In this document: piece after piece, positions 1-64,000 of the stretch
How the letters are laid out: every line of letters begins with the position of its first letter
Position numbering within the stretch: the stretch's first letter is position 1
Source of the DNA: Roseinatronobacter domitianus
GTDB lineage: Bacteria; Pseudomonadota; Alphaproteobacteria; Rhodobacterales; Rhodobacteraceae
Assembly (NCBI RefSeq): GCF_023336755.1
Contig: NZ_JALZWP010000007.1
Coordinates: 124,001-188,000 of the forward strand
Length of the DNA: 64,000 bases
Direction: 5' to 3'
Translations under genes and position numbers: made by a program
The notes under the pieces: model-generated
Seen by the model: only the letters and a program-made list of their open reading frames with translations
The model's database searches: none
What the model was told of the DNA's origin: nothing

Positions 1-661
1 GCTTTAATTGCGGGCCGATGCTCGGGCAGAACGTAATCCGATTTGGCACCGCTCAGAAACAGGGTAGGGCGGTTGAACTCGCCCTGCACTGAACCGGGCC
101 AAGCCGTGATCTTGTCCATTTCGCGATCAAGCACGTCCAGATTCAACCGCCAGCGCGGTGGAGTTGACCGAAGGTCAAGCGATTGAAGCAAAAAGGCCCG
201 CACGCCGGGATCTGTTACATTTTCGGCGAGTGCTGCATCGGCATCAGAGCGCGCGCTGAACGACGCCGGATCAAGCCGCGACATCGCTGCAATAAGGTGG
301 CTTTGGCTATGTGTATAGGCAACCGGTGCAATATCCGCGACCAGCAAGCGGTTGACCAGATCGGGCCGGGCAAGTGCCAGCATCATGGCGGCCTTGCCAC
401 CCATGGAATGGCCCAGCACATCCATCGGCGCGCCTTGTGCGCCGACCACGTTTGCCAGATCGGCAGCCATCGCGGGGTAGTCATGGCCTTCGGCCCATGG
501 GCTGGACCCATGGTTCCGCATATCCACCGCGATCACTTGCCGGTCATTCGACAGGCGTTTGGCAAGCGCGCCCCAATTGCGGGCCGAACCGAACAGGCCA
601 TGCACGATCAGCAGGGGCGGAGCCGCCCCTGCCGCGCCGTAACTGTCCTGCGCAAGCTGCA

Positions 662-662
<1 letters not shown>
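1..662 (-). CDS. alpha/beta-fold hydrolase, C-terminus beyond window edge
   Basis: Translating the minus strand from the ATG at 662 gives an open frame to the left edge, about 220 codons, so the 3' end is missing. The start reads MQLAQDSYGAAG and is followed by an oxyanion-hole type HGLFGSARNWG near residue 20 and the nucleophile elbow GHSMGG near residue 90. These are typical of the YbfF-like esterase/hydrolase branch of the alpha/beta hydrolase superfamily. The start overlaps the glyA stop by one base (TGATG), so the two genes are very likely cotranscribed. The substrate cannot be deduced, because this fold covers esterases, lipases and C-C hydrolases. The family call is firm and the function is open. 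Confidence 0.85.
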
Positions 663-1957
<1,295 letters not shown>

Positions 1958-2156
1958 TGCGGCCTCCGGCAAAGGGGTTGGGTGCCGTTCATCTAGAGCA
2001 TGGAAGGCAGTAGTGAAAGGCTTGTTTGCGCCGTATTTGGCCGTAAGCGCGACGTGGGCCCTTCCAAGATAGGCGCGGCGCGATCTTGCAAACGCTTGCC
2101 AAACCGGCCTGATACAGGTCAAAACAGCCGGAACGCGCAGACAGGGAGCGCAGGAC

Positions 2157-2918
2157 ATGACCCGCAAGATTGCCTTTGTCGCCAGCTCGGTGGCAGCCCC
2201 TCAGGCCGCACTGGCAGACTTGTCGGCGCGCTATGGGAGCGTTCCGCTTGAGCAAGCGGATGTCATCGTTGCGCTGGGCGGGGATGGGTTCATGCTGCAA
2301 ACCTTGCACGCGACCCAGCATATCGACCTGCCGGTCTATGGCATGAACCGCGGCACGGTCGGCTTTTTGATGAATGCTTTTGCGGTCGATGGTTTGCAGG
2401 AAAGGTTGGCCGCGGCAGAGATGGCGCCTCTCAACCCGCTGGACATGCGGGCCGAGCGCGTCGATGGCACCGTGGCGCAGGCGCTTGCGATCAACGAAGT
2501 CTCTTTGTTGCGACAGGGCGCTCAGGCTGCGAAACTGCGCATTCTGGTGGATGGGCGTGAACGCCTTCCCGAATTGATTTGCGATGGCGCAATGCTCAGC
2601 ACGCCAGCCGGGTCTACCGCCTATAATTATTCTGCACATGGCCCAATTCTGCCGGTCGGAGCTGATGTTCTGGCGCTCACGCCAGTCGCGGCGTTTCGCC
2701 CCCGCCGTTGGCGTGGAGCCTTGTTGCCGACATCGTCCAGAGTGCGTTTCGAGGTCGTGGAACCGGACAAACGACCGGTTATGGCGGATGCCGACAGTCG
2801 GTCGGTGCGAAATATTGTCGCGGTGGACATCATTTCGCGCGCCGATATCGTCCACAAGCTTCTGTTCGATCCCGGACATGGGTTGGAAGAGCGCCTGATC
2901 CGCGAGCAATTCGTTTAG
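2157..2918 (+). CDS. nadK: NAD kinase
   Basis: Phosphorylates NAD to NADP in the cytosol. The protein has 253 residues and contains the diagnostic GGDG at about residues 41-44, the NE motif (AINEVSLL) near 113 and the glycine-rich [17 protein letters not shown] segment that forms the NAD site. It starts at ATG 2157 behind GGGAGCGCAGGAC. It is divergent from glyA and convergent with the exported protein at 2948-5098, from which it is separated by only 29 bp without an obvious terminator. Alphaproteobacterial NAD kinases of about 250 residues lack the long N-terminal tail of other lineages, so this length is normal. Confidence 0.96.
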
Positions 2919-2947
2919 GAACGCTCCGAGAGCTTCACGGACAAATC

Positions 2948-5098
2948 TCATTGCGTTAACGCCCCGTCCGGATCAGCCATCAGCGATTGCAAGCGTTCGC
3001 GCAGTTCTGCCGAGCGTTCGAGCGCTTGTCGCCCCTGCGAGAGAAGTCCGGCAGGCTGCCGGGGCTCTTCCGCCGCCGCGATCATGGGACCGTTTCCGTC
3101 GCCCGATGCGTCTGCCCCTGTGTTGGGCGTGACGGGCATAGATGGAACAGTATCAGCCAGGGGACCGACCGGAGTTAAGTCGGGATCGGTGGCGACCAAT
3201 CCGCTTGATTGCGCGGGCGGCGATAGGCCTGCAAGTTCTGCCCCAGTGCCCGGCATGGCGACGGGGGCGGTTTCGTCAAGGGCTGGCTCGGGCATTTGCG
3301 CCGAAGATGTGGCTTGAGCGAGTGCTGCGTCCAAGCGGTGCGCCGCGTCCGCAAAGCCAAGCGCCTCCAGTCTTGTGCGCAAGGCGGTCAAAGTGGGTTC
3401 TGAAAGTGCCGATAATTCCCACGGGGCTTGGGCAAAAACCACCGTCACGAAGGTCGAGTCGGTGGCGGTCTGCGCAAGCGTATCGAACAGATCTGACAGC
3501 AGTTTTGTTCGTGCGGCCTGCGTCAGACCTGTTTCGGCAGAGTTCGCGATGCGAAAAGCGGCGTCAAATTCCTGCGCGCGGGCGAGCAGGCGAGCCGTCA
3601 CATGTGCAAACTGGCGCCCGATATCGCTCCGGCGCAGTGCAAATTGCCTGTCGATGGCAAGCGACAGCAGGTCTGGCGCCAATGTAAGGTCACGGCGTTG
3701 AGCATTTTCCAAAACCAGAAGAAGGTCGGAGTCGGCCAAGTCGATCAGGTCGCGAGCGGCCAGTCCAGACAGAGGCTCGGGCTTTGCAAGCAGCACGTCT
3801 GGTGTGACGCTGGTCCGTGATGACGGCGCCGAACGAGCAAGGACCGCTTGCACAAGATTGGCAGCCTCTGCGGCATCATGCCGCAAGAGTTGGTTGATAA
3901 CCGCGCCGCCAAGATGGTGCCGCAACGTTTCCGACAGACCTTGCGTCGCGCGGACCACGCGGTTTTGCGCGTTGGGGTGTGTCAGGCTTGCAGCAGGGTC
4001 GCTCAGAAAGGCCCATAGCATGTCGAAGTCGGAACATTCTGCATATGCCGACAGAATGTCAGGATTTGGGGGCGACTCAAGGTCGATCACATAGGTCAGG
4101 TTGTGCAACGCCTTCACCTGTTCTCCGTCGGGTAACAGTCCGAGCAAACTCCGCGCTTCTACGCCGAAACCACTGCGCAAGAATTCGGTGACAAGGGTTG
4201 TCACCGCATCTTCGTTGATCCTGTCAAGCGGGTCGTAAAGTGCTTGCCAGTTCTGTCCTGGTGCACCGAGTGGCGGCGGGACTGACCAATCGGCAACCTG
4301 TGCAGATACTGCGGTCTGGCATAGCTGATCCGAGAGGCTGTTCGGTGCTTCGCGTCGGTCGTCTTGCGATTGAAAGTGCCGCGCGATTTTTGCCGGAACT
4401 GCAAGCTGTTCGGAGGTTGGCGTTTGTTCGAAATTAGGGTCCGGCCTGAGCAGGTTGCCAGCGACGGCACTGGAAATCGCGACGCCAAGCTTCCGCGTCA
4501 CATCGTCGGTGGTGGTTTCAACAACTGGACCCGGCTTGCCAGTTGTGGATATCGACGGCGCCGCGGGCATAAGGCGCGTGTGTAACGCCAAGGCATCTTC
4601 GGGTTCCGGGATGGCTTGCTCTTTCAAGCTGCGGGCGAGCGCTACCCCGGCATTTTGCGCAACTTGGCGCGTGCTTTCGAGCGCAGGACGTGCCCGAGGA
4701 CGCAGATCGCTTTGTTCCTGCGTGTTCTCTGGCTCTGGGGACCAAAGGTCGAGCACAAGTTGGCCCGGAACCCCATCCACCCGGCGCGCAGAGCAGGGGC
4801 AAGAAAGCTGTAGTCGAAGGCCTCCCTCGATTGGCTCAATTGTGCGAAGGCGGGTTCGGGGAATGCGGTCAAAAGCCTGCGACAGGTCCACCGATAGCGT
4901 CGGATCCGAAAAGACCACGTCGATATAGCCATCAGCCTCGACCAGCCGCCAATCCGTACCATCAGGCAATGGCATGACAAGGCGTGTGAAATCTGCATGT
5001 TCGCCGGCGCGCATGACAGTGTTGGCACCCTGCGCCAAGATGCTTCGGGGTGCCAGCATCATCAGAAGCAAACCGGCAGCAAGAATGAGCAGGCGCAT
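2948..5098 (-). CDS. large exported protein of the flagellar motor operon, function unknown
   Basis: A 716-residue protein with a clear signal peptide (hydrophobic residues 3-18, cleavage plausible after SILAQ). Residues about 30-120 are beta-rich (FTRLVMPLPDGTDWRL and following) and resemble an AMIN-like periplasmic beta domain. The middle and C-terminus are largely helical, with alanine- and leucine-rich repeats that look like tetratricopeptide-type helices, and end in a low-complexity Pro/Ala tail near 610-690. The gene starts 2 bp after the motA stop, so it is translationally linked to motA and likely acts in the periplasm near the stator. Rhizobial MotC is a periplasmic motor protein in a similar position, but I see no clear sequence match. 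The assignment to motility rests on context. Confidence 0.6.
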   Translation of the reverse strand: MRLLILAAGLLLMMLAPRSILAQGANTVMRAGEHADFTRLVMPLPDGTDWRLVEADGYIDVVFSDPTLSVDLSQAFDRIPRTRLRTIEPIEGGLRLQLSCPCSARRVDGVPGQLVLDLWSPEPENTQEQSDLRPRARPALESTRQVAQNAGVALARSLKEQAIPEPEDALALHTRLMPAAPSISTTGKPGPVVETTTDDVTRKLGVAISSAVAGNLLRPDPNFEQTPTSEQLAVPAKIARHFQSQDDRREAPNSLSDQLCQTAVSAQVADWSVPPPLGAPGQNWQALYDPLDRINEDAVTTLVTEFLRSGFGVEARSLLGLLPDGEQVKALHNLTYVIDLESPPNPDILSAYAECSDFDMLWAFLSDPAASLTHPNAQNRVVRATQGLSETLRHHLGGAVINQLLRHDAAEAANLVQAVLARSAPSSRTSVTPDVLLAKPEPLSGLAARDLIDLADSDLLLVLENAQRRDLTLAPDLLSLAIDRQFALRRSDIGRQFAHVTARLLARAQEFDAAFRIANSAETGLTQAARTKLLSDLFDTLAQTATDSTFVTVVFAQAPWELSALSEPTLTALRTRLEALGFADAAHRLDAALAQATSSAQMPEPALDETAPVAMPGTGAELAGLSPPAQSSGLVATDPDLTPVGPLADTVPSMPVTPNTGADASGDGNGPMIAAAEEPRQPAGLLSQGRQALERSAELRERLQSLMADPDGALTQ

Positions 5099-5100
5099 CG

Positions 5101-5970
5101 TCAGGCCGCCGTTTTCTTGAGCTCACGCAAAGCGTCCTCAAGCGCCGAGAACTCCGGTCGGAAATGGTGCGGAGCGTTCTGCCGACCCACCTCTATGCAA
5201 ATATTTGCCGGATGCGCATGCATATTTGCAATAAGCACTTCGCGGATCAGCTGAAAGAAGTGGTCGTCCTCTGCGACTATGGCGCTCATGCGACTCGCGA
5301 TTGGCCCAACGAAACCGTAGGCTAGAAAAACACCAAGGAATGTGCCCGTCAGCGCCCCGCCGATCATTTTGCCAAGAACTTCAGGGGGTTCGTCGATTGA
5401 TCCCATGGTCTTGATAATGCCGAGCACGGCCGCCACGATTCCGAGCGCGGGCAATGCGTCGGCCACGATCTGCACGGCGTGGCTGGTATGCAGAGCGTGT
5501 TCCCGGCGTGCCTCCAACCGTTTGTCGAGTACGTCTTCCACTTGGTGCGGATCGTCATAATTCATGGATGCCGCGCGCATGGTGTCGCAGATTAGCTCGA
5601 TCGCATCGTGGTCTTTCTGAATCTTGGGATATGCCCCGAAAATGGAGGAGGTCTCTGGCGCTTCTATATGTTCTTCGACGGCGACGGGGTTCTGGCGCGC
5701 CAGCCAGATGAGTTGAAAGAGAAGGCATAGAAGATCGCGATAATCGGCAGCCTGCCATTTCGGGCCCTTGAACACCTTGGCGATATCGCGCCCCGTTCCC
5801 TTTATGGTTGCAAGGTCATTGCCCAGCACGAAGGCACCAAGTGCTGCACCGCCAATCATGACCATTTCGAATGGCAGCGCCTTGAGGATGATGGTCATCG
5901 ACCCGCCGGCTCCAAGATAGCCGCCGAATACAAGGCCAACGACAAGAACTATGCCAATGATTGGTAACAC
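5101..5970 (-). CDS. motA: flagellar motor stator protein MotA
   Basis: Proton-channel subunit of the flagellar stator, which works with MotB in the inner membrane. It has 289 residues, the family length. It begins with a transmembrane helix (MLPIIGIVLVVGLVFGGYL) and a second one at about 30-50, followed by the cytoplasmic loop with GRDIAKVFKGPKW. The second pair of helices around 175-225 contains the conserved PALGIVAAVLGIIKTMG and GTFLGVFLAYGFVGP segments. motB is not adjacent, which is common in Rhodobacterales. It lies downstream of motE on the minus arm and is followed after 2 bp by the exported 716-residue protein. Confidence 0.95.
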   Translation of the reverse strand: MLPIIGIVLVVGLVFGGYLGAGGSMTIILKALPFEMVMIGGAALGAFVLGNDLATIKGTGRDIAKVFKGPKWQAADYRDLLCLLFQLIWLARQNPVAVEEHIEAPETSSIFGAYPKIQKDHDAIELICDTMRAASMNYDDPHQVEDVLDKRLEARREHALHTSHAVQIVADALPALGIVAAVLGIIKTMGSIDEPPEVLGKMIGGALTGTFLGVFLAYGFVGPIASRMSAIVAEDDHFFQLIREVLIANMHAHPANICIEVGRQNAPHHFRPEFSALEDALRELKKTAA

Positions 5971-6079
5971 GTTAACCTCTTGAATAATTTGCGGCGCTTG
6001 TCGCGCTATGATCGGAAGTATCGCAAGCGGACCTTAAATTTCGGTTGAAGGCAGGTGAAATGACGTTGCCGCGGCGCGC

Positions 6080-6652
6080 TCAATCGCGCGGTGTCCGGGC
6101 GTGGCGTCCGGCAAGCACTGCGCTGATGCCGTAGGCAAGCGTCGGATCAAGTTGCGCCATGACCTCGCCCGCAAATTGAGGGTTTAGCCGGGCGATAAAT
6201 CCGGCAGCGAATTCGGTTTCCATTGTGGAAAACAACGTGGCCGCTTGCGGCGGTTTCATGTGCTCGAATACGGTCGTCAAGCGTATCAGGTCGTTTTCGG
6301 CGGCGCTTTCTGTCTGGGTCAGGGTCGCGGCAAGGCGGCTTTCGGCTGCCTGCAACTCGGCCAGTTGTGCGCGCAGGTTTTCTTCTGCGTTGCGAATTGC
6401 CTTGGCCCGGTCTTCAAGTGCGTGTTCCTGTTCTAGAATTCGGGCTTCGCGTGCGCGCAAGGCTTCGAAAAGAGCGCCGCCATCGGGCATTTCTGCGGTG
6501 GCATGCGGCGGCGCAGGCTGTGTATCTTCTGCGGCAACGGCGCTCGCCACCCCAAGGCTCAGACGCGATGCCCCGGCTGCGAATAACAAGGTGGCGACCA
6601 GGAAAAGCACGGCCCCCATACCTGCCCCATTTGGTTTTGTTCTGCGGGTCAT
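6080..6652 (-). CDS. motE: MotE-family flagellar protein (MgtE N-domain-like)
   Basis: A 190-residue protein with one N-terminal membrane anchor (about residues 12-38), an acidic coiled coil (about 58-118, many Glu/Ala/Leu heptads) and a C-terminal helical domain (FEHMKPPQAATLFSTM, then LNPQFAGEVMAQLDP) like the MgtE intracellular N-domain. This is the architecture of the COG3334/MotE family, in which rhizobial MotE acts as a periplasmic chaperone for motor assembly. Its start overlaps the stop of the upstream 142-residue gene by 4 bp, and motA follows after about 110 bp. Family assignment is good; the exact role is inferred. Confidence 0.8.
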   Translation of the reverse strand: MTRRTKPNGAGMGAVLFLVATLLFAAGASRLSLGVASAVAAEDTQPAPPHATAEMPDGGALFEALRAREARILEQEHALEDRAKAIRNAEENLRAQLAELQAAESRLAATLTQTESAAENDLIRLTTVFEHMKPPQAATLFSTMETEFAAGFIARLNPQFAGEVMAQLDPTLAYGISAVLAGRHARTPRD

Positions 6653-7077
6653 GTCCGTGCTCCGGCGCGTGCGCGGGTCATGCGCAGGCGCTGCTCGGGT
6701 GCGCGCGCACGCTCAAGTGGTTCAAAATCCATCGAAGGCTCGGACCACACGGCGCTTGGGGGCATGGCAGAGCCTTGCTCTGCGGTAGGCGGTCCGGGCT
6801 GCGAGCGGTCAGCCGCCATAAGCAGTTCCAGCCGGCGCGCGGCCTGCTCGGCGGCTGTAATCTGATCGCGCAGCACATGTTCACGCGTGCTGGAGCTGGC
6901 CTCGGCAGCCGATAGCGCCTGCGTCAATTGATCGACCTGCTTTGAGAGAAGGGCGATCGCGCGCCCCACGTCACCGTCGAGCCGGGTGAAAGCGCGCAGC
7001 CGGCGTGACAACAACATGCAATAGGCAGCTGCCAGCAGCGCCCCCGTTCCGATCGCAATATCGGCAATGATATCCAT
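6649..7077 (-). CDS. single-span coiled-coil protein of the flagellar operon
   Basis: A 142-residue protein with an N-terminal transmembrane segment (IIADIAIGTGALLAAAYCML) followed by a long predicted coiled coil (about residues 38-92) and a basic, proline-containing tail. It sits between fliL and motE with a 4-bp overlap to motE, so it is cotranscribed with motor genes. The layout resembles the small anchored proteins of alphaproteobacterial flagellar clusters, for instance DUF6468 or PflI-type placement proteins. I cannot confirm homology by eye. No catalytic motif is visible. Confidence 0.55.
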   Translation of the reverse strand: MDIIADIAIGTGALLAAAYCMLLSRRLRAFTRLDGDVGRAIALLSKQVDQLTQALSAAEASSSTREHVLRDQITAAEQAARRLELLMAADRSQPGPPTAEQGSAMPPSAVWSEPSMDFEPLERARAPEQRLRMTRARAGART

Positions 7078-7089
7078 ATGCGCGACTCC

Positions 7090-7584
7090 TTAGTTCAAGA
7101 TGAATTCGGTAATGAGAAAATCGTTGACCAGATCTTCCCCCGCGACCATCTGCAAGCGCCGCAGCAGTTGCGCGCGCAGCCGCAGCAAGGCGGTCGGGTC
7201 TTCAAGATCGCTTGGGTCTATCGCGCGCAGATAGGTGTTGATGACCGACAAGAAGCGCGGTCGAAAGAGTTCTGCATCCGTAAGCCGCCCCTCTGCAATT
7301 TCTATATGCGCCGACAGGCGCAGATGCTGCGACGGGCCCGGCGTGGCCAGCGACAGCGTCAGTTGCTCGATCATCATGTAAGTGGGCGCGGGGCGATTCT
7401 GCGGCGCGACGGATGATCCTTCTGCCGTATTGCCAGCACTGAGAATCAGCCCCGAATAGACCATGTAAAACCCCCCGCCGCCCAGAAGACAGGCGCCCAA
7501 CATGCCCACAAGAATGGGCAGTAAAGCTTTCTTTTTCTTGGGAGTTTCATCAGCGCTCCCGGTGTTCTCCGCAGTCTGCGACAT
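7090..7584 (-). CDS. fliL: flagellar basal body-associated protein FliL
   Basis: FliL surrounds or stabilises the stator at the basal body. The chosen start gives 164 residues: a Lys-rich cytosolic stretch (PKKKKA), one membrane helix at about 20-43 (LLPILVGMLGACLLGGGG), then a periplasmic domain with YMMIEQLTLSLATPG and the C-terminal helical LRAQLLRRLQMVAG segment. The ORF extends further upstream, but ATG 7584 is preceded by GAGGAC five bases away and matches family N-termini. It is the first gene of the minus flagellar arm, and the 118-bp gap to divergent fliF must hold promoters for both arms. Confidence 0.92.
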   Translation of the reverse strand: MSQTAENTGSADETPKKKKALLPILVGMLGACLLGGGGFYMVYSGLILSAGNTAEGSSVAPQNRPAPTYMMIEQLTLSLATPGPSQHLRLSAHIEIAEGRLTDAELFRPRFLSVINTYLRAIDPSDLEDPTALLRLRAQLLRRLQMVAGEDLVNDFLITEFILN

Positions 7585-7702
7585 GTGTCCTCGCTTCGCT
7601 TTCCGGTTTTCTGTGTTGTGACACAAGGTCACTAACCGAATCTTAAGTCATGCAAGCGATCTTCAGGGTGTCGAACGGGCAGAAGGCCCGCAGGAAGGGA
7701 GC

Positions 7703-9274
7703 ATGATCGTGCAGCAGGTTCAGGCATTCTGGACAACACTCGACACCACACGCAGGCTCCTTCTGGCGGGGCTTGGCGTGGGTGCGCTTGTCGTCATCCT
7801 GTTTATTGCGCAGCTTGGGCTGCAACCGGCCAAGGCTTTGCTGTATTCAGGCCTGGAGGAGGCCGCGGCTGGCGAGGTTATCCAAGCGCTGGAGGCGCGC
7901 AATGTCGCCTATGAGGTGCGTGGCGACGCGATTTATGTGCCGGAACCCCAGCGAGATGAATTGCGGCTTATGCTGGCGTCTGCCGGGTTGCCTGCCAATT
8001 CGCATACAGGCTACGAATTGCTCGATTCCCTGACGGGTTTCGGGACCACGTCGCAAATGTTCGATGCCGCCTATTGGCGCGCCAAAGAAGGCGAGCTTGC
8101 GCGCACAATCGTGGCCAGTCCGCATCTACGCAGCGCCCGGGTGCATATTTCGCAGGGCGTGAACGGGGCGTTTCGCCGCGATATCGCGCCCACGGCGTCG
8201 GTTTCCGTTACCACCAGCGGCAGCCCGCTGGGGCCAGCACAAGCGCGCGCTTTAAGGTTTCTGGTGGCCTCTGCCGTGCCAGGAATGACGCCGCAGGACG
8301 TGTCGATCATCGACGGGGCGAACGGGCTTGTTCTTGGGCCGGATGAGGCGGGGCAACCAGCAGCCGGATCGGCGGACCGCACGCGCGACTTGCGCCGCAG
8401 CGTTGAGCGGTTGCTTGAAGCGCATGTGGGCCCAGGCCGGTCTGTGGTCGAGGTGAGCCTTGAAATGGTCACGGACCGCGAGACCATAACCGAACGGCGG
8501 ATCGACCCTGAAACCCGCGTCGCTATTCGATCTGAAAGCGAAGAAACCCAGATGAACAGTCGCGATTCGCGCGCTCAGGGCGTGACGGTTGCATCAAACC
8601 TGCCCGATGGCGACGCGGCCGAAGGTGGCGCCGCCGAGAATACGGAAACCCTGACCCGGCAAAGCACGAATTTCGATCTGTCGGAGACGCTGCGCGAGAT
8701 AGAGCGGGGGCCGGGCGCCATCCGGCGCATGACGGTCGCGGTGCTGATCGACGGTATAGAGGACCAGCAACCCGATGGAACCCAGGTCTGGCGGCCCCGT
8801 AGTGCGGAAGAATTGGCGACGTTAAGGTCGCTTGTCACCTCTGCCGTTGGCTATGACGAGGCGCGTGGCGATGTCATCACTTTGCAGTCTTTACGCTTCG
8901 AGCCGATGGCGGCTTTGGGAACGGAAGCGCGCTCGGGTTTGTTCGCCAATGCCACGCTCGACCCCATGACCCTTTTGCGCTGGGCGTTTCTGCTGGTCGT
9001 GCTTGCCGTGTTCATCCTTTTCGTTTTGCGCCCGCTCTTGCGTGCGGCGCGCGCTGATGATGGCGCACCGGGGTCAGGGCGGCTGGCTCTGGATGGTCCG
9101 GCCATGCCCGAGGACGGGCTTGAGCGCTTTGAAGGGGGGCTGGGGCAATCGTCCTCTGTCTTGGATGACCGTGAAGATCCGGTTGCGCGCTTGCGCCGCA
9201 TGATCGAGGAGCGGCAGGACGACTCGACCCAATTGCTGCGCCACTGGATGGATGAACGCAAGGAGCCATCATGA
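7703..9274 (+). CDS. fliF: flagellar MS-ring protein FliF
   Basis: Forms the MS ring in the inner membrane, the foundation of the basal body and housing for the export gate. At 523 residues it is near the usual size. The first transmembrane helix is at about 20-42. The YscJ/FliF ring-building domains follow, with LLYSGLEEAAAGEVI, the loop LPANSHTGYELLDS, and VSPHLRSARVHIS-like text near 135-150. A second helix is at about 424-446. The C-terminal tail (residues 490-523) is the FliG-binding helix region. GGAAGGGAGC precedes the ATG. It is translationally coupled to the next gene (ATGA overlap). Confidence 0.95.
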   Translation: MIVQQVQAFWTTLDTTRRLLLAGLGVGALVVILFIAQLGLQPAKALLYSGLEEAAAGEVIQALEARNVAYEVRGDAIYVPEPQRDELRLMLASAGLPANSHTGYELLDSLTGFGTTSQMFDAAYWRAKEGELARTIVASPHLRSARVHISQGVNGAFRRDIAPTASVSVTTSGSPLGPAQARALRFLVASAVPGMTPQDVSIIDGANGLVLGPDEAGQPAAGSADRTRDLRRSVERLLEAHVGPGRSVVEVSLEMVTDRETITERRIDPETRVAIRSESEETQMNSRDSRAQGVTVASNLPDGDAAEGGAAENTETLTRQSTNFDLSETLREIERGPGAIRRMTVAVLIDGIEDQQPDGTQVWRPRSAEELATLRSLVTSAVGYDEARGDVITLQSLRFEPMAALGTEARSGLFANATLDPMTLLRWAFLLVVLAVFILFVLRPLLRAARADDGAPGSGRLALDGPAMPEDGLERFEGGLGQSSSVLDDREDPVARLRRMIEERQDDSTQLLRHWMDERKEPS

Positions 9275-9864
9275 GCAGCCCATTGCTGACGCTTGAATGT
9301 TTCGAAGTTGAGGGAACACCGCCAAGTGGCGCCCCCCTCACGCCGCAAGACGCCGAAAGCCTGCGCGCGCACGCCTTTGAGGATGGGTATGGCGCTGGCT
9401 GGAGCGACGCTTTGGAACAGATGCGTGACGAGGACGCCTTGCGCCGGGCCGCATCGGAAGAGGCTTTGCAGGCTGTGGCTTTCGGCTTTCACGAGGCGCG
9501 GGATGGCCTGGAAAGCGCCTTCGTGGACCTTGCGCGCCAGCTTGTAACAACGCTGTTGCCCGAACTGCGTCCGGTCGCCCTGCGCCAACACCTGGAGGTA
9601 GAATTGCGTGCCCTTGCCGCGCGTCACTTCACCGGTCGGCTGGAGATACTCTGCGCGCCGGGCAGTTCGGGCGCAATTATGGCAGTGGCTCAGACCAATC
9701 CCGGGTTGGATATCGCATTGCTGGAAGAGCCTAGCTTCACAGAGGCGCAAGTTCTGATCCGCATCGACCAAATGGAACGGCAGATCAGCCTAGATAACGT
9801 GATTGCGACGCTCACAGCCACGTTCAGCGACACTTTCAAGCCCAAGGATACCGTAAATGGATGA
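9271..9864 (+). CDS. FliH-like flagellar export ATPase regulator
   Basis: A 197-residue cytosolic protein between fliF and fliN, overlapping both (ATGA with fliF, 8 bp with fliN). It has an N-terminal region with AFEDGYGAGWSDAL, the glycine/aromatic spacing seen in FliH/YscL proteins, a long alpha-helical middle and a compact C-terminus (LEILCAPGSSGAIMA). FliH holds the export ATPase FliI at the C-ring. Sequence conservation in this family is weak, so the call rests on position, size and helical pattern. fliI and fliG are not in this window. Confidence 0.7.
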   Translation: MSSPLLTLECFEVEGTPPSGAPLTPQDAESLRAHAFEDGYGAGWSDALEQMRDEDALRRAASEEALQAVAFGFHEARDGLESAFVDLARQLVTTLLPELRPVALRQHLEVELRALAARHFTGRLEILCAPGSSGAIMAVAQTNPGLDIALLEEPSFTEAQVLIRIDQMERQISLDNVIATLTATFSDTFKPKDTVNG

Positions 9865-10153
9865 CGCCACGCTTCCCAGCCCCGACCCGGCAAGCTCAAC
9901 AAATGCAATTCTCGGGCATGTCCCGATCGAAATAACCGTCTCTGTCGGGTTTGCGCGGCCCATGGTGAAGGACCTTATGCGCCTGCACCGGGATGCAGTT
10001 TTGCCGCTGGACCGGCGCATTGACGACCCGGTCGAGCTTTATATCGGCGACAGGCTGATCGCACGCGGCGAATTGCAGGAAATGGAGGGCGATCAGGCCG
10101 GTTTTCTGGGCGTGCGGCTGACAGAGCTTGCCAATCTTGATGAGATGCTCTGA
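9857..10153 (+). CDS. fliN: flagellar motor switch protein FliN
   Basis: C-ring component that, with FliM and FliG, sets rotation direction. It has 98 residues, consisting almost wholly of one SpoA domain: VPIEITVSVGFARPMVKDLM, then a DDPVELYIGDRLIARGEL strand pair, and a C-terminal GVRLTELA. This short form without an N-terminal extension is common in alphaproteobacteria. It overlaps the fliH-like gene by 8 bp and is separated from fliP by 2 bp, consistent with one operon. Confidence 0.93.
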   Translation: MDDATLPSPDPASSTNAILGHVPIEITVSVGFARPMVKDLMRLHRDAVLPLDRRIDDPVELYIGDRLIARGELQEMEGDQAGFLGVRLTELANLDEML

Positions 10154-10155
10154 CG

Positions 10156-10884
10156 ATGCTGTGGCGTGTGATCTGGCTGGGTGCCGTCCTGTGGCTTGCG
10201 GCCCCGACGCCGGCGCTTGCGCAGGATATCAGCCTGCAATTCGGCGAAGATGGCTCGCTGGCGTTGCGTGGCGCGCAATTGGTTGTTCTTCTCACGCTTC
10301 TCAGCCTTGCGCCCGGTATTCTGGTCATGGTCACGTGCTTTCCGTTCATTGTAACGGTGCTGGCGATCTTGCGGCAGGCTTTGGGCCTGATGCAGTCGCC
10401 TCCGAACATGCTTATCGTGTCGCTGGCGCTGTTTCTGACATATTTCGTCATGGAACCGGTCTTTGCCGCGGCGTGGCAGAACGGGATCGTGCCGTTGAAC
10501 GCTGGCGATATCGCCCTGGAGGAGGCGTTTTTGCGCACCGCCGACCCGTTTCGCCAATTTATGGCTGTGCGGATTGATCCAGAAACATTCGAGAGCCTTG
10601 CCAGCTTGCGTCCGGACCCTGTGGGCGCGCTTGGCCCCGATGCCCCGCTATCGGTGCTGGTGCCGTCATTCATGCTAAGCGAAGTCGCCCGCGCTTTTCA
10701 GATCGGGTTCCTGATTTTCCTGCCATTCCTGATTATCGACCTTGTCGTAGCGGCAGTGCTTATGTCGATGGGTATGATGATGGTGCCGCCCGCGATCGTC
10801 TCGTTGCCGTTCAAGCTGTCTTTTTTCGTGATCGCAGATGGGTGGCGGCTGATTTCTGAAGCGCTGGTGCGCAGCTACTTCTAG
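10156..10884 (+). CDS. fliP: flagellar type III export gate protein FliP
   Basis: Core of the export gate, forming a pentamer within the MS ring. It has 242 residues with a cleavable signal peptide (about 1-22, ending ALAQ) and then four membrane helices. The family blocks are visible: LTLLSLAPGILVMVTCFPF, then RQALGLMQSPPNMLIVSLAL, and near the C-terminus MGMMMVPPAIVSLPFKL. It is the last gene of the plus flagellar arm; fliQ, fliR and flhB do not follow. Its 3' end meets the terminator hairpin of the convergent DUF1127/sRNA unit. Confidence 0.95.
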   Translation: MLWRVIWLGAVLWLAAPTPALAQDISLQFGEDGSLALRGAQLVVLLTLLSLAPGILVMVTCFPFIVTVLAILRQALGLMQSPPNMLIVSLALFLTYFVMEPVFAAAWQNGIVPLNAGDIALEEAFLRTADPFRQFMAVRIDPETFESLASLRPDPVGALGPDAPLSVLVPSFMLSEVARAFQIGFLIFLPFLIIDLVVAAVLMSMGMMMVPPAIVSLPFKLSFFVIADGWRLISEALVRSYF

Positions 10885-10906
10885 CCAGACGCAGCCTCAT
10901 GAACGC

Positions 10907-10947
10907 AAAAAGGCGACAGTCCCAGGGAGGAGGAGGGGACTGTCGCC
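10907..10947 (-). terminator. Rho-independent terminator formed by the last CCTCCTCCC hairpin
   Basis: On the minus strand a perfect 12-bp stem (GGCGACAGTCCC with its complement) closes a loop containing CCTCCTCCC. It is followed directly by five T residues (A run at 10907-10911 on the plus strand). It ends the transcript that starts upstream of the DUF1127 gene and is at once the second hairpin of the third sRNA unit. Confidence 0.85.
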
Positions 10948-10983
10948 GATTTTGCACGACCCCAGGGAGGAGGAGGGGGCCGT
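10912..10983 (-). ncRNA. cuckoo/CcsR-like sRNA, unit 3
   Basis: Two hairpins 8 bp apart on the minus strand. The first (10983-10956) has an 8-bp stem and CCTCCTCCC in the loop (complement of 10965-10973). The second (10947-10912) has a 12-bp perfect stem and the same loop motif (complement of 10925-10933) and doubles as the terminator. Paired hairpins presenting an anti-Shine-Dalgarno motif are the hallmark of cuckoo RNAs; Rhodobacter sphaeroides CcsR1-4 belong to that family. The boundaries are inferred from the hairpins, not from transcript ends. Confidence 0.78.
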
Positions 10984-11014
10984 CACAATGTCATGGGCCA
11001 ATGGCCCGGTCGTA

Positions 11015-11083
11015 GAAGCCCCGGCAGGGAGGAGGACGCCGGTAGCCTCGCGATCGCCCTCGGGAGGAGGGTAAGGGCGGTCG
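11015..11083 (-). ncRNA. cuckoo/CcsR-like sRNA, unit 2
   Basis: Two adjacent hairpins with only 1 bp between them: 11083-11051 (stem of about 10 bp with one mismatch, loop motif opposite 11062-11070) and 11049-11015 (stem core CCGGC/GCCGG plus flanking pairs, motif opposite 11027-11035). Both loops show CCTCCTCCC on the minus strand. The unit is set apart from unit 1 by 46 bp and from unit 3 by 31 bp, spacing that fits processing of one precursor into three RNAs. Confidence 0.75.
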
Positions 11084-11129
11084 TTTCGTGCCGCAGTCCG
11101 GTTTGACAGGCCGGCGCGGTAGTTCTGGC

Positions 11130-11192
11130 GACGACTGAGGGAGGAGGAAACAGTCGCCGCCGTAGTCAAGCCCCGGGAGGAGGATAGGGCCT
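11130..11192 (-). ncRNA. cuckoo/CcsR-like sRNA, unit 1
   Basis: Two hairpins 9 bp apart: 11192-11168 (7-bp stem including G-U pairs, motif opposite 11175-11183) and 11158-11130 (8-bp stem GGCGACTG with CAGTCGTC, motif opposite 11139-11147). It begins about 6 bases after the DUF1127 stop codon, so it is cotranscribed with that gene, exactly as CcsR RNAs follow a DUF1127 gene in R. sphaeroides. Confidence 0.75.
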
Positions 11193-11197
11193 GAAAC

Positions 11198-11410
11198 TCA
11201 ATTCTCGAACGCTGCCTCATATGCGAGGCGCGAAATCATCGACCGGCTGATGCCCAGATCGTCCAGCTCTCGCGTGGACAGGGCGTTCAGCTCGGCGTAG
11301 GTTCGATTATACACACGGCGACGTGCGAAGGCTTCCGACAAGCGAAAGAAAAAGCCACCGAAGGGCACGCGAACGCTACCTGTGCCGATATTTTCTGCAA
11401 TATGTGCCAT
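11198..11410 (-). CDS. DUF1127 protein, CcaF1-like
   Basis: A 70-residue basic protein with the DUF1127 core (YAELNALSTRELDDLGISRS) at its C-terminal half. Small DUF1127 proteins are common in alphaproteobacteria. In R. sphaeroides the one encoded just upstream of the CcsR sRNAs (CcaF1) binds RNA and promotes maturation of those sRNAs. Here the gene is likewise the first element of an sRNA array, so the same role is the best inference. ATG 11410 is preceded by AAAGGTG at suitable spacing. In Rhodobacter the locus is driven by heat-shock-type sigma factors; I could not define a promoter here with confidence. Confidence 0.9.
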   Translation of the reverse strand: MAHIAENIGTGSVRVPFGGFFFRLSEAFARRRVYNRTYAELNALSTRELDDLGISRSMISRLAYEAAFEN

Positions 11411-11532
11411 TTTGATGCACCTTTATGTTTCATCGTGGCCGGGCTGGCCTGTTGCTAATCAAAATAGGCAAATGCTGCGACCGCACAATGCAAGATGCTG
11501 CAATGCCGCTATGCGCTAGAGTCATGGTTACG

Positions 11533-11685
11533 CTAGGTTAATTTGCAGGCTGCCCGGAATATGTGCGCGGGGCGTCCGAAAGCTGACACAACATGTGCAT
11601 ATGATGTTTCAAATCGGTTCAGCGTGTCGACCATGCTGTCCGCCCCCCAGCGTTGCGCATTTCTCGCAAAGACCGCGGCTTGCAC
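11533..11685 (-). CDS. possible small protein, 50 residues
   Basis: In the gap between the DUF1127 gene and mrp, a minus-strand frame starts at GTG 11685 behind an AAGGGGCAGGAT ribosome-binding stretch. It encodes 50 residues ending FGRPAHIFRAACKLT. Its codons look like those of neighbouring genes. No family is recognised. It is kept as a candidate because the ribosome-binding site is good and the rest of this 340-bp interval shows no other content. It could equally be chance. Confidence 0.3.
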   Translation of the reverse strand: MQAAVFARNAQRWGADSMVDTLNRFETSYAHVVSAFGRPAHIFRAACKLT

Positions 11686-11750
11686 ATCCTGCCCCTTGCC
11701 CCGCCCGGCGCCATGCCCATGTATTCGGTGTAACTGGAATGGAGCACCCG

Positions 11751-12809
11751 ATGGACCCCACGCGCGACGCGATCCTTGCCGCCCTCGATACCGTTGTCCT
11801 ACCAGATGGCGGGACGCTGGTTGCACGAGACCTTGTTCGCGCGCTGGTCATTGACGGCCATTCGGTGCGCTTCGTGATTGAAACCCAATCCGCTGAAGTT
11901 GCCAAATCCTACGGAACCGTGCGTGCGCAGGCCGAGCGCGTGGTCGCGGCAGTGCCAGGGGTGCAATCGGTCGCGGTGGCCCTGACCACGCACACAGCGC
12001 CCAAGCCCGCGCCCAGCCTGAAAATCGGACGCCACCCAACGCCGCAAGAGGGGCGTCAGCCGGTGCCCGGCGTGACCAACTTGATCGCCATCGGGTCTGG
12101 CAAGGGTGGGGTGGGCAAATCCACCGTTGCGGCCAATCTGGCTGTTGCTTTGGCACGCAGAGGTTTGCGGGTTGGTTTGCTGGATGCCGATATCTACGGC
12201 CCCAGCCAACCCAAGATGATGGGCGTGGACAAGCGCCCTGCCTCGCCGGATGGGAAACGCATTCTGCCGCCCGAAGCGCATGGTGTGCGCATGATCTCTA
12301 TCGGGCTTATGCTTAAAGCCGATGAAGCCGTTATCTGGCGTGGCCCGATGCTGATGGGCGCTTTGCAACAATTGCTGACGCAGGTGGAATGGGGGCGGCT
12401 GGATGTGCTGCTGGTGGATATGCCGCCCGGCACCGGTGACATTCAACTGACCTTGTGCACGAAATTCGATGTGCGCGGTGCGATCGTGGTTTCGACCCCG
12501 CAGGACGTGGCCTTGCTGGACGCGCGCAAGGCGCTCCGGGCTTTCGAGACACTGAAAACCCCGATCCTGGGGCTGATAGAGAACATGTCGACCTTCATCT
12601 GCCCGCAATGCGGCCATGAAGAGCATATTTTCGGGGATGGCGGTGTGCGCCGCGAAGCGGATAAGCAGGGATTGCCCTTTTTGGGGGAATTGCCATTGAG
12701 CCTGGAAGTGCGGTTGGCTGGTGATGGTGGCGTGCCCGTCGCGGCCACCGACAGCCCGGTTGCGCAGGCCTATGGTCGCATCGCCGATCAGGTGATCGCT
12801 TCTCTCTGA
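11751..12809 (+). CDS. mrp: Mrp/ApbC-type Fe-S cluster carrier ATPase
   Basis: Deviant Walker A P-loop NTPase that carries and delivers iron-sulfur clusters in the cytosol. With the start at ATG 11751 (GGAG ten bases upstream) it has 352 residues: an N-terminal MIP18/DUF59-like domain of about 80 residues, the P-loop GSGKGGVGKST near 115-125, the switch segment DADIYGPSQPKMMG, and the cluster-binding CPQC with a downstream GHEEHIFG. The much longer upstream frame lacks coding character. The gene stands alone and ends in a strong terminator. Confidence 0.94.
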   Translation: MDPTRDAILAALDTVVLPDGGTLVARDLVRALVIDGHSVRFVIETQSAEVAKSYGTVRAQAERVVAAVPGVQSVAVALTTHTAPKPAPSLKIGRHPTPQEGRQPVPGVTNLIAIGSGKGGVGKSTVAANLAVALARRGLRVGLLDADIYGPSQPKMMGVDKRPASPDGKRILPPEAHGVRMISIGLMLKADEAVIWRGPMLMGALQQLLTQVEWGRLDVLLVDMPPGTGDIQLTLCTKFDVRGAIVVSTPQDVALLDARKALRAFETLKTPILGLIENMSTFICPQCGHEEHIFGDGGVRREADKQGLPFLGELPLSLEVRLAGDGGVPVAATDSPVAQAYGRIADQVIASL

Positions 12810-12872
12810 GGCGCGATCCGCGCCTGATGGGATTGTATGGAATCTATTAAATTACCGCGGTGACGCGGTTGC

Positions 12873-12907
12873 GCTCGAATCACTCCCATGTGATTCGAGC
12901 GTTTTTT
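12873..12907 (+). terminator. Rho-independent terminator after mrp
   Basis: A perfect 11-bp stem (GCTCGAATCAC and its complement) around a 6-base loop is followed by GTTTTTT. It lies 64 bp after the mrp stop and isolates mrp from the low-GC interval and the mraZ leader. Confidence 0.92.
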
Positions 12908-12980
12908 ACTTGTCTGGCGCTGCTGGATGCGTGCTTTATGTGGCTATGTTGCCACATTCTCCGCAGTCTGAGTGCTCCAG

Positions 12981-13178
12981 CGGGATTTCATGGAACCAGT
13001 CTCTCATATCGATATTCCGATGAAACTTTTGATACATTTAGATATGATCTTCTTTTGTTCTCACAACATATGGAAGCTTCAAGTGCTTTGAGCGGCTTTG
13101 ATCTATATTCTGGATAAGCAATCCGCAGAAGTTTCTGCCTGACTGTGCCAATTCTTGATTGATTACCATGAAATCCCG
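12981..13178. repeat. low-GC islet bounded by a 13-bp inverted repeat
   Basis: CGGGATTTCATGG at 12981-12993 recurs as its exact complement at 13166-13178. The DNA between is markedly AT-richer than the surroundings and has no convincing gene; the short frames across it show no coding character. The layout is that of a small non-autonomous element or an IS remnant, but no target duplication is seen, so the nature of the element is uncertain. Confidence 0.45.
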
Positions 13179-13179
13179 T

Positions 13180-13394
13180 GGCAATCATTATTCCAAGATA
13201 GACGGGCATCACAGGGGCACCAAGACCCCGCCGAGGCAGAGTTCATACAGGTTCCCGCTTTATCTCTAAAAGCACAGATCCGGCGCGCTCGCGAGCAGCA
13301 TCCCCTCCCCCCAAGGAAGCGAGCGCCAACCGGGCACCCAGAGATGGGACAGTCGGCGGATCGGGCAGTGGCAGCAGCTCGATCCGCCGTTTTC
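13180..13394 (+). ncRNA. UpsM-like sRNA in the 5' leader of the dcw cluster
   Basis: Between the low-GC islet and mraZ lies a leader with two clear structures: a hairpin at 13285-13326 (stem GCGCTCGC/GCGAGCGC, long loop containing CCCCTCCCCCC) and a terminator-like hairpin at 13355-13388 (9-bp perfect stem GGCGGATCG) followed by GTTTTC. The terminator is about 50 bp before mraZ. R. sphaeroides makes the sRNA UpsM from exactly this position, an extended mraZ leader with an internal terminator. The 5' end given here is a guess; only the 3' end is supported. Confidence 0.55.
13355..13394 (+). terminator. leader terminator upstream of mraZ
   Basis: GGCGGATCG at 13355-13363 pairs perfectly with 13380-13388 and a short T-rich run follows. 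Placed inside the leader of an essential operon, it is likely to be a partial terminator that yields a leader sRNA and lets some polymerase read through. Confidence 0.65.
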
Positions 13395-13442
13395 ATTTGT
13401 GGCGCCTGACATGCGTCGCATGTAGACGAAGGACGGCCCGAC

Positions 13443-14003
13443 GTGGCACGCAAGTTCAGAGGCTCTTTCCACCAGAAGGTGGATGGCAAAGGCCGGGTTT
13501 CGATCCCGGCCAGCTTCCGGCGCGTTGTCGAATCCGGCGATCCTGACTGGACCGATGGCCTGCGCCCCAACCTTGTCATTGTTTACGGTCTGGACAGCCA
13601 AAAGCGGTTGGATTGCTACACGTTGAACGCGATCGAGGATATTGAAGATCGTATAGACCTGATGCAGCCCGGCAGCCCGGAGCGCGAGACGCTGGAACTG
13701 ACCTTTCACGGCCATGCCGCCGATGTCCAGATTGACGAAGATGGCCGGATCGTCCTGCCGCAACGCCTGCGCGACAAGCTGGAACTGGAACCGAACGAAG
13801 CCGCGTTCTTCATCGCCAAGGGCGATCATTTCCAGATCTGGAAAGAAGACACGTTCAAAGTGGTCAAATCCAGCCGAACAGACGTGTTCCTAGCGGATCA
13901 GGCCCCAGATTTCGACGCGCGCATTCACCTGCCGCCGCGCCCGGCCAGCGCGGTGGGGACAGAGGCTGATCTTCTGCGCGATACCTTGTCCCGCCGCCGC
14001 TAA
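13443..14003 (+). CDS. mraZ: transcriptional regulator MraZ
   Basis: AbrB-fold DNA-binding protein that in other bacteria binds repeats in its own promoter and tunes the dcw cluster. It has 186 residues, somewhat longer than the E. coli form, and starts at GTG with GAAGGA upstream. Two MraZ/AbrB-like repeats are visible: [22 protein letters not shown] at the N-terminus and [21 protein letters not shown] around residue 100. It is the first gene of the cell-wall cluster, with rsmH beginning 5 bp after its stop. Confidence 0.93.
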
Positions 14004-14008
14004 GACCG

Positions 14009-14983
14009 ATGCAAGACCAAAGCCCACATATCCCTGTCCTGCTTCAGCCCATCCTGACACATCTTGCGCCAATTTCGGGCGTCTGGTTGGACGGGACATT
14101 GGGCGCAGGCGGCTATGCGCGCGCCTTGTTGCAAGCCGGAGCAGACCTTGTCATCGGGGTGGACCGCGACCCGCTGGCGCTGGCAATGGCGCGCGACTGG
14201 GGGGGCGATTACGGCGACAGGTTGCGCCTTGTTCAGGGCAATTTCGCGCAGTTGGATGACCATGCCGACCAGCCGCTGGATGGTGTGGTGCTGGACCTTG
14301 GTGTGTCCAGTATGCAGTTGGACCTGCCCGAGCGCGGGTTTTCGTTTTCCAAAGACGGACCACTGGACATGCGCATGTCGCAAGCTGGGCGGTCGGCGCG
14401 CGACATTGTCAACGGTGCCTCTGAAGAGGTGTTGGCCGATATTCTGTTTCACTTCGGAGAGGAGCGCGCCAGCCGTCGCATTGCGCGGGCCATTCTGCGG
14501 GCGCGTGCAGAGGGTGAAATCGAGCGCACAGGTCACCTTGCGCAAATTATCGCGGCGTGTTTGCCGCGCCCGAAACCGGGGCAAAGTCATCCGGCCACCC
14601 GCAGCTTTCAGGGCTTGCGCATAGCGGTAAACGCCGAATTTGACGCCCTTGTGGACGGGTTGGAAGCGGCGGAGCGCGCCCTTAAACCGGGCGGCAAACT
14701 GGCGGTTGTCAGTTTCCATTCGCTTGAGGACCGAGTTGTGAAGCGGTTCTTGGCGCAACGTGCCGGGCAGGGCGGAGGCGGCAACCGGTTCGCGCCGGAA
14801 GAGCCGCAGCGCGCGGCGCGGTTCGACCTGATCGAGAAAAAGGGCATTTCCGCCGACGCAGCAGAACTGGACGCCAACCCCCGCTCGCGCTCTGCGCGCT
14901 TGCGCTTGGCGCGGCGCACCGACGCCCCTGCCGGCCCGGCTGATCGTTCGGCGCTGGGGCTGCCCCGCATATCAGAGGTATAA
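14009..14983 (+). CDS. rsmH: 16S rRNA (cytosine(1402)-N(4))-methyltransferase
   Basis: SAM-dependent enzyme (formerly MraW) that methylates C1402 of 16S rRNA. It has 324 residues. The N-terminus [15 protein letters not shown] leads to the SAM motif [14 protein letters not shown]; later come [15 protein letters not shown] and the C-terminal [14 protein letters not shown], all family signatures. It is in the canonical place between mraZ and ftsL, 5 bp after mraZ. Confidence 0.96.
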
Positions 14984-14986
14984 GCC

Positions 14987-15373
14987 ATGCGAAGCTTGTT
15001 ATATCTGCTGACGGCGCTTGCGGTGATCGGGCTTGCATCCTGGGCCTACCGCGAAAATCACCTGACGCAACAAGCCATGAACACCCGCGCGGCACTGGAG
15101 CGAGAGATCGCCCGGCTGGAGGAAGAGATTTCCATGCAGCGCGTGGAATGGGCCTATTTGAATCGCCCTGACCGCTTGCGCGCTCTTGTGGACGTGAATT
15201 TCGATGCTTTGCAGCTTGTCCCCCTGACGGCGGATCATTTCGGCGAGATCGACGAAATCGCGTATCCTGCGCCTGAAGCCAGATTTGAGATTGGCCAAGG
15301 TGTTGTTGTTCTTGGTGAGCTGGAGCAATTGACAGGCGACTTGCCCGCCACGTCCGAGGAAGACCAGCCATGA
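14987..15373 (+). CDS. ftsL: cell division protein FtsL
   Basis: Small bitopic division protein that forms the FtsQLB complex activating septal synthesis. It has 128 residues: one N-terminal membrane helix (LLYLLTALAVIGLASWAY) and a periplasmic coiled coil (about 28-60, TRAALEREIARLEEEISMQ), followed by the conserved WAYLNRPDRLRAL segment. The sequence family is weakly conserved, but position, topology and the LNRPDRL motif make the call solid. It overlaps ftsI by 4 bp. Confidence 0.92.
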   Translation: MRSLLYLLTALAVIGLASWAYRENHLTQQAMNTRAALEREIARLEEEISMQRVEWAYLNRPDRLRALVDVNFDALQLVPLTADHFGEIDEIAYPAPEARFEIGQGVVVLGELEQLTGDLPATSEEDQP

Positions 15374-17157
15374 CCCGCACGCCATTGCGCCCGCTTGCCC
15401 GAATTTTGCGCGCCCGCGAAACAGGCGAAGACCCGAACCACATAGAACAGGAAAACCTGCGCCTGCGCCGTCAGGAATTGCGCGATACCGGGCGCGTGCG
15501 CGCCGAATTGCGCCTTTTGGTGCTGGCGTTGCTGTTTATGTCGGGATTTGTGCTGCTCAGCGCGCGCATGGGGTTGCTGGCAGCGACGGAACCGGTCGCG
15601 TTGCGGGTTGGGCTGGTCGAGGGGATTTCCGACTCGCGCTCGGACATTACCGACCGCAATGGCCGGGTATTGGCGACCAACCTTGCAACCCACGCGCTTT
15701 ACGCCGAAACACGGCGCATGGTCGATCCGCAGCGCGCGGCGCGCGAGCTGGGCCGGATATTTCCCGAAATGGATGCAGATCGGCTTGCGGCACGGTTCAC
15801 AGACCCGGATCGCAGTTTTGTTTGGGTGCGCACCCGCTTGTCGCCCGAACAAAAGCAGGCCGTGCATGATATCGGAGAGCCGGGTTTGCTGTTTGGCCCC
15901 CGCAAAATGCGGGTTTATCCGAATGGCCGGGTAGGCGCGCATATATTGGGCGGCGCGCGGTTTGGCGAGCAGGGCGTGCGTGCCGCCGAACTTCTGGGCG
16001 TGGCCGGGGCAGAGTTGTATTTTGAGGACCGTCTGCGTGACCCGGCGCGCGCCGATCAGCCTTTGCGGTTGTCGGTAGACCTGCCGCTTCAGGCAACGAT
16101 CACAGAGGTTCTGACCGGTGGCGTAAGCGTGTTGAACGCGCGCGGCGCAAGCGCGGTGCTGATGGATGCCCAGACCGGAGAGGTGCTGAGCCTAGTTTCG
16201 CTGCCAGATTTCGACCCGAATGACCGGCCCGCGCCACTGACAGAAGGCGAGCCAGCCGACAGCCCGCTCTTTAACCGCGCGGTGCAGGGCTATTACGAAC
16301 TTGGGTCGGTGATGAAAGCTTTCACGGTCGCGCAGGCGTTGGAAGAAGGCGAGGTGACGCCGGACACAATAATCGACACGCGCGGCCCATTGAGGTGGGG
16401 CCGATTCACGATCAACGATTTCCGCGACTATGGCAACGAGATGTCGGTGACATCGGTGATGGTCAAATCCTCGAATATCGGGACGGCGCGCATGGCGCAG
16501 AATATCGGAGCGGAACGTCAGCAGGAGTTTCTGCGCCGCTTCGGATTGTTGGACCGGATGTATATCGAACTCTCTGAAGCGCAGCGCGCGCGCCCGCTTC
16601 TGCCCGATCCGTGGTCAGAGCTGTCGGCCATGACGATTTCTTATGGCCACGGCATGACGACCAGCCCTCTGGCTTTGGCCGCGGGCTACGCGGCGCTGGT
16701 CAATGGCGGTCGGCTGGTCACGCCCACGCTCTTGCGGCAAAATAGTGTCCCCGATGGCGCGCAGGTCATCAGCCCGCAGACCTCGGCGCAGATGCGCCAG
16801 ATTCTTCATAGCGTGGTCTATGAAGGCACGGCATCTTTCGCGCGTATTCCGGGTTATCCGGTGGGTGGCAAGACTGGTTCGGCAGATAAGCCGGACGTGA
16901 ATGGCGGCTACAAAGAAGATGCGGTGCTTGCGACATTCGCGAGTGTCTTTCCTTCGGATGACCCGAAATATGTCTTGGTCGTCACGCTTGACGAAGCCGT
17001 GGACACCACCGGCCCCGAGCCGCGCCGCACTGCTGGCTGGACCGCCGTGCCGATGGCGGGCGAGATTATCCGCCGCGTGGCGCCCCTGTTGGGGCTGCGC
17101 CCGGTTGCACTTCAAGAGGTAGAGGCGCGCTTGCAGGCGGACAGTCGCGTGCCATAG
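15370..17157 (+). CDS. ftsI: peptidoglycan D,D-transpeptidase FtsI (PBP3)
   Basis: Septal crosslinking enzyme, anchored in the inner membrane by one helix (about residues 45-65). It has 595 residues. The pedestal domain is followed by the transpeptidase domain with its three motifs: the SxxK serine in YELGSVMKAFTV (about 315), SSN in VKSSNIGTA (about 372), and KTG in GGKTGSADKP (about 500). It starts four bases before the ftsL stop. A 97-bp gap to murE follows, longer than elsewhere in the cluster, and could hold an internal promoter, although I see no clear hexamers. Confidence 0.96.
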   Translation: MTRTPLRPLARILRARETGEDPNHIEQENLRLRRQELRDTGRVRAELRLLVLALLFMSGFVLLSARMGLLAATEPVALRVGLVEGISDSRSDITDRNGRVLATNLATHALYAETRRMVDPQRAARELGRIFPEMDADRLAARFTDPDRSFVWVRTRLSPEQKQAVHDIGEPGLLFGPRKMRVYPNGRVGAHILGGARFGEQGVRAAELLGVAGAELYFEDRLRDPARADQPLRLSVDLPLQATITEVLTGGVSVLNARGASAVLMDAQTGEVLSLVSLPDFDPNDRPAPLTEGEPADSPLFNRAVQGYYELGSVMKAFTVAQALEEGEVTPDTIIDTRGPLRWGRFTINDFRDYGNEMSVTSVMVKSSNIGTARMAQNIGAERQQEFLRRFGLLDRMYIELSEAQRARPLLPDPWSELSAMTISYGHGMTTSPLALAAGYAALVNGGRLVTPTLLRQNSVPDGAQVISPQTSAQMRQILHSVVYEGTASFARIPGYPVGGKTGSADKPDVNGGYKEDAVLATFASVFPSDDPKYVLVVTLDEAVDTTGPEPRRTAGWTAVPMAGEIIRRVAPLLGLRPVALQEVEARLQADSRVP

Positions 17158-17254
17158 AACGCCACGGCGTGTGGGCCATTGAACCCATGTGGCAAAACGG
17201 GGTAACTGAACCGCGATCCGCCCCAAGCCTTGGCCATTTGTAAGGAACCTGCGT

Positions 17255-18739
17255 GTGTCCGATTTGCCTGCCCGCCCGCTCTCTGCGCTTGGCCTGAACC
17301 CTAGCCGGGGGGGCAATGTCCGCGTGACCGGGATTGGGCTGGACAGTCGCGCGCTGCAAAAGGGAATGCTGTTTGCGGCTCTGCCCGGCAGCCGCGTGCA
17401 TGGCGCGACCTATATCGCGACCGCGCTTGCGCGTGGGGCGCATGCCATCCTGACAGACCGCGCGGGTGCAGAAATTGCAGCCGAGTTTCTTGCAGCCTCG
17501 GATGCGGCACTGGTGCTTGCCGAAGACCCTCGGGCGGCCTTGTCGGGTGCTGCGGCCTTGTGGTTTGGGGCGCAGCCTGCGGTCATGGCGGCTGTCACCG
17601 GGACCAATGGCAAGACATCCGTGGCCAGCTTTACCCGCCAGATCTGGGCGGCACTGGGACATGATGCGGCCAATCTGGGCACCACCGGGGTTGAAGGTGC
17701 TTATAGCGCGCCGCTTGGCCATACAACGCCAGACAGCATAACCCTGCACCGTCTGCTGGCCGATATGGCGCATGAAGGCGTGACGCATTGCGCGATGGAG
17801 GCCTCCTCGCACGGCTTGGATCAGCGACGGTTGGATGGCGTAACCCTGCGCGCTGCCGGTTTCACCAATTTCAGCCAAGATCATCTGGATTATCACCAGA
17901 CGATGGACGCCTATTTCGCTGCCAAGGCCCTGCTGTTCGCGCGCGTACTGCCAGAGGATGGGGTCGCTGTGCTGAACATGGATGACCCTTACGGCGCGGA
18001 CCTGTTGGCCATTGCCGAGGCGCGCGGTCTGGGCACGCTGACCATCGGGCGTGACCCGGATGCTGATATCCGCTTGCTGGGCCAACGATTTGATGCGGCG
18101 GGCCAGGTGCTGCGCTTCGGGTATGATGGCGCGACCTTTCAACAAACCTTGCCGTTGATTGGGGGCTTTCAGGCAGAAAATGTGCTTGTCGCCTATGGGC
18201 TGGTTCTGGCCTGTGGGGCCGACCCGGCGGAAGCTGCGGCGCAACTGTCGCGGCTGGACGGCGTGCGTGGACGAATGCAGATCGCGGGACGCCGGGCCAA
18301 TGGCGCGTCCGTGTTCGTCGATTATGCGCATACGCCCGATGCTTTGGCCGTGGCATTGCAGGCTCTGCGCCCACATGTGATGGGGCGTCTGGTGGTCGTG
18401 TTCGGCGCGGGGGGCGACCGTGATCGGGGGAAACGACCGCTGATGGGCGCGGCGGCCGCACAACATGCGGATGTTGTATTTGTGACAGATGACAACCCAA
18501 GAACCGAAGCGGCAGATGCAATCCGTGCCGAGATTTTGCAAGCGTGTTCCAATGCAACAGAAGTCGCGGACCGTGCTGAAGCGATCTTGCGCGGGGTGGA
18601 TGCGTTGGGGCCGGGCGATGCGCTATTGATTGCAGGCAAGGGTCACGAGACCGGGCAAATCGTGGGTGAAACGGTCTACCCGTTCGATGACCTTGAACAG
18701 GCATCGCTCGCCATCGCCGCGCTGGAGGAACGCGCATGA
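17255..18739 (+). CDS. murE: UDP-MurNAc-tripeptide synthetase (meso-DAP adding)
   Basis: Adds the third residue of the stem peptide in the cytosol. It has 494 residues with the ATP-binding TGTNGKTSVASF near 113 and the DNPR motif (DDNPRTE) near 412, which marks the meso-diaminopimelate form and fits a Gram-negative wall. The start is GTG 17255 behind AAGGAACC; an alternative GTG two bases earlier is out of frame. It overlaps murF by 4 bp. Confidence 0.96.
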   Translation: MSDLPARPLSALGLNPSRGGNVRVTGIGLDSRALQKGMLFAALPGSRVHGATYIATALARGAHAILTDRAGAEIAAEFLAASDAALVLAEDPRAALSGAAALWFGAQPAVMAAVTGTNGKTSVASFTRQIWAALGHDAANLGTTGVEGAYSAPLGHTTPDSITLHRLLADMAHEGVTHCAMEASSHGLDQRRLDGVTLRAAGFTNFSQDHLDYHQTMDAYFAAKALLFARVLPEDGVAVLNMDDPYGADLLAIAEARGLGTLTIGRDPDADIRLLGQRFDAAGQVLRFGYDGATFQQTLPLIGGFQAENVLVAYGLVLACGADPAEAAAQLSRLDGVRGRMQIAGRRANGASVFVDYAHTPDALAVALQALRPHVMGRLVVVFGAGGDRDRGKRPLMGAAAAQHADVVFVTDDNPRTEAADAIRAEILQACSNATEVADRAEAILRGVDALGPGDALLIAGKGHETGQIVGETVYPFDDLEQASLAIAALEERA

Positions 18740-20151
18740 CGCTTTGGAGCGCCGCTGACGCTGCCGCAGCCACCGGCGGTCAGGCCACCCAAGATTGGCA
18801 GGCAACCGGCATCTCCATCGATACACGCAGCCTGCAACCCGGTGATCTGTTCGTGGCGTTGTCGGCGGCGCGGGATGGACACGACTTTGTCGCCGATGCA
18901 ATGGCCAAAGGTGCGGCTGCCGCGCTCGTATCGCATCGCCCGGAGGGTGTTGCACAGACGGCGCCACTGCTCGTGGTTCCGGATGTGCTGGAGGCCCTGC
19001 GCGCGCTGGGGGCCGCCGGCCGGGCGCGCTCGCGCGCGAAGGTCATCGGGATCACCGGGTCCGTGGGTAAGACCTCGACCAAGGACATGGCGCGCGAAAT
19101 GCTGGTCGAATTCGGCAAGGTTCATGCTGCGGAGGCCAGCTTCAACAACCATTGGGGCGTGCCGATCACGCTGGCGCGCCTACCGCAGGACGCTGATTTC
19201 GCTGTGGTCGAAATGGGGATGAGCAATGCTGGCGAAATTGCACCCTTAACCACGCTTGCGCGCCCGAATGTTGCAATAGTGACAGCGATTGCCCCTGCAC
19301 ACCTTGAATCCTTGGGTTCCTTGGAGGCAATTGCGCAGGAAAAGGCAAGTATCTTTGCCGGGCTGGAACCCGGTGGCACTGCCATTTACCCCGCTGAGCT
19401 GCCCACCAGCCCGATCCTTGACGCGGCCGCACGCGCACACGCCACGGCATGCCTTCCCTTTGGCAAAGGGGAATGGCCCCTGCATCTGCATGATGTTCGG
19501 CAAACCGATACTGCGCTTGTGCTGCGGGCCAAAGTAGGGCGGATGGCACTGGCGGTCCGTTTGGTCAATTCCGGCGCCCATGCCGCAAGCAATGCGCTGG
19601 CTTGTCTGGGTGTGGCGCAGGCGCTGGGTCTGGATCTGGCCCGCGCGGCCTTTGCGCTGGGGCGCTGGCAACCACCCGCGGGGCGCGGCCTGCGTCAGAC
19701 AATCTTGCTGGATCCGGTCGAAGAGGCCAGCTTCACCCTGATCGACGACGCCTTTAATGCGAATCCAGCCTCTATGACCGCGGCGCTGGCGCTGTTGGCC
19801 CAGACCAAGCCCGGACCGGGGGGGCGCCGTGTTGCAATTCTTGGCGACATGCTGGAACTTGGCCCAGAGGAAAGCGCTATGCACGCCGCCCTCGCGCAAG
19901 AGCCGGCTATGTCCGATATTCGCGTGGTGCATTGCGTCGGCGCGCGGATGGCCGCGCTGCATGCGGCGTTGCCGCTGCGCCAGCGTGGGCGGCGCGTGGC
20001 CGCGGCCGATGCGCTTTTTGACCACGTCCACAGCCTCGTTGCCCCCGGTGACGTGGTGCTGGTGAAAGGGTCCAAAGGCAGCCAAGTTTCCCGCATCGTC
20101 GATGCATTACGCAGCCTCGACACTGCTTCTATCCAGACAAAGGGCTTGTAA
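18736..20151 (+). CDS. murF: UDP-MurNAc-tripeptide-D-Ala-D-Ala ligase
   Basis: Completes the UDP-MurNAc-pentapeptide. It has 471 residues with the P-loop [14 protein letters not shown] near 105, the [12 protein letters not shown] region and the [16 protein letters not shown] motif typical of MurF in the C-terminal half. It is coupled to murE (ATGA) and touches mraY (the last A of the stop is the first base of the mraY ATG). Confidence 0.96.
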
Positions 20152-21236
20152 TGTTATTCTGGTTGACCGAGTTCGCCGATACCCTGCCGGGGTTTAACCT
20201 GTTTCGGTATATCACCTTTCGGGCTGGGGCTGCATTCTTCACAGCCCTTATTTTCGGCTTCTTCTTCGGGCGACCGTTGATTAACCTACTCAAGCGCCGT
20301 CAGTCCAACGGTCAGCCAATCCGCGATGATGGGCCAGAGAGCCACCTGCTGACCAAGACCGGCACGCCCACGATGGGTGGCCTGCTGATCTTGTCTGCGC
20401 TTACCGTCTCGACGCTTCTCTGGGCGCGGCTTGATAATCCGTATGTCTGGATCGTGTTGCTTGTGACCATCGGCTTTGGTCTGATCGGCTTTGCCGATGA
20501 CCTTGCCAAGGTGTCAAAGGGCAATGTCAAAGGCGTGCCGGGACGTGTGCGCTTGGCCTTGGGCACCTTGATTGGCGTTCTGGCCAGCGCGGCGGCAATG
20601 TATGTCCATCCGACCGAATTGCAGGGGCAGCTTGCGGTTCCGGTGTTTTCCGATGTGCTCATTACCTTGGGATGGTTCTTTATCCCGGTCGGCGCCTTTG
20701 TCATTGTCGGGGCGGCCAATTCGGTCAACCTGACCGATGGGCTCGACGGGTTGGCGATCATGCCGGTTATGATCGCGGGCGCGACCTTGGGGGTGATCGC
20801 CTATGCCGTGGGCCGGGTCGATTTTACCGCCTATCTGGATGTGCATTACGTTCCCGGCGTGGGCGAACTCTTGATCTTCACCGCGGCTTTGGCGGGGGGT
20901 GGCCTGGGGTTTCTGTGGTATAATGCCCCCCCTGCCGCTGTCTTTATGGGGGATACGGGCAGCCTTGCGCTGGGCGGTGCCCTTGGCGCGATTGCCGTCT
21001 CCATCAAGCATGAAATCGTGCTGGGCATCGTCGGCGGTATCTTCGTGGTCGAAACGCTCTCGGTTATCATCCAGGTGCTCTACTACAAAAAAACCGGAAA
21101 GCGCGTGTTCCTGATGGCCCCGATCCACCACCATTTTGAGAAAAAGGGCTGGGCAGAGCCACAAATCGTGATCCGCTTCTGGATCATCGCCTTGGTGCTG
21201 GCGCTCATCGGGCTTGCCACGCTCAAGGTTCGCTAA
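20151..21236 (+). CDS. mraY: phospho-MurNAc-pentapeptide translocase
   Basis: Integral membrane enzyme that makes lipid I from UDP-MurNAc-pentapeptide and undecaprenyl phosphate. It has 361 residues and about ten membrane helices. Catalytic and family motifs are present: [13 protein letters not shown] (Asp pair), [13 protein letters not shown], and the C-terminal [11 protein letters not shown]. It overlaps the murF stop by one base. The next gene, murD, is separated by 132 bp that hold an intergenic repeat. Confidence 0.97.
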
Positions 21237-21250
21237 GCATCACCTTGCAC

Positions 21251-21320
21251 CTTCATCTTGCTGCAAATACTCTGGGGGAGTGTTGACCCGTCAGGGTCGA
21301 CACGGGGGCAAAGCCCCCTG
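21251..21320 (+). repeat. Rhodobacterales-type intergenic palindromic repeat, copy 1
   Basis: TTCATCTTG, CAAATA, TGGGGGAGT and GGGGGCAAAGCCCCC occur in order, with a central 10-bp stem at 21280-21303 (GTGTTGACCC against GGGTCGACAC, one G-T mismatch). The second copy is at 33899-33957, in the opposite orientation. A further GGGGCGCAGCCCC hairpin follows at about 21333-21346. Confidence 0.8.
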
Positions 21321-21368
21321 AAGAAATGGCGTAGGGGCGCAGCCCCTTCCGGTTGAAAGGCTCTGCAT

Positions 21369-22775
21369 ATGATCCCGGTCCAAGGCTATGAGGGGCGCGC
21401 GGTCGCCGTATTGGGCTTGGGCCGTTCGGGTCTTGCGACATGCCGTGCGCTTGCAGCGGGCGGCGCCGTGCCGCTGGCTTGGGATGACAGCCCCGAGTCG
21501 CGGGCACGCGCAGAGGCAGAGGGCATTGCGCTGCACGATCTTGCGCGGGCCGACTGGTCGCAGATCGCAGCACTTGTCACCAGCCCCGGCATTCCGCATC
21601 TTTACCCGGCGCCAAACCGTCATCTTGCGGCGGCCCTTGCAGCGGGGGTGCCTGTGGATAATGACATTGGCCTGTTTTTCCGCAGCTTTGCCACCGCGCA
21701 GACGATAGAGATGGACCAGCCCCCCAAGGTGGTCGCTGTGACCGGGTCCAATGGAAAATCCACCACCACCGCGCTGATCCACCATATTCTGACCGCCATG
21801 GGGCGGCCCAGCCAGATGGCGGGTAATATCGGCACCGGGGTTTTGTCCATCGACCCGCCGCAAGAGGGAGAGGTGATCGTGCTGGAACTGTCCAGCTACC
21901 AGACCGAACTTGCCCGTGCCCTGACGCCCGATATCGCCGTCTTTACCAATCTCTCGCCCGATCATCTGGATCGGCATGGCGGTATGGGGGGCTATTTCGC
22001 AGCCAAGCGGCGTTTGTTCGCCGAGGGCGGGCCCGACCGTGCCATCATTGGCGTGGATGAGATTGAGGGGCTGTTCATGGCGGGGCAGCTTGCCGAAGCC
22101 GCAGAGGATGGGCGCGTCATCCGCATCTCGTCTGGTCAAAAGCTGGCTGGGCCGGGCTGGAACATCTTTGCGCGCAAAGGGTTTTTGGCCGAATACCGGG
22201 CCGGGCGGCAGGTCGCCTCTATCGATCTGCGCGCCATGCCGGGACTGCCGGGGGCGCATAACCACCAGAATGCCTGCGCGGCTTATGCGGTCGCCCGCAG
22301 TCTTGGCGCTGCCCCGCGTCTGGTAGAGGATGCGATGGCCAGTTTCACGGGCCTGCCGCATCGCAGCCAGTTGGTCGCTGAAGCGGGCGGTGTGCGTTAC
22401 ATCAACGATTCCAAGGCCACGAATGCCGATAGCGCCGGTAAAGCCTTGCAGGCGTTCGACCATATTCGTTGGCTCGCCGGTGGGCTTGGCAAGGATGGCG
22501 GCATCGCATCGCTTGCGCCGTATCTGGACCGGGTCGCCAAGGCCTATCTGTTCGGCCATTCGGCCCGCGACTTTGCCTTGCAACTGGGCGAGCACCCGCA
22601 TGAGATTTTCGACACGCTGGAACAGGCGACCGCCAGCGCCATAGCCGAAGCCCGGTCCGGCGATACTGTGCTGTTGGCCCCGGCCGCGGCCAGTTTCGAC
22701 CAGTTCCCGGATTTTGAGGCGCGCGGCGAGGCCTTTATCGCGGCCGTTCAGGCAGGGCATGCCACGCATGAATGA
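21369..22775 (+). CDS. murD: UDP-MurNAc-L-alanine-D-glutamate ligase
   Basis: Adds D-Glu to UDP-MurNAc-L-Ala in the cytosol. It has 468 residues: N-terminal nucleotide-binding [16 protein letters not shown], the ATP motif [16 protein letters not shown] near 127, [10 protein letters not shown], and the C-terminal [17 protein letters not shown]. It is the last cell-wall gene of this run. ftsW and murG, which usually come next in the cluster, are absent. Its stop overlaps the start of rarD. Confidence 0.96.
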
Positions 22776-23655
22776 AGACACCCCGCGCGGCTTTGCCTTC
22801 GCGATTGCCGCGTTTGCCATCTGGGGTATGCTGCCCTTCTATTTCCGCGCGCTAGAGCATGTTCCCACGCCCGAAGTGGTGGCACATCGTGTGATCTGGG
22901 CGTTGCCTGTCGCCTTGGGCTGGTTGTTCTGGCTGGGCCGCACGGCAGATTTGCGGCTGGCAATCCGCACCCCGCTTATGTTGGGCATGGCCGTGGTCAC
23001 GGCGACCCTGATTTCGATCAACTGGGGGTCTTATGTCTGGCTCATCCAATCGGGTCAGGCGATGCAAGCGGCGCTGGGTTACTATATTAACCCCATCTTC
23101 AGTATCTTTCTGGGGGCGACTTTCCTGGGCGAACGGCTAAGTGCGCGGCAATGGGGGGCGGTCGGGTTGGCCTTCGCCGCCGTCGTCGTTCTGACACTTG
23201 AGGCCGGAAGCCTTCCCACCGGTGCGCTGATGATCGTGTTTTCATGGGGCGGATATGCTTATTTCAAACGCGCGCTGCCCATTGGCCCCAATCAGGGCTT
23301 CGCGCTAGAGGCGATGATCCTGCTTCCGATCGCGCTGGCGTTCATGGGGTGGCAGGCTTCGCAGGGCACATTGTTTGCCGCGCAGGCCACTGCGGTGGAT
23401 TGGCTGCTGCTTCTGGGTTGCGGCTTTATCACCGCAGTGCCGCTTATCCTCTATGCCAATGCAGCCAAGGGCTTGCGGCTGTCCACGATTGCGATTTCGG
23501 GCTACGCCATTCCGACCATGATCTTCCTGATCTCGACCCTCGCATTCCGCGAACCCTTCGACGGGGCGCGGCTAATTGCCTTCCCCATGATCTGGGGCGC
23601 GATGGCGCTCTATATCTGGGAAGTGCTGCGCAAGCGGCGCGCGGCGCGGGCTTGA
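22768..23655 (+). CDS. rarD: EamA-family transporter RarD
   Basis: Ten-helix membrane protein of the drug/metabolite transporter superfamily, 295 residues from ATG 22768, which lies in the ATGAATGA overlap with the murD stop. The family N-terminus [19 protein letters not shown] and the middle block [20 protein letters not shown] are typical of RarD. E. coli RarD is linked by phenotype to chloramphenicol sensitivity, but its substrate is unknown. Coupling to murD suggests it rides on the dcw transcript. Confidence 0.9.
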
Positions 23656-23686
23656 CGGCAGCGCCTGCTCTGTCACGCTGCCGAGG

Positions 23687-24118
23687 ATGACCAAGATGAC
23701 GCTGATAGCCCTGATCGTAATGGCCGCGGCATGGTATTCGATTACCCGTGCGCCATTTTACCTGCCGCCGAAAGATGCGGCCACGCCCGCGCCGCCTGAC
23801 GGCCCGGCGCATGTGTTCGGCTTTGCCACGCTGACCAATCCTTTGGTGCGGCTGGTGGTCATTGGTCGCTGGGTGCCAAGCCATCCGGCGCAATTGCGCG
23901 GTTGGCAGCGCGGGGCAGGGCGCGACATTGTCGAAGGACCGGATACGCTTTTGAACGGCGTCGTGTTCCGTATTACCCCGGCAGAGATGCGCCGCCTTGA
24001 CCGTTACGAGCGGACCGGGCGCAAATACCGCCGCGACCTGATGGTGCTGGAGGGCGGGCAAAGCGCATGGGTCTACCGCCTGATCGGCGCGCGCGGCTTG
24101 GACGCGGTCGAGGATTGA
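23687..24118 (+). CDS. gamma-glutamylcyclotransferase-like (AIG2-fold) protein
   Basis: A 143-residue protein with an N-terminal hydrophobic stretch (about 5-22), so it may be membrane-anchored or exported. The rest follows the GGCT/AIG2 fold: HVFGFATLTNPLVR at the start of the fold, QLRGWQRG, LLNGVVFRITPAEMRRLDRYE with the likely catalytic acidic region, then a C-terminal WVYRL strand. Enzymes of this fold cleave gamma-glutamyl amides to 5-oxoproline. It sits 5 bp before an amidoligase-like gene, a pairing in which one enzyme could make and the other break gamma-glutamyl bonds. The substrate is unknown. Confidence 0.75.
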   Translation: MTKMTLIALIVMAAAWYSITRAPFYLPPKDAATPAPPDGPAHVFGFATLTNPLVRLVVIGRWVPSHPAQLRGWQRGAGRDIVEGPDTLLNGVVFRITPAEMRRLDRYERTGRKYRRDLMVLEGGQSAWVYRLIGARGLDAVED

Positions 24119-24123
24119 GTGAC

Positions 24124-25083
24124 ATGGATGAATTGCATAATGCTTTGCCCCGTGACCGCTTCCTGCCCTTGCCGGACCATAATGGGCGGTCAAGTGCAGA
24201 CCGTCTGACTGGCATAGAGGTTGAATTCGCGGGGCTGACCCCGGAACAGGCCGCAGAGATTGTCCGGGCCAAATGGGGTGGCACCGTCAGCCGCGAAGGG
24301 CCGCGCGATCTGGTTGTCAGCGGCGGGCGCTTTGGCAAGGTCAAGGTGGAACTGGACATCACCCTCAAGAACGCTTGGGTCGAGGATGTCGCCGCCGACA
24401 TCCTGGGCGATCTTGTGCCGGTCGAAATTGTGACCGCGCCGCTCGCGTATCAGGATCTGCCGCAGATCGAGGCGCTTCTGGTGACGCTGGCAAAAGCTGG
24501 CGCAAAGGGCTCGGGCGCGCATTTTACATATGGGTTCGGGGTGCATCTGAACCCCGAACGCCCTGATGACAGCGCGACCATAGCCATTGCCCGCGCCTAT
24601 GCGCTGCTGGAGGACTGGTTGCGCGCGGCAGAACCTTTGGACGCCGCGCGCTGGGTCATGCCATTTGTAGACCCTTGGCCGCGCGCGTTGGTCGATGCGC
24701 TTGCCCGTGCAGAGACCTGGTCATTGGCGGATCTGGGCCGGACCTATGCAGAGCGGGCTCCGTCTCGGGGTTATGGTCTGGACCTGTTGCCGCTGTTGGA
24801 AGATGCGTGCCCCGACACCCTGACGGCTGTGCCGCCCGACCAGTTGAAAGGCGGCCGGCCGACCTTCCACTATCGCTTGCCAGAGACGCGGCTGGATGAG
24901 GCAGACTGGTCGCTGGCCTATGAGTGGAACCGCTGGTGGGTGGTGGAAACGGTCGCCGCCGATGCCGATCTGCTGGCCGCCTTGGCGCAGGATTGGCAGG
25001 ACTACCGCGCCGCGCTGACGACGATGCGGGGGGATTGGTTGGAACGGGTGACCAACCGACTTGACCTTGCGGCAACTCCATGA
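24124..25083 (+). CDS. amidoligase-family enzyme (glutamine synthetase-like fold)
   Basis: A 319-residue cytosolic protein from ATG 24124. The N-terminal half carries the amidoligase signature: LTGIEVEFAGLTPEQAAEI (metal-binding Glu pair), VELDITLK, PVEIVTAPL and a GAHFTYGFGVHLNP block with the histidines expected of this COG/PF12224-type family. Such enzymes are predicted to form amide bonds using ATP and are found next to GGCT-like and glutamine amidotransferase genes. Here only the GGCT partner is present; the usual amidotransferase neighbour is not seen and a low-GC interval begins right after the stop. The reaction is inferred from the family. Confidence 0.8.
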   Translation: MDELHNALPRDRFLPLPDHNGRSSADRLTGIEVEFAGLTPEQAAEIVRAKWGGTVSREGPRDLVVSGGRFGKVKVELDITLKNAWVEDVAADILGDLVPVEIVTAPLAYQDLPQIEALLVTLAKAGAKGSGAHFTYGFGVHLNPERPDDSATIAIARAYALLEDWLRAAEPLDAARWVMPFVDPWPRALVDALARAETWSLADLGRTYAERAPSRGYGLDLLPLLEDACPDTLTAVPPDQLKGGRPTFHYRLPETRLDEADWSLAYEWNRWWVVETVAADADLLAALAQDWQDYRAALTTMRGDWLERVTNRLDLAATP

Positions 25084-25278
25084 CGCGCTTAGACTAAACG
25101 CAACCCAAGTTTAATTCGTCAATCAGTGTGTGACCTGAGCCCTCAGACTGGAAGACCCGGCGGGATCAATAATTTAAAAGCATTAGCATAAAATGAAGGG
25201 TTACATCGACAGCTACAAAACTCACAACATTCGCAGAAGTTGCTCGTAAAGCCTCAACGTCAAACTTTTACAATCCCG
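25084..25278. other. AT-rich interval with no recognisable content
   Basis: These 195 bases after the amidoligase gene are clearly lower in GC than their flanks. I see no gene, tRNA, clear terminator or repeat in them. They belong to the same compositional islet as the two unrecognised genes that follow. Confidence 0.6.
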
Positions 25279-25677
25279 CTAATATTTTTCAGAGGGCATA
25301 TCCTCAATCAATGCTCTGTTATACCAGTCTATTATTCTTATTCTCAACTCTCCGGCAAGCTGACCCGGAACATGCTGCAATTCCACGAATAGACTGAGCA
25401 GAGCAGCGCCGCTGGCACCATAAGGCGCTGTGCTGTAGCCCAGCTTTGCGGTTTGCATTAGTTCCTTCCTCACCTTACCAGCAAAATTCTCTGACCATTC
25501 GTCTATAGGCCCATGTTCATCTTCAAAGTCGTTTTTGGCAAAATCGAAAGCTGACAAGCACTCGTATCGTTCGTAGATACCCCAACGAGTGTATCGATTT
25601 AAAATGTCCATAATCTCTTTTTGAAGAGCGGATGCGCGGGCCTCTCGCCAGCGTGACGCGATCCCTTTAAACAACAC
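25279..25677 (-). CDS. unrecognised 132-residue protein in a low-GC islet
   Basis: Starts at GTG 25677 within the last 11 bases of the preceding small gene, so the two are translationally linked. It is mostly alpha-helical and amphipathic (ASALQKEIMDILNRYTRW, then KVRKELMQTAKLGYS, then LAGELRIRIIDWYN), without signal peptide or membrane segment. Codon use is more AT-rich than in neighbours, suggesting acquisition. I recognise no family and see no catalytic motif. Confidence 0.55.
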   Translation of the reverse strand: MLFKGIASRWREARASALQKEIMDILNRYTRWGIYERYECLSAFDFAKNDFEDEHGPIDEWSENFAGKVRKELMQTAKLGYSTAPYGASGAALLSLFVELQHVPGQLAGELRIRIIDWYNRALIEDMPSEKY

Positions 25678-25876
25678 CGTCGTCCCCGAACAAAGGTTTA
25701 GTCCGCTGCTCGTGCACAGCCTTTTTCATTTTATCAGCGACCCTGTCGAGGTCGGCCTTAAGAGCCGCTATGTTGGCTTCAATTTCTCCGTCAGACAGAC
25801 AAGCTGGATGTAGCGGTTCACGTATAGCGACTACACGGGCACCGCTGATATCTATTTCAAAATCAAATGACCTCAT
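25667..25876 (-). CDS. unrecognised 69-residue protein downstream of rpoD
   Basis: The ATG at 25876 has AGGGG five to six bases upstream and was preferred over an in-frame start further upstream, which would leave almost no gap to rpoD. The N-terminus is strand-like (FDFEIDISGARVVAIREP) and the rest is a charged helix (IEANIAALKADLDRVADKM). It begins 27 bp after the rpoD stop on the same strand with no terminator in between, so it is probably on the rpoD transcript. It overlaps the next gene by 11 bp. No family is recognised. Confidence 0.55.
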   Translation of the reverse strand: MRSFDFEIDISGARVVAIREPLHPACLSDGEIEANIAALKADLDRVADKMKKAVHEQRTKPLFGDDGVV

Positions 25877-25903
25877 GTTTTTCCCCTGCGCCATCAACGA
25901 TAT

Positions 25904-27895
<1,992 letters not shown>

Positions 27896-28054
27896 GGACG
27901 CTCCCAGAAAAAATGCGCGTATACCCTAACTGATTCGGGCGAATCAGCGGGCAGGCGGAATGCGGCTTGTTACGATGTAGGCGCAGATTGCCGGATTTTC
28001 CAGTTGTCAGATGCAGAATTGATGAGCCAACCTCTCGGTTTCGTTACGAATCGG

Positions 28055-29938
28055 TCATTTTTTCGGTTTGATCCAGATTTGTGATTCGATGAGTCGCTGC
28101 AATTCGCCCGACAAAGCGGCCCGGTCTTCGCCCAGATCGGTCGAATCGTTCAGCCGAGAGCGCTCTGATTCGTTGCGCGCGGCACTGGCGCGGGCCAAGC
28201 GATAGGTCACGCTTTCATCGGCCAGATCTTCCATATCTTCGACCACTTCGCGCAATTCGGCATCCAGCCCCCCGCGCGCGAAATGCTTGGCAAATTCGTC
28301 GCGCAGGCACAGTCTCGCAAAATCTGCATTCGCGCTGCGCACGGGCGGCGCGATTGCGATATGCGGCAATTCCAGAAGCGCGGCGGCGTCTTCAGCTTGG
28401 GGCGTGTCACCTGCCAGAAGCGCGGTGCACAGGCGGGCAAGGGCCGGGTCCGGAAAGGTCAGCCGGTCAAGATCATCCTCGAACTCTGGCACCAGCGCAG
28501 AATGACGCAGCAGGGTTGCAAGGATCAGTTCCTCGCGCATGGCCTCTGCTATCGCGTCATTTGGGGCGCTGGCCAGCCGCGTGCTGCGCGTGGCGGATAG
28601 CGGTTTGACGACGGGTATGGCGCGGCCCCCCCGTGTGGACCATGCTTGCCGAGCAGGGCGCAGGAATTCGGCACGCAAGCGTTTGATCTCATCGGTGTAA
28701 TGCCCGCGCAGCCCCGGTTCGGCGATCTTGGCCAAGGCCGCGCGCAGCCGCCGGTCCAGCGCCGCGCGCCGCTCAGGGCTGTCAAAAACTTGGCCTTCGG
28801 TCTCGCGCTGCCACAAAAGCTGCACCAAGGGCACCGCGCCCTCTGTCAGCTTGGTCATGGCGGCGGCACCACCCTGGCGCAAAATGTCGTCCGGGTCCAT
28901 CTTTTCGGGCAGCAGGCAGAAGCGCAGCGATTGATCCGGCCCCAGCAGCGGCAAAGCAAGGTCGATCAGCCGGAACCCCGCGCGCAGTCCCGCCGCGTCG
29001 CCATCGAGCGCGATGATCGGTTCGGGCGACACGCGCCACATAAGCCGCAGCTGGTCTTCCGTTATCGCGGTGCCAAGGGGGGCTACAGCGCCCTCGAACC
29101 CGGCCTCGCTCAGCGCGATCACGTCCATATAGCCCTCTGCTACAATAAGCGGTTTGCCCTTGCCGCAAGCACTGCGTGCAGGGCCAAGATTATACAGCGC
29201 ACGGCCCTTGTCGAACAAAGGCGTTTCTGGCGAGTTCAGATACTTGGCGCGCGCATTTGCACTAAGCGCGCGCCCGCCAAAACCGATGCAGCGCCCGCGC
29301 GCGTCGCGAATGGGAAAGATAATGCGCCCGCGCATCCGGTCATAGGGCGCGCCGCCATCATCGGGCTTTGCGCATAGCCCGGCTTCTATGATCTTGTCGC
29401 CCGCAATGCCCGCACCGGTCAACGCATCCCACAGGGCTTGGCGCGCATCGGGGGCATAGCCAATCTCGAACCGGTCAAGCGCGGATTGCGCCAGCGCACG
29501 ACCTTTCAGGTAATCGCGCGCGCCTGCCGCCGCCCCGGTGTTGAGCTGCATTCGAAAGAATCGCACGGCGGCTTCCGTGACCTCTGCCAGTTCTGACAAC
29601 CGGTCGGCCTTTTCCGCCGCGCGCGGGTCGCGTTCGGGCATGGGCAAACCGGCCTCACGGGCCAATGTTTCCACCGCCTCCATGAAGGACATGTTCTCGG
29701 TCTCGCGCAGGAAGGTCAGCGAATCGCCCTTCGCATGGCAGCCAAAGCAGTAATAAAACCCTTTGCGATCATCGACATGGAATGACGCAGACTTTTCCTG
29801 ATGAAACGGGCAGGGCGCCCAGAAATCGCCCTTGGCCTGATTCGACTTGCGCATGTCCCATGTGACCTTGCGCCCGACCACGGACGAGATCGAGACACGG
29901 TTGCGCAGTTCATCCAGAAAACCGGGGGGCAGACTCAT
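28055..29938 (-). CDS. dnaG: DNA primase
   Basis: Makes RNA primers for replication. It has 627 residues. The N-terminal CHC2 zinc finger is intact (CPFHQEKSASF and FYYCFGCHAKG). The catalytic Toprim domain shows PLIVAEGYMDVIAL and IIALDGDAAGLRAG with the expected acidic residues. The C-terminal helicase-binding part is present but not strongly conserved. It precedes rpoD on the same strand, the usual alphaproteobacterial macromolecular-synthesis arrangement without rpsU, and is divergent from msrB. Confidence 0.97.
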   Translation of the reverse strand: MSLPPGFLDELRNRVSISSVVGRKVTWDMRKSNQAKGDFWAPCPFHQEKSASFHVDDRKGFYYCFGCHAKGDSLTFLRETENMSFMEAVETLAREAGLPMPERDPRAAEKADRLSELAEVTEAAVRFFRMQLNTGAAAGARDYLKGRALAQSALDRFEIGYAPDARQALWDALTGAGIAGDKIIEAGLCAKPDDGGAPYDRMRGRIIFPIRDARGRCIGFGGRALSANARAKYLNSPETPLFDKGRALYNLGPARSACGKGKPLIVAEGYMDVIALSEAGFEGAVAPLGTAITEDQLRLMWRVSPEPIIALDGDAAGLRAGFRLIDLALPLLGPDQSLRFCLLPEKMDPDDILRQGGAAAMTKLTEGAVPLVQLLWQRETEGQVFDSPERRAALDRRLRAALAKIAEPGLRGHYTDEIKRLRAEFLRPARQAWSTRGGRAIPVVKPLSATRSTRLASAPNDAIAEAMREELILATLLRHSALVPEFEDDLDRLTFPDPALARLCTALLAGDTPQAEDAAALLELPHIAIAPPVRSANADFARLCLRDEFAKHFARGGLDAELREVVEDMEDLADESVTYRLARASAARNESERSRLNDSTDLGEDRAALSGELQRLIESQIWIKPKK

Positions 29939-30056
29939 GGGTGCAATAATGGCAGATCACGCGGGCTTGTTGAAGCTGTGACGTAATCTTATCCTATATG
30001 TGAAACCAATTGCTTGGTGCCTGCGTAAAGTAGGTAGGTGAACACAGGAGGGTTTC

Positions 30057-30578
30057 ATGGATAGACGCAGATTTCTGGCCGCCACGGGGCTGGCATTTTA
30101 CGGTGCGCGCGCTGTCGCGTCGGAGGGGAATTTCCCCTTCACGCTAACAGAGGTCGAATGGCGCGCCCGTCTGACGCCTGCGCAATTTGCTGTGCTGCGC
30201 CAAGAGGCGACCGAACGCGCTTTCAGCAATGCACTGATGGGCGAGCGTTCCCCGCTGCTGAAAGAGGATCGCGCAGGCACCTATAACTGTGCAGGCTGCG
30301 GGCAGGCGTTGTATCGTTCGGAAACCAAGTTCGACAGTCGCACGGGGTGGCCCAGCTTCTGGCAGGCAATGGATGGGGCGACAGGCACCCGCGCGGATCG
30401 CAGCTTCTTCATGGTTCGGACAGAGGTGCATTGCGCCAATTGTGGCGGGCATCAGGGGCACATCTTCGATGACGGCCCGGCCCCGACCGGAAAGCGCCAC
30501 TGTATCAATGGTTTGGCTATGACATTCACGCCCGATGCGACCGGCGAGGTCGAGGGCGGACCGGTGCCGTCGGCATGA
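30057..30578 (+). CDS. msrB: Tat-exported peptide-methionine (R)-S-oxide reductase
   Basis: Reduces the R epimer of methionine sulfoxide in proteins. It has 173 residues. The N-terminus MDRRRFLAATGLAFYGARA is a twin-arginine signal, so this copy acts in the periplasm. The MsrB fold follows: CAGCG and CANCGGHQGHIF supply the four zinc cysteines, TGWPSFWQ the substrate pocket, and RHCIN the catalytic cysteine. AGGAGG lies before the ATG. It overlaps the terB-like gene by 4 bp. Confidence 0.93.
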   Translation: MDRRRFLAATGLAFYGARAVASEGNFPFTLTEVEWRARLTPAQFAVLRQEATERAFSNALMGERSPLLKEDRAGTYNCAGCGQALYRSETKFDSRTGWPSFWQAMDGATGTRADRSFFMVRTEVHCANCGGHQGHIFDDGPAPTGKRHCINGLAMTFTPDATGEVEGGPVPSA

Positions 30579-30985
30579 TTGGGAAGCTGTTTCGCAAGCC
30601 CGAAGCCGTCAAGCCCGACGGGCGCGTCGCCGTAGCGGCGCTGCTCGTTCGGGTGGCGCGCACGGATGGGGAGTATGCGGCAGCCGAGATTGCCGTGATA
30701 CGCGACATTCTTATGCGGCGTTATGGCGATCCGGGTTTGCTGGCGCAGGGTGAAGCACTGGAGCAAAGCGCGGGTGATACCGTCCATCTGACCAAGGCGA
30801 TCAAGGACGAAATCGCGCATGAGGACCGCATGGTTTATTTGCAAGACCTGTGGCGCGTGGTTCTGGCCGACGAGGCTCGCGACTTCGAGGAAGATGGTTT
30901 CATGCGGCTGGCCAGCAACTTGCTGGGCATGGCAGACCGCGATTCGGCGCGCGCGCGACAAGCCGTGCAGGCAGAAGCGGGTTAG
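30575..30985 (+). CDS. TerB-family protein
   Basis: A 136-residue, all-helical soluble protein of the tellurite-resistance TerB/co-chaperone DjlA-like helical family: VAVAALLVRVARTDGEYAAAE near the start gives the acidic pattern of the first TerB helix pair, and DLWRVVLADEARDFEEDGF repeats it. It is coupled to msrB. Tellurite resistance itself is unlikely with no other ter genes nearby; a stress-response or membrane-associated sensing role is inferred. It converges with the SDR gene, and the two stops overlap by 4 bp. Confidence 0.78.
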   Translation: MIGKLFRKPEAVKPDGRVAVAALLVRVARTDGEYAAAEIAVIRDILMRRYGDPGLLAQGEALEQSAGDTVHLTKAIKDEIAHEDRMVYLQDLWRVVLADEARDFEEDGFMRLASNLLGMADRDSARARQAVQAEAG

Positions 30986-31638
30986 CCGATCAGGTCGGCC
31001 AACCGCGCGGCTTCTGTGGCGCAGGGCGTCAGCGCGTCACGGTTTTCACCCGGATGAAACCGCGCGCGTAAGGCCGTGGGCATGGGCGCGCAGGTTTCCA
31101 CCATCACACGCGGCCCGGTCTTGACGCTTTCATCAGCCCAAGCGCGTGCAAGCGCCATTTGCGCCAGTTTGGTCGCGCCGTAAGCACTGTGAAACCGGGT
31201 TTCTGCCGCGGGATCATTCAGGAACAAGACCGTGCCCTTGTCTGGGCTGGCGGCCAGAAGGGGTGCGATCATCGGGATCAGAACGCCGGGCGCGCGCGCA
31301 TTAACCTTCAGCGCCTTGTCCCATTCCTTGATCGCGATGTGGCTGGCGGGCGACAGCGGCGGCGCTTGGATGGCGCTATGCACCCACAGCCCGACGCTAC
31401 CCCAGCGGTCGTGAATATCGCGGCACAGATGGCGCATCGCGTCATCGATGGTCACATCCATAGCTGCGAGCGTCGCAGAGCCACCGCGCGCCTTGATCCG
31501 GTCGTCCAGTTCTTCCAGCGCGCCCAAAGTGCGGGCAACAGCCACAACGTGCCAGCCGCGCGCGGCCAACTCTTCCGCGAGCGCCGCGCCAATCCCGCGT
31601 GAGGCGCCCGTCACAAGTGCGATCTTCGTGTTTTCCAT
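30982..31638 (-). CDS. short-chain dehydrogenase/reductase
   Basis: NAD(P)-dependent oxidoreductase, 218 residues from ATG 31638. The cofactor motif is ALVTGASRGIGAALAEEL at the N-terminus. The catalytic tyrosine-lysine pair is seen as SAYGATKLAQMAL (Y-x3-K), while the upstream Ser is less clear (NDPAAETRFH). The ORF can be extended 17 residues upstream, but family proteins start where chosen. The substrate is unknown. The C-terminus is somewhat shorter than classical 250-residue SDRs. Confidence 0.82.
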   Translation of the reverse strand: MENTKIALVTGASRGIGAALAEELAARGWHVVAVARTLGALEELDDRIKARGGSATLAAMDVTIDDAMRHLCRDIHDRWGSVGLWVHSAIQAPPLSPASHIAIKEWDKALKVNARAPGVLIPMIAPLLAASPDKGTVLFLNDPAAETRFHSAYGATKLAQMALARAWADESVKTGPRVMVETCAPMPTALRARFHPGENRDALTPCATEAARLADLIG

Positions 31639-31778
31639 GCGCGGCAGATGCCACTCAAAACGCGCTATTTCAAGCGAAAACGCACGCAAATGGCTTGACT
31701 CGTGGCCTTTGGATCGGGCCAGATTGTCGCATTACTGCTGCCCAAACCAAGCATCGTTTTTCCGGGGGGATATAGACC

Positions 31779-32198
31779 ATGCGTCCACTTCTTGCGGCTC
31801 TGGCCGCGTTGCTGTTGTTTGCAACCTCTGCCATGGCCGATCGCGTTGTGGCGCGTGTCAGCATTTCCGAGCAGAAAATGTATGTCTATCATCATGGCAC
31901 GCTGGTGCATGAATGGCCGGTTTCGACCGCGAGGGCGGGCAAGATTACGCCGACTGGCGACTGGCGGCCGCAATGGCTGTCCAAGAACCACCGGTCCAGC
32001 CGATATAACAACGCCCCCATGCCCTATGCGATTTTCTACTCCGGGCATTACGCCATTCACGGCACTGACCAGATCAGCCGCTTGGGCCGCCCGGCCTCTG
32101 CGGGCTGCGTGCGGTTGGACCCGGCCAATGCCAGCGTGTTGTTCGACATGGTGCGCCAAGAGGGGATGGAGCAGACCCGCGTGATCGTCCGGCGCTGA
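31779..32198 (+). CDS. L,D-transpeptidase (YkuD domain)
   Basis: A 139-residue exported protein: signal peptide 1-20 (ending SAMA) and then a minimal YkuD domain. The catalytic motif HGTDQISRLGRPASAGCVRL includes the conserved histidine, SxGC cysteine and arginine at about 95-115. It forms 3-3 crosslinks or attaches proteins to peptidoglycan in the periplasm. It lacks extra peptidoglycan-binding domains, so it is one of the small forms common in Rhodobacterales. Divergent from the SDR. Confidence 0.92.
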   Translation: MRPLLAALAALLLFATSAMADRVVARVSISEQKMYVYHHGTLVHEWPVSTARAGKITPTGDWRPQWLSKNHRSSRYNNAPMPYAIFYSGHYAIHGTDQISRLGRPASAGCVRLDPANASVLFDMVRQEGMEQTRVIVRR

Positions 32199-32315
32199 GT
32201 CTCCCATGCCACAGCCGCGCCCGCATGATCTGGTGTCCATGATTAAGCGCTACCCAAAGGCTTGGCGTTAGGTATAGTCCTTGGGGAAATGTGAACAAAA
32301 CCCCCGAGGCTGCTT

Positions 32316-32783
32316 ATGCGCTGTCCCTTTTGCGGCAATACCGACACGCAGGTAAAAGATTCCCGTCCCGCAGAGGACCATGGCGCGATCCGTCGGCGCC
32401 GGTTCTGTCCCGCCTGCGGGGGGCGCTTTACCACCTATGAGCGTGTGCAGTTGCGCGATCTGGTCGTGGTGAAATCGAACGGTCGCCGCGAAGCCTTCGA
32501 CCGCGAAAAGCTGGAACGGTCGGTTCGGATAGCCTTGCAAAAGCGCAATATCGAACACGAGCGCGTGGACCAGATGATTAGTGGCATTGTCCGGCGGCTG
32601 GAAAGCCTTGGCGACAGTGACATTCCGTCCAAGCTTATCGGCGAGATCGTGATGGAAACACTCGCACGGATCGACACGGTCGCTTATGTGCGGTTTGCCT
32701 CGGTTTACAAGAACTTCCAGGAAGCCGATGATTTCGACAAGTTCGTATCGGAATTGCGCCCGGAACCGAAAGACACGGAGTAA
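32316..32783 (+). CDS. nrdR: transcriptional repressor NrdR
   Basis: Zinc and ATP-cone repressor of ribonucleotide reductase genes. It has 155 residues. The N-terminal zinc ribbon [17 protein letters not shown] with a second pair in [17 protein letters not shown] is followed by the ATP-cone ([19 protein letters not shown]). All four cysteines are present. It lies 3 bp before ribD, a very common pairing. Confidence 0.97.
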
Positions 32784-32786
32784 CCT

Positions 32787-33875
32787 GTGCCAAGTGCCGC
32801 TGATCGCCGCTTCATGCGGTTGGCCATCGCCCTTGGGCGGCGAGGCTTGGGCCAGGTCTGGCCCAATCCTGCCGTGGGCTGCGTGCTGGTGCGTGACGGC
32901 CGTATCTTGGCACGCGGCTGGACCGGGCCGGGCGGACGCCCCCATGCCGAAGCCGCGGCCTTGGCGCGCTGCGACGATGCGCGCGGGGCCACCGCCTATG
33001 TCAGTCTTGAACCCTGCGCACATCATGGCCGCACCCCGCCTTGCAGCGACGCACTGGTGCGCGCCGGTGTGGCGCGCGTTGTGACCGCGTTGACGGACCC
33101 TGACCCACGCGTCTCTGGACGTGGCCATGCGCGGTTGCGCGCGGCTGGCATCGAGGTTGTGGAGGGCGTAGAGGCAGAATTGGCCCATGCGGCGAATGCC
33201 GGGTTCCTGCTGCGCCTGACCGCAGGACGCCCTTTCCTGACATTGAAACTGGCGCTGACGCTGGATGGACGCATCGCAACCGCCAGCGGCGAAAGCCGGT
33301 GGATCACCGGGCCAGAATCGCGCCGCGCAGTGCATGCGCTGCGCGCACGCCATGACGCGGTTTTGGTGGGTGCCGGAACCGCACGCGCGGACGACCCTGA
33401 CCTGACCGTGCGGGATCTGGGCGTGACGCATCAGCCCGTGCGCGTGGTGGCCAGCCGAAACCTTGAACTGGACCCGGAGAGCCGGTTGGGGCGCAGCGCG
33501 GGTGAAGTGCCGGTCTGGCTGTTGCACGCGCCGGGGCTGACACCGTCGGAGGGTTGGGCCGCCACCGGGGCGCGATTGATTGATTGTCCAACGGGGCAAG
33601 ACGCGCTCGACCCGCGCGCGATGATGGCCACGCTTGCGCGTGAGGGCCTGACGCGGGTTCTGTGCGAAGGAGGCGGTGCGCTGGCCGCCAGCCTGATCGG
33701 CGCAGGTCTGGTCGATGAACTTGTGATTTTCGCGGCGGGCAAAATGATCGGCGCCGAGGGCCGCGCGGGTCTTGGTCCGCTTGGACTGACCTCTCTGTCT
33801 GACGCGCCGGGATTCGAGCTTACCCATGTGCAGCAGATCGGCCCGGACCTTTGCCAGACCTGGCGGCGGCGCTGA
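32787..33875 (+). CDS. ribD: riboflavin biosynthesis deaminase/reductase RibD
   Basis: Bifunctional enzyme carrying out the deamination and reduction steps after GTP cyclohydrolase II. It has 362 residues from GTG 32787. The deaminase domain has the zinc histidine in PHAEAAALARC and the cysteines in PCAHHGRTPPCSDAL; the C-terminal reductase domain starts around 150 (LTLKLALTLDGRIATASGES). The rest of the riboflavin genes are not next to it. It is followed by an intergenic repeat. Confidence 0.96.
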   Translation: MPSAADRRFMRLAIALGRRGLGQVWPNPAVGCVLVRDGRILARGWTGPGGRPHAEAAALARCDDARGATAYVSLEPCAHHGRTPPCSDALVRAGVARVVTALTDPDPRVSGRGHARLRAAGIEVVEGVEAELAHAANAGFLLRLTAGRPFLTLKLALTLDGRIATASGESRWITGPESRRAVHALRARHDAVLVGAGTARADDPDLTVRDLGVTHQPVRVVASRNLELDPESRLGRSAGEVPVWLLHAPGLTPSEGWAATGARLIDCPTGQDALDPRAMMATLAREGLTRVLCEGGGALAASLIGAGLVDELVIFAAGKMIGAEGRAGLGPLGLTSLSDAPGFELTHVQQIGPDLCQTWRRR

Positions 33876-33898
33876 CGCGCCAAGGCTTTACTTGAAGC

Positions 33899-33957
33899 GG
33901 GCTTTGCCCCCGTCGCGCTTGTGCGCGACTCCCCCAGGATATTTGGGCAAGGATGAA
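33899..33957 (-). repeat. Rhodobacterales-type intergenic palindromic repeat, copy 2
   Basis: Read on the minus strand this has the same order of blocks as the copy at 21251: TTCATCCTTGC, CAAATA, TGGGGGAGT, a central stem and GGGGGCAAAGCC. The central stem here is GTCGCGC/GCGCGAC, unrelated in sequence to that of copy 1 but equally paired. It extends into the first upstream ATG of the tadA frame. Confidence 0.8.
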
Positions 33958-33997
33958 TTGGCTTGAGTTTTCGCAGGGTCGGCGGCATGTGAAAGGC

Positions 33998-34450
33998 ATG
34001 GTCGGGTTTCGCAGTTTCATGCCACTGGCGCTGGAGGAAGCGCGCAAGGCCGCCGCACGGGGCGAGGTGCCGGTGGGTGCGGTGATTGTTGACGCTTCGG
34101 GGGCTGTGTTGGCCGCTGACGGAAACCGGACGCGCGCGGGCAGCGATCCGACGGCCCATGCCGAGATGCTGGTCATTCGTGCGGCCTGTGCCGCGCTGGG
34201 GCAAGAACGGCTAGCGGAGTGTGACCTGTATGTAACGCTTGAGCCTTGCGCGATGTGTGCGCAGGCAATTGCCCATGCAAGGGTCCGACGACTGTATTTT
34301 GGGGCAGGCGATCCGAAATCGGGCGGTGTTATCCATGGCGCTCGGGTCTTTGCACATAGGCAATGCCACCATGTGCCAGAGGTTTATGACGGGTTGCAGG
34401 CGGAGGCCGCCAGTTCCTTGCTGAGATCGTTTTTTGAACAGTTACGCTGA
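33998..34450 (+). CDS. tadA: tRNA adenosine(34) deaminase TadA
   Basis: Deaminates A34 to inosine in tRNA-Arg(ACG). With the start at 33998 it has 150 residues. Zinc-site motifs are HAEMLVIRAAC and PCAMCAQAIAHARV, with the catalytic Glu in HAE. The frame begins earlier at 33953, but that ATG is part of the conserved end of the intergenic repeat (AAGGATGAA), so a start inside the repeat is unlikely. AAAGG precedes 33998, and family N-termini (FRSFMxxALEEAR) fit. Confidence 0.93.
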   Translation: MVGFRSFMPLALEEARKAAARGEVPVGAVIVDASGAVLAADGNRTRAGSDPTAHAEMLVIRAACAALGQERLAECDLYVTLEPCAMCAQAIAHARVRRLYFGAGDPKSGGVIHGARVFAHRQCHHVPEVYDGLQAEAASSLLRSFFEQLR

Positions 34451-34459
34451 GGCAAAATC

Positions 34460-35113
34460 ATGTTTGAACAGATCATAGCCTATTGTGAACGCACGGATTT
34501 TTCTTACTGGTCCGAGCCTGTCAATGCCTTCACGAATGCTGCATTTGTGCTAGCGGCACTTTATGTTTGGCCAAAGACAAGGGGGCTGCCCCTTGGTCGA
34601 GTTCTGACGATCCTGCTTGCAACGATCGGCGTCGGTTCGTTCTTGTGGCACACACATGCGACCGGCTGGGCAGGGCTTGCGGATATGTTGCCGATCCTGT
34701 TGTTCATATTGCTCTATGTCTTCGCGGCAACGCGGGATTTTCTTGGGGCCTCTGCGGTGATCGCCGGGGGCGTGACGGTGGCATTTTTTCCCTACGCTTT
34801 TGGCTTTCGGGCGCTGTTTGGCGGAGTGCTGCCGGGGGCGAATGCGCTTTACGCGAGCGTGGTGGTGCTGATCCTGATTTATGGTCTGTGGCTGCGGCGC
34901 AGCGCAACGGGACGGGGATTGTTGATCGGGGCTGCGGTCCTGAGTGTCTCTCTGGGGTTCCGGATGGCGGATGGCGCGGTTTGCCCGAGCTTCCCGATTG
35001 GCAGTCATTTCATGTGGCATATTCTGAACGGGATCATGCTGGGCTGGATGATCCTTGTCTATTGCCGCCACATGCGCGCAGCCCCGCTTGCACCCCGCGC
35101 GCCATCTGGATAA
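34460..35113 (+). CDS. ceramidase-family integral membrane protein
   Basis: A 217-residue protein with about seven membrane helices. The family motifs of alkaline-ceramidase-type (CREST superfamily) hydrolases are visible: CERTDFSYWSEPVNAFTN at the N-terminus, a GSFLWHTHAT histidine block at about 58-67, and HFMWHILNG near 184, giving the zinc histidines. The substrate in bacteria is generally unproven and could be a ceramide, acyl-amide or other lipid. It begins 9 bp after tadA and precedes gatC by about 30 bp. Confidence 0.82.
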   Translation: MFEQIIAYCERTDFSYWSEPVNAFTNAAFVLAALYVWPKTRGLPLGRVLTILLATIGVGSFLWHTHATGWAGLADMLPILLFILLYVFAATRDFLGASAVIAGGVTVAFFPYAFGFRALFGGVLPGANALYASVVVLILIYGLWLRRSATGRGLLIGAAVLSVSLGFRMADGAVCPSFPIGSHFMWHILNGIMLGWMILVYCRHMRAAPLAPRAPSG

Positions 35114-35146
35114 ACCCTCGCAAAACCCCTGTGCTGCGGAGGGCGC

Positions 35147-35437
35147 ATGTCTGAAATCGACCACGAGACCGCGCGCAAGGTCGCGAAACTGTCGCGTATT
35201 GCGGTGCCTGAGAGTGATCTGCCTGGTCTGGCCAATGATCTGAGCCGAATCCTGACCTTCATGGAAGAGTTGAACGAAGTCGATGTGGAGGGGGTTGCGC
35301 CGATGACCTCTGTCACGCCGATGCGTCTGACGCGCCGGAAGGATGGTGTGACCGATGGGGATTATCAGGACAAGATCCTGTCGAATGCGCCCGACGCGCG
35401 CGAAGGCTTTTTTGCCGTGCCGAAGGTGGTGGAATGA
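35147..35437 (+). CDS. gatC: Asp/Glu-tRNA amidotransferase subunit C
   Basis: Small subunit of GatCAB, which converts misacylated Glu-tRNA(Gln) or Asp-tRNA(Asn) to the correct amide. It has 96 residues with the typical [21 protein letters not shown]-terminus and the proline-containing [19 protein letters not shown] linker that wraps GatA. It overlaps gatA by 4 bp. gatB is not in this window. Confidence 0.95.
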
Positions 35438-36915
35438 GCGATCTGAACAAACTGACACTGGCCGATGCGCGCGACCTGCTGCGCAAGGGTGAGACGAGTT
35501 CGGTCGCCCTGACCGAGGCCTGCCTGAGCGCGATCGAGGGTGCCGGGGCGCTGAACGCGTTCGTGCACAAGACCCCGGATCTGGCGCTGGAGCGTGCGCG
35601 CGCCGCCGATGCGCGCTTGGCACAAGGTGATGCGCCTGCGATGTGTGGCCTGCCCATCGGGATCAAGGATTTGTTCTGCACCGAGGGGGTTGCCAGCCAG
35701 GCCGCCAGCCGGATTTTGCAAGGGTTCCGCCCCGAATACGAATCCTCTGTCAGCGCGAAACTGCGTGATGCGGGTGCCGTCATGCTGGGCAAGCTGAACA
35801 TGGATGAATTTGCCATGGGGTCCAGCAACGAAACCAGCGTTTACGGCAATGCTGTGAACCCTTGGAAGGTGGACACGCGTGATCTGACGCCGGGCGGGTC
35901 GTCTGGCGGGTCTGCGGCGGCTGTGGCGGCTGACCTGTGTCTGGCCGCGACCGGCACCGATACGGGTGGGTCGATCCGCCAGCCTGCGGCCTTTACCGGC
36001 ACCGTGGGCATTAAGCCGACCTATGGGCGCTGCTCGCGTTGGGGGATCGTGGCCTTTGCCTCGTCGCTCGATCAGGCTGGCCCCATGACCAAAACCGTGC
36101 GCGACGCCGCGATCATGCTGGAGGCGATGTGCGGGCATGACCCGAAGGATTCGACCAGCGCCGATCTGCCTGTGCCGGATTTCGAGGCGATGCTGACTGG
36201 CGATATTCGCGGTAAGACCATCGGCATTCCGCGCGAATACCGCATTGATGGTATGCCCGAGGAAATCGCCGCCCTCTGGGACCGTGGCGCCGATATGCTG
36301 CGCGATGCGGGCGCGAAGATTGTCGAGATCAGCCTGCCGCATACGAAATATGCGCTGCCGGCCTATTACGTTATTGCACCGGCAGAGGCGTCTTCGAACC
36401 TTGCACGCTATGACGGGGTGCGCTACGGGCACCGCGCCAGCCTGGCGGCGGGTGATGGCATTACCGAAATGTATGAGAAAACGCGTGCCGAGGGTTTCGG
36501 CCCAGAGGTGCAGCGCCGCGTGATGATTGGCACTTATGTGCTGTCGGCAGGGTTCTATGACGCGTATTACAACCGCGCACGCAAGGTTCGCACGCTGATA
36601 AAGCGTGATTTCGAGACTGTTTTCGCCGATGGGGTTGACGCGATCCTGACACCTGCCACGCCATCGGCTGCTTTTGGTCTGGGCGAGATGGCCAATGCGG
36701 ACCCGGTGCAGATGTATCTGAACGATGTTTTCACCGTCACTGTGAACCTTGCCGGATTGCCGGGTATCTCGGTTCCGGCGGGGTTGGATAGCGCCGGGCT
36801 GCCGCTGGGCCTGCAACTGATTGGTCGCCCTTGGGAAGAAGGCGATTTGCTGAACACCGCGCATGTGCTGGAGGATGCGGCCGGCTTTGTGGCCAAACCC
36901 GCCAAATGGTGGTAA
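35434..36915 (+). CDS. gatA: Asp/Glu-tRNA amidotransferase subunit A
   Basis: Amidase-signature subunit that releases ammonia from glutamine for GatCAB. It has 493 residues. The catalytic Lys is in [14 protein letters not shown] (about 74), and the Ser-rich stretch [15 protein letters not shown] plus [14 protein letters not shown] supplies the cis-Ser and nucleophilic Ser (about 155-180). Start is by ATGA overlap with gatC. Confidence 0.97.
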
Positions 36916-36950
36916 GCTTTCGAAAAAGATCGAGCATCGAGAGTTTTTGA

Positions 36951-37724
36951 ATGCGTTTGCCCATTGTTCTATCGGCCCTTTTTCTGGTGTCGGCTTGCAC
37001 GTTCAGTGCGCCTTATTCCAACGTGATCGACACCGCAGGCGGCGGAGTAGGATTCAGCGACTACGCGCAATACATGCGCGCGCAGGAAGAATTGTCGCGC
37101 ATTCGCCGGGCAGAGGCTGCAAGTGCACGCGCCCAGCCGCAAGGCGCTGTTGGGGGCGCACCTGTCAGGTTCCAGCCGCAAGGGTTTGGCGCAGCGCAGA
37201 CGCAGATGCCGGAACAACCGCCCTTGGGGCAGTCGGTGATTGCGCAACCCGCGCAAGGCCAGTCCTCGCAACAGACACCGGCGCAGAATTTCGCAATGGG
37301 GCAGGGGGTTTCCGCAGCACCGGGCACGGCTGAGCAAGGGGTGAGCACCCAAAGCTATGAGGCGCAACCATTCGGCACTCCGACGCAAAATCAGGTGGTT
37401 CGGCGGGAATATGTGCCTCAGGTGCGCGTCACTGCGGCTGAAGCCCCTGCGGCCAGCGGCCCGAACCTGTTCGTGTATGCGCTGTCGACCCGGCATGCTA
37501 TTGGCGAAGAGCGGTATCCACGTCGTCACCCGTTGCGCTGGCGCCGGTGGGAAGCCGCTTGCGCGCAATATCCGCACCAAGATCTGGCGCAGGAAGCGTT
37601 TCTTGCGGCGGGTGGACCGGAGAAAGACCCGGAACATATGGACCCGGATGGGGACGGCTACGCCTGCTGGTGGGATCCAGCGCCGTTTCGGCAGGCTGCA
37701 ACCACTGTGAAGGCGCGCGAATAA
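36951..37724 (+). CDS. lipoprotein with a C-terminal Excalibur-like motif
   Basis: A 257-residue protein starting with a lipoprotein signal (LSALFLVSAC, lipid cysteine at 16). A long Gln/Pro/Ala-rich linker (about 50-150) leads to a compact C-terminal domain. It ends in DPDGDGYACWWDP, the Asp-rich Ca-binding pattern of Excalibur-type domains found in exported proteins. The function is not known; the linker suggests it reaches from a membrane to peptidoglycan. It follows gatA after 35 bp and precedes a peptidoglycan amidase gene. Confidence 0.72.
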   Translation: MRLPIVLSALFLVSACTFSAPYSNVIDTAGGGVGFSDYAQYMRAQEELSRIRRAEAASARAQPQGAVGGAPVRFQPQGFGAAQTQMPEQPPLGQSVIAQPAQGQSSQQTPAQNFAMGQGVSAAPGTAEQGVSTQSYEAQPFGTPTQNQVVRREYVPQVRVTAAEAPAASGPNLFVYALSTRHAIGEERYPRRHPLRWRRWEAACAQYPHQDLAQEAFLAAGGPEKDPEHMDPDGDGYACWWDPAPFRQAATTVKARE

Positions 37725-37798
37725 AGCATGTCGGGCAAGGCTGGGGCCCGGTTTGGTGTTAAAAGACATGCGCCCATACTGTCAGAGCGTAAATGCCA

Positions 37799-38482
37799 AT
37801 GAACGCGGCACGCCCGGACGTGATCTGGCATCCATCGCCAAATTATGGGCCGCGCCGCGATGGGCTGCGCCCGCAAATGGTCGTGTTGCATTATACCGCG
37901 ATGGGATGTGCCAAAGCCGTGCTAGAGCGGCTTTGTGACTCATGCACCGAAGTCTCGGCGCATTATCTGATCGACCGGGACGGCACTTGTTTTCAAATGG
38001 TCGCGGAAGAAATGCGCGCTTGGCATGCAGGGGCCGGGGCTTGGGCCGGGCTGTCGGATATAAACTCGCGTTCCATCGGGATCGAACTGGTCAATACCGG
38101 CGAAGAGCCCTTTCCCTTGCCACAGATGCGCGCGCTTGAGCGGCTATTGGCAGAGCTGATGGCGCGATGGGATATTGGGCCGGTGGATGTGATTGGCCAT
38201 TCAGATATGGCCCCCGAGCGCAAGCAAGACCCCGGCCCGCATTTCGACTGGCGCGGTTTGGCGCGGTCGGGGCTGGCGCTCTGGCCGGAAGGGCTGGCAG
38301 ACTTGGTTGATTTTGACGAAAGCTTAACCCGTATCGGGTATCCGCCCGCACCGGAAATGGATCGTCTTGCAGCGCTTCGGGCGCGGTTTCGCCCGCATGG
38401 GTGCGGCGCTGTAACAACGCAAGAGGCAGGGCTGGCCGCCCATGTAGCAGAGACATTTGCGCGTTTGCGCGGCCGCCTTTAG
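37799..38482 (+). CDS. AmpD-type N-acetylmuramoyl-L-alanine amidase
   Basis: Zinc amidase (amidase_2 fold), 227 residues from ATG 37799 (an alternative ATG lies 6 bases upstream). Zinc ligands are visible as VVLHYTAMG (His near 30) and IGHSDMAPERKQDPG (His near 140, Asp near 150). No signal peptide is seen, so it probably works in the cytosol on recycled muropeptides as AmpD does. The C-terminus (about 175-227) is a helical extension. It converges with the DUF2244 gene; the two stops overlap by 4 bp. Confidence 0.88.
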   Translation: MNAARPDVIWHPSPNYGPRRDGLRPQMVVLHYTAMGCAKAVLERLCDSCTEVSAHYLIDRDGTCFQMVAEEMRAWHAGAGAWAGLSDINSRSIGIELVNTGEEPFPLPQMRALERLLAELMARWDIGPVDVIGHSDMAPERKQDPGPHFDWRGLARSGLALWPEGLADLVDFDESLTRIGYPPAPEMDRLAALRARFRPHGCGAVTTQEAGLAAHVAETFARLRGRL

Positions 38483-39015
38483 CGCAGGTGACGCAACGCA
38501 CGCGACAGTTCGTCATGTAGTGAGGCGCGTTCTTCCGGGCTTAGAAACGCACCCAGTTCGACCGCGCGACCGCCACCACTCAATGTCAGGTAATTTTCTA
38601 CCGGACCGCCCTTTTCCATCATCGACAGGCGCACCCAATATGGATTGGCCTGCCAATGCTGTTCGGGTTTGCGTGGGTTGGTGCGGGTGATCTCTATCAC
38701 CTCGCGGGTCAGGCGCAATTCCTCGCGCAGGGCGCTACGTTCGCGCCCATTGCGTTGCAGGGCATACCACAGCCCCCATAGCGCCAGACCGGCAAACGGG
38801 ATTAACCCCCATAGAACCGGCGTTCCCAACACGCCGATCAAAGGCAGCGCCAGTAGCCCGGCGCTTAGCCCGATGATGGCGACGAAGCCTTCGGCTCCCA
38901 TAGACAGGTGCGGCGACAACACCAACAGGTATTCCGCCCCGTCCGCCTGCGCTACGGCAAAGGCCCCGGGCGGGGTGCCCGAGGCCTTCGGTCTTATCGT
39001 CCAGATTGCGGGCAA
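38479..39015 (-). CDS. DUF2244 membrane protein
   Basis: A 178-residue protein with two adjacent membrane helices (about 42-85, FVAIIGLSAGLLALPLIGV and LWGLIPFAGLALWGLWYAL) followed by a cytosolic domain containing REVIEITRTNP and NPYWVRLSM, the DUF2244 core. It follows ctaD after 16 bp on the same strand, a conserved alphaproteobacterial neighbourhood, so a link to cytochrome oxidase is plausible but not shown. The true start may be downstream of the one listed, since family members begin closer to the first helix. Confidence 0.8.
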   Translation of the reverse strand: MPAIWTIRPKASGTPPGAFAVAQADGAEYLLVLSPHLSMGAEGFVAIIGLSAGLLALPLIGVLGTPVLWGLIPFAGLALWGLWYALQRNGRERSALREELRLTREVIEITRTNPRKPEQHWQANPYWVRLSMMEKGGPVENYLTLSGGGRAVELGAFLSPEERASLHDELSRALRHLR

Positions 39016-39031
39016 TCCAAAGCTCTCCGCG

Positions 39032-40738
39032 TTAGAGGTTCTCTGCGGCGTCCGGGATCAGCCCGTCACGCTTGCCCTTACGCTGCTGGTCCCAGTCTTC
39101 GGGTTTCGGCAGCTGCTCGAACGTGTGCTCGGGCGGTGGCGAGGGCAGGGTCCATTCCAGCGTGTCCGCATGCTCGTTCCAGTAGTTGTTCTGGGTGATG
39201 CGGGCACCATGGCGCAGCGTGTAATACATCACGCCGATGAAGAAGAGGAATGACCCGAAGCTGATGAACGCACCAATCGAGCTGACATAGTTCCACAGCG
39301 CAAAGGCTTCCGGGTAGTCGATATACCGGCGTGGCATGCCCTGACGACCCAGGAAGTGCTGCGGGAAGAAGGTCAGGTTTGCGCCGATGAACATTGTCCA
39401 GAAATGCAGCTTGCCAGCCCATTCCGGGTATTGCCGCCCCGACATTTTCCCAATCCAGAAGTAGATGCCCGCAAACAGCGCGAAGACAGCGCCCAGTGAC
39501 ATTACGTAATGGAAATGCGCCACGACGTAGTAGGTGTCGTGATAGACGCGGTCGATAGGTGCTTGGCTTAGCACCACGCCGGTCACGCCGCCCACGGTGA
39601 ACAAGAACAGGAACCCGAACGCCCAAAGCATCGGGGTTTCGAAGCTGACAGAGCCTTTCCACATGGTCGCGATCCAGGAGAAGATCTTGATCCCCGTAGG
39701 CACCGCAATCGTCATGGTCGCCAGCATGAAGTAGGTCTGCTGCGACAGCGACATGCCCACGGTATACATGTGGTGCGCCCAGACGATGAAGCCCAGAACA
39801 CCAATTGCGATCATGGCCCAGACCATCGGCATATAGCCAAAGACCGGCTTGCGCGAGAAGGTCGCAATGACATGGCTGATAATGCCAAAGCCCGGCAGGA
39901 TGATGATATACACTTCCGGATGGCCAAAGAACCACAGGATGTGCTGATACAGCACCGGATCGCCACCGCCCGACGGGTCGAAGAAGGTGGTGCCGAAGTT
40001 ACGGTCGGTCAGCAGCATGGTGATGGCACCGGCCAGAACCGGCAGGGCCAGCAGGATCATCCACGCGGTGATGAAGATCGACCACGCGAATAGCGGCACT
40101 TTGAACAGGGTCATCCCCGGCGCGCGCATGTTCAGGAACGTGGTGATGATGTTGATCGCGCCCAAGATGGACGAGGCACCCGACACGTGGACCGCGAAGA
40201 TCGCGAGATCCATCGAGTAGCCTGCTTCATTGGTCGACAGCGGCGGATATAGAACCCAGCCCACGCCAGAGCCAAGCTGGCCATTGCCGCCGGGCGACAG
40301 GACCGAGGCCACGGCCAAGGCGGAACCAGCAACGAACAGCCAGTAAGACAGGTTGTTCAGACGCGGGAATGCCATGTCCGGCGCGCCGATCTGCAAGGGC
40401 ATGAAGTAGTTGCCAAACCCACCGAACAGCGCCGGAATCAGCACGAAGAACATCATCAGGATGCCATGCGCCGTAATCAGCACGTTCCAGATATGCCCGT
40501 TCGGGGTGCAATCGCTTTGTGCGGTAAAGCTTGCGCCTTCCATGCACATGTATTGCACGCCCGGTTCCATCAGCTCCATGCGCATGTAGACCGTAAAGGC
40601 TACCGCGATGAACCCGACAATGCCGGACGTGAACAGGTAAAGGATACCGATATCCTTGTGATTGGTAGACATGAACCACCGGGTGAAGAACCCGCGAGGG
40701 TCCTCGTGCCCATGGTCATGGGTGGCTGCGTCGGCCAT
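39032..40738 (-). CDS. ctaD: cytochrome c oxidase subunit I (aa3 type)
   Basis: Catalytic subunit with haem a, haem a3 and CuB in the inner membrane. It has 568 residues and twelve helices. The Cu/haem ligands are visible: [16 protein letters not shown] (His-Pro-Glu-Val-Tyr crosslink region), WAHHMYTVG, and [10 protein letters not shown] near 400 (the a and a3 histidines). The N-terminus [14 protein letters not shown] is typical. No ctaC or ctaE is adjacent. The region upstream has an FNR-type box. Confidence 0.97.
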
Positions 40739-40918
40739 TGGCTACTCCAGTTCCCGTTTCCTGCCGCGCTTGGTGGCGGCTGATTGCAGGTGCACTCGGC
40801 CAGTGCCGCGCGCCCGATTCCGTTGCGTGCACGCCAAAACGGCATGGCACGGCATACTCTGCTTTTAGAATGTCTGTTTTCATGTGGCAACGCGCGATGT
40901 GCCGCATATTCAATTTTT

Positions 40919-40932
40919 TTGATCTACATCAA
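40919..40932. promoter_or_regulatory. FNR/FnrL-type binding box upstream of ctaD
   Basis: TTGATCTACATCAA is a perfect match to the FNR consensus TTGAT-N4-ATCAA. It is centred about 187 bp upstream of the ctaD start and is embedded in an AT-rich stretch. Which gene it controls is not proven; ctaD is the only gene reading away from it nearby. Confidence 0.7.
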
Positions 40933-41016
40933 GGTGCAGCCGTTACAAATGCATAAGCGCGCCGGTTTGGGCGCGCTTGGTGGTGTTGTGGGGGCTGTCG
41001 GGGCGTAGGCTTGAAG

Positions 41017-41658
41017 TCAGTAAACTTGGATACCGTGGATATAAGCGCCAACATTGTTTGCAGGCCCGGTGCCTTGCAGAACCAGTTCGTTGCTGCCGTT
41101 GCCAGAGCCTTCGACAAAATCAAACGAATAGCTTTCCAAGGACGCGCCAGGATCAACACTTCCGACCAATTCGCCGCCGAAGTAGACGTCAACGCCGTTG
41201 TTGCCATGTATATCGGCCGCGTTGAAGGTGACACTATGCGTGCCGCTCGGTGTCATGTTGTCCAGCACACGTGCGATGCCCAGGTTTCCGGGGGACGCAT
41301 CCATATCCAGCATGTTACCGCCGTCCGGGCTGGTGACGCCGCCATAGCCAGATCTTATGATTTCGAAGTTTTGTTGCATACCATCGGCCGTCCAGCCGGC
41401 ATAAGACCCGACGGCGCGCCACCCCCAACCGGTTGTTGCCAGCCCGTCAATGTCATCAAAGCTTAACGTGGCCAAGGCTGCCCCCGCGACATGTGCATTG
41501 GTCAGCGCGGCCTGAATGGACGCTCCCAAAGACCCGGTTCCGCTGCTCACCGCCGCGGCGGAAGCAATCCCAAGGCCGACCACGGCCGCAGTCATAACGG
41601 TCCAGTCCACTGTGACGGCGCCACATTCTGATTTTGAAAATTCCAATAATCTGTTCAT
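41017..41658 (-). CDS. Flp-pilin-like anchored protein with a C-terminal beta domain
   Basis: The frame runs further upstream, but ATG 41658 with AGGA nine bases before it gives 213 residues and a sensible N-terminus. Residues 1-40 (ECGAVTVDWTVMTAAVVGLG) look like the class III signal and single helix of Flp/TadE-type pseudopilins. The remainder (about 65-213) is a beta-rich domain with DGGNMLDMD, GNNGVDVYFGGELVG and a final AYIHGIQV strand, reminiscent of lectin-like or choice-of-anchor jelly-roll domains. No tad assembly genes are adjacent. A surface adhesin role is inferred only. Confidence 0.6.
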   Translation of the reverse strand: MNRLLEFSKSECGAVTVDWTVMTAAVVGLGIASAAAVSSGTGSLGASIQAALTNAHVAGAALATLSFDDIDGLATTGWGWRAVGSYAGWTADGMQQNFEIIRSGYGGVTSPDGGNMLDMDASPGNLGIARVLDNMTPSGTHSVTFNAADIHGNNGVDVYFGGELVGSVDPGASLESYSFDFVEGSGNGSNELVLQGTGPANNVGAYIHGIQVY

Positions 41659-41980
41659 TGGCTGGTTTCCTAGCGATCGGATTATGTATCTTGCACGCAG
41701 AAGATGATGAATATTGGTCAAGAATGTGGTGATTATGGGTTCATCTGTATCGGATGTCTGGGCATACAGCGTCTCGGTTGGTTACATCTGGTCGGGGTGC
41801 AAGGTCTTGAGCACGCAACCTGCGCGCGAGGGTCTGATTACGGCAATTGCCGCCCAGATAGACGAGCGCCCCGCAGGGTCCGTAAAGGACCTGGCATCAA
41901 ACATGCCTCATGCGGCTTGCCTAAAGCATTGGTTGCTTGATGGCGAGCATAGGCCCACAGGCAAGCAGCCCTGAACGCAC
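41659..41980. other. intergenic stretch, no features seen
   Basis: This 322-bp interval between the Flp-like gene and lipB has no convincing coding frame, RNA gene or repeat. It should hold the promoter of the Flp-like gene, but I could not pick hexamers confidently. Confidence 0.5.
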
Positions 41981-42658
41981 TCAACCGTTTTTAACACATG
42001 TTTCGGGCGCAAGGGCGAAGGTGCCCGCAAAGCTGCGCCGGAGCGCGGCGTCAAGATCATCCATCGTCACTGGCAAGCCCAGATCCACAAGGCTGGTCAC
42101 GCCATGGCCCCGTATGCCGCAAGGAACGATCCCGTCAAAATGCGACAGGTCCGGTTCGACATTGATCGAAATGCCGTGAAAGCTGACCCAGCGCCGCAGC
42201 CGAATGCCGATCGCGGCGATCTTGTCCTCGCGCGCGCTGCCGTTGGGCAGGGAGGGCTTCTCGGGTCGCTCTATCCAGACACCGACGCGACCGGGGCGGA
42301 TATGCCCGGTCAGGCCGAATTCGGCCAGTGTGGCAATGACCCAGGCTTCCAGATCACGCACGAAGCAGCGCACATCGCGCCCGCGCTTGCCCACATCCAG
42401 CATCACATATACCACGCGTTGACCGGGGCCGTGATAGGTGTATTGCCCGCCGCGCTTGGACGGGTAGACCGGGAAACGGTCGGGCTGGGTCAGGTCTTGG
42501 GGGCGGGCCGAGGTGCCAGCGGTGTAAAGGGGCGGGTGTTCGACAAGCCAGATGCACTCCTCTGCCGCGCCGCGCGCGATGGCTTCGGCGCGCGCCTCCA
42601 TGAAAGCGCAGGCTTCGGCATAATCGGTCAGCCCGTCCGACGTGATCCAGTCCACCAT
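41981..42658 (-). CDS. lipB: octanoyltransferase LipB
   Basis: Transfers octanoyl from acyl carrier protein to lipoyl domains in the first step of lipoate biosynthesis. It has 225 residues. Family blocks are present: [17 protein letters not shown] near 75, the lysine of [18 protein letters not shown] near 150, and the [17 protein letters not shown] segment with the active-site Cys. The start ATG 42658 gives the normal length. The LytTR gene ends 5 bp upstream on the same strand. Confidence 0.95.
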
Positions 42659-42662
42659 TGCG

Positions 42663-43433
42663 CTACCGGGGCAGAAGCCCCGCCTCCTTCACCTTGGGCA
42701 GATTGGCGCGGCTGACCGGGATTTCCGCGCCAGAGCTCAGCGTCAGGATGGCCCGGTCACCATCTCGCCGGGCGGCGCGCACCGCGTTGAACGCCACCCA
42801 ATGCGAGCGATGCACCTGCGCCCCCGGCACATTGCCGGTCTCTTTCATGGCATCGGATAAGCGCATGAGCACCATGTCTGTCCCTTTCGCGGTATGCACC
42901 CGCACATAATGGTCCTCTACCGACAGGGCCAGAAGCGCCCCGCGTTTTTCCAGCGGCACGCGCTGCAAAATCGTGGGTGGCGTTGGCTGTGCGGGGGCAA
43001 CGCCCGTTTGCTGGCGGATGATATAGGCGATGGCCAGTGTCACCACCATGCCAACCCCTGCCACGTTCAGAATGAACCCCGGCAGCACACCCGGATCGGG
43101 CACAAAGCCCAGCGCGACTGCATTCACCACCAAGACAACACCAGCGACCGCCAAACCAGCCGCCACCCCCGCCACTCCCATACGCAGCGCAAACGGCCAA
43201 GACGGCAGCAAGGCGCGCAGCATCGTCACTGTCAGGCTGCCCGTGCCATAGGTCGCCGGCACGATCAGCGCCCAATAGCCAAGCCGTGGCAGGGGGCGCA
43301 GCAGGTCAGATGTGCCATAGGGGCCGACCAGAGCCAGAATCAGGGCGACCGCCCCCATCGCCACCAGCGTGGCCGGGTGGCGGATATGGTCGCGCCATTC
43401 ACGAAGCGCGGATTGCGGGCCTGCGTCACTCAC
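42663..43433 (-). CDS. membrane-bound LytTR-type transcriptional regulator
   Basis: From GTG 43433 (AAGGA upstream) it has 256 residues. Four membrane helices occupy about 20-140 ([18 protein letters not shown] and later [18 protein letters not shown]). The C-terminal 100 residues form a LytTR DNA-binding domain: [19 protein letters not shown], then [17 protein letters not shown] and the final [17 protein letters not shown]. Such one-component membrane LytTR proteins are common in Rhodobacterales. The target is unknown. A longer upstream frame exists but lacks coding character. Confidence 0.85.
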
Positions 43434-43547
43434 GTAGCGATCCTTGCGGTTGCCGAATGCGGGCTGTCTTGGGGGGCACCGGTTTGGCAGGTCATAGCCC
43501 AGCGAAACCCAAACGCCAATTCCCAACACATTACGACGGAGATCCAA

Positions 43548-44057
43548 ATGACCTTGGCCCCCATTTTGAACGCCGCGCCTATCATCCAGATTCATGTTGC
43601 CGCCGCTGTCATCGGCATCCTGATTGGCCCGCTGGCGCTGTATTGGCGGCAGGGCACACGGCTGCATAAGACTGCGGGGTATATCTGGGTCAGCACCATG
43701 GCCGTCCTTGCGCTGTCATCTTTCGGGATTCACAGTTTCGCGGTGATCGGGCCTTTCAGCCCGTTGCACGGGCTTGCGCTATTCACCCTGTGGTCGCTTT
43801 ACGAAGGTGTCCGTCGCGCGCGGGCTGGGGAAATCGCGATCCATCGGCGTGTGTTCCGCAGTCTTTACTGGTTGGGCGTCATGGTCGCAGGCCTGTTCAA
43901 CTTTCTGCCCGGCCGCGTCATTAACCGCACAGTAATACCAGAGACGCCAGAGTTGGGGTATGTCCTGATTGCGTTTGGGTTGGGCATTGCCATGTTCCTT
44001 GTGTTGCGCCCATGGCTGCAAGCCTTTTGGCGGCGCTACGCGTTGCGGACGCAATAA
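43548..44057 (+). CDS. DUF2306-like integral membrane protein
   Basis: A 169-residue protein with four to five membrane helices. The start ATG 43548 has GGAGA upstream; the much longer frame reaching back to 42894 is antisense to the LytTR gene. Blocks such as IIQIHVAAAVIGILIGPLAL, WRQGTRLHKTAGYIWV and a histidine-rich IHSFAVIG fit the DUF2306/YozB type of small membrane proteins. The conserved histidines could bind a cofactor, but this is not shown. It is divergent from the LytTR regulator, which may control it. Confidence 0.7.
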   Translation: MTLAPILNAAPIIQIHVAAAVIGILIGPLALYWRQGTRLHKTAGYIWVSTMAVLALSSFGIHSFAVIGPFSPLHGLALFTLWSLYEGVRRARAGEIAIHRRVFRSLYWLGVMVAGLFNFLPGRVINRTVIPETPELGYVLIAFGLGIAMFLVLRPWLQAFWRRYALRTQ

Positions 44058-44138
44058 CGCTCACATGCGCTGAACTTTTCGTTACCTGCCCCATGCAACC
44101 TAGGGTATCCTTCAAGAATCAATTGCGGGAGAATCCAT

Positions 44139-45779
44139 ATGATCGGAAAATTCAGTTTGGCGGCGGTCCTGTCGCTCAGCGTGGCCGCTTTCCCGATAGA
44201 GCAGGCGCGCGCGCAGGACGGGCTTGTCGGCGGCATTATTGGCGGCATCATTGGCGGTGCCATAGCGAACGGACAACGCTCATCGCAGCCGCGCACGCAA
44301 CGGGTGGTGCGCTCTGCGCCTGCGGTCAGTTCAGCGCAGCGCGAGCAGAACCGTTCAGTGCAGACCGCGCTGAACCATTTTGGCTGGAATGTCGGCGGTG
44401 CGGATGGCGTTCTGGGCCGTAAATCGCGCGAAGGAATTACCCAGTATCAGGTGTTCAGCGGCTTTGCAGGCACTGGCACGCTGACGGATTTCGAGCGCAA
44501 TATTCTTGTGACGGCACATCAGCGCGCGATCATGGGCGGGCCGCAAGTGGCGCAGACCGTCTCGACCCATCCGCAAGGCATGCGCGGGTTGATCCTTGTG
44601 GTCCGCGACGAGTTCTCTGGCCGCAGCCCGGCGCGCAGCGCGGGTAATTATGGCCTGCCTGCTCTGGTCGCCTCGGCGGTGGATGAAATCGCGGCGTCGT
44701 CAGACCCGAATGCCGAACAATTGGTGCAACGCGCGGGCTTCATACAACTGGCCGATATGAATGGCGACGGGCGGACGGATTATATCCTTGATACCTCTGT
44801 AACCGGCTCCGCCTTCTGGTGCTCTGCGCAGGCCTGCACGGTGCAAGCCTTCCTGTCCACACCCGACGGCTATGTGCGCAACGACTTTCAGGCGTTCAAC
44901 GTGACCCCGGCCATGTTCTTTTGTACGCGCGGCACCTGCGAACTGGACAAATCCGAGGCGCCGGTCAGCGTTGCGGCCCCCGGCGCATCTGTGCCACAAT
45001 CTTCGCCCACGACCGAAGTGGCCTTGTCGGTCCCTTCGGCGCAACCCGCAGCGCGCAACCCTGGGGCCACGGCCAGCGCACCTGCCGCACCCGCCATCCC
45101 GAATTTTTTTGGCGGTGGTCAGGCTACGCGGTCGCTTGCGTCGCATTGCAACAAGGTCAATCTGCTGACCAACGCCAATGGTGGGTTCACCACATTGGAC
45201 ACCATGAATGACCGTGCCATTGTCATCGCGGAACAATTCTGCCTAGCGCGCACCTATGCCATGGCTGATGGCGAGACGCTGATCGCCAAGGTGCAGGGCG
45301 CGACCCCGGACCAGATCGCGGCGCAATGCGCGGGCTTTGCGCCCAGCCTTCAGCCGCATGTCAGCGCGTTGTCGGTCAAGCCGCGTGACGAGGTGATGCG
45401 CGATGTCGGGAGTTTCATTTTGCAAACCGGCATGAACCCCGAACAGCTTGGCGCAACCGCCCGGATTTGTCTGGCCGTTGGCTACAAGCAGGACGACATG
45501 GTGCTGGCGATCGGGTCCGGTTTGTTGCTGGTGGCGATGGGCGAGCGCGCCTATGGCGAGTTGATGGGGCACCATCTGACAGAAGGCTTCGGCGCGTCGC
45601 AGCGCGATGATCTGTCGCTGGCATGGTATGAACACGGGCTGGACCCCGCGAAAACCGCCGTATTCGCGCCCATGCAGCCCGAACGCGACGAGTTGCTGCG
45701 CGCAGCGGTCTTTGACGAAGGCATCGCCGACGGCACGGAAAAGGCCACTGTGACCTTGCCCGTGTTCAGCCTGCAATAA
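44139..45779 (+). CDS. exported peptidoglycan-binding domain protein
   Basis: A 546-residue protein with a signal peptide (1-25, cleaved near ARAQ), a glycine zipper (GLVGGIIGGIIGGAIANG) just after it, and a PG_binding_1 domain at about 70-120 (VQTALNHFGWNVGGADGVLG). The middle resembles a beta domain with ADMNGDGRTDYILD; an Ala/Pro linker follows at about 290-325, and the C-terminus is a helical domain. The glycine zipper suggests outer-membrane contact. The function is not known. It ends in a strong terminator. Confidence 0.78.
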   Translation: MIGKFSLAAVLSLSVAAFPIEQARAQDGLVGGIIGGIIGGAIANGQRSSQPRTQRVVRSAPAVSSAQREQNRSVQTALNHFGWNVGGADGVLGRKSREGITQYQVFSGFAGTGTLTDFERNILVTAHQRAIMGGPQVAQTVSTHPQGMRGLILVVRDEFSGRSPARSAGNYGLPALVASAVDEIAASSDPNAEQLVQRAGFIQLADMNGDGRTDYILDTSVTGSAFWCSAQACTVQAFLSTPDGYVRNDFQAFNVTPAMFFCTRGTCELDKSEAPVSVAAPGASVPQSSPTTEVALSVPSAQPAARNPGATASAPAAPAIPNFFGGGQATRSLASHCNKVNLLTNANGGFTTLDTMNDRAIVIAEQFCLARTYAMADGETLIAKVQGATPDQIAAQCAGFAPSLQPHVSALSVKPRDEVMRDVGSFILQTGMNPEQLGATARICLAVGYKQDDMVLAIGSGLLLVAMGERAYGELMGHHLTEGFGASQRDDLSLAWYEHGLDPAKTAVFAPMQPERDELLRAAVFDEGIADGTEKATVTLPVFSLQ

Positions 45780-45819
45780 GGCATTGCGCTTCAACGTGCG
45801 ATCCGAAGAATGACATCAG

Positions 45820-45847
45820 GCGCGCCCCGGTCCGGGGCGCGCTTTTT
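45820..45847 (+). terminator. Rho-independent terminator
   Basis: GCGCGCCCC at 45820-45828 pairs perfectly with 45834-45842 across a 5-base loop, and TTTTT follows at once. It closes the preceding peptidoglycan-binding gene. Confidence 0.92.
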
Positions 45848-45929
45848 GCCAGGTTGCCTTGCCCAAGGCACCTTTTTGCTCTTTTCAACGCGCGATGAAA
45901 TGAGTATCAGGCCCGCATACCAACCACGT

Positions 45930-46016
45930 GCGGTCGTGGCGGAATTGGTAGACGCGCAGCGTTGAGGTCGCTGTGGGGTAACTCCCGTGGAAGTTCGAGT
46001 CTTCTCGACCGCACCA
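45930..46016 (+). tRNA. tRNA-Leu (GAG)
   Basis: 87 bases including an encoded CCA. The acceptor stem GCGGTCG pairs with CGACCGC. The D arm (GGCGGAATTGGTAGAC) and T arm (GTTCGAGTC) are canonical, and a class II variable arm (GTGGGGTAACTCCCGT) is present. The anticodon loop TTGAGGT gives anticodon GAG, reading CUC/CUU leucine codons. Confidence 0.96.
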
Positions 46017-46101
46017 TTTTTTCTGACATACAGTCCTTCAATGGTCCTGCACATGCAGCGATCAGCCGTGGCGTTGGTCTGTTCCCCGTGCATTCTGCAT
46101 G

Positions 46102-46127
46102 AAAAAAGGCGCGTCGTCTGACGCGCC
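46102..46127 (-). terminator. terminator of the polyamine transporter operon
   Basis: GGCGCGTC at 46108-46115 pairs with 46120-46127. Read on the minus strand the stem is followed by six T residues (A run 46102-46107). It lies 27 bp beyond the last permease gene and also separates that operon from the tRNA gene. Confidence 0.9.
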
Positions 46128-46153
46128 TTTGTGTTTGTGTCGCTGACCTTGCG

Positions 46154-47005
46154 TTACTGCGGTGACAACCCGCGCATCCGCTCGCCCCGGCGGCGCAACA
46201 GTTCCACCACCGTCAGAAGCGCGACAGAGATCAACACAAGGATCGTTGCCACCGCAAGGATCGTCGGGCTGATATCCTCGCGAATACCTGACCACATCTC
46301 GCGCGGGATGGTGCGCTGTTCCACGCCTGCCACGAACAGCACCACGACGATCTCATCGAAGGATGTGATGAAGGCGAAGAGCGCGCCCGAAATCACACCG
46401 GGCAGAATAAGCGGCATGGTGATTTTGAAGAAGTTGGTGGTAGGCGAGGCGCCCAGATTGGCCGCTGCGCGAGTCAGCGACTGGTCAAAGCCCACAAGCG
46501 TAGCGGTCACTGTGATGACCACGAACGGGGTGCCCAAAGCCGCATGCGCAAGCACTACGCCGAAAAAGGTCTGCGCGATGTTGATTTGCGAGAAGAAGAA
46601 GAACATCCCCGCAGCCGAGATGATGAGCGGAACAATCATGGGTGAAATCAGGATGCCCATGATTAACCCCTTGGCGGGCATTTCGGCGCGCGACAGGCCC
46701 AATGCAGCCAAAGTGCCCAGCGTGGTCGACAAGATTGTCGCCGCGATCCCGATGACAAAGGAATTGCGGATAGACCGCATCCAACTGTCCGAGCCAAGGA
46801 AGTCCTGATACCAGCGCAGGCTGTAGCCTTCGGGGTTCAAGGTCAGCATTTCACGGGTGAAAGTGAAATAGGGCTGCGCGTTAAAGCTGAGCGGGATCAT
46901 GATGAGGATCGGCGCCAGCAGGAAGAAAAAGATCGCAAAGCAGATTACGCGGAAGGCGTAATGCCAGACCTTGTCCTTGGCGGTATAATAGGCCGGAAGT
47001 GACAT
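46154..47005 (-). CDS. polyamine-type ABC transporter permease, PotC-like
   Basis: Second membrane subunit of the importer, 283 residues and six helices. The EAA loop that contacts the ATPase is visible as TRAAANLGASPTTNFFKITMP at about 195-215. It is the last gene of the operon, 10 bp after the PotB-like permease. The sequence pattern (NPEGYSLRWYQDFLGS) matches PotC-family members. The substrate is probably putrescine or spermidine but could be another cationic amine or related compound. Confidence 0.9.
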   Translation of the reverse strand: MSLPAYYTAKDKVWHYAFRVICFAIFFFLLAPILIMIPLSFNAQPYFTFTREMLTLNPEGYSLRWYQDFLGSDSWMRSIRNSFVIGIAATILSTTLGTLAALGLSRAEMPAKGLIMGILISPMIVPLIISAAGMFFFFSQINIAQTFFGVVLAHAALGTPFVVITVTATLVGFDQSLTRAAANLGASPTTNFFKITMPLILPGVISGALFAFITSFDEIVVVLFVAGVEQRTIPREMWSGIREDISPTILAVATILVLISVALLTVVELLRRRGERMRGLSPQ

Positions 47006-47015
47006 GCGCGCCCCC

Positions 47016-48323
47016 TTATCCGAATTTCAGGCTGTCGGTGCCGACAAGCTTGTTGAACAGCCAATACAGCAGCAGCACACTGACCAGGAGCATAGACCCA
47101 AGCGCCGCAGCCAGACCCCAGTTGAGCGAGGATTGGATATGCCGCGCGATCTCATTCGAGATCATCCGGCCATCCTGACCGCCGACCAGCGCAGGCGTGA
47201 TGTAATAGCCGATCGAGATGATGAAAACGAGCACCCCACCGGCAGCAATGCCCGGCAGCGTTTGCGGGAAATAGACCCTGCGGAACGCAGTCCAAGGCGT
47301 TGCGCCAAGGCTTTTGGCCGCGCGTGTGTAGCTGGGCGGGATGGTTTTCATCACCGAATAGAGCGGCAACACCATGAAGGGCAGCAGGATATGGGTCATC
47401 GCAATGATCGTGCCAGTCTGGTTGTAGATCATACTGAGCCGGTTCTCATCATCGAGTATCCCCAGCCCCACCAATGTATCATTTATCACCCCCTGACCTT
47501 GCAGAAGGACGATCCATGCAGATGTGCGCACCAGGAGCGATGTCCAGAACGGCAGCAGCACCGCGATCATCAACAGGTTGGCCTTACTCATCGGCAGGCT
47601 GGACAGGTAATAGGCGATAGGGAAACCCAAGGCGAAGGTCATGAAGGTGATGACCAAACTCATCGCAAAGGTCCGGCCAAACAGCGCGACATAGATACGC
47701 CGGTTTTCATCGGTGCGCACGATTTCGTTGTTTTCGTTGTATTCAGCATCAACCGCGGCAAGGTAATAGGACGCGGTCAGTGGACGGCCTTCGCGTTCTA
47801 TGATGCGCCAGATTTCGGTGTCGCGCCAAAGCCGGTGCGCATCCATGAAGGCTTCTTTATAGGGCGCCTCGAACTCATCCACATTACGCGATGTGCGCGA
47901 AATCGCACCGCGCGCGGCGGACACCTCGTAGTTCAAACGCACGGCGAGCGGACCGATTTTCTGCTCAAGCCGTGGCAAGTCTTGATCTGCCATCATGTCT
48001 TCGTAAAGCGCGCGATAGACGTCTTCACTGGGCAGTTCTTCGCCATTCCAGTCTTGAAGCGCCTCCAGCGTGCGGGGCAGAGCTTCGACAACGGCCGGGT
48101 TGTCGACCGAGCGCCACATCATCTGCACGATGGGGAAGGCAAAAAAGATCACGATGAAGGCCAGCAGCGGCGCAACCAGGCCAAAGGCGGTCAACTTGCG
48201 GCGGCGGTTTGCACGCTCCAGCGCGGCGCGCAGGGGGCGCCCATCAGATGTCAGCAAGCGACCCTTGCTGTCCGTTTCATTTCCGATTGCGACGTCATTG
48301 CCGGATGCGTCAGACATTGCCAT
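47016..48323 (-). CDS. polyamine-type ABC transporter permease, PotB-like, with large periplasmic insertion
   Basis: A 435-residue permease from ATG 48323 (AAGGA upstream). It is unusually long: after the first helix (about 48-75, LVAPLLAFIVIFFAFPIVQM) there are about 140 residues of charged, helical sequence before the second helix near 215. Typical PotB is about 285 residues. The EAA loop TRAAKSLGATPWTAFRRVYFP is intact near 350, so it should be functional. The insertion faces the periplasm and could contact the binding protein. Such insertions are known among alphaproteobacterial members. Confidence 0.88.
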   Translation of the reverse strand: MAMSDASGNDVAIGNETDSKGRLLTSDGRPLRAALERANRRRKLTAFGLVAPLLAFIVIFFAFPIVQMMWRSVDNPAVVEALPRTLEALQDWNGEELPSEDVYRALYEDMMADQDLPRLEQKIGPLAVRLNYEVSAARGAISRTSRNVDEFEAPYKEAFMDAHRLWRDTEIWRIIEREGRPLTASYYLAAVDAEYNENNEIVRTDENRRIYVALFGRTFAMSLVITFMTFALGFPIAYYLSSLPMSKANLLMIAVLLPFWTSLLVRTSAWIVLLQGQGVINDTLVGLGILDDENRLSMIYNQTGTIIAMTHILLPFMVLPLYSVMKTIPPSYTRAAKSLGATPWTAFRRVYFPQTLPGIAAGGVLVFIISIGYYITPALVGGQDGRMISNEIARHIQSSLNWGLAAALGSMLLVSVLLLYWLFNKLVGTDSLKFG

Positions 48324-48367
48324 GGCTTCATCCTTCGGGGAATTCTTTGGGGTGCCGAACGGCAAGA

Positions 48368-48394
48368 GGGGCGCGCGGATCGTCCGCGCGCCCC
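48368..48394 (-). promoter_or_regulatory. stem-loop between binding-protein and permease genes
   Basis: GGGGCGCGCGGA pairs perfectly over 12 bp across a 3-base loop, located just after the binding-protein stop. No T run follows, so it is more likely an mRNA-stabilising 3' hairpin or attenuator, which raises binding-protein level relative to permeases, than a full terminator. Confidence 0.6.
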
Positions 48395-48409
48395 TGTTGG
48401 TGCCTCAGA

Positions 48410-49510
48410 TTACTGAAGCATCCAGTTAGCGAAACGCTCGCGCAACTCGTCGCCATAGTCGGCCCAGAAGTCGTTATCCAGAACGATGGGTGCGAAGTAG
48501 TTGTCGGGCGCACTTGGCATATGCGGCGCCATGGCAATGCCCAGATCGGCGTGCTCACCAACCAATGGTGCCGAGGATGCGCGTGCCGGGCCATAGCTGA
48601 TGAACTTGGCCTGATCCGCCAGACGCTGCGTGTCGGTGGCGAAATACAGGTAGTCCATCACGGCGTCGACATTGTCGCCTTGCGCAGGAACAACCCAGCC
48701 GTCCCATTCCACGATCTGGCCGTCCCAGATGATCGCGGCGTCCATGCCTTCAACTTCGATCGCGTCGAACATACGGCCATTATAGCCGGTTGCAAACGCG
48801 ACCTCGCCATCTGCCAGAAGCTGGGGTGCTTGTGCGCCTTCAGTCCAGAAGATGATCTCGTCCTTGATGGTATCCAGCTTGGCGAAGGCACGGTCTACGC
48901 CTTCCGGGGTCGCCAGCACGTCGTAGATTTCGTCGAGCGCTACGCCATCGGCATAAAGTGCCCATTCCAGGTTCGTGCCGGGACGGTCTTGCAGCGCACG
49001 CTTGCCGGGGAAGTTTTCCAGATCGAACAGGTCCGCGATCGAGTCTGGCTGTTCGCCTTCGAACGCGCCGGGACGTGCGGCCAGAATGGTCGAATACAGG
49101 ATCTGCGGGATGAAGCAGTCACCGAGCGAGCCGGGCAGGAAGTCTGCGCTTGCGGGCGTGCCATCGGGGGCAGGGGCCAGCATGGCATCATGGTCGATTT
49201 CCATGATGATGCCTTCGTCACAGGCGAGCTGTGCATCCGACGGCAGCATGTCGACCAAATCCCACGTTACGTTGCCTGCCTGACTTTGCGCGCGCAGACC
49301 GGCCAGAGCGTTTGCCGAACCATCGTCGTTAATGATGGTCACATTGGGATTCGCGGCCATGTAGGGCTCGTGATAGGCGCGTTGCTGGCTGGCAGTGTAA
49401 GCGCCGCCCCACGACACTACGGTCAGCGAGACCGGGTCTTGGGCCGCTGCACTCAGGGCCATCATGCTTGCCGCCGAACTTAGCGCGATTAACTTGAACT
49501 TGTTAGTCAT
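48410..49510 (-). CDS. periplasmic polyamine-type binding protein, PotD/PotF-like
   Basis: Substrate receptor of the importer, 366 residues, signal peptide 1-23 (ending SAAAQ). The mature part starts VSLTVVSWGGAYTASQQRAY, the usual strand and ligand loop of this cluster, and has the acidic and aromatic residues expected of a cation pocket (WDLVDMLPSD, then GDNVDAVMDYLYFATD). It follows the ATPase gene after 94 bp and precedes the permeases. Confidence 0.9.
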   Translation of the reverse strand: MTNKFKLIALSSAASMMALSAAAQDPVSLTVVSWGGAYTASQQRAYHEPYMAANPNVTIINDDGSANALAGLRAQSQAGNVTWDLVDMLPSDAQLACDEGIIMEIDHDAMLAPAPDGTPASADFLPGSLGDCFIPQILYSTILAARPGAFEGEQPDSIADLFDLENFPGKRALQDRPGTNLEWALYADGVALDEIYDVLATPEGVDRAFAKLDTIKDEIIFWTEGAQAPQLLADGEVAFATGYNGRMFDAIEVEGMDAAIIWDGQIVEWDGWVVPAQGDNVDAVMDYLYFATDTQRLADQAKFISYGPARASSAPLVGEHADLGIAMAPHMPSAPDNYFAPIVLDNDFWADYGDELRERFANWMLQ

Positions 49511-49604
49511 TCGTAACCTCCTAGGTTTTTACGATACCGGTCTTTGCCGGTTCGTCTGCTTGCGTACCCGTCCTTCGGGCATGCAATTCTTGGCCGCGCT
49601 GGCG

Positions 49605-50708
49605 TCAACCGAAGTCGAGCGCGCGGCAATCTGTCGGCATCCAGCCGATTTCGATCATGTCGCCCGGCTTGTGACGCACCTGATCGGGTGCGTTGCGGGT
49701 TTTCATGATGAAATTCTCGTTTCCGGCGACTTTCAGTCGCGTGCGGAACACATCACCCATGTAGATGAATTCCAGCACCTTGGCCTTGATCGTGTGCGCG
49801 TCACCTGCCAACCGGTCCTTGTTGGCTTCGACCCGTTCGGGGCGGATGGAAACGCGCGTGCGTTCGCCAACCTTCGACACGTTTACCGGCTTGGCGTCGA
49901 TCAATTCGCCGCCATCCAGTTCTACGACGCAATGTTCGCCCTTAATCTCTTTTACAACACCATCCAATGTGTTGTTCTCACCGATAAACTGCGCCACGAA
50001 GCTGTTTTTCGGAGCTTCATACAACACATCAGGCGGATCAAGCTGCTGGATGCGCCCGTCATCGAACACGGCCACGTTGTCGGACATGGTGAGCGCTTCG
50101 GTCTGGTCATGGGTCACATACACGGTTGTAATGCCCAGATCATGTGCAAGGCGTGTGATCTCGAACTGCATGTGTTCGCGCAGCTGTTTATCCAGCGCGC
50201 CAAGCGGTTCGTCCATCAAGACCAGTTCAGGTTCGAACACAAGCGCGCGGGCCAATGCGATACGCTGCTGCTGACCACCGGAAAGCTGCGCGGGGCGCCG
50301 GTTGATGAAATCGCCCATCTGCACCATGTCCAGCGCGCGCCTGATCTTGGCTTCGCGATCCGACTTGCCCATGCCGCGCACTTCCAGCGGGAAAGACAGG
50401 TTTTCGCCCACCGACATATGCGGGAACAGCGCATAATTCTGGAACACCATGCCGATGCCACGCTTATGCGGCGGCACCGAGTTGATTGGCTTGCCGTCCA
50501 ACAGAATCTCGCCGTTGGTGGCGGTCTCGAACCCGGCCAACATCATCAGGCAGGTTGTCTTGCCAGAGCCGGATGGCCCAAGCATTGTAAGGAATTCTCC
50601 CTTTCCGACTGAAAGGTTCAAATCTTTGACGACAAGTGTTTCGCCATCGTAACTCTTTTGAACTTTGTCGAATACGACGAAGCCATCCTGCGATGCAGAT
50701 GCGCTCAC
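49605..50708 (-). CDS. polyamine-type ABC transporter ATPase, PotA-like
   Basis: Energises the importer. It has 367 residues from GTG 50708 (GGGAG seven bases upstream). The Walker A LGPSGSGKTTCLMM, signature LSGGQQQRIALARAL and Walker B ELVLMDEPLGALD are followed by the switch histidine in VTHDQTEAL. The C-terminal TOBE_2 domain at about 280-367 (RVSIRPERVEANKDR) is typical of PotA. The longer upstream frame is not conserved in character. It is the first gene of the four-gene operon. Confidence 0.93.
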   Translation of the reverse strand: MSASASQDGFVVFDKVQKSYDGETLVVKDLNLSVGKGEFLTMLGPSGSGKTTCLMMLAGFETATNGEILLDGKPINSVPPHKRGIGMVFQNYALFPHMSVGENLSFPLEVRGMGKSDREAKIRRALDMVQMGDFINRRPAQLSGGQQQRIALARALVFEPELVLMDEPLGALDKQLREHMQFEITRLAHDLGITTVYVTHDQTEALTMSDNVAVFDDGRIQQLDPPDVLYEAPKNSFVAQFIGENNTLDGVVKEIKGEHCVVELDGGELIDAKPVNVSKVGERTRVSIRPERVEANKDRLAGDAHTIKAKVLEFIYMGDVFRTRLKVAGNENFIMKTRNAPDQVRHKPGDMIEIGWMPTDCRALDFG

Positions 50709-51014
50709 GCTTATCTCCCTGTGTGGACCGGCGGTACTCCGCTCTCTTCCTGCCCTTGAGTAAAACGAACCGAGTTTGGCTTTGCAACCGATAACTTGAA
50801 TTTGGTGACTGGAGCCCCGTTTTCGGGCTGATGTTCTGAATGTTATGTGCAGTTGGGCCAAAACGACTGCGAAAAACGACGGTTTTGACAAAAAAGCGTC
50901 ACCCAAGCAGTTCATGTTTTTGAGGTCATGCAACGCGCGCGGACAAGAATTGCGCCAATCGTCTGCAAGGTGCGCCCGGTCGGTCAAGCCGCCGGGCGCT
51001 CTTTGGAACCCGGT
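50709..51014. other. intergenic region between gdh and the transporter operon
   Basis: 306 bp without a gene. It holds an inverted repeat at 50972-50999 (GCGCCCGG paired with CCGGGCGC) just after the dehydrogenase stop, which may be its terminator though no T run follows. The promoter of the transporter operon should lie in the remainder; hexamers are not obvious. Confidence 0.5.
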
Positions 51015-52445
51015 TTACAACCCTTTGGCGCGGTAGCTATCTGCAACCCGCGTGATCGACACGATGAAGGCTGCCGTGCGCAGGTCGATGACATCGTCGC
51101 GGCGATGCCATTCTTCGGAAATCGCCTGATAGGCGGTGCGCATCGTGTCATCCAAACCCGAACGCACCAGTTGCAATTCATCGGCACCTTGCAGGTATTT
51201 CTTCTTGAAATCGGGTGCCAGTTCCCATCCAAGCTCTTTGTCGGCAGAGAGGCGTTCCAACTCGCGCACCAGTGCCATTGCATGGGCTTCCTCGTTGCGG
51301 CGTTGCATGCGCCCGAAGCGAATATGCGACAGGTTCTTGACCCATTCGAAATAGGAAACCGTGACCCCGCCCGCATTGGCATAGAGGTCGGGAATGATGA
51401 CGATACCCTTGTCGCGCAATATCTGATCGGCGCCTGCGGTAATCGGACCGTTTGCGGCTTCGATAATCAACGGCGCGCGGATGCGGTCGGCATTTCCCAG
51501 ATTGATGACGCCTTCCAAAGCCGCCGGGATCAGGATGTCGCAGTCTTCTTCCAGAACTGTGGCGCCCGTCTCTATGAAGGTCGCTGACGGAAACCCTTTG
51601 ATGCCGCCATACTGCCTGATCCACTCGCGGACCGCGTCCGGGTCCAGCCCGCCGTGGTTCAGGATCGCACCGTCGCGTTCTATGATTGCCGTGATGATTG
51701 CGTCATCTTCTTCACGCAGGAACTTGGCGGCATGGTAGCCCACATTGCCCAGACCCTGCACGATCACCCGCTTGCCTGAAAGGCTGCCGGTCAGACCCGC
51801 TTTCGCCATGTCGTCGGGGTGACGGAAGAACTCTTGCAGAGCATATTGCACGCCGCGCCCCGTCGCTTCCACCCGGCCCTTGATGCCGCCGGAATTGAGC
51901 GGTTTGCCGGTCACACAGGCGCGCGCGTTGATGTCGGTGGTGTTCATGCGCGCGTATTGGTCTGCGATCCAGGCCATTTCGCGTTCGCCCGTGCCCATAT
52001 CCGGGGCGGGAACATTCTGCGCTGGATGAATCAGGTCGCGCTTGGCCAGTTCATAGGCGAAACGGCGGGTGATCTGTTCCAGCTCGTGTTCTTCATATTT
52101 GCGCGGATCGATGCACAAACCACCCTTTGACCCGCCAAAAGGGGTTTCGACCAAGGCGCATTTATAGGTCATCAGTGCTGCCAGCGCCTCGACCTCGTTC
52201 TGGTCCACCTCTGGCGCGTAGCGGATGCCGCCTTTTACCGGTTCCATATGTTCGGAATGCACCGCGCGGTAGCCCACGAAGGTTTCAATTTTGCCCCGCA
52301 ACCGCACCCCGAACCGCACCGTGTAGGTCGAGTTGCAGATCTGAATCTTGTCTGCCAGCCCCGGCGGCAGGTCAAGATATCCGACCGCGTGGCGGAACAT
52401 GATATCCACATTCTCGCGAAAGCCCGGTTCTGTCGTGGCGCGCAT
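51015..52445 (-). CDS. gdhA: glutamate dehydrogenase (Glu/Leu/Phe/Val family)
   Basis: NAD(P)-linked oxidative deamination of glutamate to 2-oxoglutarate, or the reverse. It has 476 residues from ATG 52445, chosen for the strong GGGAGG before it; the frame continues 31 residues upstream. Substrate-binding motifs are present: PVKGGIRYAPEVDQNEVEAL, the catalytic lysine in ETPFGGSKGGLCID and the Asp in NVPAPDMGTG. The Rossmann fold shows IVQGLGNVGYHAAKFL. Leucine-type activity cannot be wholly excluded, but length and motifs favour glutamate. Confidence 0.92.
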   Translation of the reverse strand: MRATTEPGFRENVDIMFRHAVGYLDLPPGLADKIQICNSTYTVRFGVRLRGKIETFVGYRAVHSEHMEPVKGGIRYAPEVDQNEVEALAALMTYKCALVETPFGGSKGGLCIDPRKYEEHELEQITRRFAYELAKRDLIHPAQNVPAPDMGTGEREMAWIADQYARMNTTDINARACVTGKPLNSGGIKGRVEATGRGVQYALQEFFRHPDDMAKAGLTGSLSGKRVIVQGLGNVGYHAAKFLREEDDAIITAIIERDGAILNHGGLDPDAVREWIRQYGGIKGFPSATFIETGATVLEEDCDILIPAALEGVINLGNADRIRAPLIIEAANGPITAGADQILRDKGIVIIPDLYANAGGVTVSYFEWVKNLSHIRFGRMQRRNEEAHAMALVRELERLSADKELGWELAPDFKKKYLQGADELQLVRSGLDDTMRTAYQAISEEWHRRDDVIDLRTAAFIVSITRVADSYRAKGL

Positions 52446-52727
52446 AAAATCCTCCCATTGCAGACGCTGAAGCTGCGTCAATTTGCTATCTTGATTCGGA
52501 CAGTAACAGGTTAACGGCATCGCGAAACCCTGCTGCACAGGTGTTTTGGGAGACTGGCCCGCAGGGCGGAAAGTTCAGTCCGTTTCCCTAAAAATAGGCT
52601 AAATTGCGGTGAAATCGCACTGGAATTCGCCCTGGAAAAGCCACGGAGCAGAGGCGATTACATGTGGAGTGTGATACTTTGCGCCTAGCTCAGCTTGCCT
52701 ATGGCGGTTGTAAACTAGGTGTGTTTT

Positions 52728-53320
52728 ATGAGTTCCGTGGCAGGTTCTGTCGGGTCACTTCGCAAGCTATGTAAGCAGGTGATATCGGGTTTCGCACGGT
52801 CACAGGATGGGGCAGTCCTTGTTTTTGGCCTTATCATCTTTGTGCTTATTCTGATGGTCAGTGGCCTCGCCTTTGACGACATGCGCTATGAGCATGAGCG
52901 CGTGCGACTGCAAGGCACGTAGGATCGTGCCGCGTTGGCGACCGGGTCGACGATGAACTCCAACATGACCATGAGCCCCGCTGAATTGGCGCAGGCCTGT
53001 TTCGATGCCGAACGGCTAAGCGCGCATGTTGAGGGGCGGATCACGGTTGGCGGCAATCAGATAACCGGACGCAGCGTATCCGTCGCGCCTGCGGGCAGAA
53101 TGGATACGATGGGAGGTGTTGACAGCTTAGACATGGTCGCCCGGCCCGTGCAATCGAAGCGCTGGACAATCTAACGCCAGAGGTCGCGATGGTGCTTGAT
53201 GTTTCAACCTCCATGGAAGATTCGGGCATGATGCCGACGCTGCGGACTGCAGCAGAGCAATTCTCGTTCGAAGCCATCGCGACCCATATCCGCAACACAT
53301 CGTTGCGCTTGGTCGAATAA
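52728..53320 (+). pseudogene. degraded tadG-like gene (tandem copy)
   Basis: Homologous by eye to the intact gene at 53502. It keeps QDGAVLVFGLIIFVLILMVSG, then a single in-frame TAG at 52920 (TCG in the intact copy), then ELAQACFDAERLS in the same frame. A frameshift follows near 53,140, after which MVLDVSTSMEDSG (the vWA metal site) is read in another frame. It stops at 53318-53320, before most of the vWA domain. Nonsense mutation, frameshift and truncation together make it non-functional. Confidence 0.85.
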
Positions 53321-53501
53321 CTGGTGCTTGAAACTGCGTCTTATTCGCACGCGTTCAGCCACATTATTGTCTTTTAATCGCCATGTTTGCGCGCCTCATC
53401 GCCGCAAAAAAGCCATTTGCCAGGCGCAGTAAGGCCACATGGAAGCTGCTAGCCGCCTTACTCCGTTCTGCCGACGGGGGGGCACATGAAAGGGGTTGGT
53501 A

Positions 53502-54941
53502 ATGAGACAGTATATAAGGCCAAAATGGCCTATGCGCGCTGCGTTTGCGCGGGCCGCACATACCTATTCGCGCGCCGAGGATGGCGCAGTTCTTGTCTTT
53601 GGTCTGATCATTTTCGTCTTGATGCTAATGGTCAGCGGCCTTGCCGTGGATGTGATGCGCTATGAGAATGAACGCGTGCGTTTGCAGGGCACATCGGATC
53701 GGGCGGTGCTGGCCGCGTCGTCGCTGAAAAACAGCAATGTCACGATGACTCCGACCGAGTTGGCGCAAGCCTATTTCGATGCCGAAGGGTTGGGGCAGTT
53801 TGCAAGTGGAAACATCACTGTGTCCGGAACGCCCGAAGCCGGGCAAACGGTGCGTGTAACGCCCTCGGCGCGGATGGAAACGATGTTCCTGCGTATGTCG
53901 GCGGTGGACCATCTTGACATGTCCGCACCTGCGGCCGCGGTTGAAGGGATCGGCGCTGCGTCCAAGATAGAGATCGTGATGGTGCTGGACGCGTCAGGCT
54001 CCATGGGCAGCACCACGTCTACCGGTCGCACGCGACTGGATGAAATGAAGCTTGCCGCAAAATCCTTTGCGTCTGAGATATTCCTGAATAATGACCCTGA
54101 AAACGTGTCCTTGTCGCTTGTGACCTACGATTCCTGGGTGCTGCCCGCGCCCGGCATGATTAATCATTTGCTGAACGTCGACGGCACGGGGGCTTGCCTG
54201 GAATTCGACGACTGGGCCGATCTACGTCAGGGCAACGGCCCGCCGTCGCATAGCAACGCCGGTGGCAACGGCAACGGCAACGGCAATGGCAACGGATGGG
54301 GTGCCGGTGGCACGCCCCCGCCATTCCGGAATGGTGGCTCACCCGGCAACGGCAATGGCAATGGTCCGCCTTGGGCCTCTGTTGGGCAAAACAGCACCAA
54401 TGCGCCCGCGACGCGTCGGCACTGCTCGACCAATGCGACCTATGAAGTCAAGCCGATGATTAATGATCTGACCACGTTCGAGTCCCACATCGACGCTATC
54501 ACCACGCGGGGCACAACGTCGATCGATTTGGGCGCACGCTTTGGTGCGATGTTGCTGGACCCGGACATGCGTGATTACGTCACCTCGCTGGTCAATGCCG
54601 GAACCCTGCCGGAAAGCATGCGCGGGCGTCCCTTTGACTGGGATGAAGAGGGGGTCAACCGCGTGATGGTGCTGCTGACCGACGGGCAGAACTGTTGCGG
54701 CAGCCGGTTCAGCCGGAACGTGCAGGATGACAACACGCTTGCGGTCTGCGAAGGGATGCGCGCCAATGACGTGACGGTTTACACCGTCTCGTTCGAGGCA
54801 CCGCAAGGCGCGATCGACCTGTTATCTGCTTGCGCCTCTTCGCCCAACCACTTCTTCAACACCGGTGGGGATGCTTTGGTGGCCGCCTTCGATGCGATTG
54901 CCACGAATGTGCAGGTCCAGTCGCTGCGACTGACCGAGTAG
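53502..54941 (+). CDS. tadG: TadG-like pseudopilin with vWA domain and Gly-Asn insertion
   Basis: A 479-residue protein from ATG 53502 (AAGGGG upstream). The N-terminal EDGAVLVFGLIIFVLMLMVSG helix at about 27-49 anchors it. The vWA domain starts near 155 with the MIDAS VLDASGSMG and ends after VTVYTVSFEAP. It is interrupted at about 245-290 by a low-complexity Gly/Asn stretch encoded by GGCAAC hexamer repeats. TadG proteins belong to tight-adherence (Flp pilus) systems. No tadA/B/C export ATPase or platform genes are in this window. Confidence 0.85.
   Translation: MRQYIRPKWPMRAAFARAAHTYSRAEDGAVLVFGLIIFVLMLMVSGLAVDVMRYENERVRLQGTSDRAVLAASSLKNSNVTMTPTELAQAYFDAEGLGQFASGNITVSGTPEAGQTVRVTPSARMETMFLRMSAVDHLDMSAPAAAVEGIGAASKIEIVMVLDASGSMGSTTSTGRTRLDEMKLAAKSFASEIFLNNDPENVSLSLVTYDSWVLPAPGMINHLLNVDGTGACLEFDDWADLRQGNGPPSHSNAGGNGNGNGNGNGWGAGGTPPPFRNGGSPGNGNGNGPPWASVGQNSTNAPATRRHCSTNATYEVKPMINDLTTFESHIDAITTRGTTSIDLGARFGAMLLDPDMRDYVTSLVNAGTLPESMRGRPFDWDEEGVNRVMVLLTDGQNCCGSRFSRNVQDDNTLAVCEGMRANDVTVYTVSFEAPQGAIDLLSACASSPNHFFNTGGDALVAAFDAIATNVQVQSLRLTE
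54264..54293 (+). repeat. GGCAAC hexanucleotide tandem repeat inside tadG
   Basis: Five hexamer units (GGCAAC with one GGCAAT) encode (Gly-Asn) repeats. A second shorter run lies at about 54342-54360. Copy number could change in frame by slippage and so alter the length of the loop in the vWA domain. Confidence 0.85.
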
Positions 54942-55090
54942 AGACGGATCATCCGGCGCGGTGTCCTGTGGGGTGCCGCGCCGCCAAATGTGGCGCATGA
55001 CCCGCCAACGCGACACGGTCCTTGCCAAAATTTGCCGCAATCATCTGTAATTCTGGTCCATGCGCTCGGATTTCCGCGTGTGTGGAATAG

Positions 55091-55645
55091 ATGGGTAAGA
55101 CTATGAAGTTTAAAATCAATTCGTTCCGGGCTTGGGCAAAAAGACAAGACGGTGCCGTTACGGTTGAATTTGTCGTGATCGTGCCCTTTCTGTTAAGCCT
55201 GTTCTTCGCTTCGGTCGATGTTGGCGTTTCCATGTTGCGCCAAGTCATGCTGGACCGCGCCACTGACCTTGCCGTGCGCGAGGTGCGGCTTGGGCGTGTG
55301 CCGAATGACGGATCGGTGACGATGGCGCAGCTCATCTGCGAACGCACCATGCTGCTGCCGGATTGTATTAACAATATCGCGGTGGAAATGCAGCCCATCG
55401 ACACCAGCACCTTCGCCGGGCTGACGCCCACGGTGCAATGTGTGAACCGCGAATTGAACCTGACGCCCTCTGTTGCGTTCAGTGTCGGCTCTGGCGGTAG
55501 CGCGCAGGAATTGATGCTGATCCGCACCTGTGTCGCCGCCGAGCCATTCATTCGGTTGACGGGCTTTTTCACCGCAATGCCGATCAATGAAGATGGTGAG
55601 TATGTCGTCGTTTCACGGGGAGTTTTCGTCAATGAACCTGCTTGA
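55091..55645 (+). CDS. tadE: TadE-like pseudopilin
   Basis: A 184-residue protein with a short basic N-terminus, then DGAVTVEFVVIVPFLLSLFF, the TadE signature with the processing-type helix at about 22-45. The rest is a small periplasmic domain with three or four cysteines (ICERTMLLPDC, then VQCVNREL). The ATG at 55091 is used; ATG 55103 is also possible. It overlaps the next tadE-like gene, which starts 14 bases before this stop. Confidence 0.85.
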   Translation: MGKTMKFKINSFRAWAKRQDGAVTVEFVVIVPFLLSLFFASVDVGVSMLRQVMLDRATDLAVREVRLGRVPNDGSVTMAQLICERTMLLPDCINNIAVEMQPIDTSTFAGLTPTVQCVNRELNLTPSVAFSVGSGGSAQELMLIRTCVAAEPFIRLTGFFTAMPINEDGEYVVVSRGVFVNEPA

Positions 55646-57488
55646 GAGAGGCTTGCGCTCTATACGTGAATTCACGGCGGACTCGCGCGCCGCTGTCACC
55701 GTCGAACTGGTGCTGGTGGTGCCGCTGCTGATCTGGGCGTTTTTCGCAACCATGATCTTCAACGATGCCTATCGCGCCCGCACACAGGCACAGGCCGCAG
55801 CACTGCATATTGCCGATGCAATTTCGCGCACAACCACGATTGTTGACGATGCCTATCTGGAAGGAATGAATGATGTTTATGACTTCCTTATCGCGGATAG
55901 TCAGACATCGCGCTTGCGCATCACATCTGTTGTCTGGGACCGGGACACCGACCAACCGCTGGTCCTGTGGTCCTATGGCACGCGCGGCATGAATGCTTTG
56001 CCCGATAACACGTTTCAACTGATGTCAGCCGGCGACATGGGCACCCTTCGGGAACTGATGGATGGCGAGGACGGCACCGATCTTGTCGCGGGCTTTACGC
56101 AGATGCCCAATAACGACCTGCATAATCGCATCCCTCCGGTCATGCCGGGCGAAGCCCTGATCTTGGTGGAAAGTTTCACGATGTGGGAAACACCGTTGCG
56201 TGGCGTGTTTCTTGGCTTCGACATTCTGGAAAACACCCGTCTTAGCCCGATTGCGGTCGTTCGCCCGCGCTTTTCGCCCTTCATCAACTATGAAGGCGCG
56301 ATGGATGCGGCGCCCCCCGATGCAGATGAATTTGACGGCACGCCGCCCGAGCCTGTTGCAGACCCGGATGCCGATCCGGTTGACCCGGATGACCCCGCTG
56401 ATCCCGTTGATGTGGTTGCGACCGATTTTTCCAGCGGTGTGAATCCCGGTTGGTCCAGCACGCAGACGACGCAAGCGGTCAATAACGGCTCTGGCAGTTC
56501 AGCCCTGGGAACCTATCTTGGGCCTTTCGGGAATGAAACCCGCCACGCGCCGCTGACATTTACCAACACCTTCAGCCAGGAAATGACAGAGGCGACATAC
56601 GAATTCGGCCTTGTGCTTTTTGGGTCTTGGGACGGTTATCACCCTGATTGGACCCATCCTGAAGGTGAGGCCATGATCCTGAGCGTGAATGACGAAGTGT
56701 TCGCCTTCGAGGTGTTCGCGCACCGGCCATGGGGTCTTCATCAGCGTGACCGCAGTCACGACCTGCATACCTCTCAGGTTCGTGTGCGCACGCGCTTATA
56801 CCTTGAAAACGATAGTATCGACTTTGACGGAAATGGGTGGGCTGACCAAGTCTGGCGGCTGACTGTCCAAGTCTTTGCCCCGACGCCAACGGTTACCATC
56901 GGGTTTGCGGCAAACACGGCAGAGGTGGTTTCCGACGAGGGCTTTGGGATTTCCTACATGAGGCTTGCCGCGACCCCCGGCCAACCAACGCCGCCGCGTT
57001 GGTTGGCGGACGCCAGCACGCGCATTGGCGTGGACAATCTGACCGGTTTTGGTGTGCAAGCTGGGTGCTTCGAGCCCAACGATCCGGCACAGCGTCTGAT
57101 GCTGGGGAATAGCGACCTGTGGGGTGGGCCGATCCGGATGACACGCAATGTCGGTGGCAATACGTCGCTGAGGGACTGCCGCAGCGACGGCCTTGGCTTT
57201 TTCAATGCGTCGCCGCTTATGGTGCTGAAGTATGATAATGATACCGGCAACTGGGATAATAATCGCTTACGGATTCGCACAGATGATGGGGCCAATGGCT
57301 TTGATTGTGATGCGACCCTTCTGATACGCGATCCCAATGACCAGTGGCAGTTTGTGGATGACCTTGCAGGGTTTGGCTGGAATGCCGGGCTGGAACTGGC
57401 ACATGCTCAAAGCGGAAATTACACGATTTGGGCGGGCAGGTTCGGTCAGGGCACTTGCGAAACTCAAATCGTGTTCGAGCATTACTGA
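55632..57488 (+). CDS. TadE-like anchored protein with large beta-rich C-terminal region
   Basis: A 618-residue protein from ATG 55632. Residues 1-45 carry a TadE-like SRAAVTVELVLVVPLL helix. About 45-225 is a periplasmic domain common to this type. A Pro/Asp linker follows at about 225-262 (ADPDADPVDPDDPADPVD). Residues about 263-445 resemble a jelly-roll domain (GTYLGPFGNETRHAPL, then FGLVLFGSWDGYHPD). The final 170 residues are another beta-rich domain with paired cysteines. The architecture suggests a surface-exposed adhesin on a pseudopilin anchor. The function is inferred from layout only. Confidence 0.7.
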   Translation: MNLLERGLRSIREFTADSRAAVTVELVLVVPLLIWAFFATMIFNDAYRARTQAQAAALHIADAISRTTTIVDDAYLEGMNDVYDFLIADSQTSRLRITSVVWDRDTDQPLVLWSYGTRGMNALPDNTFQLMSAGDMGTLRELMDGEDGTDLVAGFTQMPNNDLHNRIPPVMPGEALILVESFTMWETPLRGVFLGFDILENTRLSPIAVVRPRFSPFINYEGAMDAAPPDADEFDGTPPEPVADPDADPVDPDDPADPVDVVATDFSSGVNPGWSSTQTTQAVNNGSGSSALGTYLGPFGNETRHAPLTFTNTFSQEMTEATYEFGLVLFGSWDGYHPDWTHPEGEAMILSVNDEVFAFEVFAHRPWGLHQRDRSHDLHTSQVRVRTRLYLENDSIDFDGNGWADQVWRLTVQVFAPTPTVTIGFAANTAEVVSDEGFGISYMRLAATPGQPTPPRWLADASTRIGVDNLTGFGVQAGCFEPNDPAQRLMLGNSDLWGGPIRMTRNVGGNTSLRDCRSDGLGFFNASPLMVLKYDNDTGNWDNNRLRIRTDDGANGFDCDATLLIRDPNDQWQFVDDLAGFGWNAGLELAHAQSGNYTIWAGRFGQGTCETQIVFEHY

Positions 57489-57590
57489 CGCAAGGCCAGA
57501 TGACGTAAAGGCGGGGCGTAGGGCAAGATCGCCTTGCGCCTCGGATCATTCCGGGGCTAGGGTGTTGGTGTCTCGGAATTGGTAACTGAC

Positions 57591-57884
57591 ATGCGCCGTG
57601 CAACCTTGATTTTATGCCTTTGCGCTGGGCTTGCCGCCTGTGTGACCAGCCCTGACTTGCCGCCCGCAGAGCGGCAGGCACAGGGCAACGCGCCGCGCCT
57701 TGTGCCGATTTCGGGATTGCTTGACCAAGCCGCGCGCCCGGATGATGTTTTGCCGGTTAGCCTTGCCGCGGCACCACAAGCGCGCGCTGCGGCGCTGCGC
57801 GCGCGCGCGTCCAGCTTGCGCGGCCCTGTCATTGCACCGTCAGAACGGGCGCGGCTTTTGTCATCTGGACTGCGCCTGCGCTAG
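57591..57884 (+). CDS. small lipoprotein, function unknown
   Basis: 97 residues from ATG 57591 (an in-frame GTG/ATG upstream gives four more). The signal LILCLCAGLAAC ends in a lipobox with the lipid cysteine near 17. The remainder is Ala/Arg-rich and probably disordered or helical. No family is recognised. Its stop overlaps the stop of the convergent DUF3445 gene in a shared CTAG. Confidence 0.6.
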   Translation: MRRATLILCLCAGLAACVTSPDLPPAERQAQGNAPRLVPISGLLDQAARPDDVLPVSLAAAPQARAAALRARASSLRGPVIAPSERARLLSSGLRLR

Positions 57885-58657
57885 CTCTCGATCCGGGCCA
57901 ACGCCTGCGCTTCCTGCGGGCGCAGATCGCTGCGATTTATCTGGGCCGTATGGATTGAAAACACCACGGTGCGGCTGACTGGCAAACGCAGCAGACATTG
58001 CCGTTCCGAGCGGATGAAATCCCCACCATCGCGCTTGTCCTTTGGGGCGAATTCGGGCCTTGGCTGATACAGCGCGGGGTTCGTGTAGCGCAACAGGTTG
58101 GCACGCCAAAGCGGCTGCTCTGGGCGGATGGCATCGAACATGCGTTGCACCCGCGCGCCCATCTGGGTGTCATAGCTGGCCACCGGCATATGGATGCGCA
58201 GCAAGGGTTTGCCCAGTTTCTCCGACAAGGTCCAGCTAGACGGAAAGCACAGCACCGCGCCGGTCAATATGTGTTCGACTGCCCCTTCTGGCTTTTGCAA
58301 GATGCAGAAATCCTCTTGCAACAAAAGGCCGAGTGTTCGCAGCGGCTGATCGCGGTCCAACGCGACAGCACGGCCATCGGGACAGGTGGCGTGGCCCTGT
58401 GTCATGGTAAAGCCAAGCGCAGGCAGATCGTGCAACACCGCGTCCAGCAATTCGGCAGCGGCCGCTTGGGCCTGTGGCAGGCAGGCCAGCACATCGGCGG
58501 GGCGCTCTGTCAGCAGCCGCGCGCGCTCTGCCATTTGCGCCGCGTAGCTGTCTGAAATCAGCAGCCAGTCGGCGCGCGCCAGCGGCATCACACCGGGCAG
58601 GCGGCGGCGGGTGAAGTCCACCCATGGGGCAAAGGGCAGGCGGGCATTCAGGATCAT
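57881..58657 (-). CDS. DUF3445 / heme-dependent oxidative N-demethylase-like protein
   Basis: A 258-residue cytosolic protein. The family pattern is clear: [20 protein letters not shown] at the N-terminus, [30 protein letters not shown] in the middle and [11 protein letters not shown] followed by [19 protein letters not shown]. Characterised members use haem and a PAS-like fold to demethylate small amines. Which amine is used here is unknown. It converges with the small lipoprotein gene. Confidence 0.82.
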
Positions 58658-58738
58658 GCCATCTCGCTACCGCGCCGCGCGCGACAGTGCCACAGCATTT
58701 TCTTGCGCGGGCGCGGTTTTCGCGGCAGCATGGCCGCT

Positions 58739-59869
58739 ATGGATGCACCCGATTACACACTTGGCATTGAAGAAGAATACCTTCTGGTCAATGCTGAAAC
58801 CTGCGCGCTTGTCGATGTGCCGGACGCGCTGATGCACGATTGCAGCCGTGCGCTGGGGGACCAGGTCTCGCCCGAATTTCTGGCGTGCCAGATCGAAGTG
58901 GGCACCGGCGTTTGCGCCAATATCGCCGAAGCACGCGCGGATCTTGGCCATTTGCGCCGCACGATTGCGGCCTGTGCGGCGGAGTATGGCATGGCCCCGC
59001 TGGCGGTGTCGTGCCACCCGTTTGCCGATTGGCAATCGCGCAAACACACCGAAAAGCCTCGCTATAACGACCTTGCGCGCGATCTGGGCGGGGTGGTGCG
59101 GCGCATGCTGATCTGCGGCACACATGTGCATGTCGGCCTGCCCGATGATGACCTGCGCATGGATATCATGCGCCAGTTCAGCTATTTCTTGCCGCATCTG
59201 CTGGCGCTTTCGACCTCCTCGCCCTTTTGGGGCGGTCAGGATACGGGGCTGAACAGTTACCGGCTGTCGGTGTTCGACAACCTGCCGCGCACGGGCCTGC
59301 CGCCGGAATTCACCGCCTATGCCGAATATCGCCGCTCGGTCGATATGCTGATCGATGCCGGTCTGATCGAAGATAGCTCGAAAATCTGGTGGGATATTCG
59401 GCCTTCGGCGCGATTTCCCACAATCGAATCGCGGATTTGCGACGTCATGCCGATTATGGAGCATACGCTGACGATTGCCGCGATGGTGCAGTCCATTACC
59501 CGGATGCTTGTGGAGCTGCGCCGCCGTAACCAGCGTTGGCGGATTTATGACCGCTTCCTGATTGCCGAGAATCGCTGGCGCGCGCAACGCTATGGCCCGC
59601 GCGAAGGTTTGCTGGATATCGGGCGCGGGGCGCTGGTTCCGATGGGCGAACTGGTGGCAGAACTGATCGAACTGCTGGATGCCGACGCTATGGCGCTGGG
59701 CTGCCTGAACGAATTGCGCGGGGCGCAGGATATCGTGGCGCAGGGCACTAGTTCCGAACGCCAACGCGCGGTTTATGCGCGTGCCGTAGAGGATGGCGCA
59801 GACGCGTCAGAGGCTTTGCGCGCCGTGGTGCATGCGCTTATGTCGGAATTTACCCAAGGACTTGATTAA
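58739..59869 (+). CDS. carboxylate-amine ligase, YbdK/GCS2-type
   Basis: A 376-residue protein of the glutamate-cysteine ligase 2 family. The N-terminus [13 protein letters not shown] holds the metal-binding glutamates; [12 protein letters not shown] near 140 and [15 protein letters not shown] near 230 are further family motifs. These enzymes join a carboxylate and an amine with ATP; E. coli YbdK has weak gamma-glutamylcysteine activity. ATG 58739 is preferred, though 58730 is possible. It is convergent with the laccase-domain gene. Confidence 0.88.
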
Positions 59870-60624
59870 AGCCGGATCACGGAGATTAACCGTCCGTAAT
59901 CCGCCTGTCCTTCGTGGCAGGACCGGCGGTAGGAATAGAACGCCGCCGGGTTGGCATAGGTGCAATGCCCGGTCCAATGCGCATCGACCCCGGCCGCGCG
60001 CAGCCGGGCCAGCCCGAAACCGGGCAAATCGAACTGGTAGTGCCCATTCTCGCCATTGGCAAAAAACCGCATATGGTCCGGGTCTTCATCCATGAAGCGT
60101 TCCAGAAATTCTTGGCCCACCTCGTAATTGCGTTGGCTGATGCAGGGGCCGATGACCGCCGTGATCCCCTCGCGCGTGGCGCCAAGGGCGATCATCGCGT
60201 CAATGGTTTCTTCCAGCACCCCATCTATCGCACCGCGCCATCCGGCATGGGCTGCACCGACCACGCCCGCCTGCGGGTCGGCGAACAGCACGGGCTGGCA
60301 ATCTGCGGTCAGGATCGCCAGCGCCAGCCCCGGCGTGGCTGTCACCACGGCATCGGCACGCGGGCGGTCTACATCGGCCAAGGGCGCGTTGATGCTGGCG
60401 ACGTCGGCGGAATGAACCTGATGCACGGTGACAAGCGCGCCGCTATCCAAGGCCATGGCGTCGGCCACGCGGGCACGGTTCATGCGCACAGAGTCGCTTT
60501 GGTCGGATGATCCGGGGCCGCAGTTCAGCCCCGCGAAAATGCCCGAAGACGCCCCGCCACGCCGGGTAAAGAACCCGTGCCGCAAGGGGGCAAGCGCATC
60601 AGAGGTGATGATTTCCAGTGTCAC
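59866..60624 (-). CDS. pgeF: multicopper laccase-domain (YfiH/PgeF) protein
   Basis: A 252-residue protein of the YfiH/LACC1 family, now known to act as purine nucleoside phosphorylase or peptidoglycan-editing factor. The start is GTG 60624 within a GTGA overlap with the methyltransferase stop. Metal-site motifs are present: [20 protein letters not shown] and [14 protein letters not shown]. In E. coli, loss of YfiH causes misincorporation of serine into the stem peptide, so it supports cell-wall fidelity. It belongs to a minus-strand operon with lgt and the MidA-like gene. Confidence 0.92.
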
Positions 60625-61685
60625 GTCACCTGTCCAAAACCGGGCGGTTGCAGCGCGCCTTGGGGGTATAGCCCCAGCGCCTTGAATAGCTGACCCATTT
60701 CCGCGGCCTCGGTCAAGCGCCGATATGCTGCCAGGTGGCTTTCGAGTGCCGCGCCGGTCAGGTTGCGCGCCAAAGTTTCGGCGCGTTGCGCGATCCCAAG
60801 ACGTGCCAGCAATGCGCCTTGCGGGGTCAAGGGTGTGGCGGCCAATGGCGTGGCAGCGGCGAGCGCGCGGAAATCGACATGCGCGGTCAGGTCGGCCTCG
60901 CCCGGATGGGCGAGCGGTGCGTCCTTTTGCTGGCGCCAGATGGCTTGCAACGTGTCGCCCGCGCTGCCCCAATCGCCGTAATCCACGATCAGCGCGAAAC
61001 CACCCTGCGCCGCGATCCTTGTGCTGAGCGCATCGATCACCGGCAAAGCAGGGGCGCAGGTTTCGACCATGGCGCCCTCTGGCGTTTGGTCCAGCCTGTC
61101 GTCCAGCGCGGCCAGCGGTGCGGGGGGGGACAGGCCAAAGGTCAGCGCATCCCCCTCCAATCCCACCACGCGTTCGGCCCAGCCCTTCGGGTGGCGCAGG
61201 AATTGGCGGATGGGCAGCGCGTCGAAGAATTCATTGGCCACTATGAAAAGCGGTTGATCTGCGGGCAGGGTATCGGCGCTGTCATGCCAAACTGCGCCCG
61301 GCACCCGCTGTGCCTGTGCTGCGCGCAACACGGGAGAGGCCTCTACCAGATGCACCTGCGCGCCCGCCTGAAACCCCGGCACCTTCGCGGTGGCGCGTAG
61401 AATGTCGGCCATCAATGTGCCGCGACCGGGGCCAAGCTCTGCCAGGGTAAACGGGCTTGGCGCGCCTTGGTCCATCCAGACTTGCGCGATCAGCAGCCCC
61501 AGCACTTCGCCGAACATCTGGCTGATTTCCGGGGCTGTGGTGAAATCACCTGCCTGCCCAAGCGGGTCGCGCGTTATGTAGTAGCCATGGCGCGGATGCA
61601 GCAGGCATTGCGCCATATACTCGGCCACGGTGATTGGCCCTTGTGCCGCGATCTGGCGGCGCAGGATGTCGGCAAGCGCGGTCAT
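60621..61685 (-). CDS. MidA/NDUFAF7-type SAM methyltransferase
   Basis: A 354-residue protein of the DUF185 family whose eukaryotic member methylates a complex I subunit. The start ATG 61685 overlaps the lgt stop (ATGA). Blocks: ITVAEYMAQCLLHPRHGYYI, GDFTTAPEISQMFGE, LAELGPGRGTLMADILRA (SAM site) and LFIVANEFFDALPIRQF. It is translationally coupled on both sides, so lgt, this gene and the laccase-domain gene form one unit. The bacterial substrate is not established. Confidence 0.9.
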   Translation of the reverse strand: MTALADILRRQIAAQGPITVAEYMAQCLLHPRHGYYITRDPLGQAGDFTTAPEISQMFGEVLGLLIAQVWMDQGAPSPFTLAELGPGRGTLMADILRATAKVPGFQAGAQVHLVEASPVLRAAQAQRVPGAVWHDSADTLPADQPLFIVANEFFDALPIRQFLRHPKGWAERVVGLEGDALTFGLSPPAPLAALDDRLDQTPEGAMVETCAPALPVIDALSTRIAAQGGFALIVDYGDWGSAGDTLQAIWRQQKDAPLAHPGEADLTAHVDFRALAAATPLAATPLTPQGALLARLGIAQRAETLARNLTGAALESHLAAYRRLTEAAEMGQLFKALGLYPQGALQPPGFGQVT

Positions 61686-62587
61686 GTCGGTCGCGTGGCC
61701 TGCCGCGCGCGCCATATCAGCACCAGTCCGATGACGATCATCGGCAAGGACAAGACTTGCCCCATGCTGACCCCCAATGGCCCAAGCGCCAGCACATGCC
61801 CCAGCGGGTTGTCGGGCGTGATGAACTGCGCGTCTGCCTGTCGCCAGAACTCTACCGTGAAGCGCGCCAGCCCGTAGCCTGCCACAAACGCCCCTGTCAC
61901 CAGTCCCGGTTGGCGCAACGCGCCGCGCCGCCAAACCAGAAACGCCAGCACCGCGAACAGAACTGCGCCTTCAAGCGCGGCCTCGTAAAGTTGTGTTGGG
62001 TGGCGCGCGCAAATCGCGCTTGGCCAATCCCACGGGCAATTTTGCGCGGCAGGGCCGGGGAAAATGACCCCCCAAGGGGCCAGGGTGGGCCGTCCCCAAA
62101 GCTCTGCATTGATGAAATTGGCGACCCGTCCCAGCCCGATGCCAATGGGCGCGACCAATGCCATTGCGTCGGCCAGTTGCAACGGCGGTATACCATGGCG
62201 GCGGCAATAGAGCAGCCCTGCCACGATAACCCCCGCAAAGCCCCCGTGAAAGGACATGCCGCCTTCCCAGACCCGCAGAATTTGCGACGGGTATTCAAGG
62301 TAATACCCCGCTTGATAGAACAGCACAAAGCCAAGTCGCCCGCCCAGAATGACCCCGATGATGACCCATGTCAGCAGCCCTTCGACCTTGGCCGGAGCCA
62401 TAGGCGCGGTATTTGCCGGCCATAGCGCAGGCCGCGCCATCAGCCGTTGGATAATCCACCAGCCCAGCAGGAACCCCGCGATATAGGCCAGCGCATACCA
62501 GCGCAGCGCCAAGGTGAAACCACCGATATCGATCGAGAAAATCTCGGGGCGCAGGTCAGGGAAAAGAATGGCAAGCGGCGTCAGCAT
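61682..62587 (-). CDS. lgt: prolipoprotein diacylglyceryl transferase
   Basis: First enzyme of bacterial lipoprotein maturation, in the inner membrane. It has 301 residues from ATG 62587; TTG 62605 would add six. About seven helices. Signature blocks: GGRLGFVLFYQAGYYL, the invariant GGMSFHGGFAG, RVANFINAELWGRP and RHPTQLYEA. It is divergent from the ubiK-like gene. Confidence 0.96.
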   Translation of the reverse strand: MLTPLAILFPDLRPEIFSIDIGGFTLALRWYALAYIAGFLLGWWIIQRLMARPALWPANTAPMAPAKVEGLLTWVIIGVILGGRLGFVLFYQAGYYLEYPSQILRVWEGGMSFHGGFAGVIVAGLLYCRRHGIPPLQLADAMALVAPIGIGLGRVANFINAELWGRPTLAPWGVIFPGPAAQNCPWDWPSAICARHPTQLYEAALEGAVLFAVLAFLVWRRGALRQPGLVTGAFVAGYGLARFTVEFWRQADAQFITPDNPLGHVLALGPLGVSMGQVLSLPMIVIGLVLIWRARQATRPT

Positions 62588-62705
62588 ATGGTCCAATCCG
62601 GGCAAGGGTTGCGACTGTCTGGCGCGGCGCGCAAGGGGAAGTCAACCTTGCGTTTCGGTTGGACAGGTCACATATCAGGCAAAAGCGTTTGTAAAGGACA
62701 TCGCC

Positions 62706-62951
62706 ATGCAAAGCCGCAACAAGATTTTAGACGACATGTCGCAACTGATGACCAATGCCATGGGCGTGGCTCAGGGCGCGCGCACCGAAGCGGAAACCGC
62801 GATGAAGAGCCTGCTTGACCGCTGGCTGGCCGACCGCGATTTCGTCACCCGCGAGGAATTCGACGCCGTGCGCGCCATGGCGCAAAAGGCCCGCGAAGAA
62901 AACGCGGCGCTTCTGGCCCGGATAGAGGCGCTGGAAGCTGCGAAAAAATAG
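62706..62951 (+). CDS. UbiK/BMFP-type accessory factor
   Basis: 81 residues, with an N-terminal region MTNAMGVAQGARTEAETAM and a C-terminal coiled coil (REEFDAVRAMAQKAREENAALLARIEALE). This is the BMFP/YqiC architecture; E. coli UbiK helps ubiquinone synthesis in aerobic conditions. The earlier in-frame start at 62514 is antisense to lgt and lacks coding character. It is followed by a hairpin shared with the convergent DUF4139 gene. Confidence 0.88.
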   Translation: MQSRNKILDDMSQLMTNAMGVAQGARTEAETAMKSLLDRWLADRDFVTREEFDAVRAMAQKAREENAALLARIEALEAAKK

Positions 62952-62969
62952 CTCGCACGGATATCTGCG

Positions 62970-63000
62970 CCGCGCCCTGACGCGACATGACAGGGCGCGG
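62970..63000. terminator. probable bidirectional terminator hairpin
   Basis: CCGCGCCCTG at 62970-62979 pairs perfectly with 62991-63000. It sits between convergent genes. No clear T run is seen on either side, so termination is likely but not certain. Confidence 0.5.
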
Positions 63001-63013
63001 TCAAAGCCGCTCG

Positions 63014-64000
63014 TTACTGACCCAGCACGGCGCTGAGTTGTTTGGATGTGCTGGCCAGTCCGCGCTCCAGCTCTGCACGTTGTGCGCGCAGAGCGGCAAT
63101 TTCAGTATCAATCGCGTCAACACGTTCGCGGCGTTCGGCATTCGCGTCGCTGTCATCGCCCAATTGGGCGATCAGCCGCGCCAGACGGTCTTGATCGGCG
63201 ATCAGTTGCGCTTCCATAGCCTGTGTGCGGGCGATCTGGTCTTCCAAGTCGGCCTGTTCGTTGCGCAGGGCGCGCAGTTGCTTGAACACTGCGATTGTGT
63301 CTGGCGACGGCATCCGCCCTTCCCAATATACCAGATCATCGAGTGACAGTTCCAGCAGCGCCAAACGGGTGCTGGTTGTCCTGCTTTCGACCACAGCGAA
63401 TGCCGTGATGTCGCCACTCGGCGCGTCCACGTTAAAGCGCGTGGCGTCCAGTTCCTGTGTGCCGCCCGTGGTTTGCATGTCCCAACCTGCGCGGCGCGGA
63501 TGCAGCAAGGTCAATGTGCGCGGGCCACTTTCCGCCCCCTCTATCCGGTAGGTGGTGGTCAATTCCACGCGTTCGCGGGCCACAAGGACGCCATCCGTCA
63601 CTGTGGCTTCGGTGATGCGGGTGCGCTCGTTCCTGTCCTCACGGATTGTCACGGCGCTGTCTTCGGCAAATTCTACCAAGGCGCTGTCGCCGGGGGCCAG
63701 TTCGGGCATAAGCGCATCGCCGGCATGGCCGCGTGCGGCATCATAAACGGTCACGACTCCGGCGGGCAGGCGCAGGGGCAGGGGGTTTTCGACCTCCAGC
63801 GCCATCATCGGATGGGTGGCATAACTGCCGCCACGATACAGGGTAAGACGCGCCGTCGTGGCCTGTTCTTGCAAGAAGGGCAGACTGAGCATCTGGCCGC
63901 TGGCCAATGTCACTGGCTCGGACAGGGTGTAGGCAGAAAAGCTGGCGCCTTCGGTCATTGTAACTGGCGCGGCCTCTACCATCGGGGCATCGGCGAAACT
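63014..64000 (-). CDS. DUF4139 domain protein, N-terminus beyond window edge
   Basis: The frame is open to the right edge, so the true start lies outside. The visible 328 residues form the DUF4139 C-terminal region: LPFLQEQATTARLTLYRGGSY-like strands, RERVELTTTYRIEGAESGPR and a C-terminal coiled coil (about the last 70 residues, EQADLEDQIARTQAMEAQL). Full-length members are exported and often have an N-terminal DUF4140 part. The function is unknown. Confidence 0.8.
   Translation of the reverse strand, partial: SFADAPMVEAAPVTMTEGASFSAYTLSEPVTLASGQMLSLPFLQEQATTARLTLYRGGSYATHPMMALEVENPLPLRLPAGVVTVYDAARGHAGDALMPELAPGDSALVEFAEDSAVTIREDRNERTRITEATVTDGVLVARERVELTTTYRIEGAESGPRTLTLLHPRRAGWDMQTTGGTQELDATRFNVDAPSGDITAFAVVESRTTSTRLALLELSLDDLVYWEGRMPSPDTIAVFKQLRALRNEQADLEDQIARTQAMEAQLIADQDRLARLIAQLGDDSDANAERRERVDAIDTEIAALRAQRAELERGLASTSKQLSAVLGQ

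Follow-up and report, generated by a model that had tools for sequence, protein, structure and literature searches.

Amongst described systems, the closest to the locus considered here is the ccaF1-CcsR1-4 operon of Rhodobacter (Cereibacter) sphaeroides, which is described as having an RpoHI/RpoHII promoter, ccaF1, the small RNAs CcsR1-4, a terminator and processing by RNase E (PMC10253847, PMC7866481). Cleavage of the precursor by RNase E is accompanied by participation of the DUF1127 protein (PMC10253847, PMC8307010) and, as an excess of CcaF1 is reported to interfere with CcsR maturation (PMC8307010), the role of the protein in cutting is not a simple one. The CcsR effects named in the available text of two reports concern flhR, C1 metabolism, the glutathione pool and pyruvate dehydrogenase, and not transporters (PMC8307010, PMC8625941). 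For the same system, two stem loops bearing an anti-Shine-Dalgarno motif are described in RS0680a (PMC3927594). Other anti-Shine-Dalgarno RNAs are relevant to the comparison: NfeR1 represses the mRNAs of substrate-binding proteins (PMC8844928), targets ntrB at its ribosome-binding site and is described as Hfq-independent (PMC10746234); AbcR1/2 (ar15) apply an anti-Shine-Dalgarno seed, CUCCUCCC, to ABC transporter mRNAs (PMC8844928).

Comparison of sequence and predicted structure supports placing the present locus amongst these as CcsR/cuckoo-type, a three-unit version of a known stress-RNA locus. It lies on the minus strand of the window (the whole 64,000-nucleotide stretch of Roseinatronobacter domitianus DNA that was analysed) and opens with a gene for a 70-residue DUF1127 (CcaF1-like) protein (11198..11410), recognised in the first-pass annotation and borne out by a PF06568 score of 52.5 bits against a cut-off of 23.3. 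With a two-sequence alignment as query, the nearest relatives of this protein in named genomes were those of Roseibaca ekhonensis (87% identity), Roseibaca sp. Y0-43 (83%) and a Natronohydrobacter metagenome-assembled genome (75%), the protein of Cereibacter changlensis JA139 being more distant. Directly downstream on the same strand, as in CcsR/cuckoo loci, the motif CCTCCTCCC occurs six times, each time in the loop of a hairpin, and the hairpins fall into three pairs, as proposed at first reading and now upheld by motif counting and folding. Unit 1 comprises hairpin 1 (11166..11194, motif 11175-11183) and hairpin 2 (11127..11161, motif 11139-11147), unit 2 hairpin 3 (11051..11083, motif 11062-11070) and hairpin 4 (11015..11049, motif 11027-11035), and unit 3 hairpin 5 (10952..10988, motif 10965-10973) and hairpin 6 (10912..10947, motif 10925-10933), all six motif copies being on the minus strand. 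In 100 shuffles of the window CCTCCTCCC occurred 0.45 times on average and never more than three times; of the 12 copies found across the genome (3.36 Mb), half lie in the array.

Two details of the initial description of these hairpins needed adjustment. The pairs are recognisable, and motif-to-motif distances are 36, 77, 35, 62 and 40; because gap lengths vary with where the stems are taken to end, the gaps themselves are corrected to 4, 1 and 4 nt within pairs and to 43 and 26 nt between them. The stems, which had been called unrelated, are so only in part, as GGCGAC is common to the 5' arms of hairpins 2 and 6. Flank shuffles that left the motif in place (n = 500) equalled or exceeded the stability of hairpins 1 to 6 in fractions of 0.024, 0.002, 0.042, 0.044, 0.014 and 0.000, respectively. 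Scored by enclosing pairs alone, the same shuffles gave 0.21, 0.45, 0.008, 0.026, 0.16 and 0.002; since hairpins 1, 2 and 5 are unremarkable by this number (21, 45 and 16% of shuffles), it is covariation that constitutes the firm evidence for the stems. As a whole, the 291-nt array stretch folds with a z of -5.2, and none of 200 shuffles was equally stable.

Paired motifs are present in 35 of 37 genomes of the genus, that of the window included, and were not found in the other two (G300 and G310). Setting aside three truncated or split arrays leaves 32, every one of which carries six hairpins at nearly fixed distances (median motif gaps 36, 77.5, 39, 66 and 40). R. ekhonensis CECT 7235 likewise possesses an array of six hairpins. 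The arrangement of paired hairpins in tandem units, typical of CcsR/cuckoo (CIN1) loci and first proposed from the window, is thus kept in 32 of 32 arrays across the genus; likewise, the observation that there are three units and not four stands, though as a constant of the genus arrays and no peculiarity of the window genome. The motif is exact in 188 of the 192 hairpins, with four arrays each containing one mismatched copy, a count somewhat biased because the arrays were found via exact motif pairs.

For covariation, the 24 loci with six exact motifs amongst the first 30 of the genus were aligned, yielding 55 pairs in ten helices with 95.8% of cells paired. Change on both sides was seen in 31 of the 55 pairs, a number reached in none of 500 shuffles, and sliding partner columns by one to three positions reduced pairing to 33-55%. 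The helices span all six motif hairpins: helices 1 and 2 fall in hairpin 1, helix 3 in hairpin 2 (two-sided change in seven of ten pairs), helix 5 in hairpin 3 (83.7% of cells paired), helices 6 and 7 in hairpin 4, helix 9 in hairpin 5 and helix 10 in the 12-bp stem of hairpin 6 (100% of cells paired). They also span two hairpins that lack the motif and are an addition to the first reading of the locus. Linker hairpin A (11091..11119, minus strand), at the boundary of units 1 and 2, is consensus helix 4, with 97.9% of cells paired and one pair that is G-C in 18 and C-G in six of the 24 sequences; in this region, the lowest-energy fold of the window gives a hairpin in a slightly shifted register. 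Linker hairpin B (10995..11007, minus strand), at the boundary of units 2 and 3, is helix 8 (88.3% of cells paired; two of five pairs changed on both sides). At a guess, the linker hairpins may aid cutting or act as spacers between units.

Upstream of the DUF1127 gene, a scan for sigma-70 promoters gave no match, and an RpoH-type promoter is predicted at 11462..11488 (minus strand), with TTG at 11488-11486, CTATTT at 11467-11462 and an expected start near 11453. The RpoHI/RpoHII logo has TTG at -36 to -34, followed by C-14, T-13, A-12, T-11 and T-9 (PMC3441632); the window agrees with it in sequence, with a spacing 1 nt shorter. TTG and TAT are invariant in 24 aligned upstream regions of the genus, and TTG, a spacer and TATNT recur in 32 of 32 genus arrays (CTAT in 25 of 32). 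Just upstream of the -35 element is a further block, GCGCATAGCGGCATTGCAGCAT (11495-11516, minus strand), most positions of which are invariant in 24 sequences of the genus.

At the other end of the array, hairpin 6 is followed by a T run (10907..10911, minus strand) that lies 22 nt from the stop codon of the convergent gene fliP. Hairpin and T run together have the sequence features of a rho-independent terminator, and hairpin 6 is likely to serve as one, as the first-pass annotation had suggested. Defined as at least five T in some 7 nt situated 8-34 nt beyond the last motif, such a run is kept in 31 of 32 genus arrays and in 68 of 79 arrays overall, and follows 16 of 435 inner hairpins. A stock terminator scan, which admits loops of 3-8 nt, reported none at hairpin 6, the loop of which is 12 nt. 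Read on its plus strand, the array presents GGGAGGAGG six times immediately beyond the fliP stop.

The absence of any match to two-hairpin cuckoo models in a covariance search had been set beforehand as one outcome that would refute the proposed identity, and it did not come about. The search returned full-length matches to CcsR1 (RF02791) for unit 3 (43.9 bits, E 5.5e-9) and unit 1 (35.2 bits, E 2e-6), both below the gathering score of 65.3, and a partial match for unit 2 (18.1 bits, E 0.23); no match of the array to any Rfam model reaches a gathering score. That of CcsR1 is too strict for the kind, because at the Cereibacter changlensis locus only one of six units passes (unit 1, 94.1 bits), units 2-6 scoring 40.3-56.0, below 65.3. 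For this reason the locus is placed in the CcsR/cuckoo kind by its anatomy, outside both RF02791 and RF02344. Membership in the latter (ar14) was rejected on a score of 48.4 bits, short of the 58.8 required for gathering, with the first hairpin of the model falling on a motif-less stem. Matches to RF01066 (6C; 29.9 bits, E 0.16, gathering score 47) and to ar7 (below cut-off) were likewise set aside, and for RF02345 (ar15/AbcR) the genome contains no covariance match with an E of 1 or less. The cuckoo-family identity first suggested by likeness to the CcsR RNAs of R. sphaeroides is supported by the CcsR1 matches, the pairing into units, the linkage to DUF1127, the T run after the terminal hairpin, and the presence of CCUCCUCCC in every hairpin loop on variable stems, again a feature of CcsR/cuckoo (CIN1) RNAs. 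Four genomes of the same genus contain a second, solitary two-hairpin unit elsewhere (L097-L100), for which no upstream DUF1127 gene was found; the two that were scored, L097 (56.9 bits) and L098 (54.6 bits), match CcsR1 better than any unit of the window.

Beyond the genus, CcsR/cuckoo RNAs are widespread: the paired motif occurs in 217 of 295 genomes of the family, and few targets are named in the available portions of the literature. The 49 loci outside the genus (two each from three genomes, and including one pair lacking real stems) hold 2 to 26 hairpins, 38 an even and 11 an odd number, where one motif mismatch was permitted and sizes may be lower bounds limited by the sequence stretch taken. 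In the 30 even arrays of at least four hairpins, the median gap within pairs (41) is clearly distinct from that between pairs (65). The largest array, with 26 exact motifs behind a DUF1127 gene, consists largely of a near-identical three-hairpin repeat of about 140 nt, pointing to recent tandem amplification. When 12 genomes lacking the exact paired motif were searched with CcsR1, four matched at E <=0.01, so that genomes scored as array-less have in part been missed by the exact pattern; the best of these matches (35.5 bits) equals one unit of the window. At the same threshold 2 of 14 control genomes also matched, rising to 12 of 14 at E up to 10. One weak CcsR1 match (21.7 bits) was dropped as it lay, by eye, inside transporter genes.

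The loop pairs through seven of its nine bases with GGGAGGA, and a genome scan for GGGAGGA-N2-9-ATG found 55 sites against nine for the reversed pattern. Removal of four reading frames shorter than 60 aa and two duplicates leaves 49 genes, amongst which 19 encode solute-binding proteins (nine SBP_bac_1, three DctP, three TctC, two NMT1_3 and two Peripla_BP_4); others encode two UgpC-type ATPases, an ABC permease, SoxX, SoxA, glycerol-3-phosphate dehydrogenase, malate-CoA ligase and glutamate dehydrogenase. Starts preceded by AAAGGAG (38 sites, less three short and one unrecovered) include one solute-binding protein in 34 (Fisher p 1.4e-4 against 19 of 49), and those preceded by AAGGAGG none in 25 (30 of 36 loci read, less five short or duplicate entries, with several sites shared with the AAAGGAG set). 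As the family tables for these controls list only part of the families (25 of 58 and 25 of 46, respectively), a phmmer comparison of the controls with these 19 proteins was added, and gave one match for AAAGGAG and none for AAGGAGG. The link between GGGAGGA and solute-binding proteins is a correlation in one genome; as a new lead drawn from sequence comparison, it suggests that stress puts a brake on the uptake of nutrients, and our best guess is that the targets are genes of uptake and side metabolism, above all solute-binding proteins.

Within the window, the first-pass annotation had singled out the ribosome-binding sites of two genes, and both are as it described: GGAGG precedes the gene starting at 1957 (minus strand), which a sequence motif identifies as glyA, and GGGAGGA precedes gdhA (start 52442, minus strand), whose product matches NCBIfam models of glutamate dehydrogenase at scores short of the cut-offs. 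The gdhA site, GGGAGGATTTTATG (52443..52456, minus strand), is a candidate target by predicted pairing. Elsewhere in the window, a solute-binding gene (48413-49510, minus strand) that precedes one for a PotB-like permease has the leader AGGAGGT and is a counter-example to the target rule. Two of the six genomic GGGAGGAGG sites beyond the array precede an ATG, by 4 and 7 nt, opening a gene for a 369-aa UgpC/MalK-type ATPase and an MFS gene of at least 330 aa; the remaining four have no convincing start codon.

Across the family, GGGAGGA starts are denser in genomes with an array (median 22.3 per Mb) than in those without (15.3; p 3e-7). The size-corrected p is 0.003, and the association is counted as weak because relatedness is uncorrected and the count for one array-less genome, G184, is inflated by a repeated element: GGGAGGATGGATCATG and GGGAGGATCAGCCATG recur there many times, in genes whose proteins, where read, are transposase-like by eye. 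Of 180 sites in G184, 15 loci were sampled and five read, two of the five being solute-binding genes; in array-less G265 (148 sites), the 13 usable genes from 15 sampled loci included no solute-binding protein by eye. Since genomes scored as lacking an array also have GGGAGGA starts, in G184 on solute-binding genes, the bias in start sites is not due to the array of the window alone.

The DUF1127 leader itself, AAAGGTGC, lacks GGAGG. Amongst 75 leaders of DUF1127 genes that precede such arrays (including four duplicate genomes, and one in which an internal ATG was used), GGAGG is found in none, GGAG in two and AAGG in 46; amongst 57 window genes, over a shorter leader stretch, GGAGG occurs in six and GGAG in 12. 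Pairing between the window leader and the loop is predicted at -2.3 kcal/mol, and 7% of window genes pair equally weakly or more weakly. Self-exemption of the DUF1127 gene is best regarded as a lead and not a test, because the leaders are related and in a few cases duplicated, and because gene starts in the window were called automatically.

Alongside the hairpins, unit pairing, covariation, genus-wide conservation, DUF1127 linkage and promoter-like and terminator-like sequences observed here, we consider it likely that the locus works as a CcsR/cuckoo-type operon, and infer expression, processing and repression by the array RNAs. From an RpoH-type stress promoter, a single transcript of about 550 nt would carry the DUF1127 gene followed by three two-hairpin RNAs, with transcription stopping at hairpin 6 through its stem and T run. 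If processing follows the R. sphaeroides pattern, the 3' portion would then be cleaved, with the involvement of RNase E and the DUF1127 protein, to yield three small RNAs. Each of these would display CCUCCUCCC twice in a loop, a copy of the anti-Shine-Dalgarno sequence of 16S rRNA extended by CCC, and these loops would block ribosome-binding sites that read GGGAGGA. A more ambitious version, which we put forward tentatively and hold to be less likely than not, regards GGGAGGA as a start-site code. The solute-binding proteins of ABC, TRAP and tricarboxylate systems, together with soxX, soxA and gdhA, would use GGGAGGA; as the loops cover this site over seven bases, one stress signal would close nutrient uptake in bulk; the DUF1127 gene would escape its own RNAs because its leader uses AAAGGT; and hairpin number, from 2 to 26 by locus, would determine how strongly the switch acts.

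One alternative reading is that six anti-Shine-Dalgarno loops act as a bulk decoy, binding many sites weakly and damping translation generally under stress in the absence of defined targets. A short, nearly invariant motif repeated up to 26 times in one locus would suit such a function, as would the GGAGG and GGAG leaders counted above in the window; yet the best-matching start sites are non-random, with 19 of 49 belonging to solute-binding proteins, and we judge this reading to be unlikely. Less plausible still, and in our estimation improbable, is that the hairpins serve chiefly to stabilise or process the DUF1127 transcript, the protein being the active product. Conservation of the motif-less linker hairpins and of a strong 3' hairpin is in keeping with this, and one report describes Agrobacterium DUF1127 proteins as able to work via protein contacts, a function that CcaF1 complemented (PMC12501420). 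Stability would have no need of a particular loop sequence, however, and the 9-nt loop is exact in nearly all hairpins of the genus (the count being subject to the bias noted) whilst the stems vary.

That the array is a product of chance, a purine-rich repeat or the by-product of an overlapping gene has a negligible probability. A reading frame of 107 aa (10897-11220, minus strand) does remain open across it, but has no Pfam match, and neither a frame nor a repeat sits with covariation over ten helices and spacing kept in 32 genomes; the covariation in 24 aligned arrays rules this reading out. Operation as a CcsR/cuckoo-type operon with GGGAGGA targets would, if true, account for a near-frozen loop alongside drifting stems, and the GGGAGGA link offers a list of 49 candidate target genes in one genome. 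A literature search, judged on titles and the openings of abstracts amongst the matches listed, brought up no paper that we recognised as concerning the locus or the target link, parts of which the primary CcsR papers may contain.

Set against known systems, the window follows the order described for ccaF1-CcsR1-4 of R. sphaeroides, with a DUF1127 gene, tandem RNAs and a 3' terminator, and differs in having three units where R. sphaeroides has four and in stems that depart from the Rfam CcsR1 consensus. Covarying motif-less linker hairpins are a further feature seen in the window. The rhizobial ar14/NfeR1 RNA (RF02344) has hairpins with a loop motif identical to that of the window, but is described with three motif hairpins where the window has two per unit, and its best alignment in the window puts model hairpin 1 on motif-less linker B. 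AbcR1/2 (RF02345) carry a like seed, act on the class of gene proposed as target for the window array and differ from it in architecture. Were the proposed targets to prove true, CcsR arrays would be the Rhodobacteraceae counterpart of NfeR1 and AbcR.
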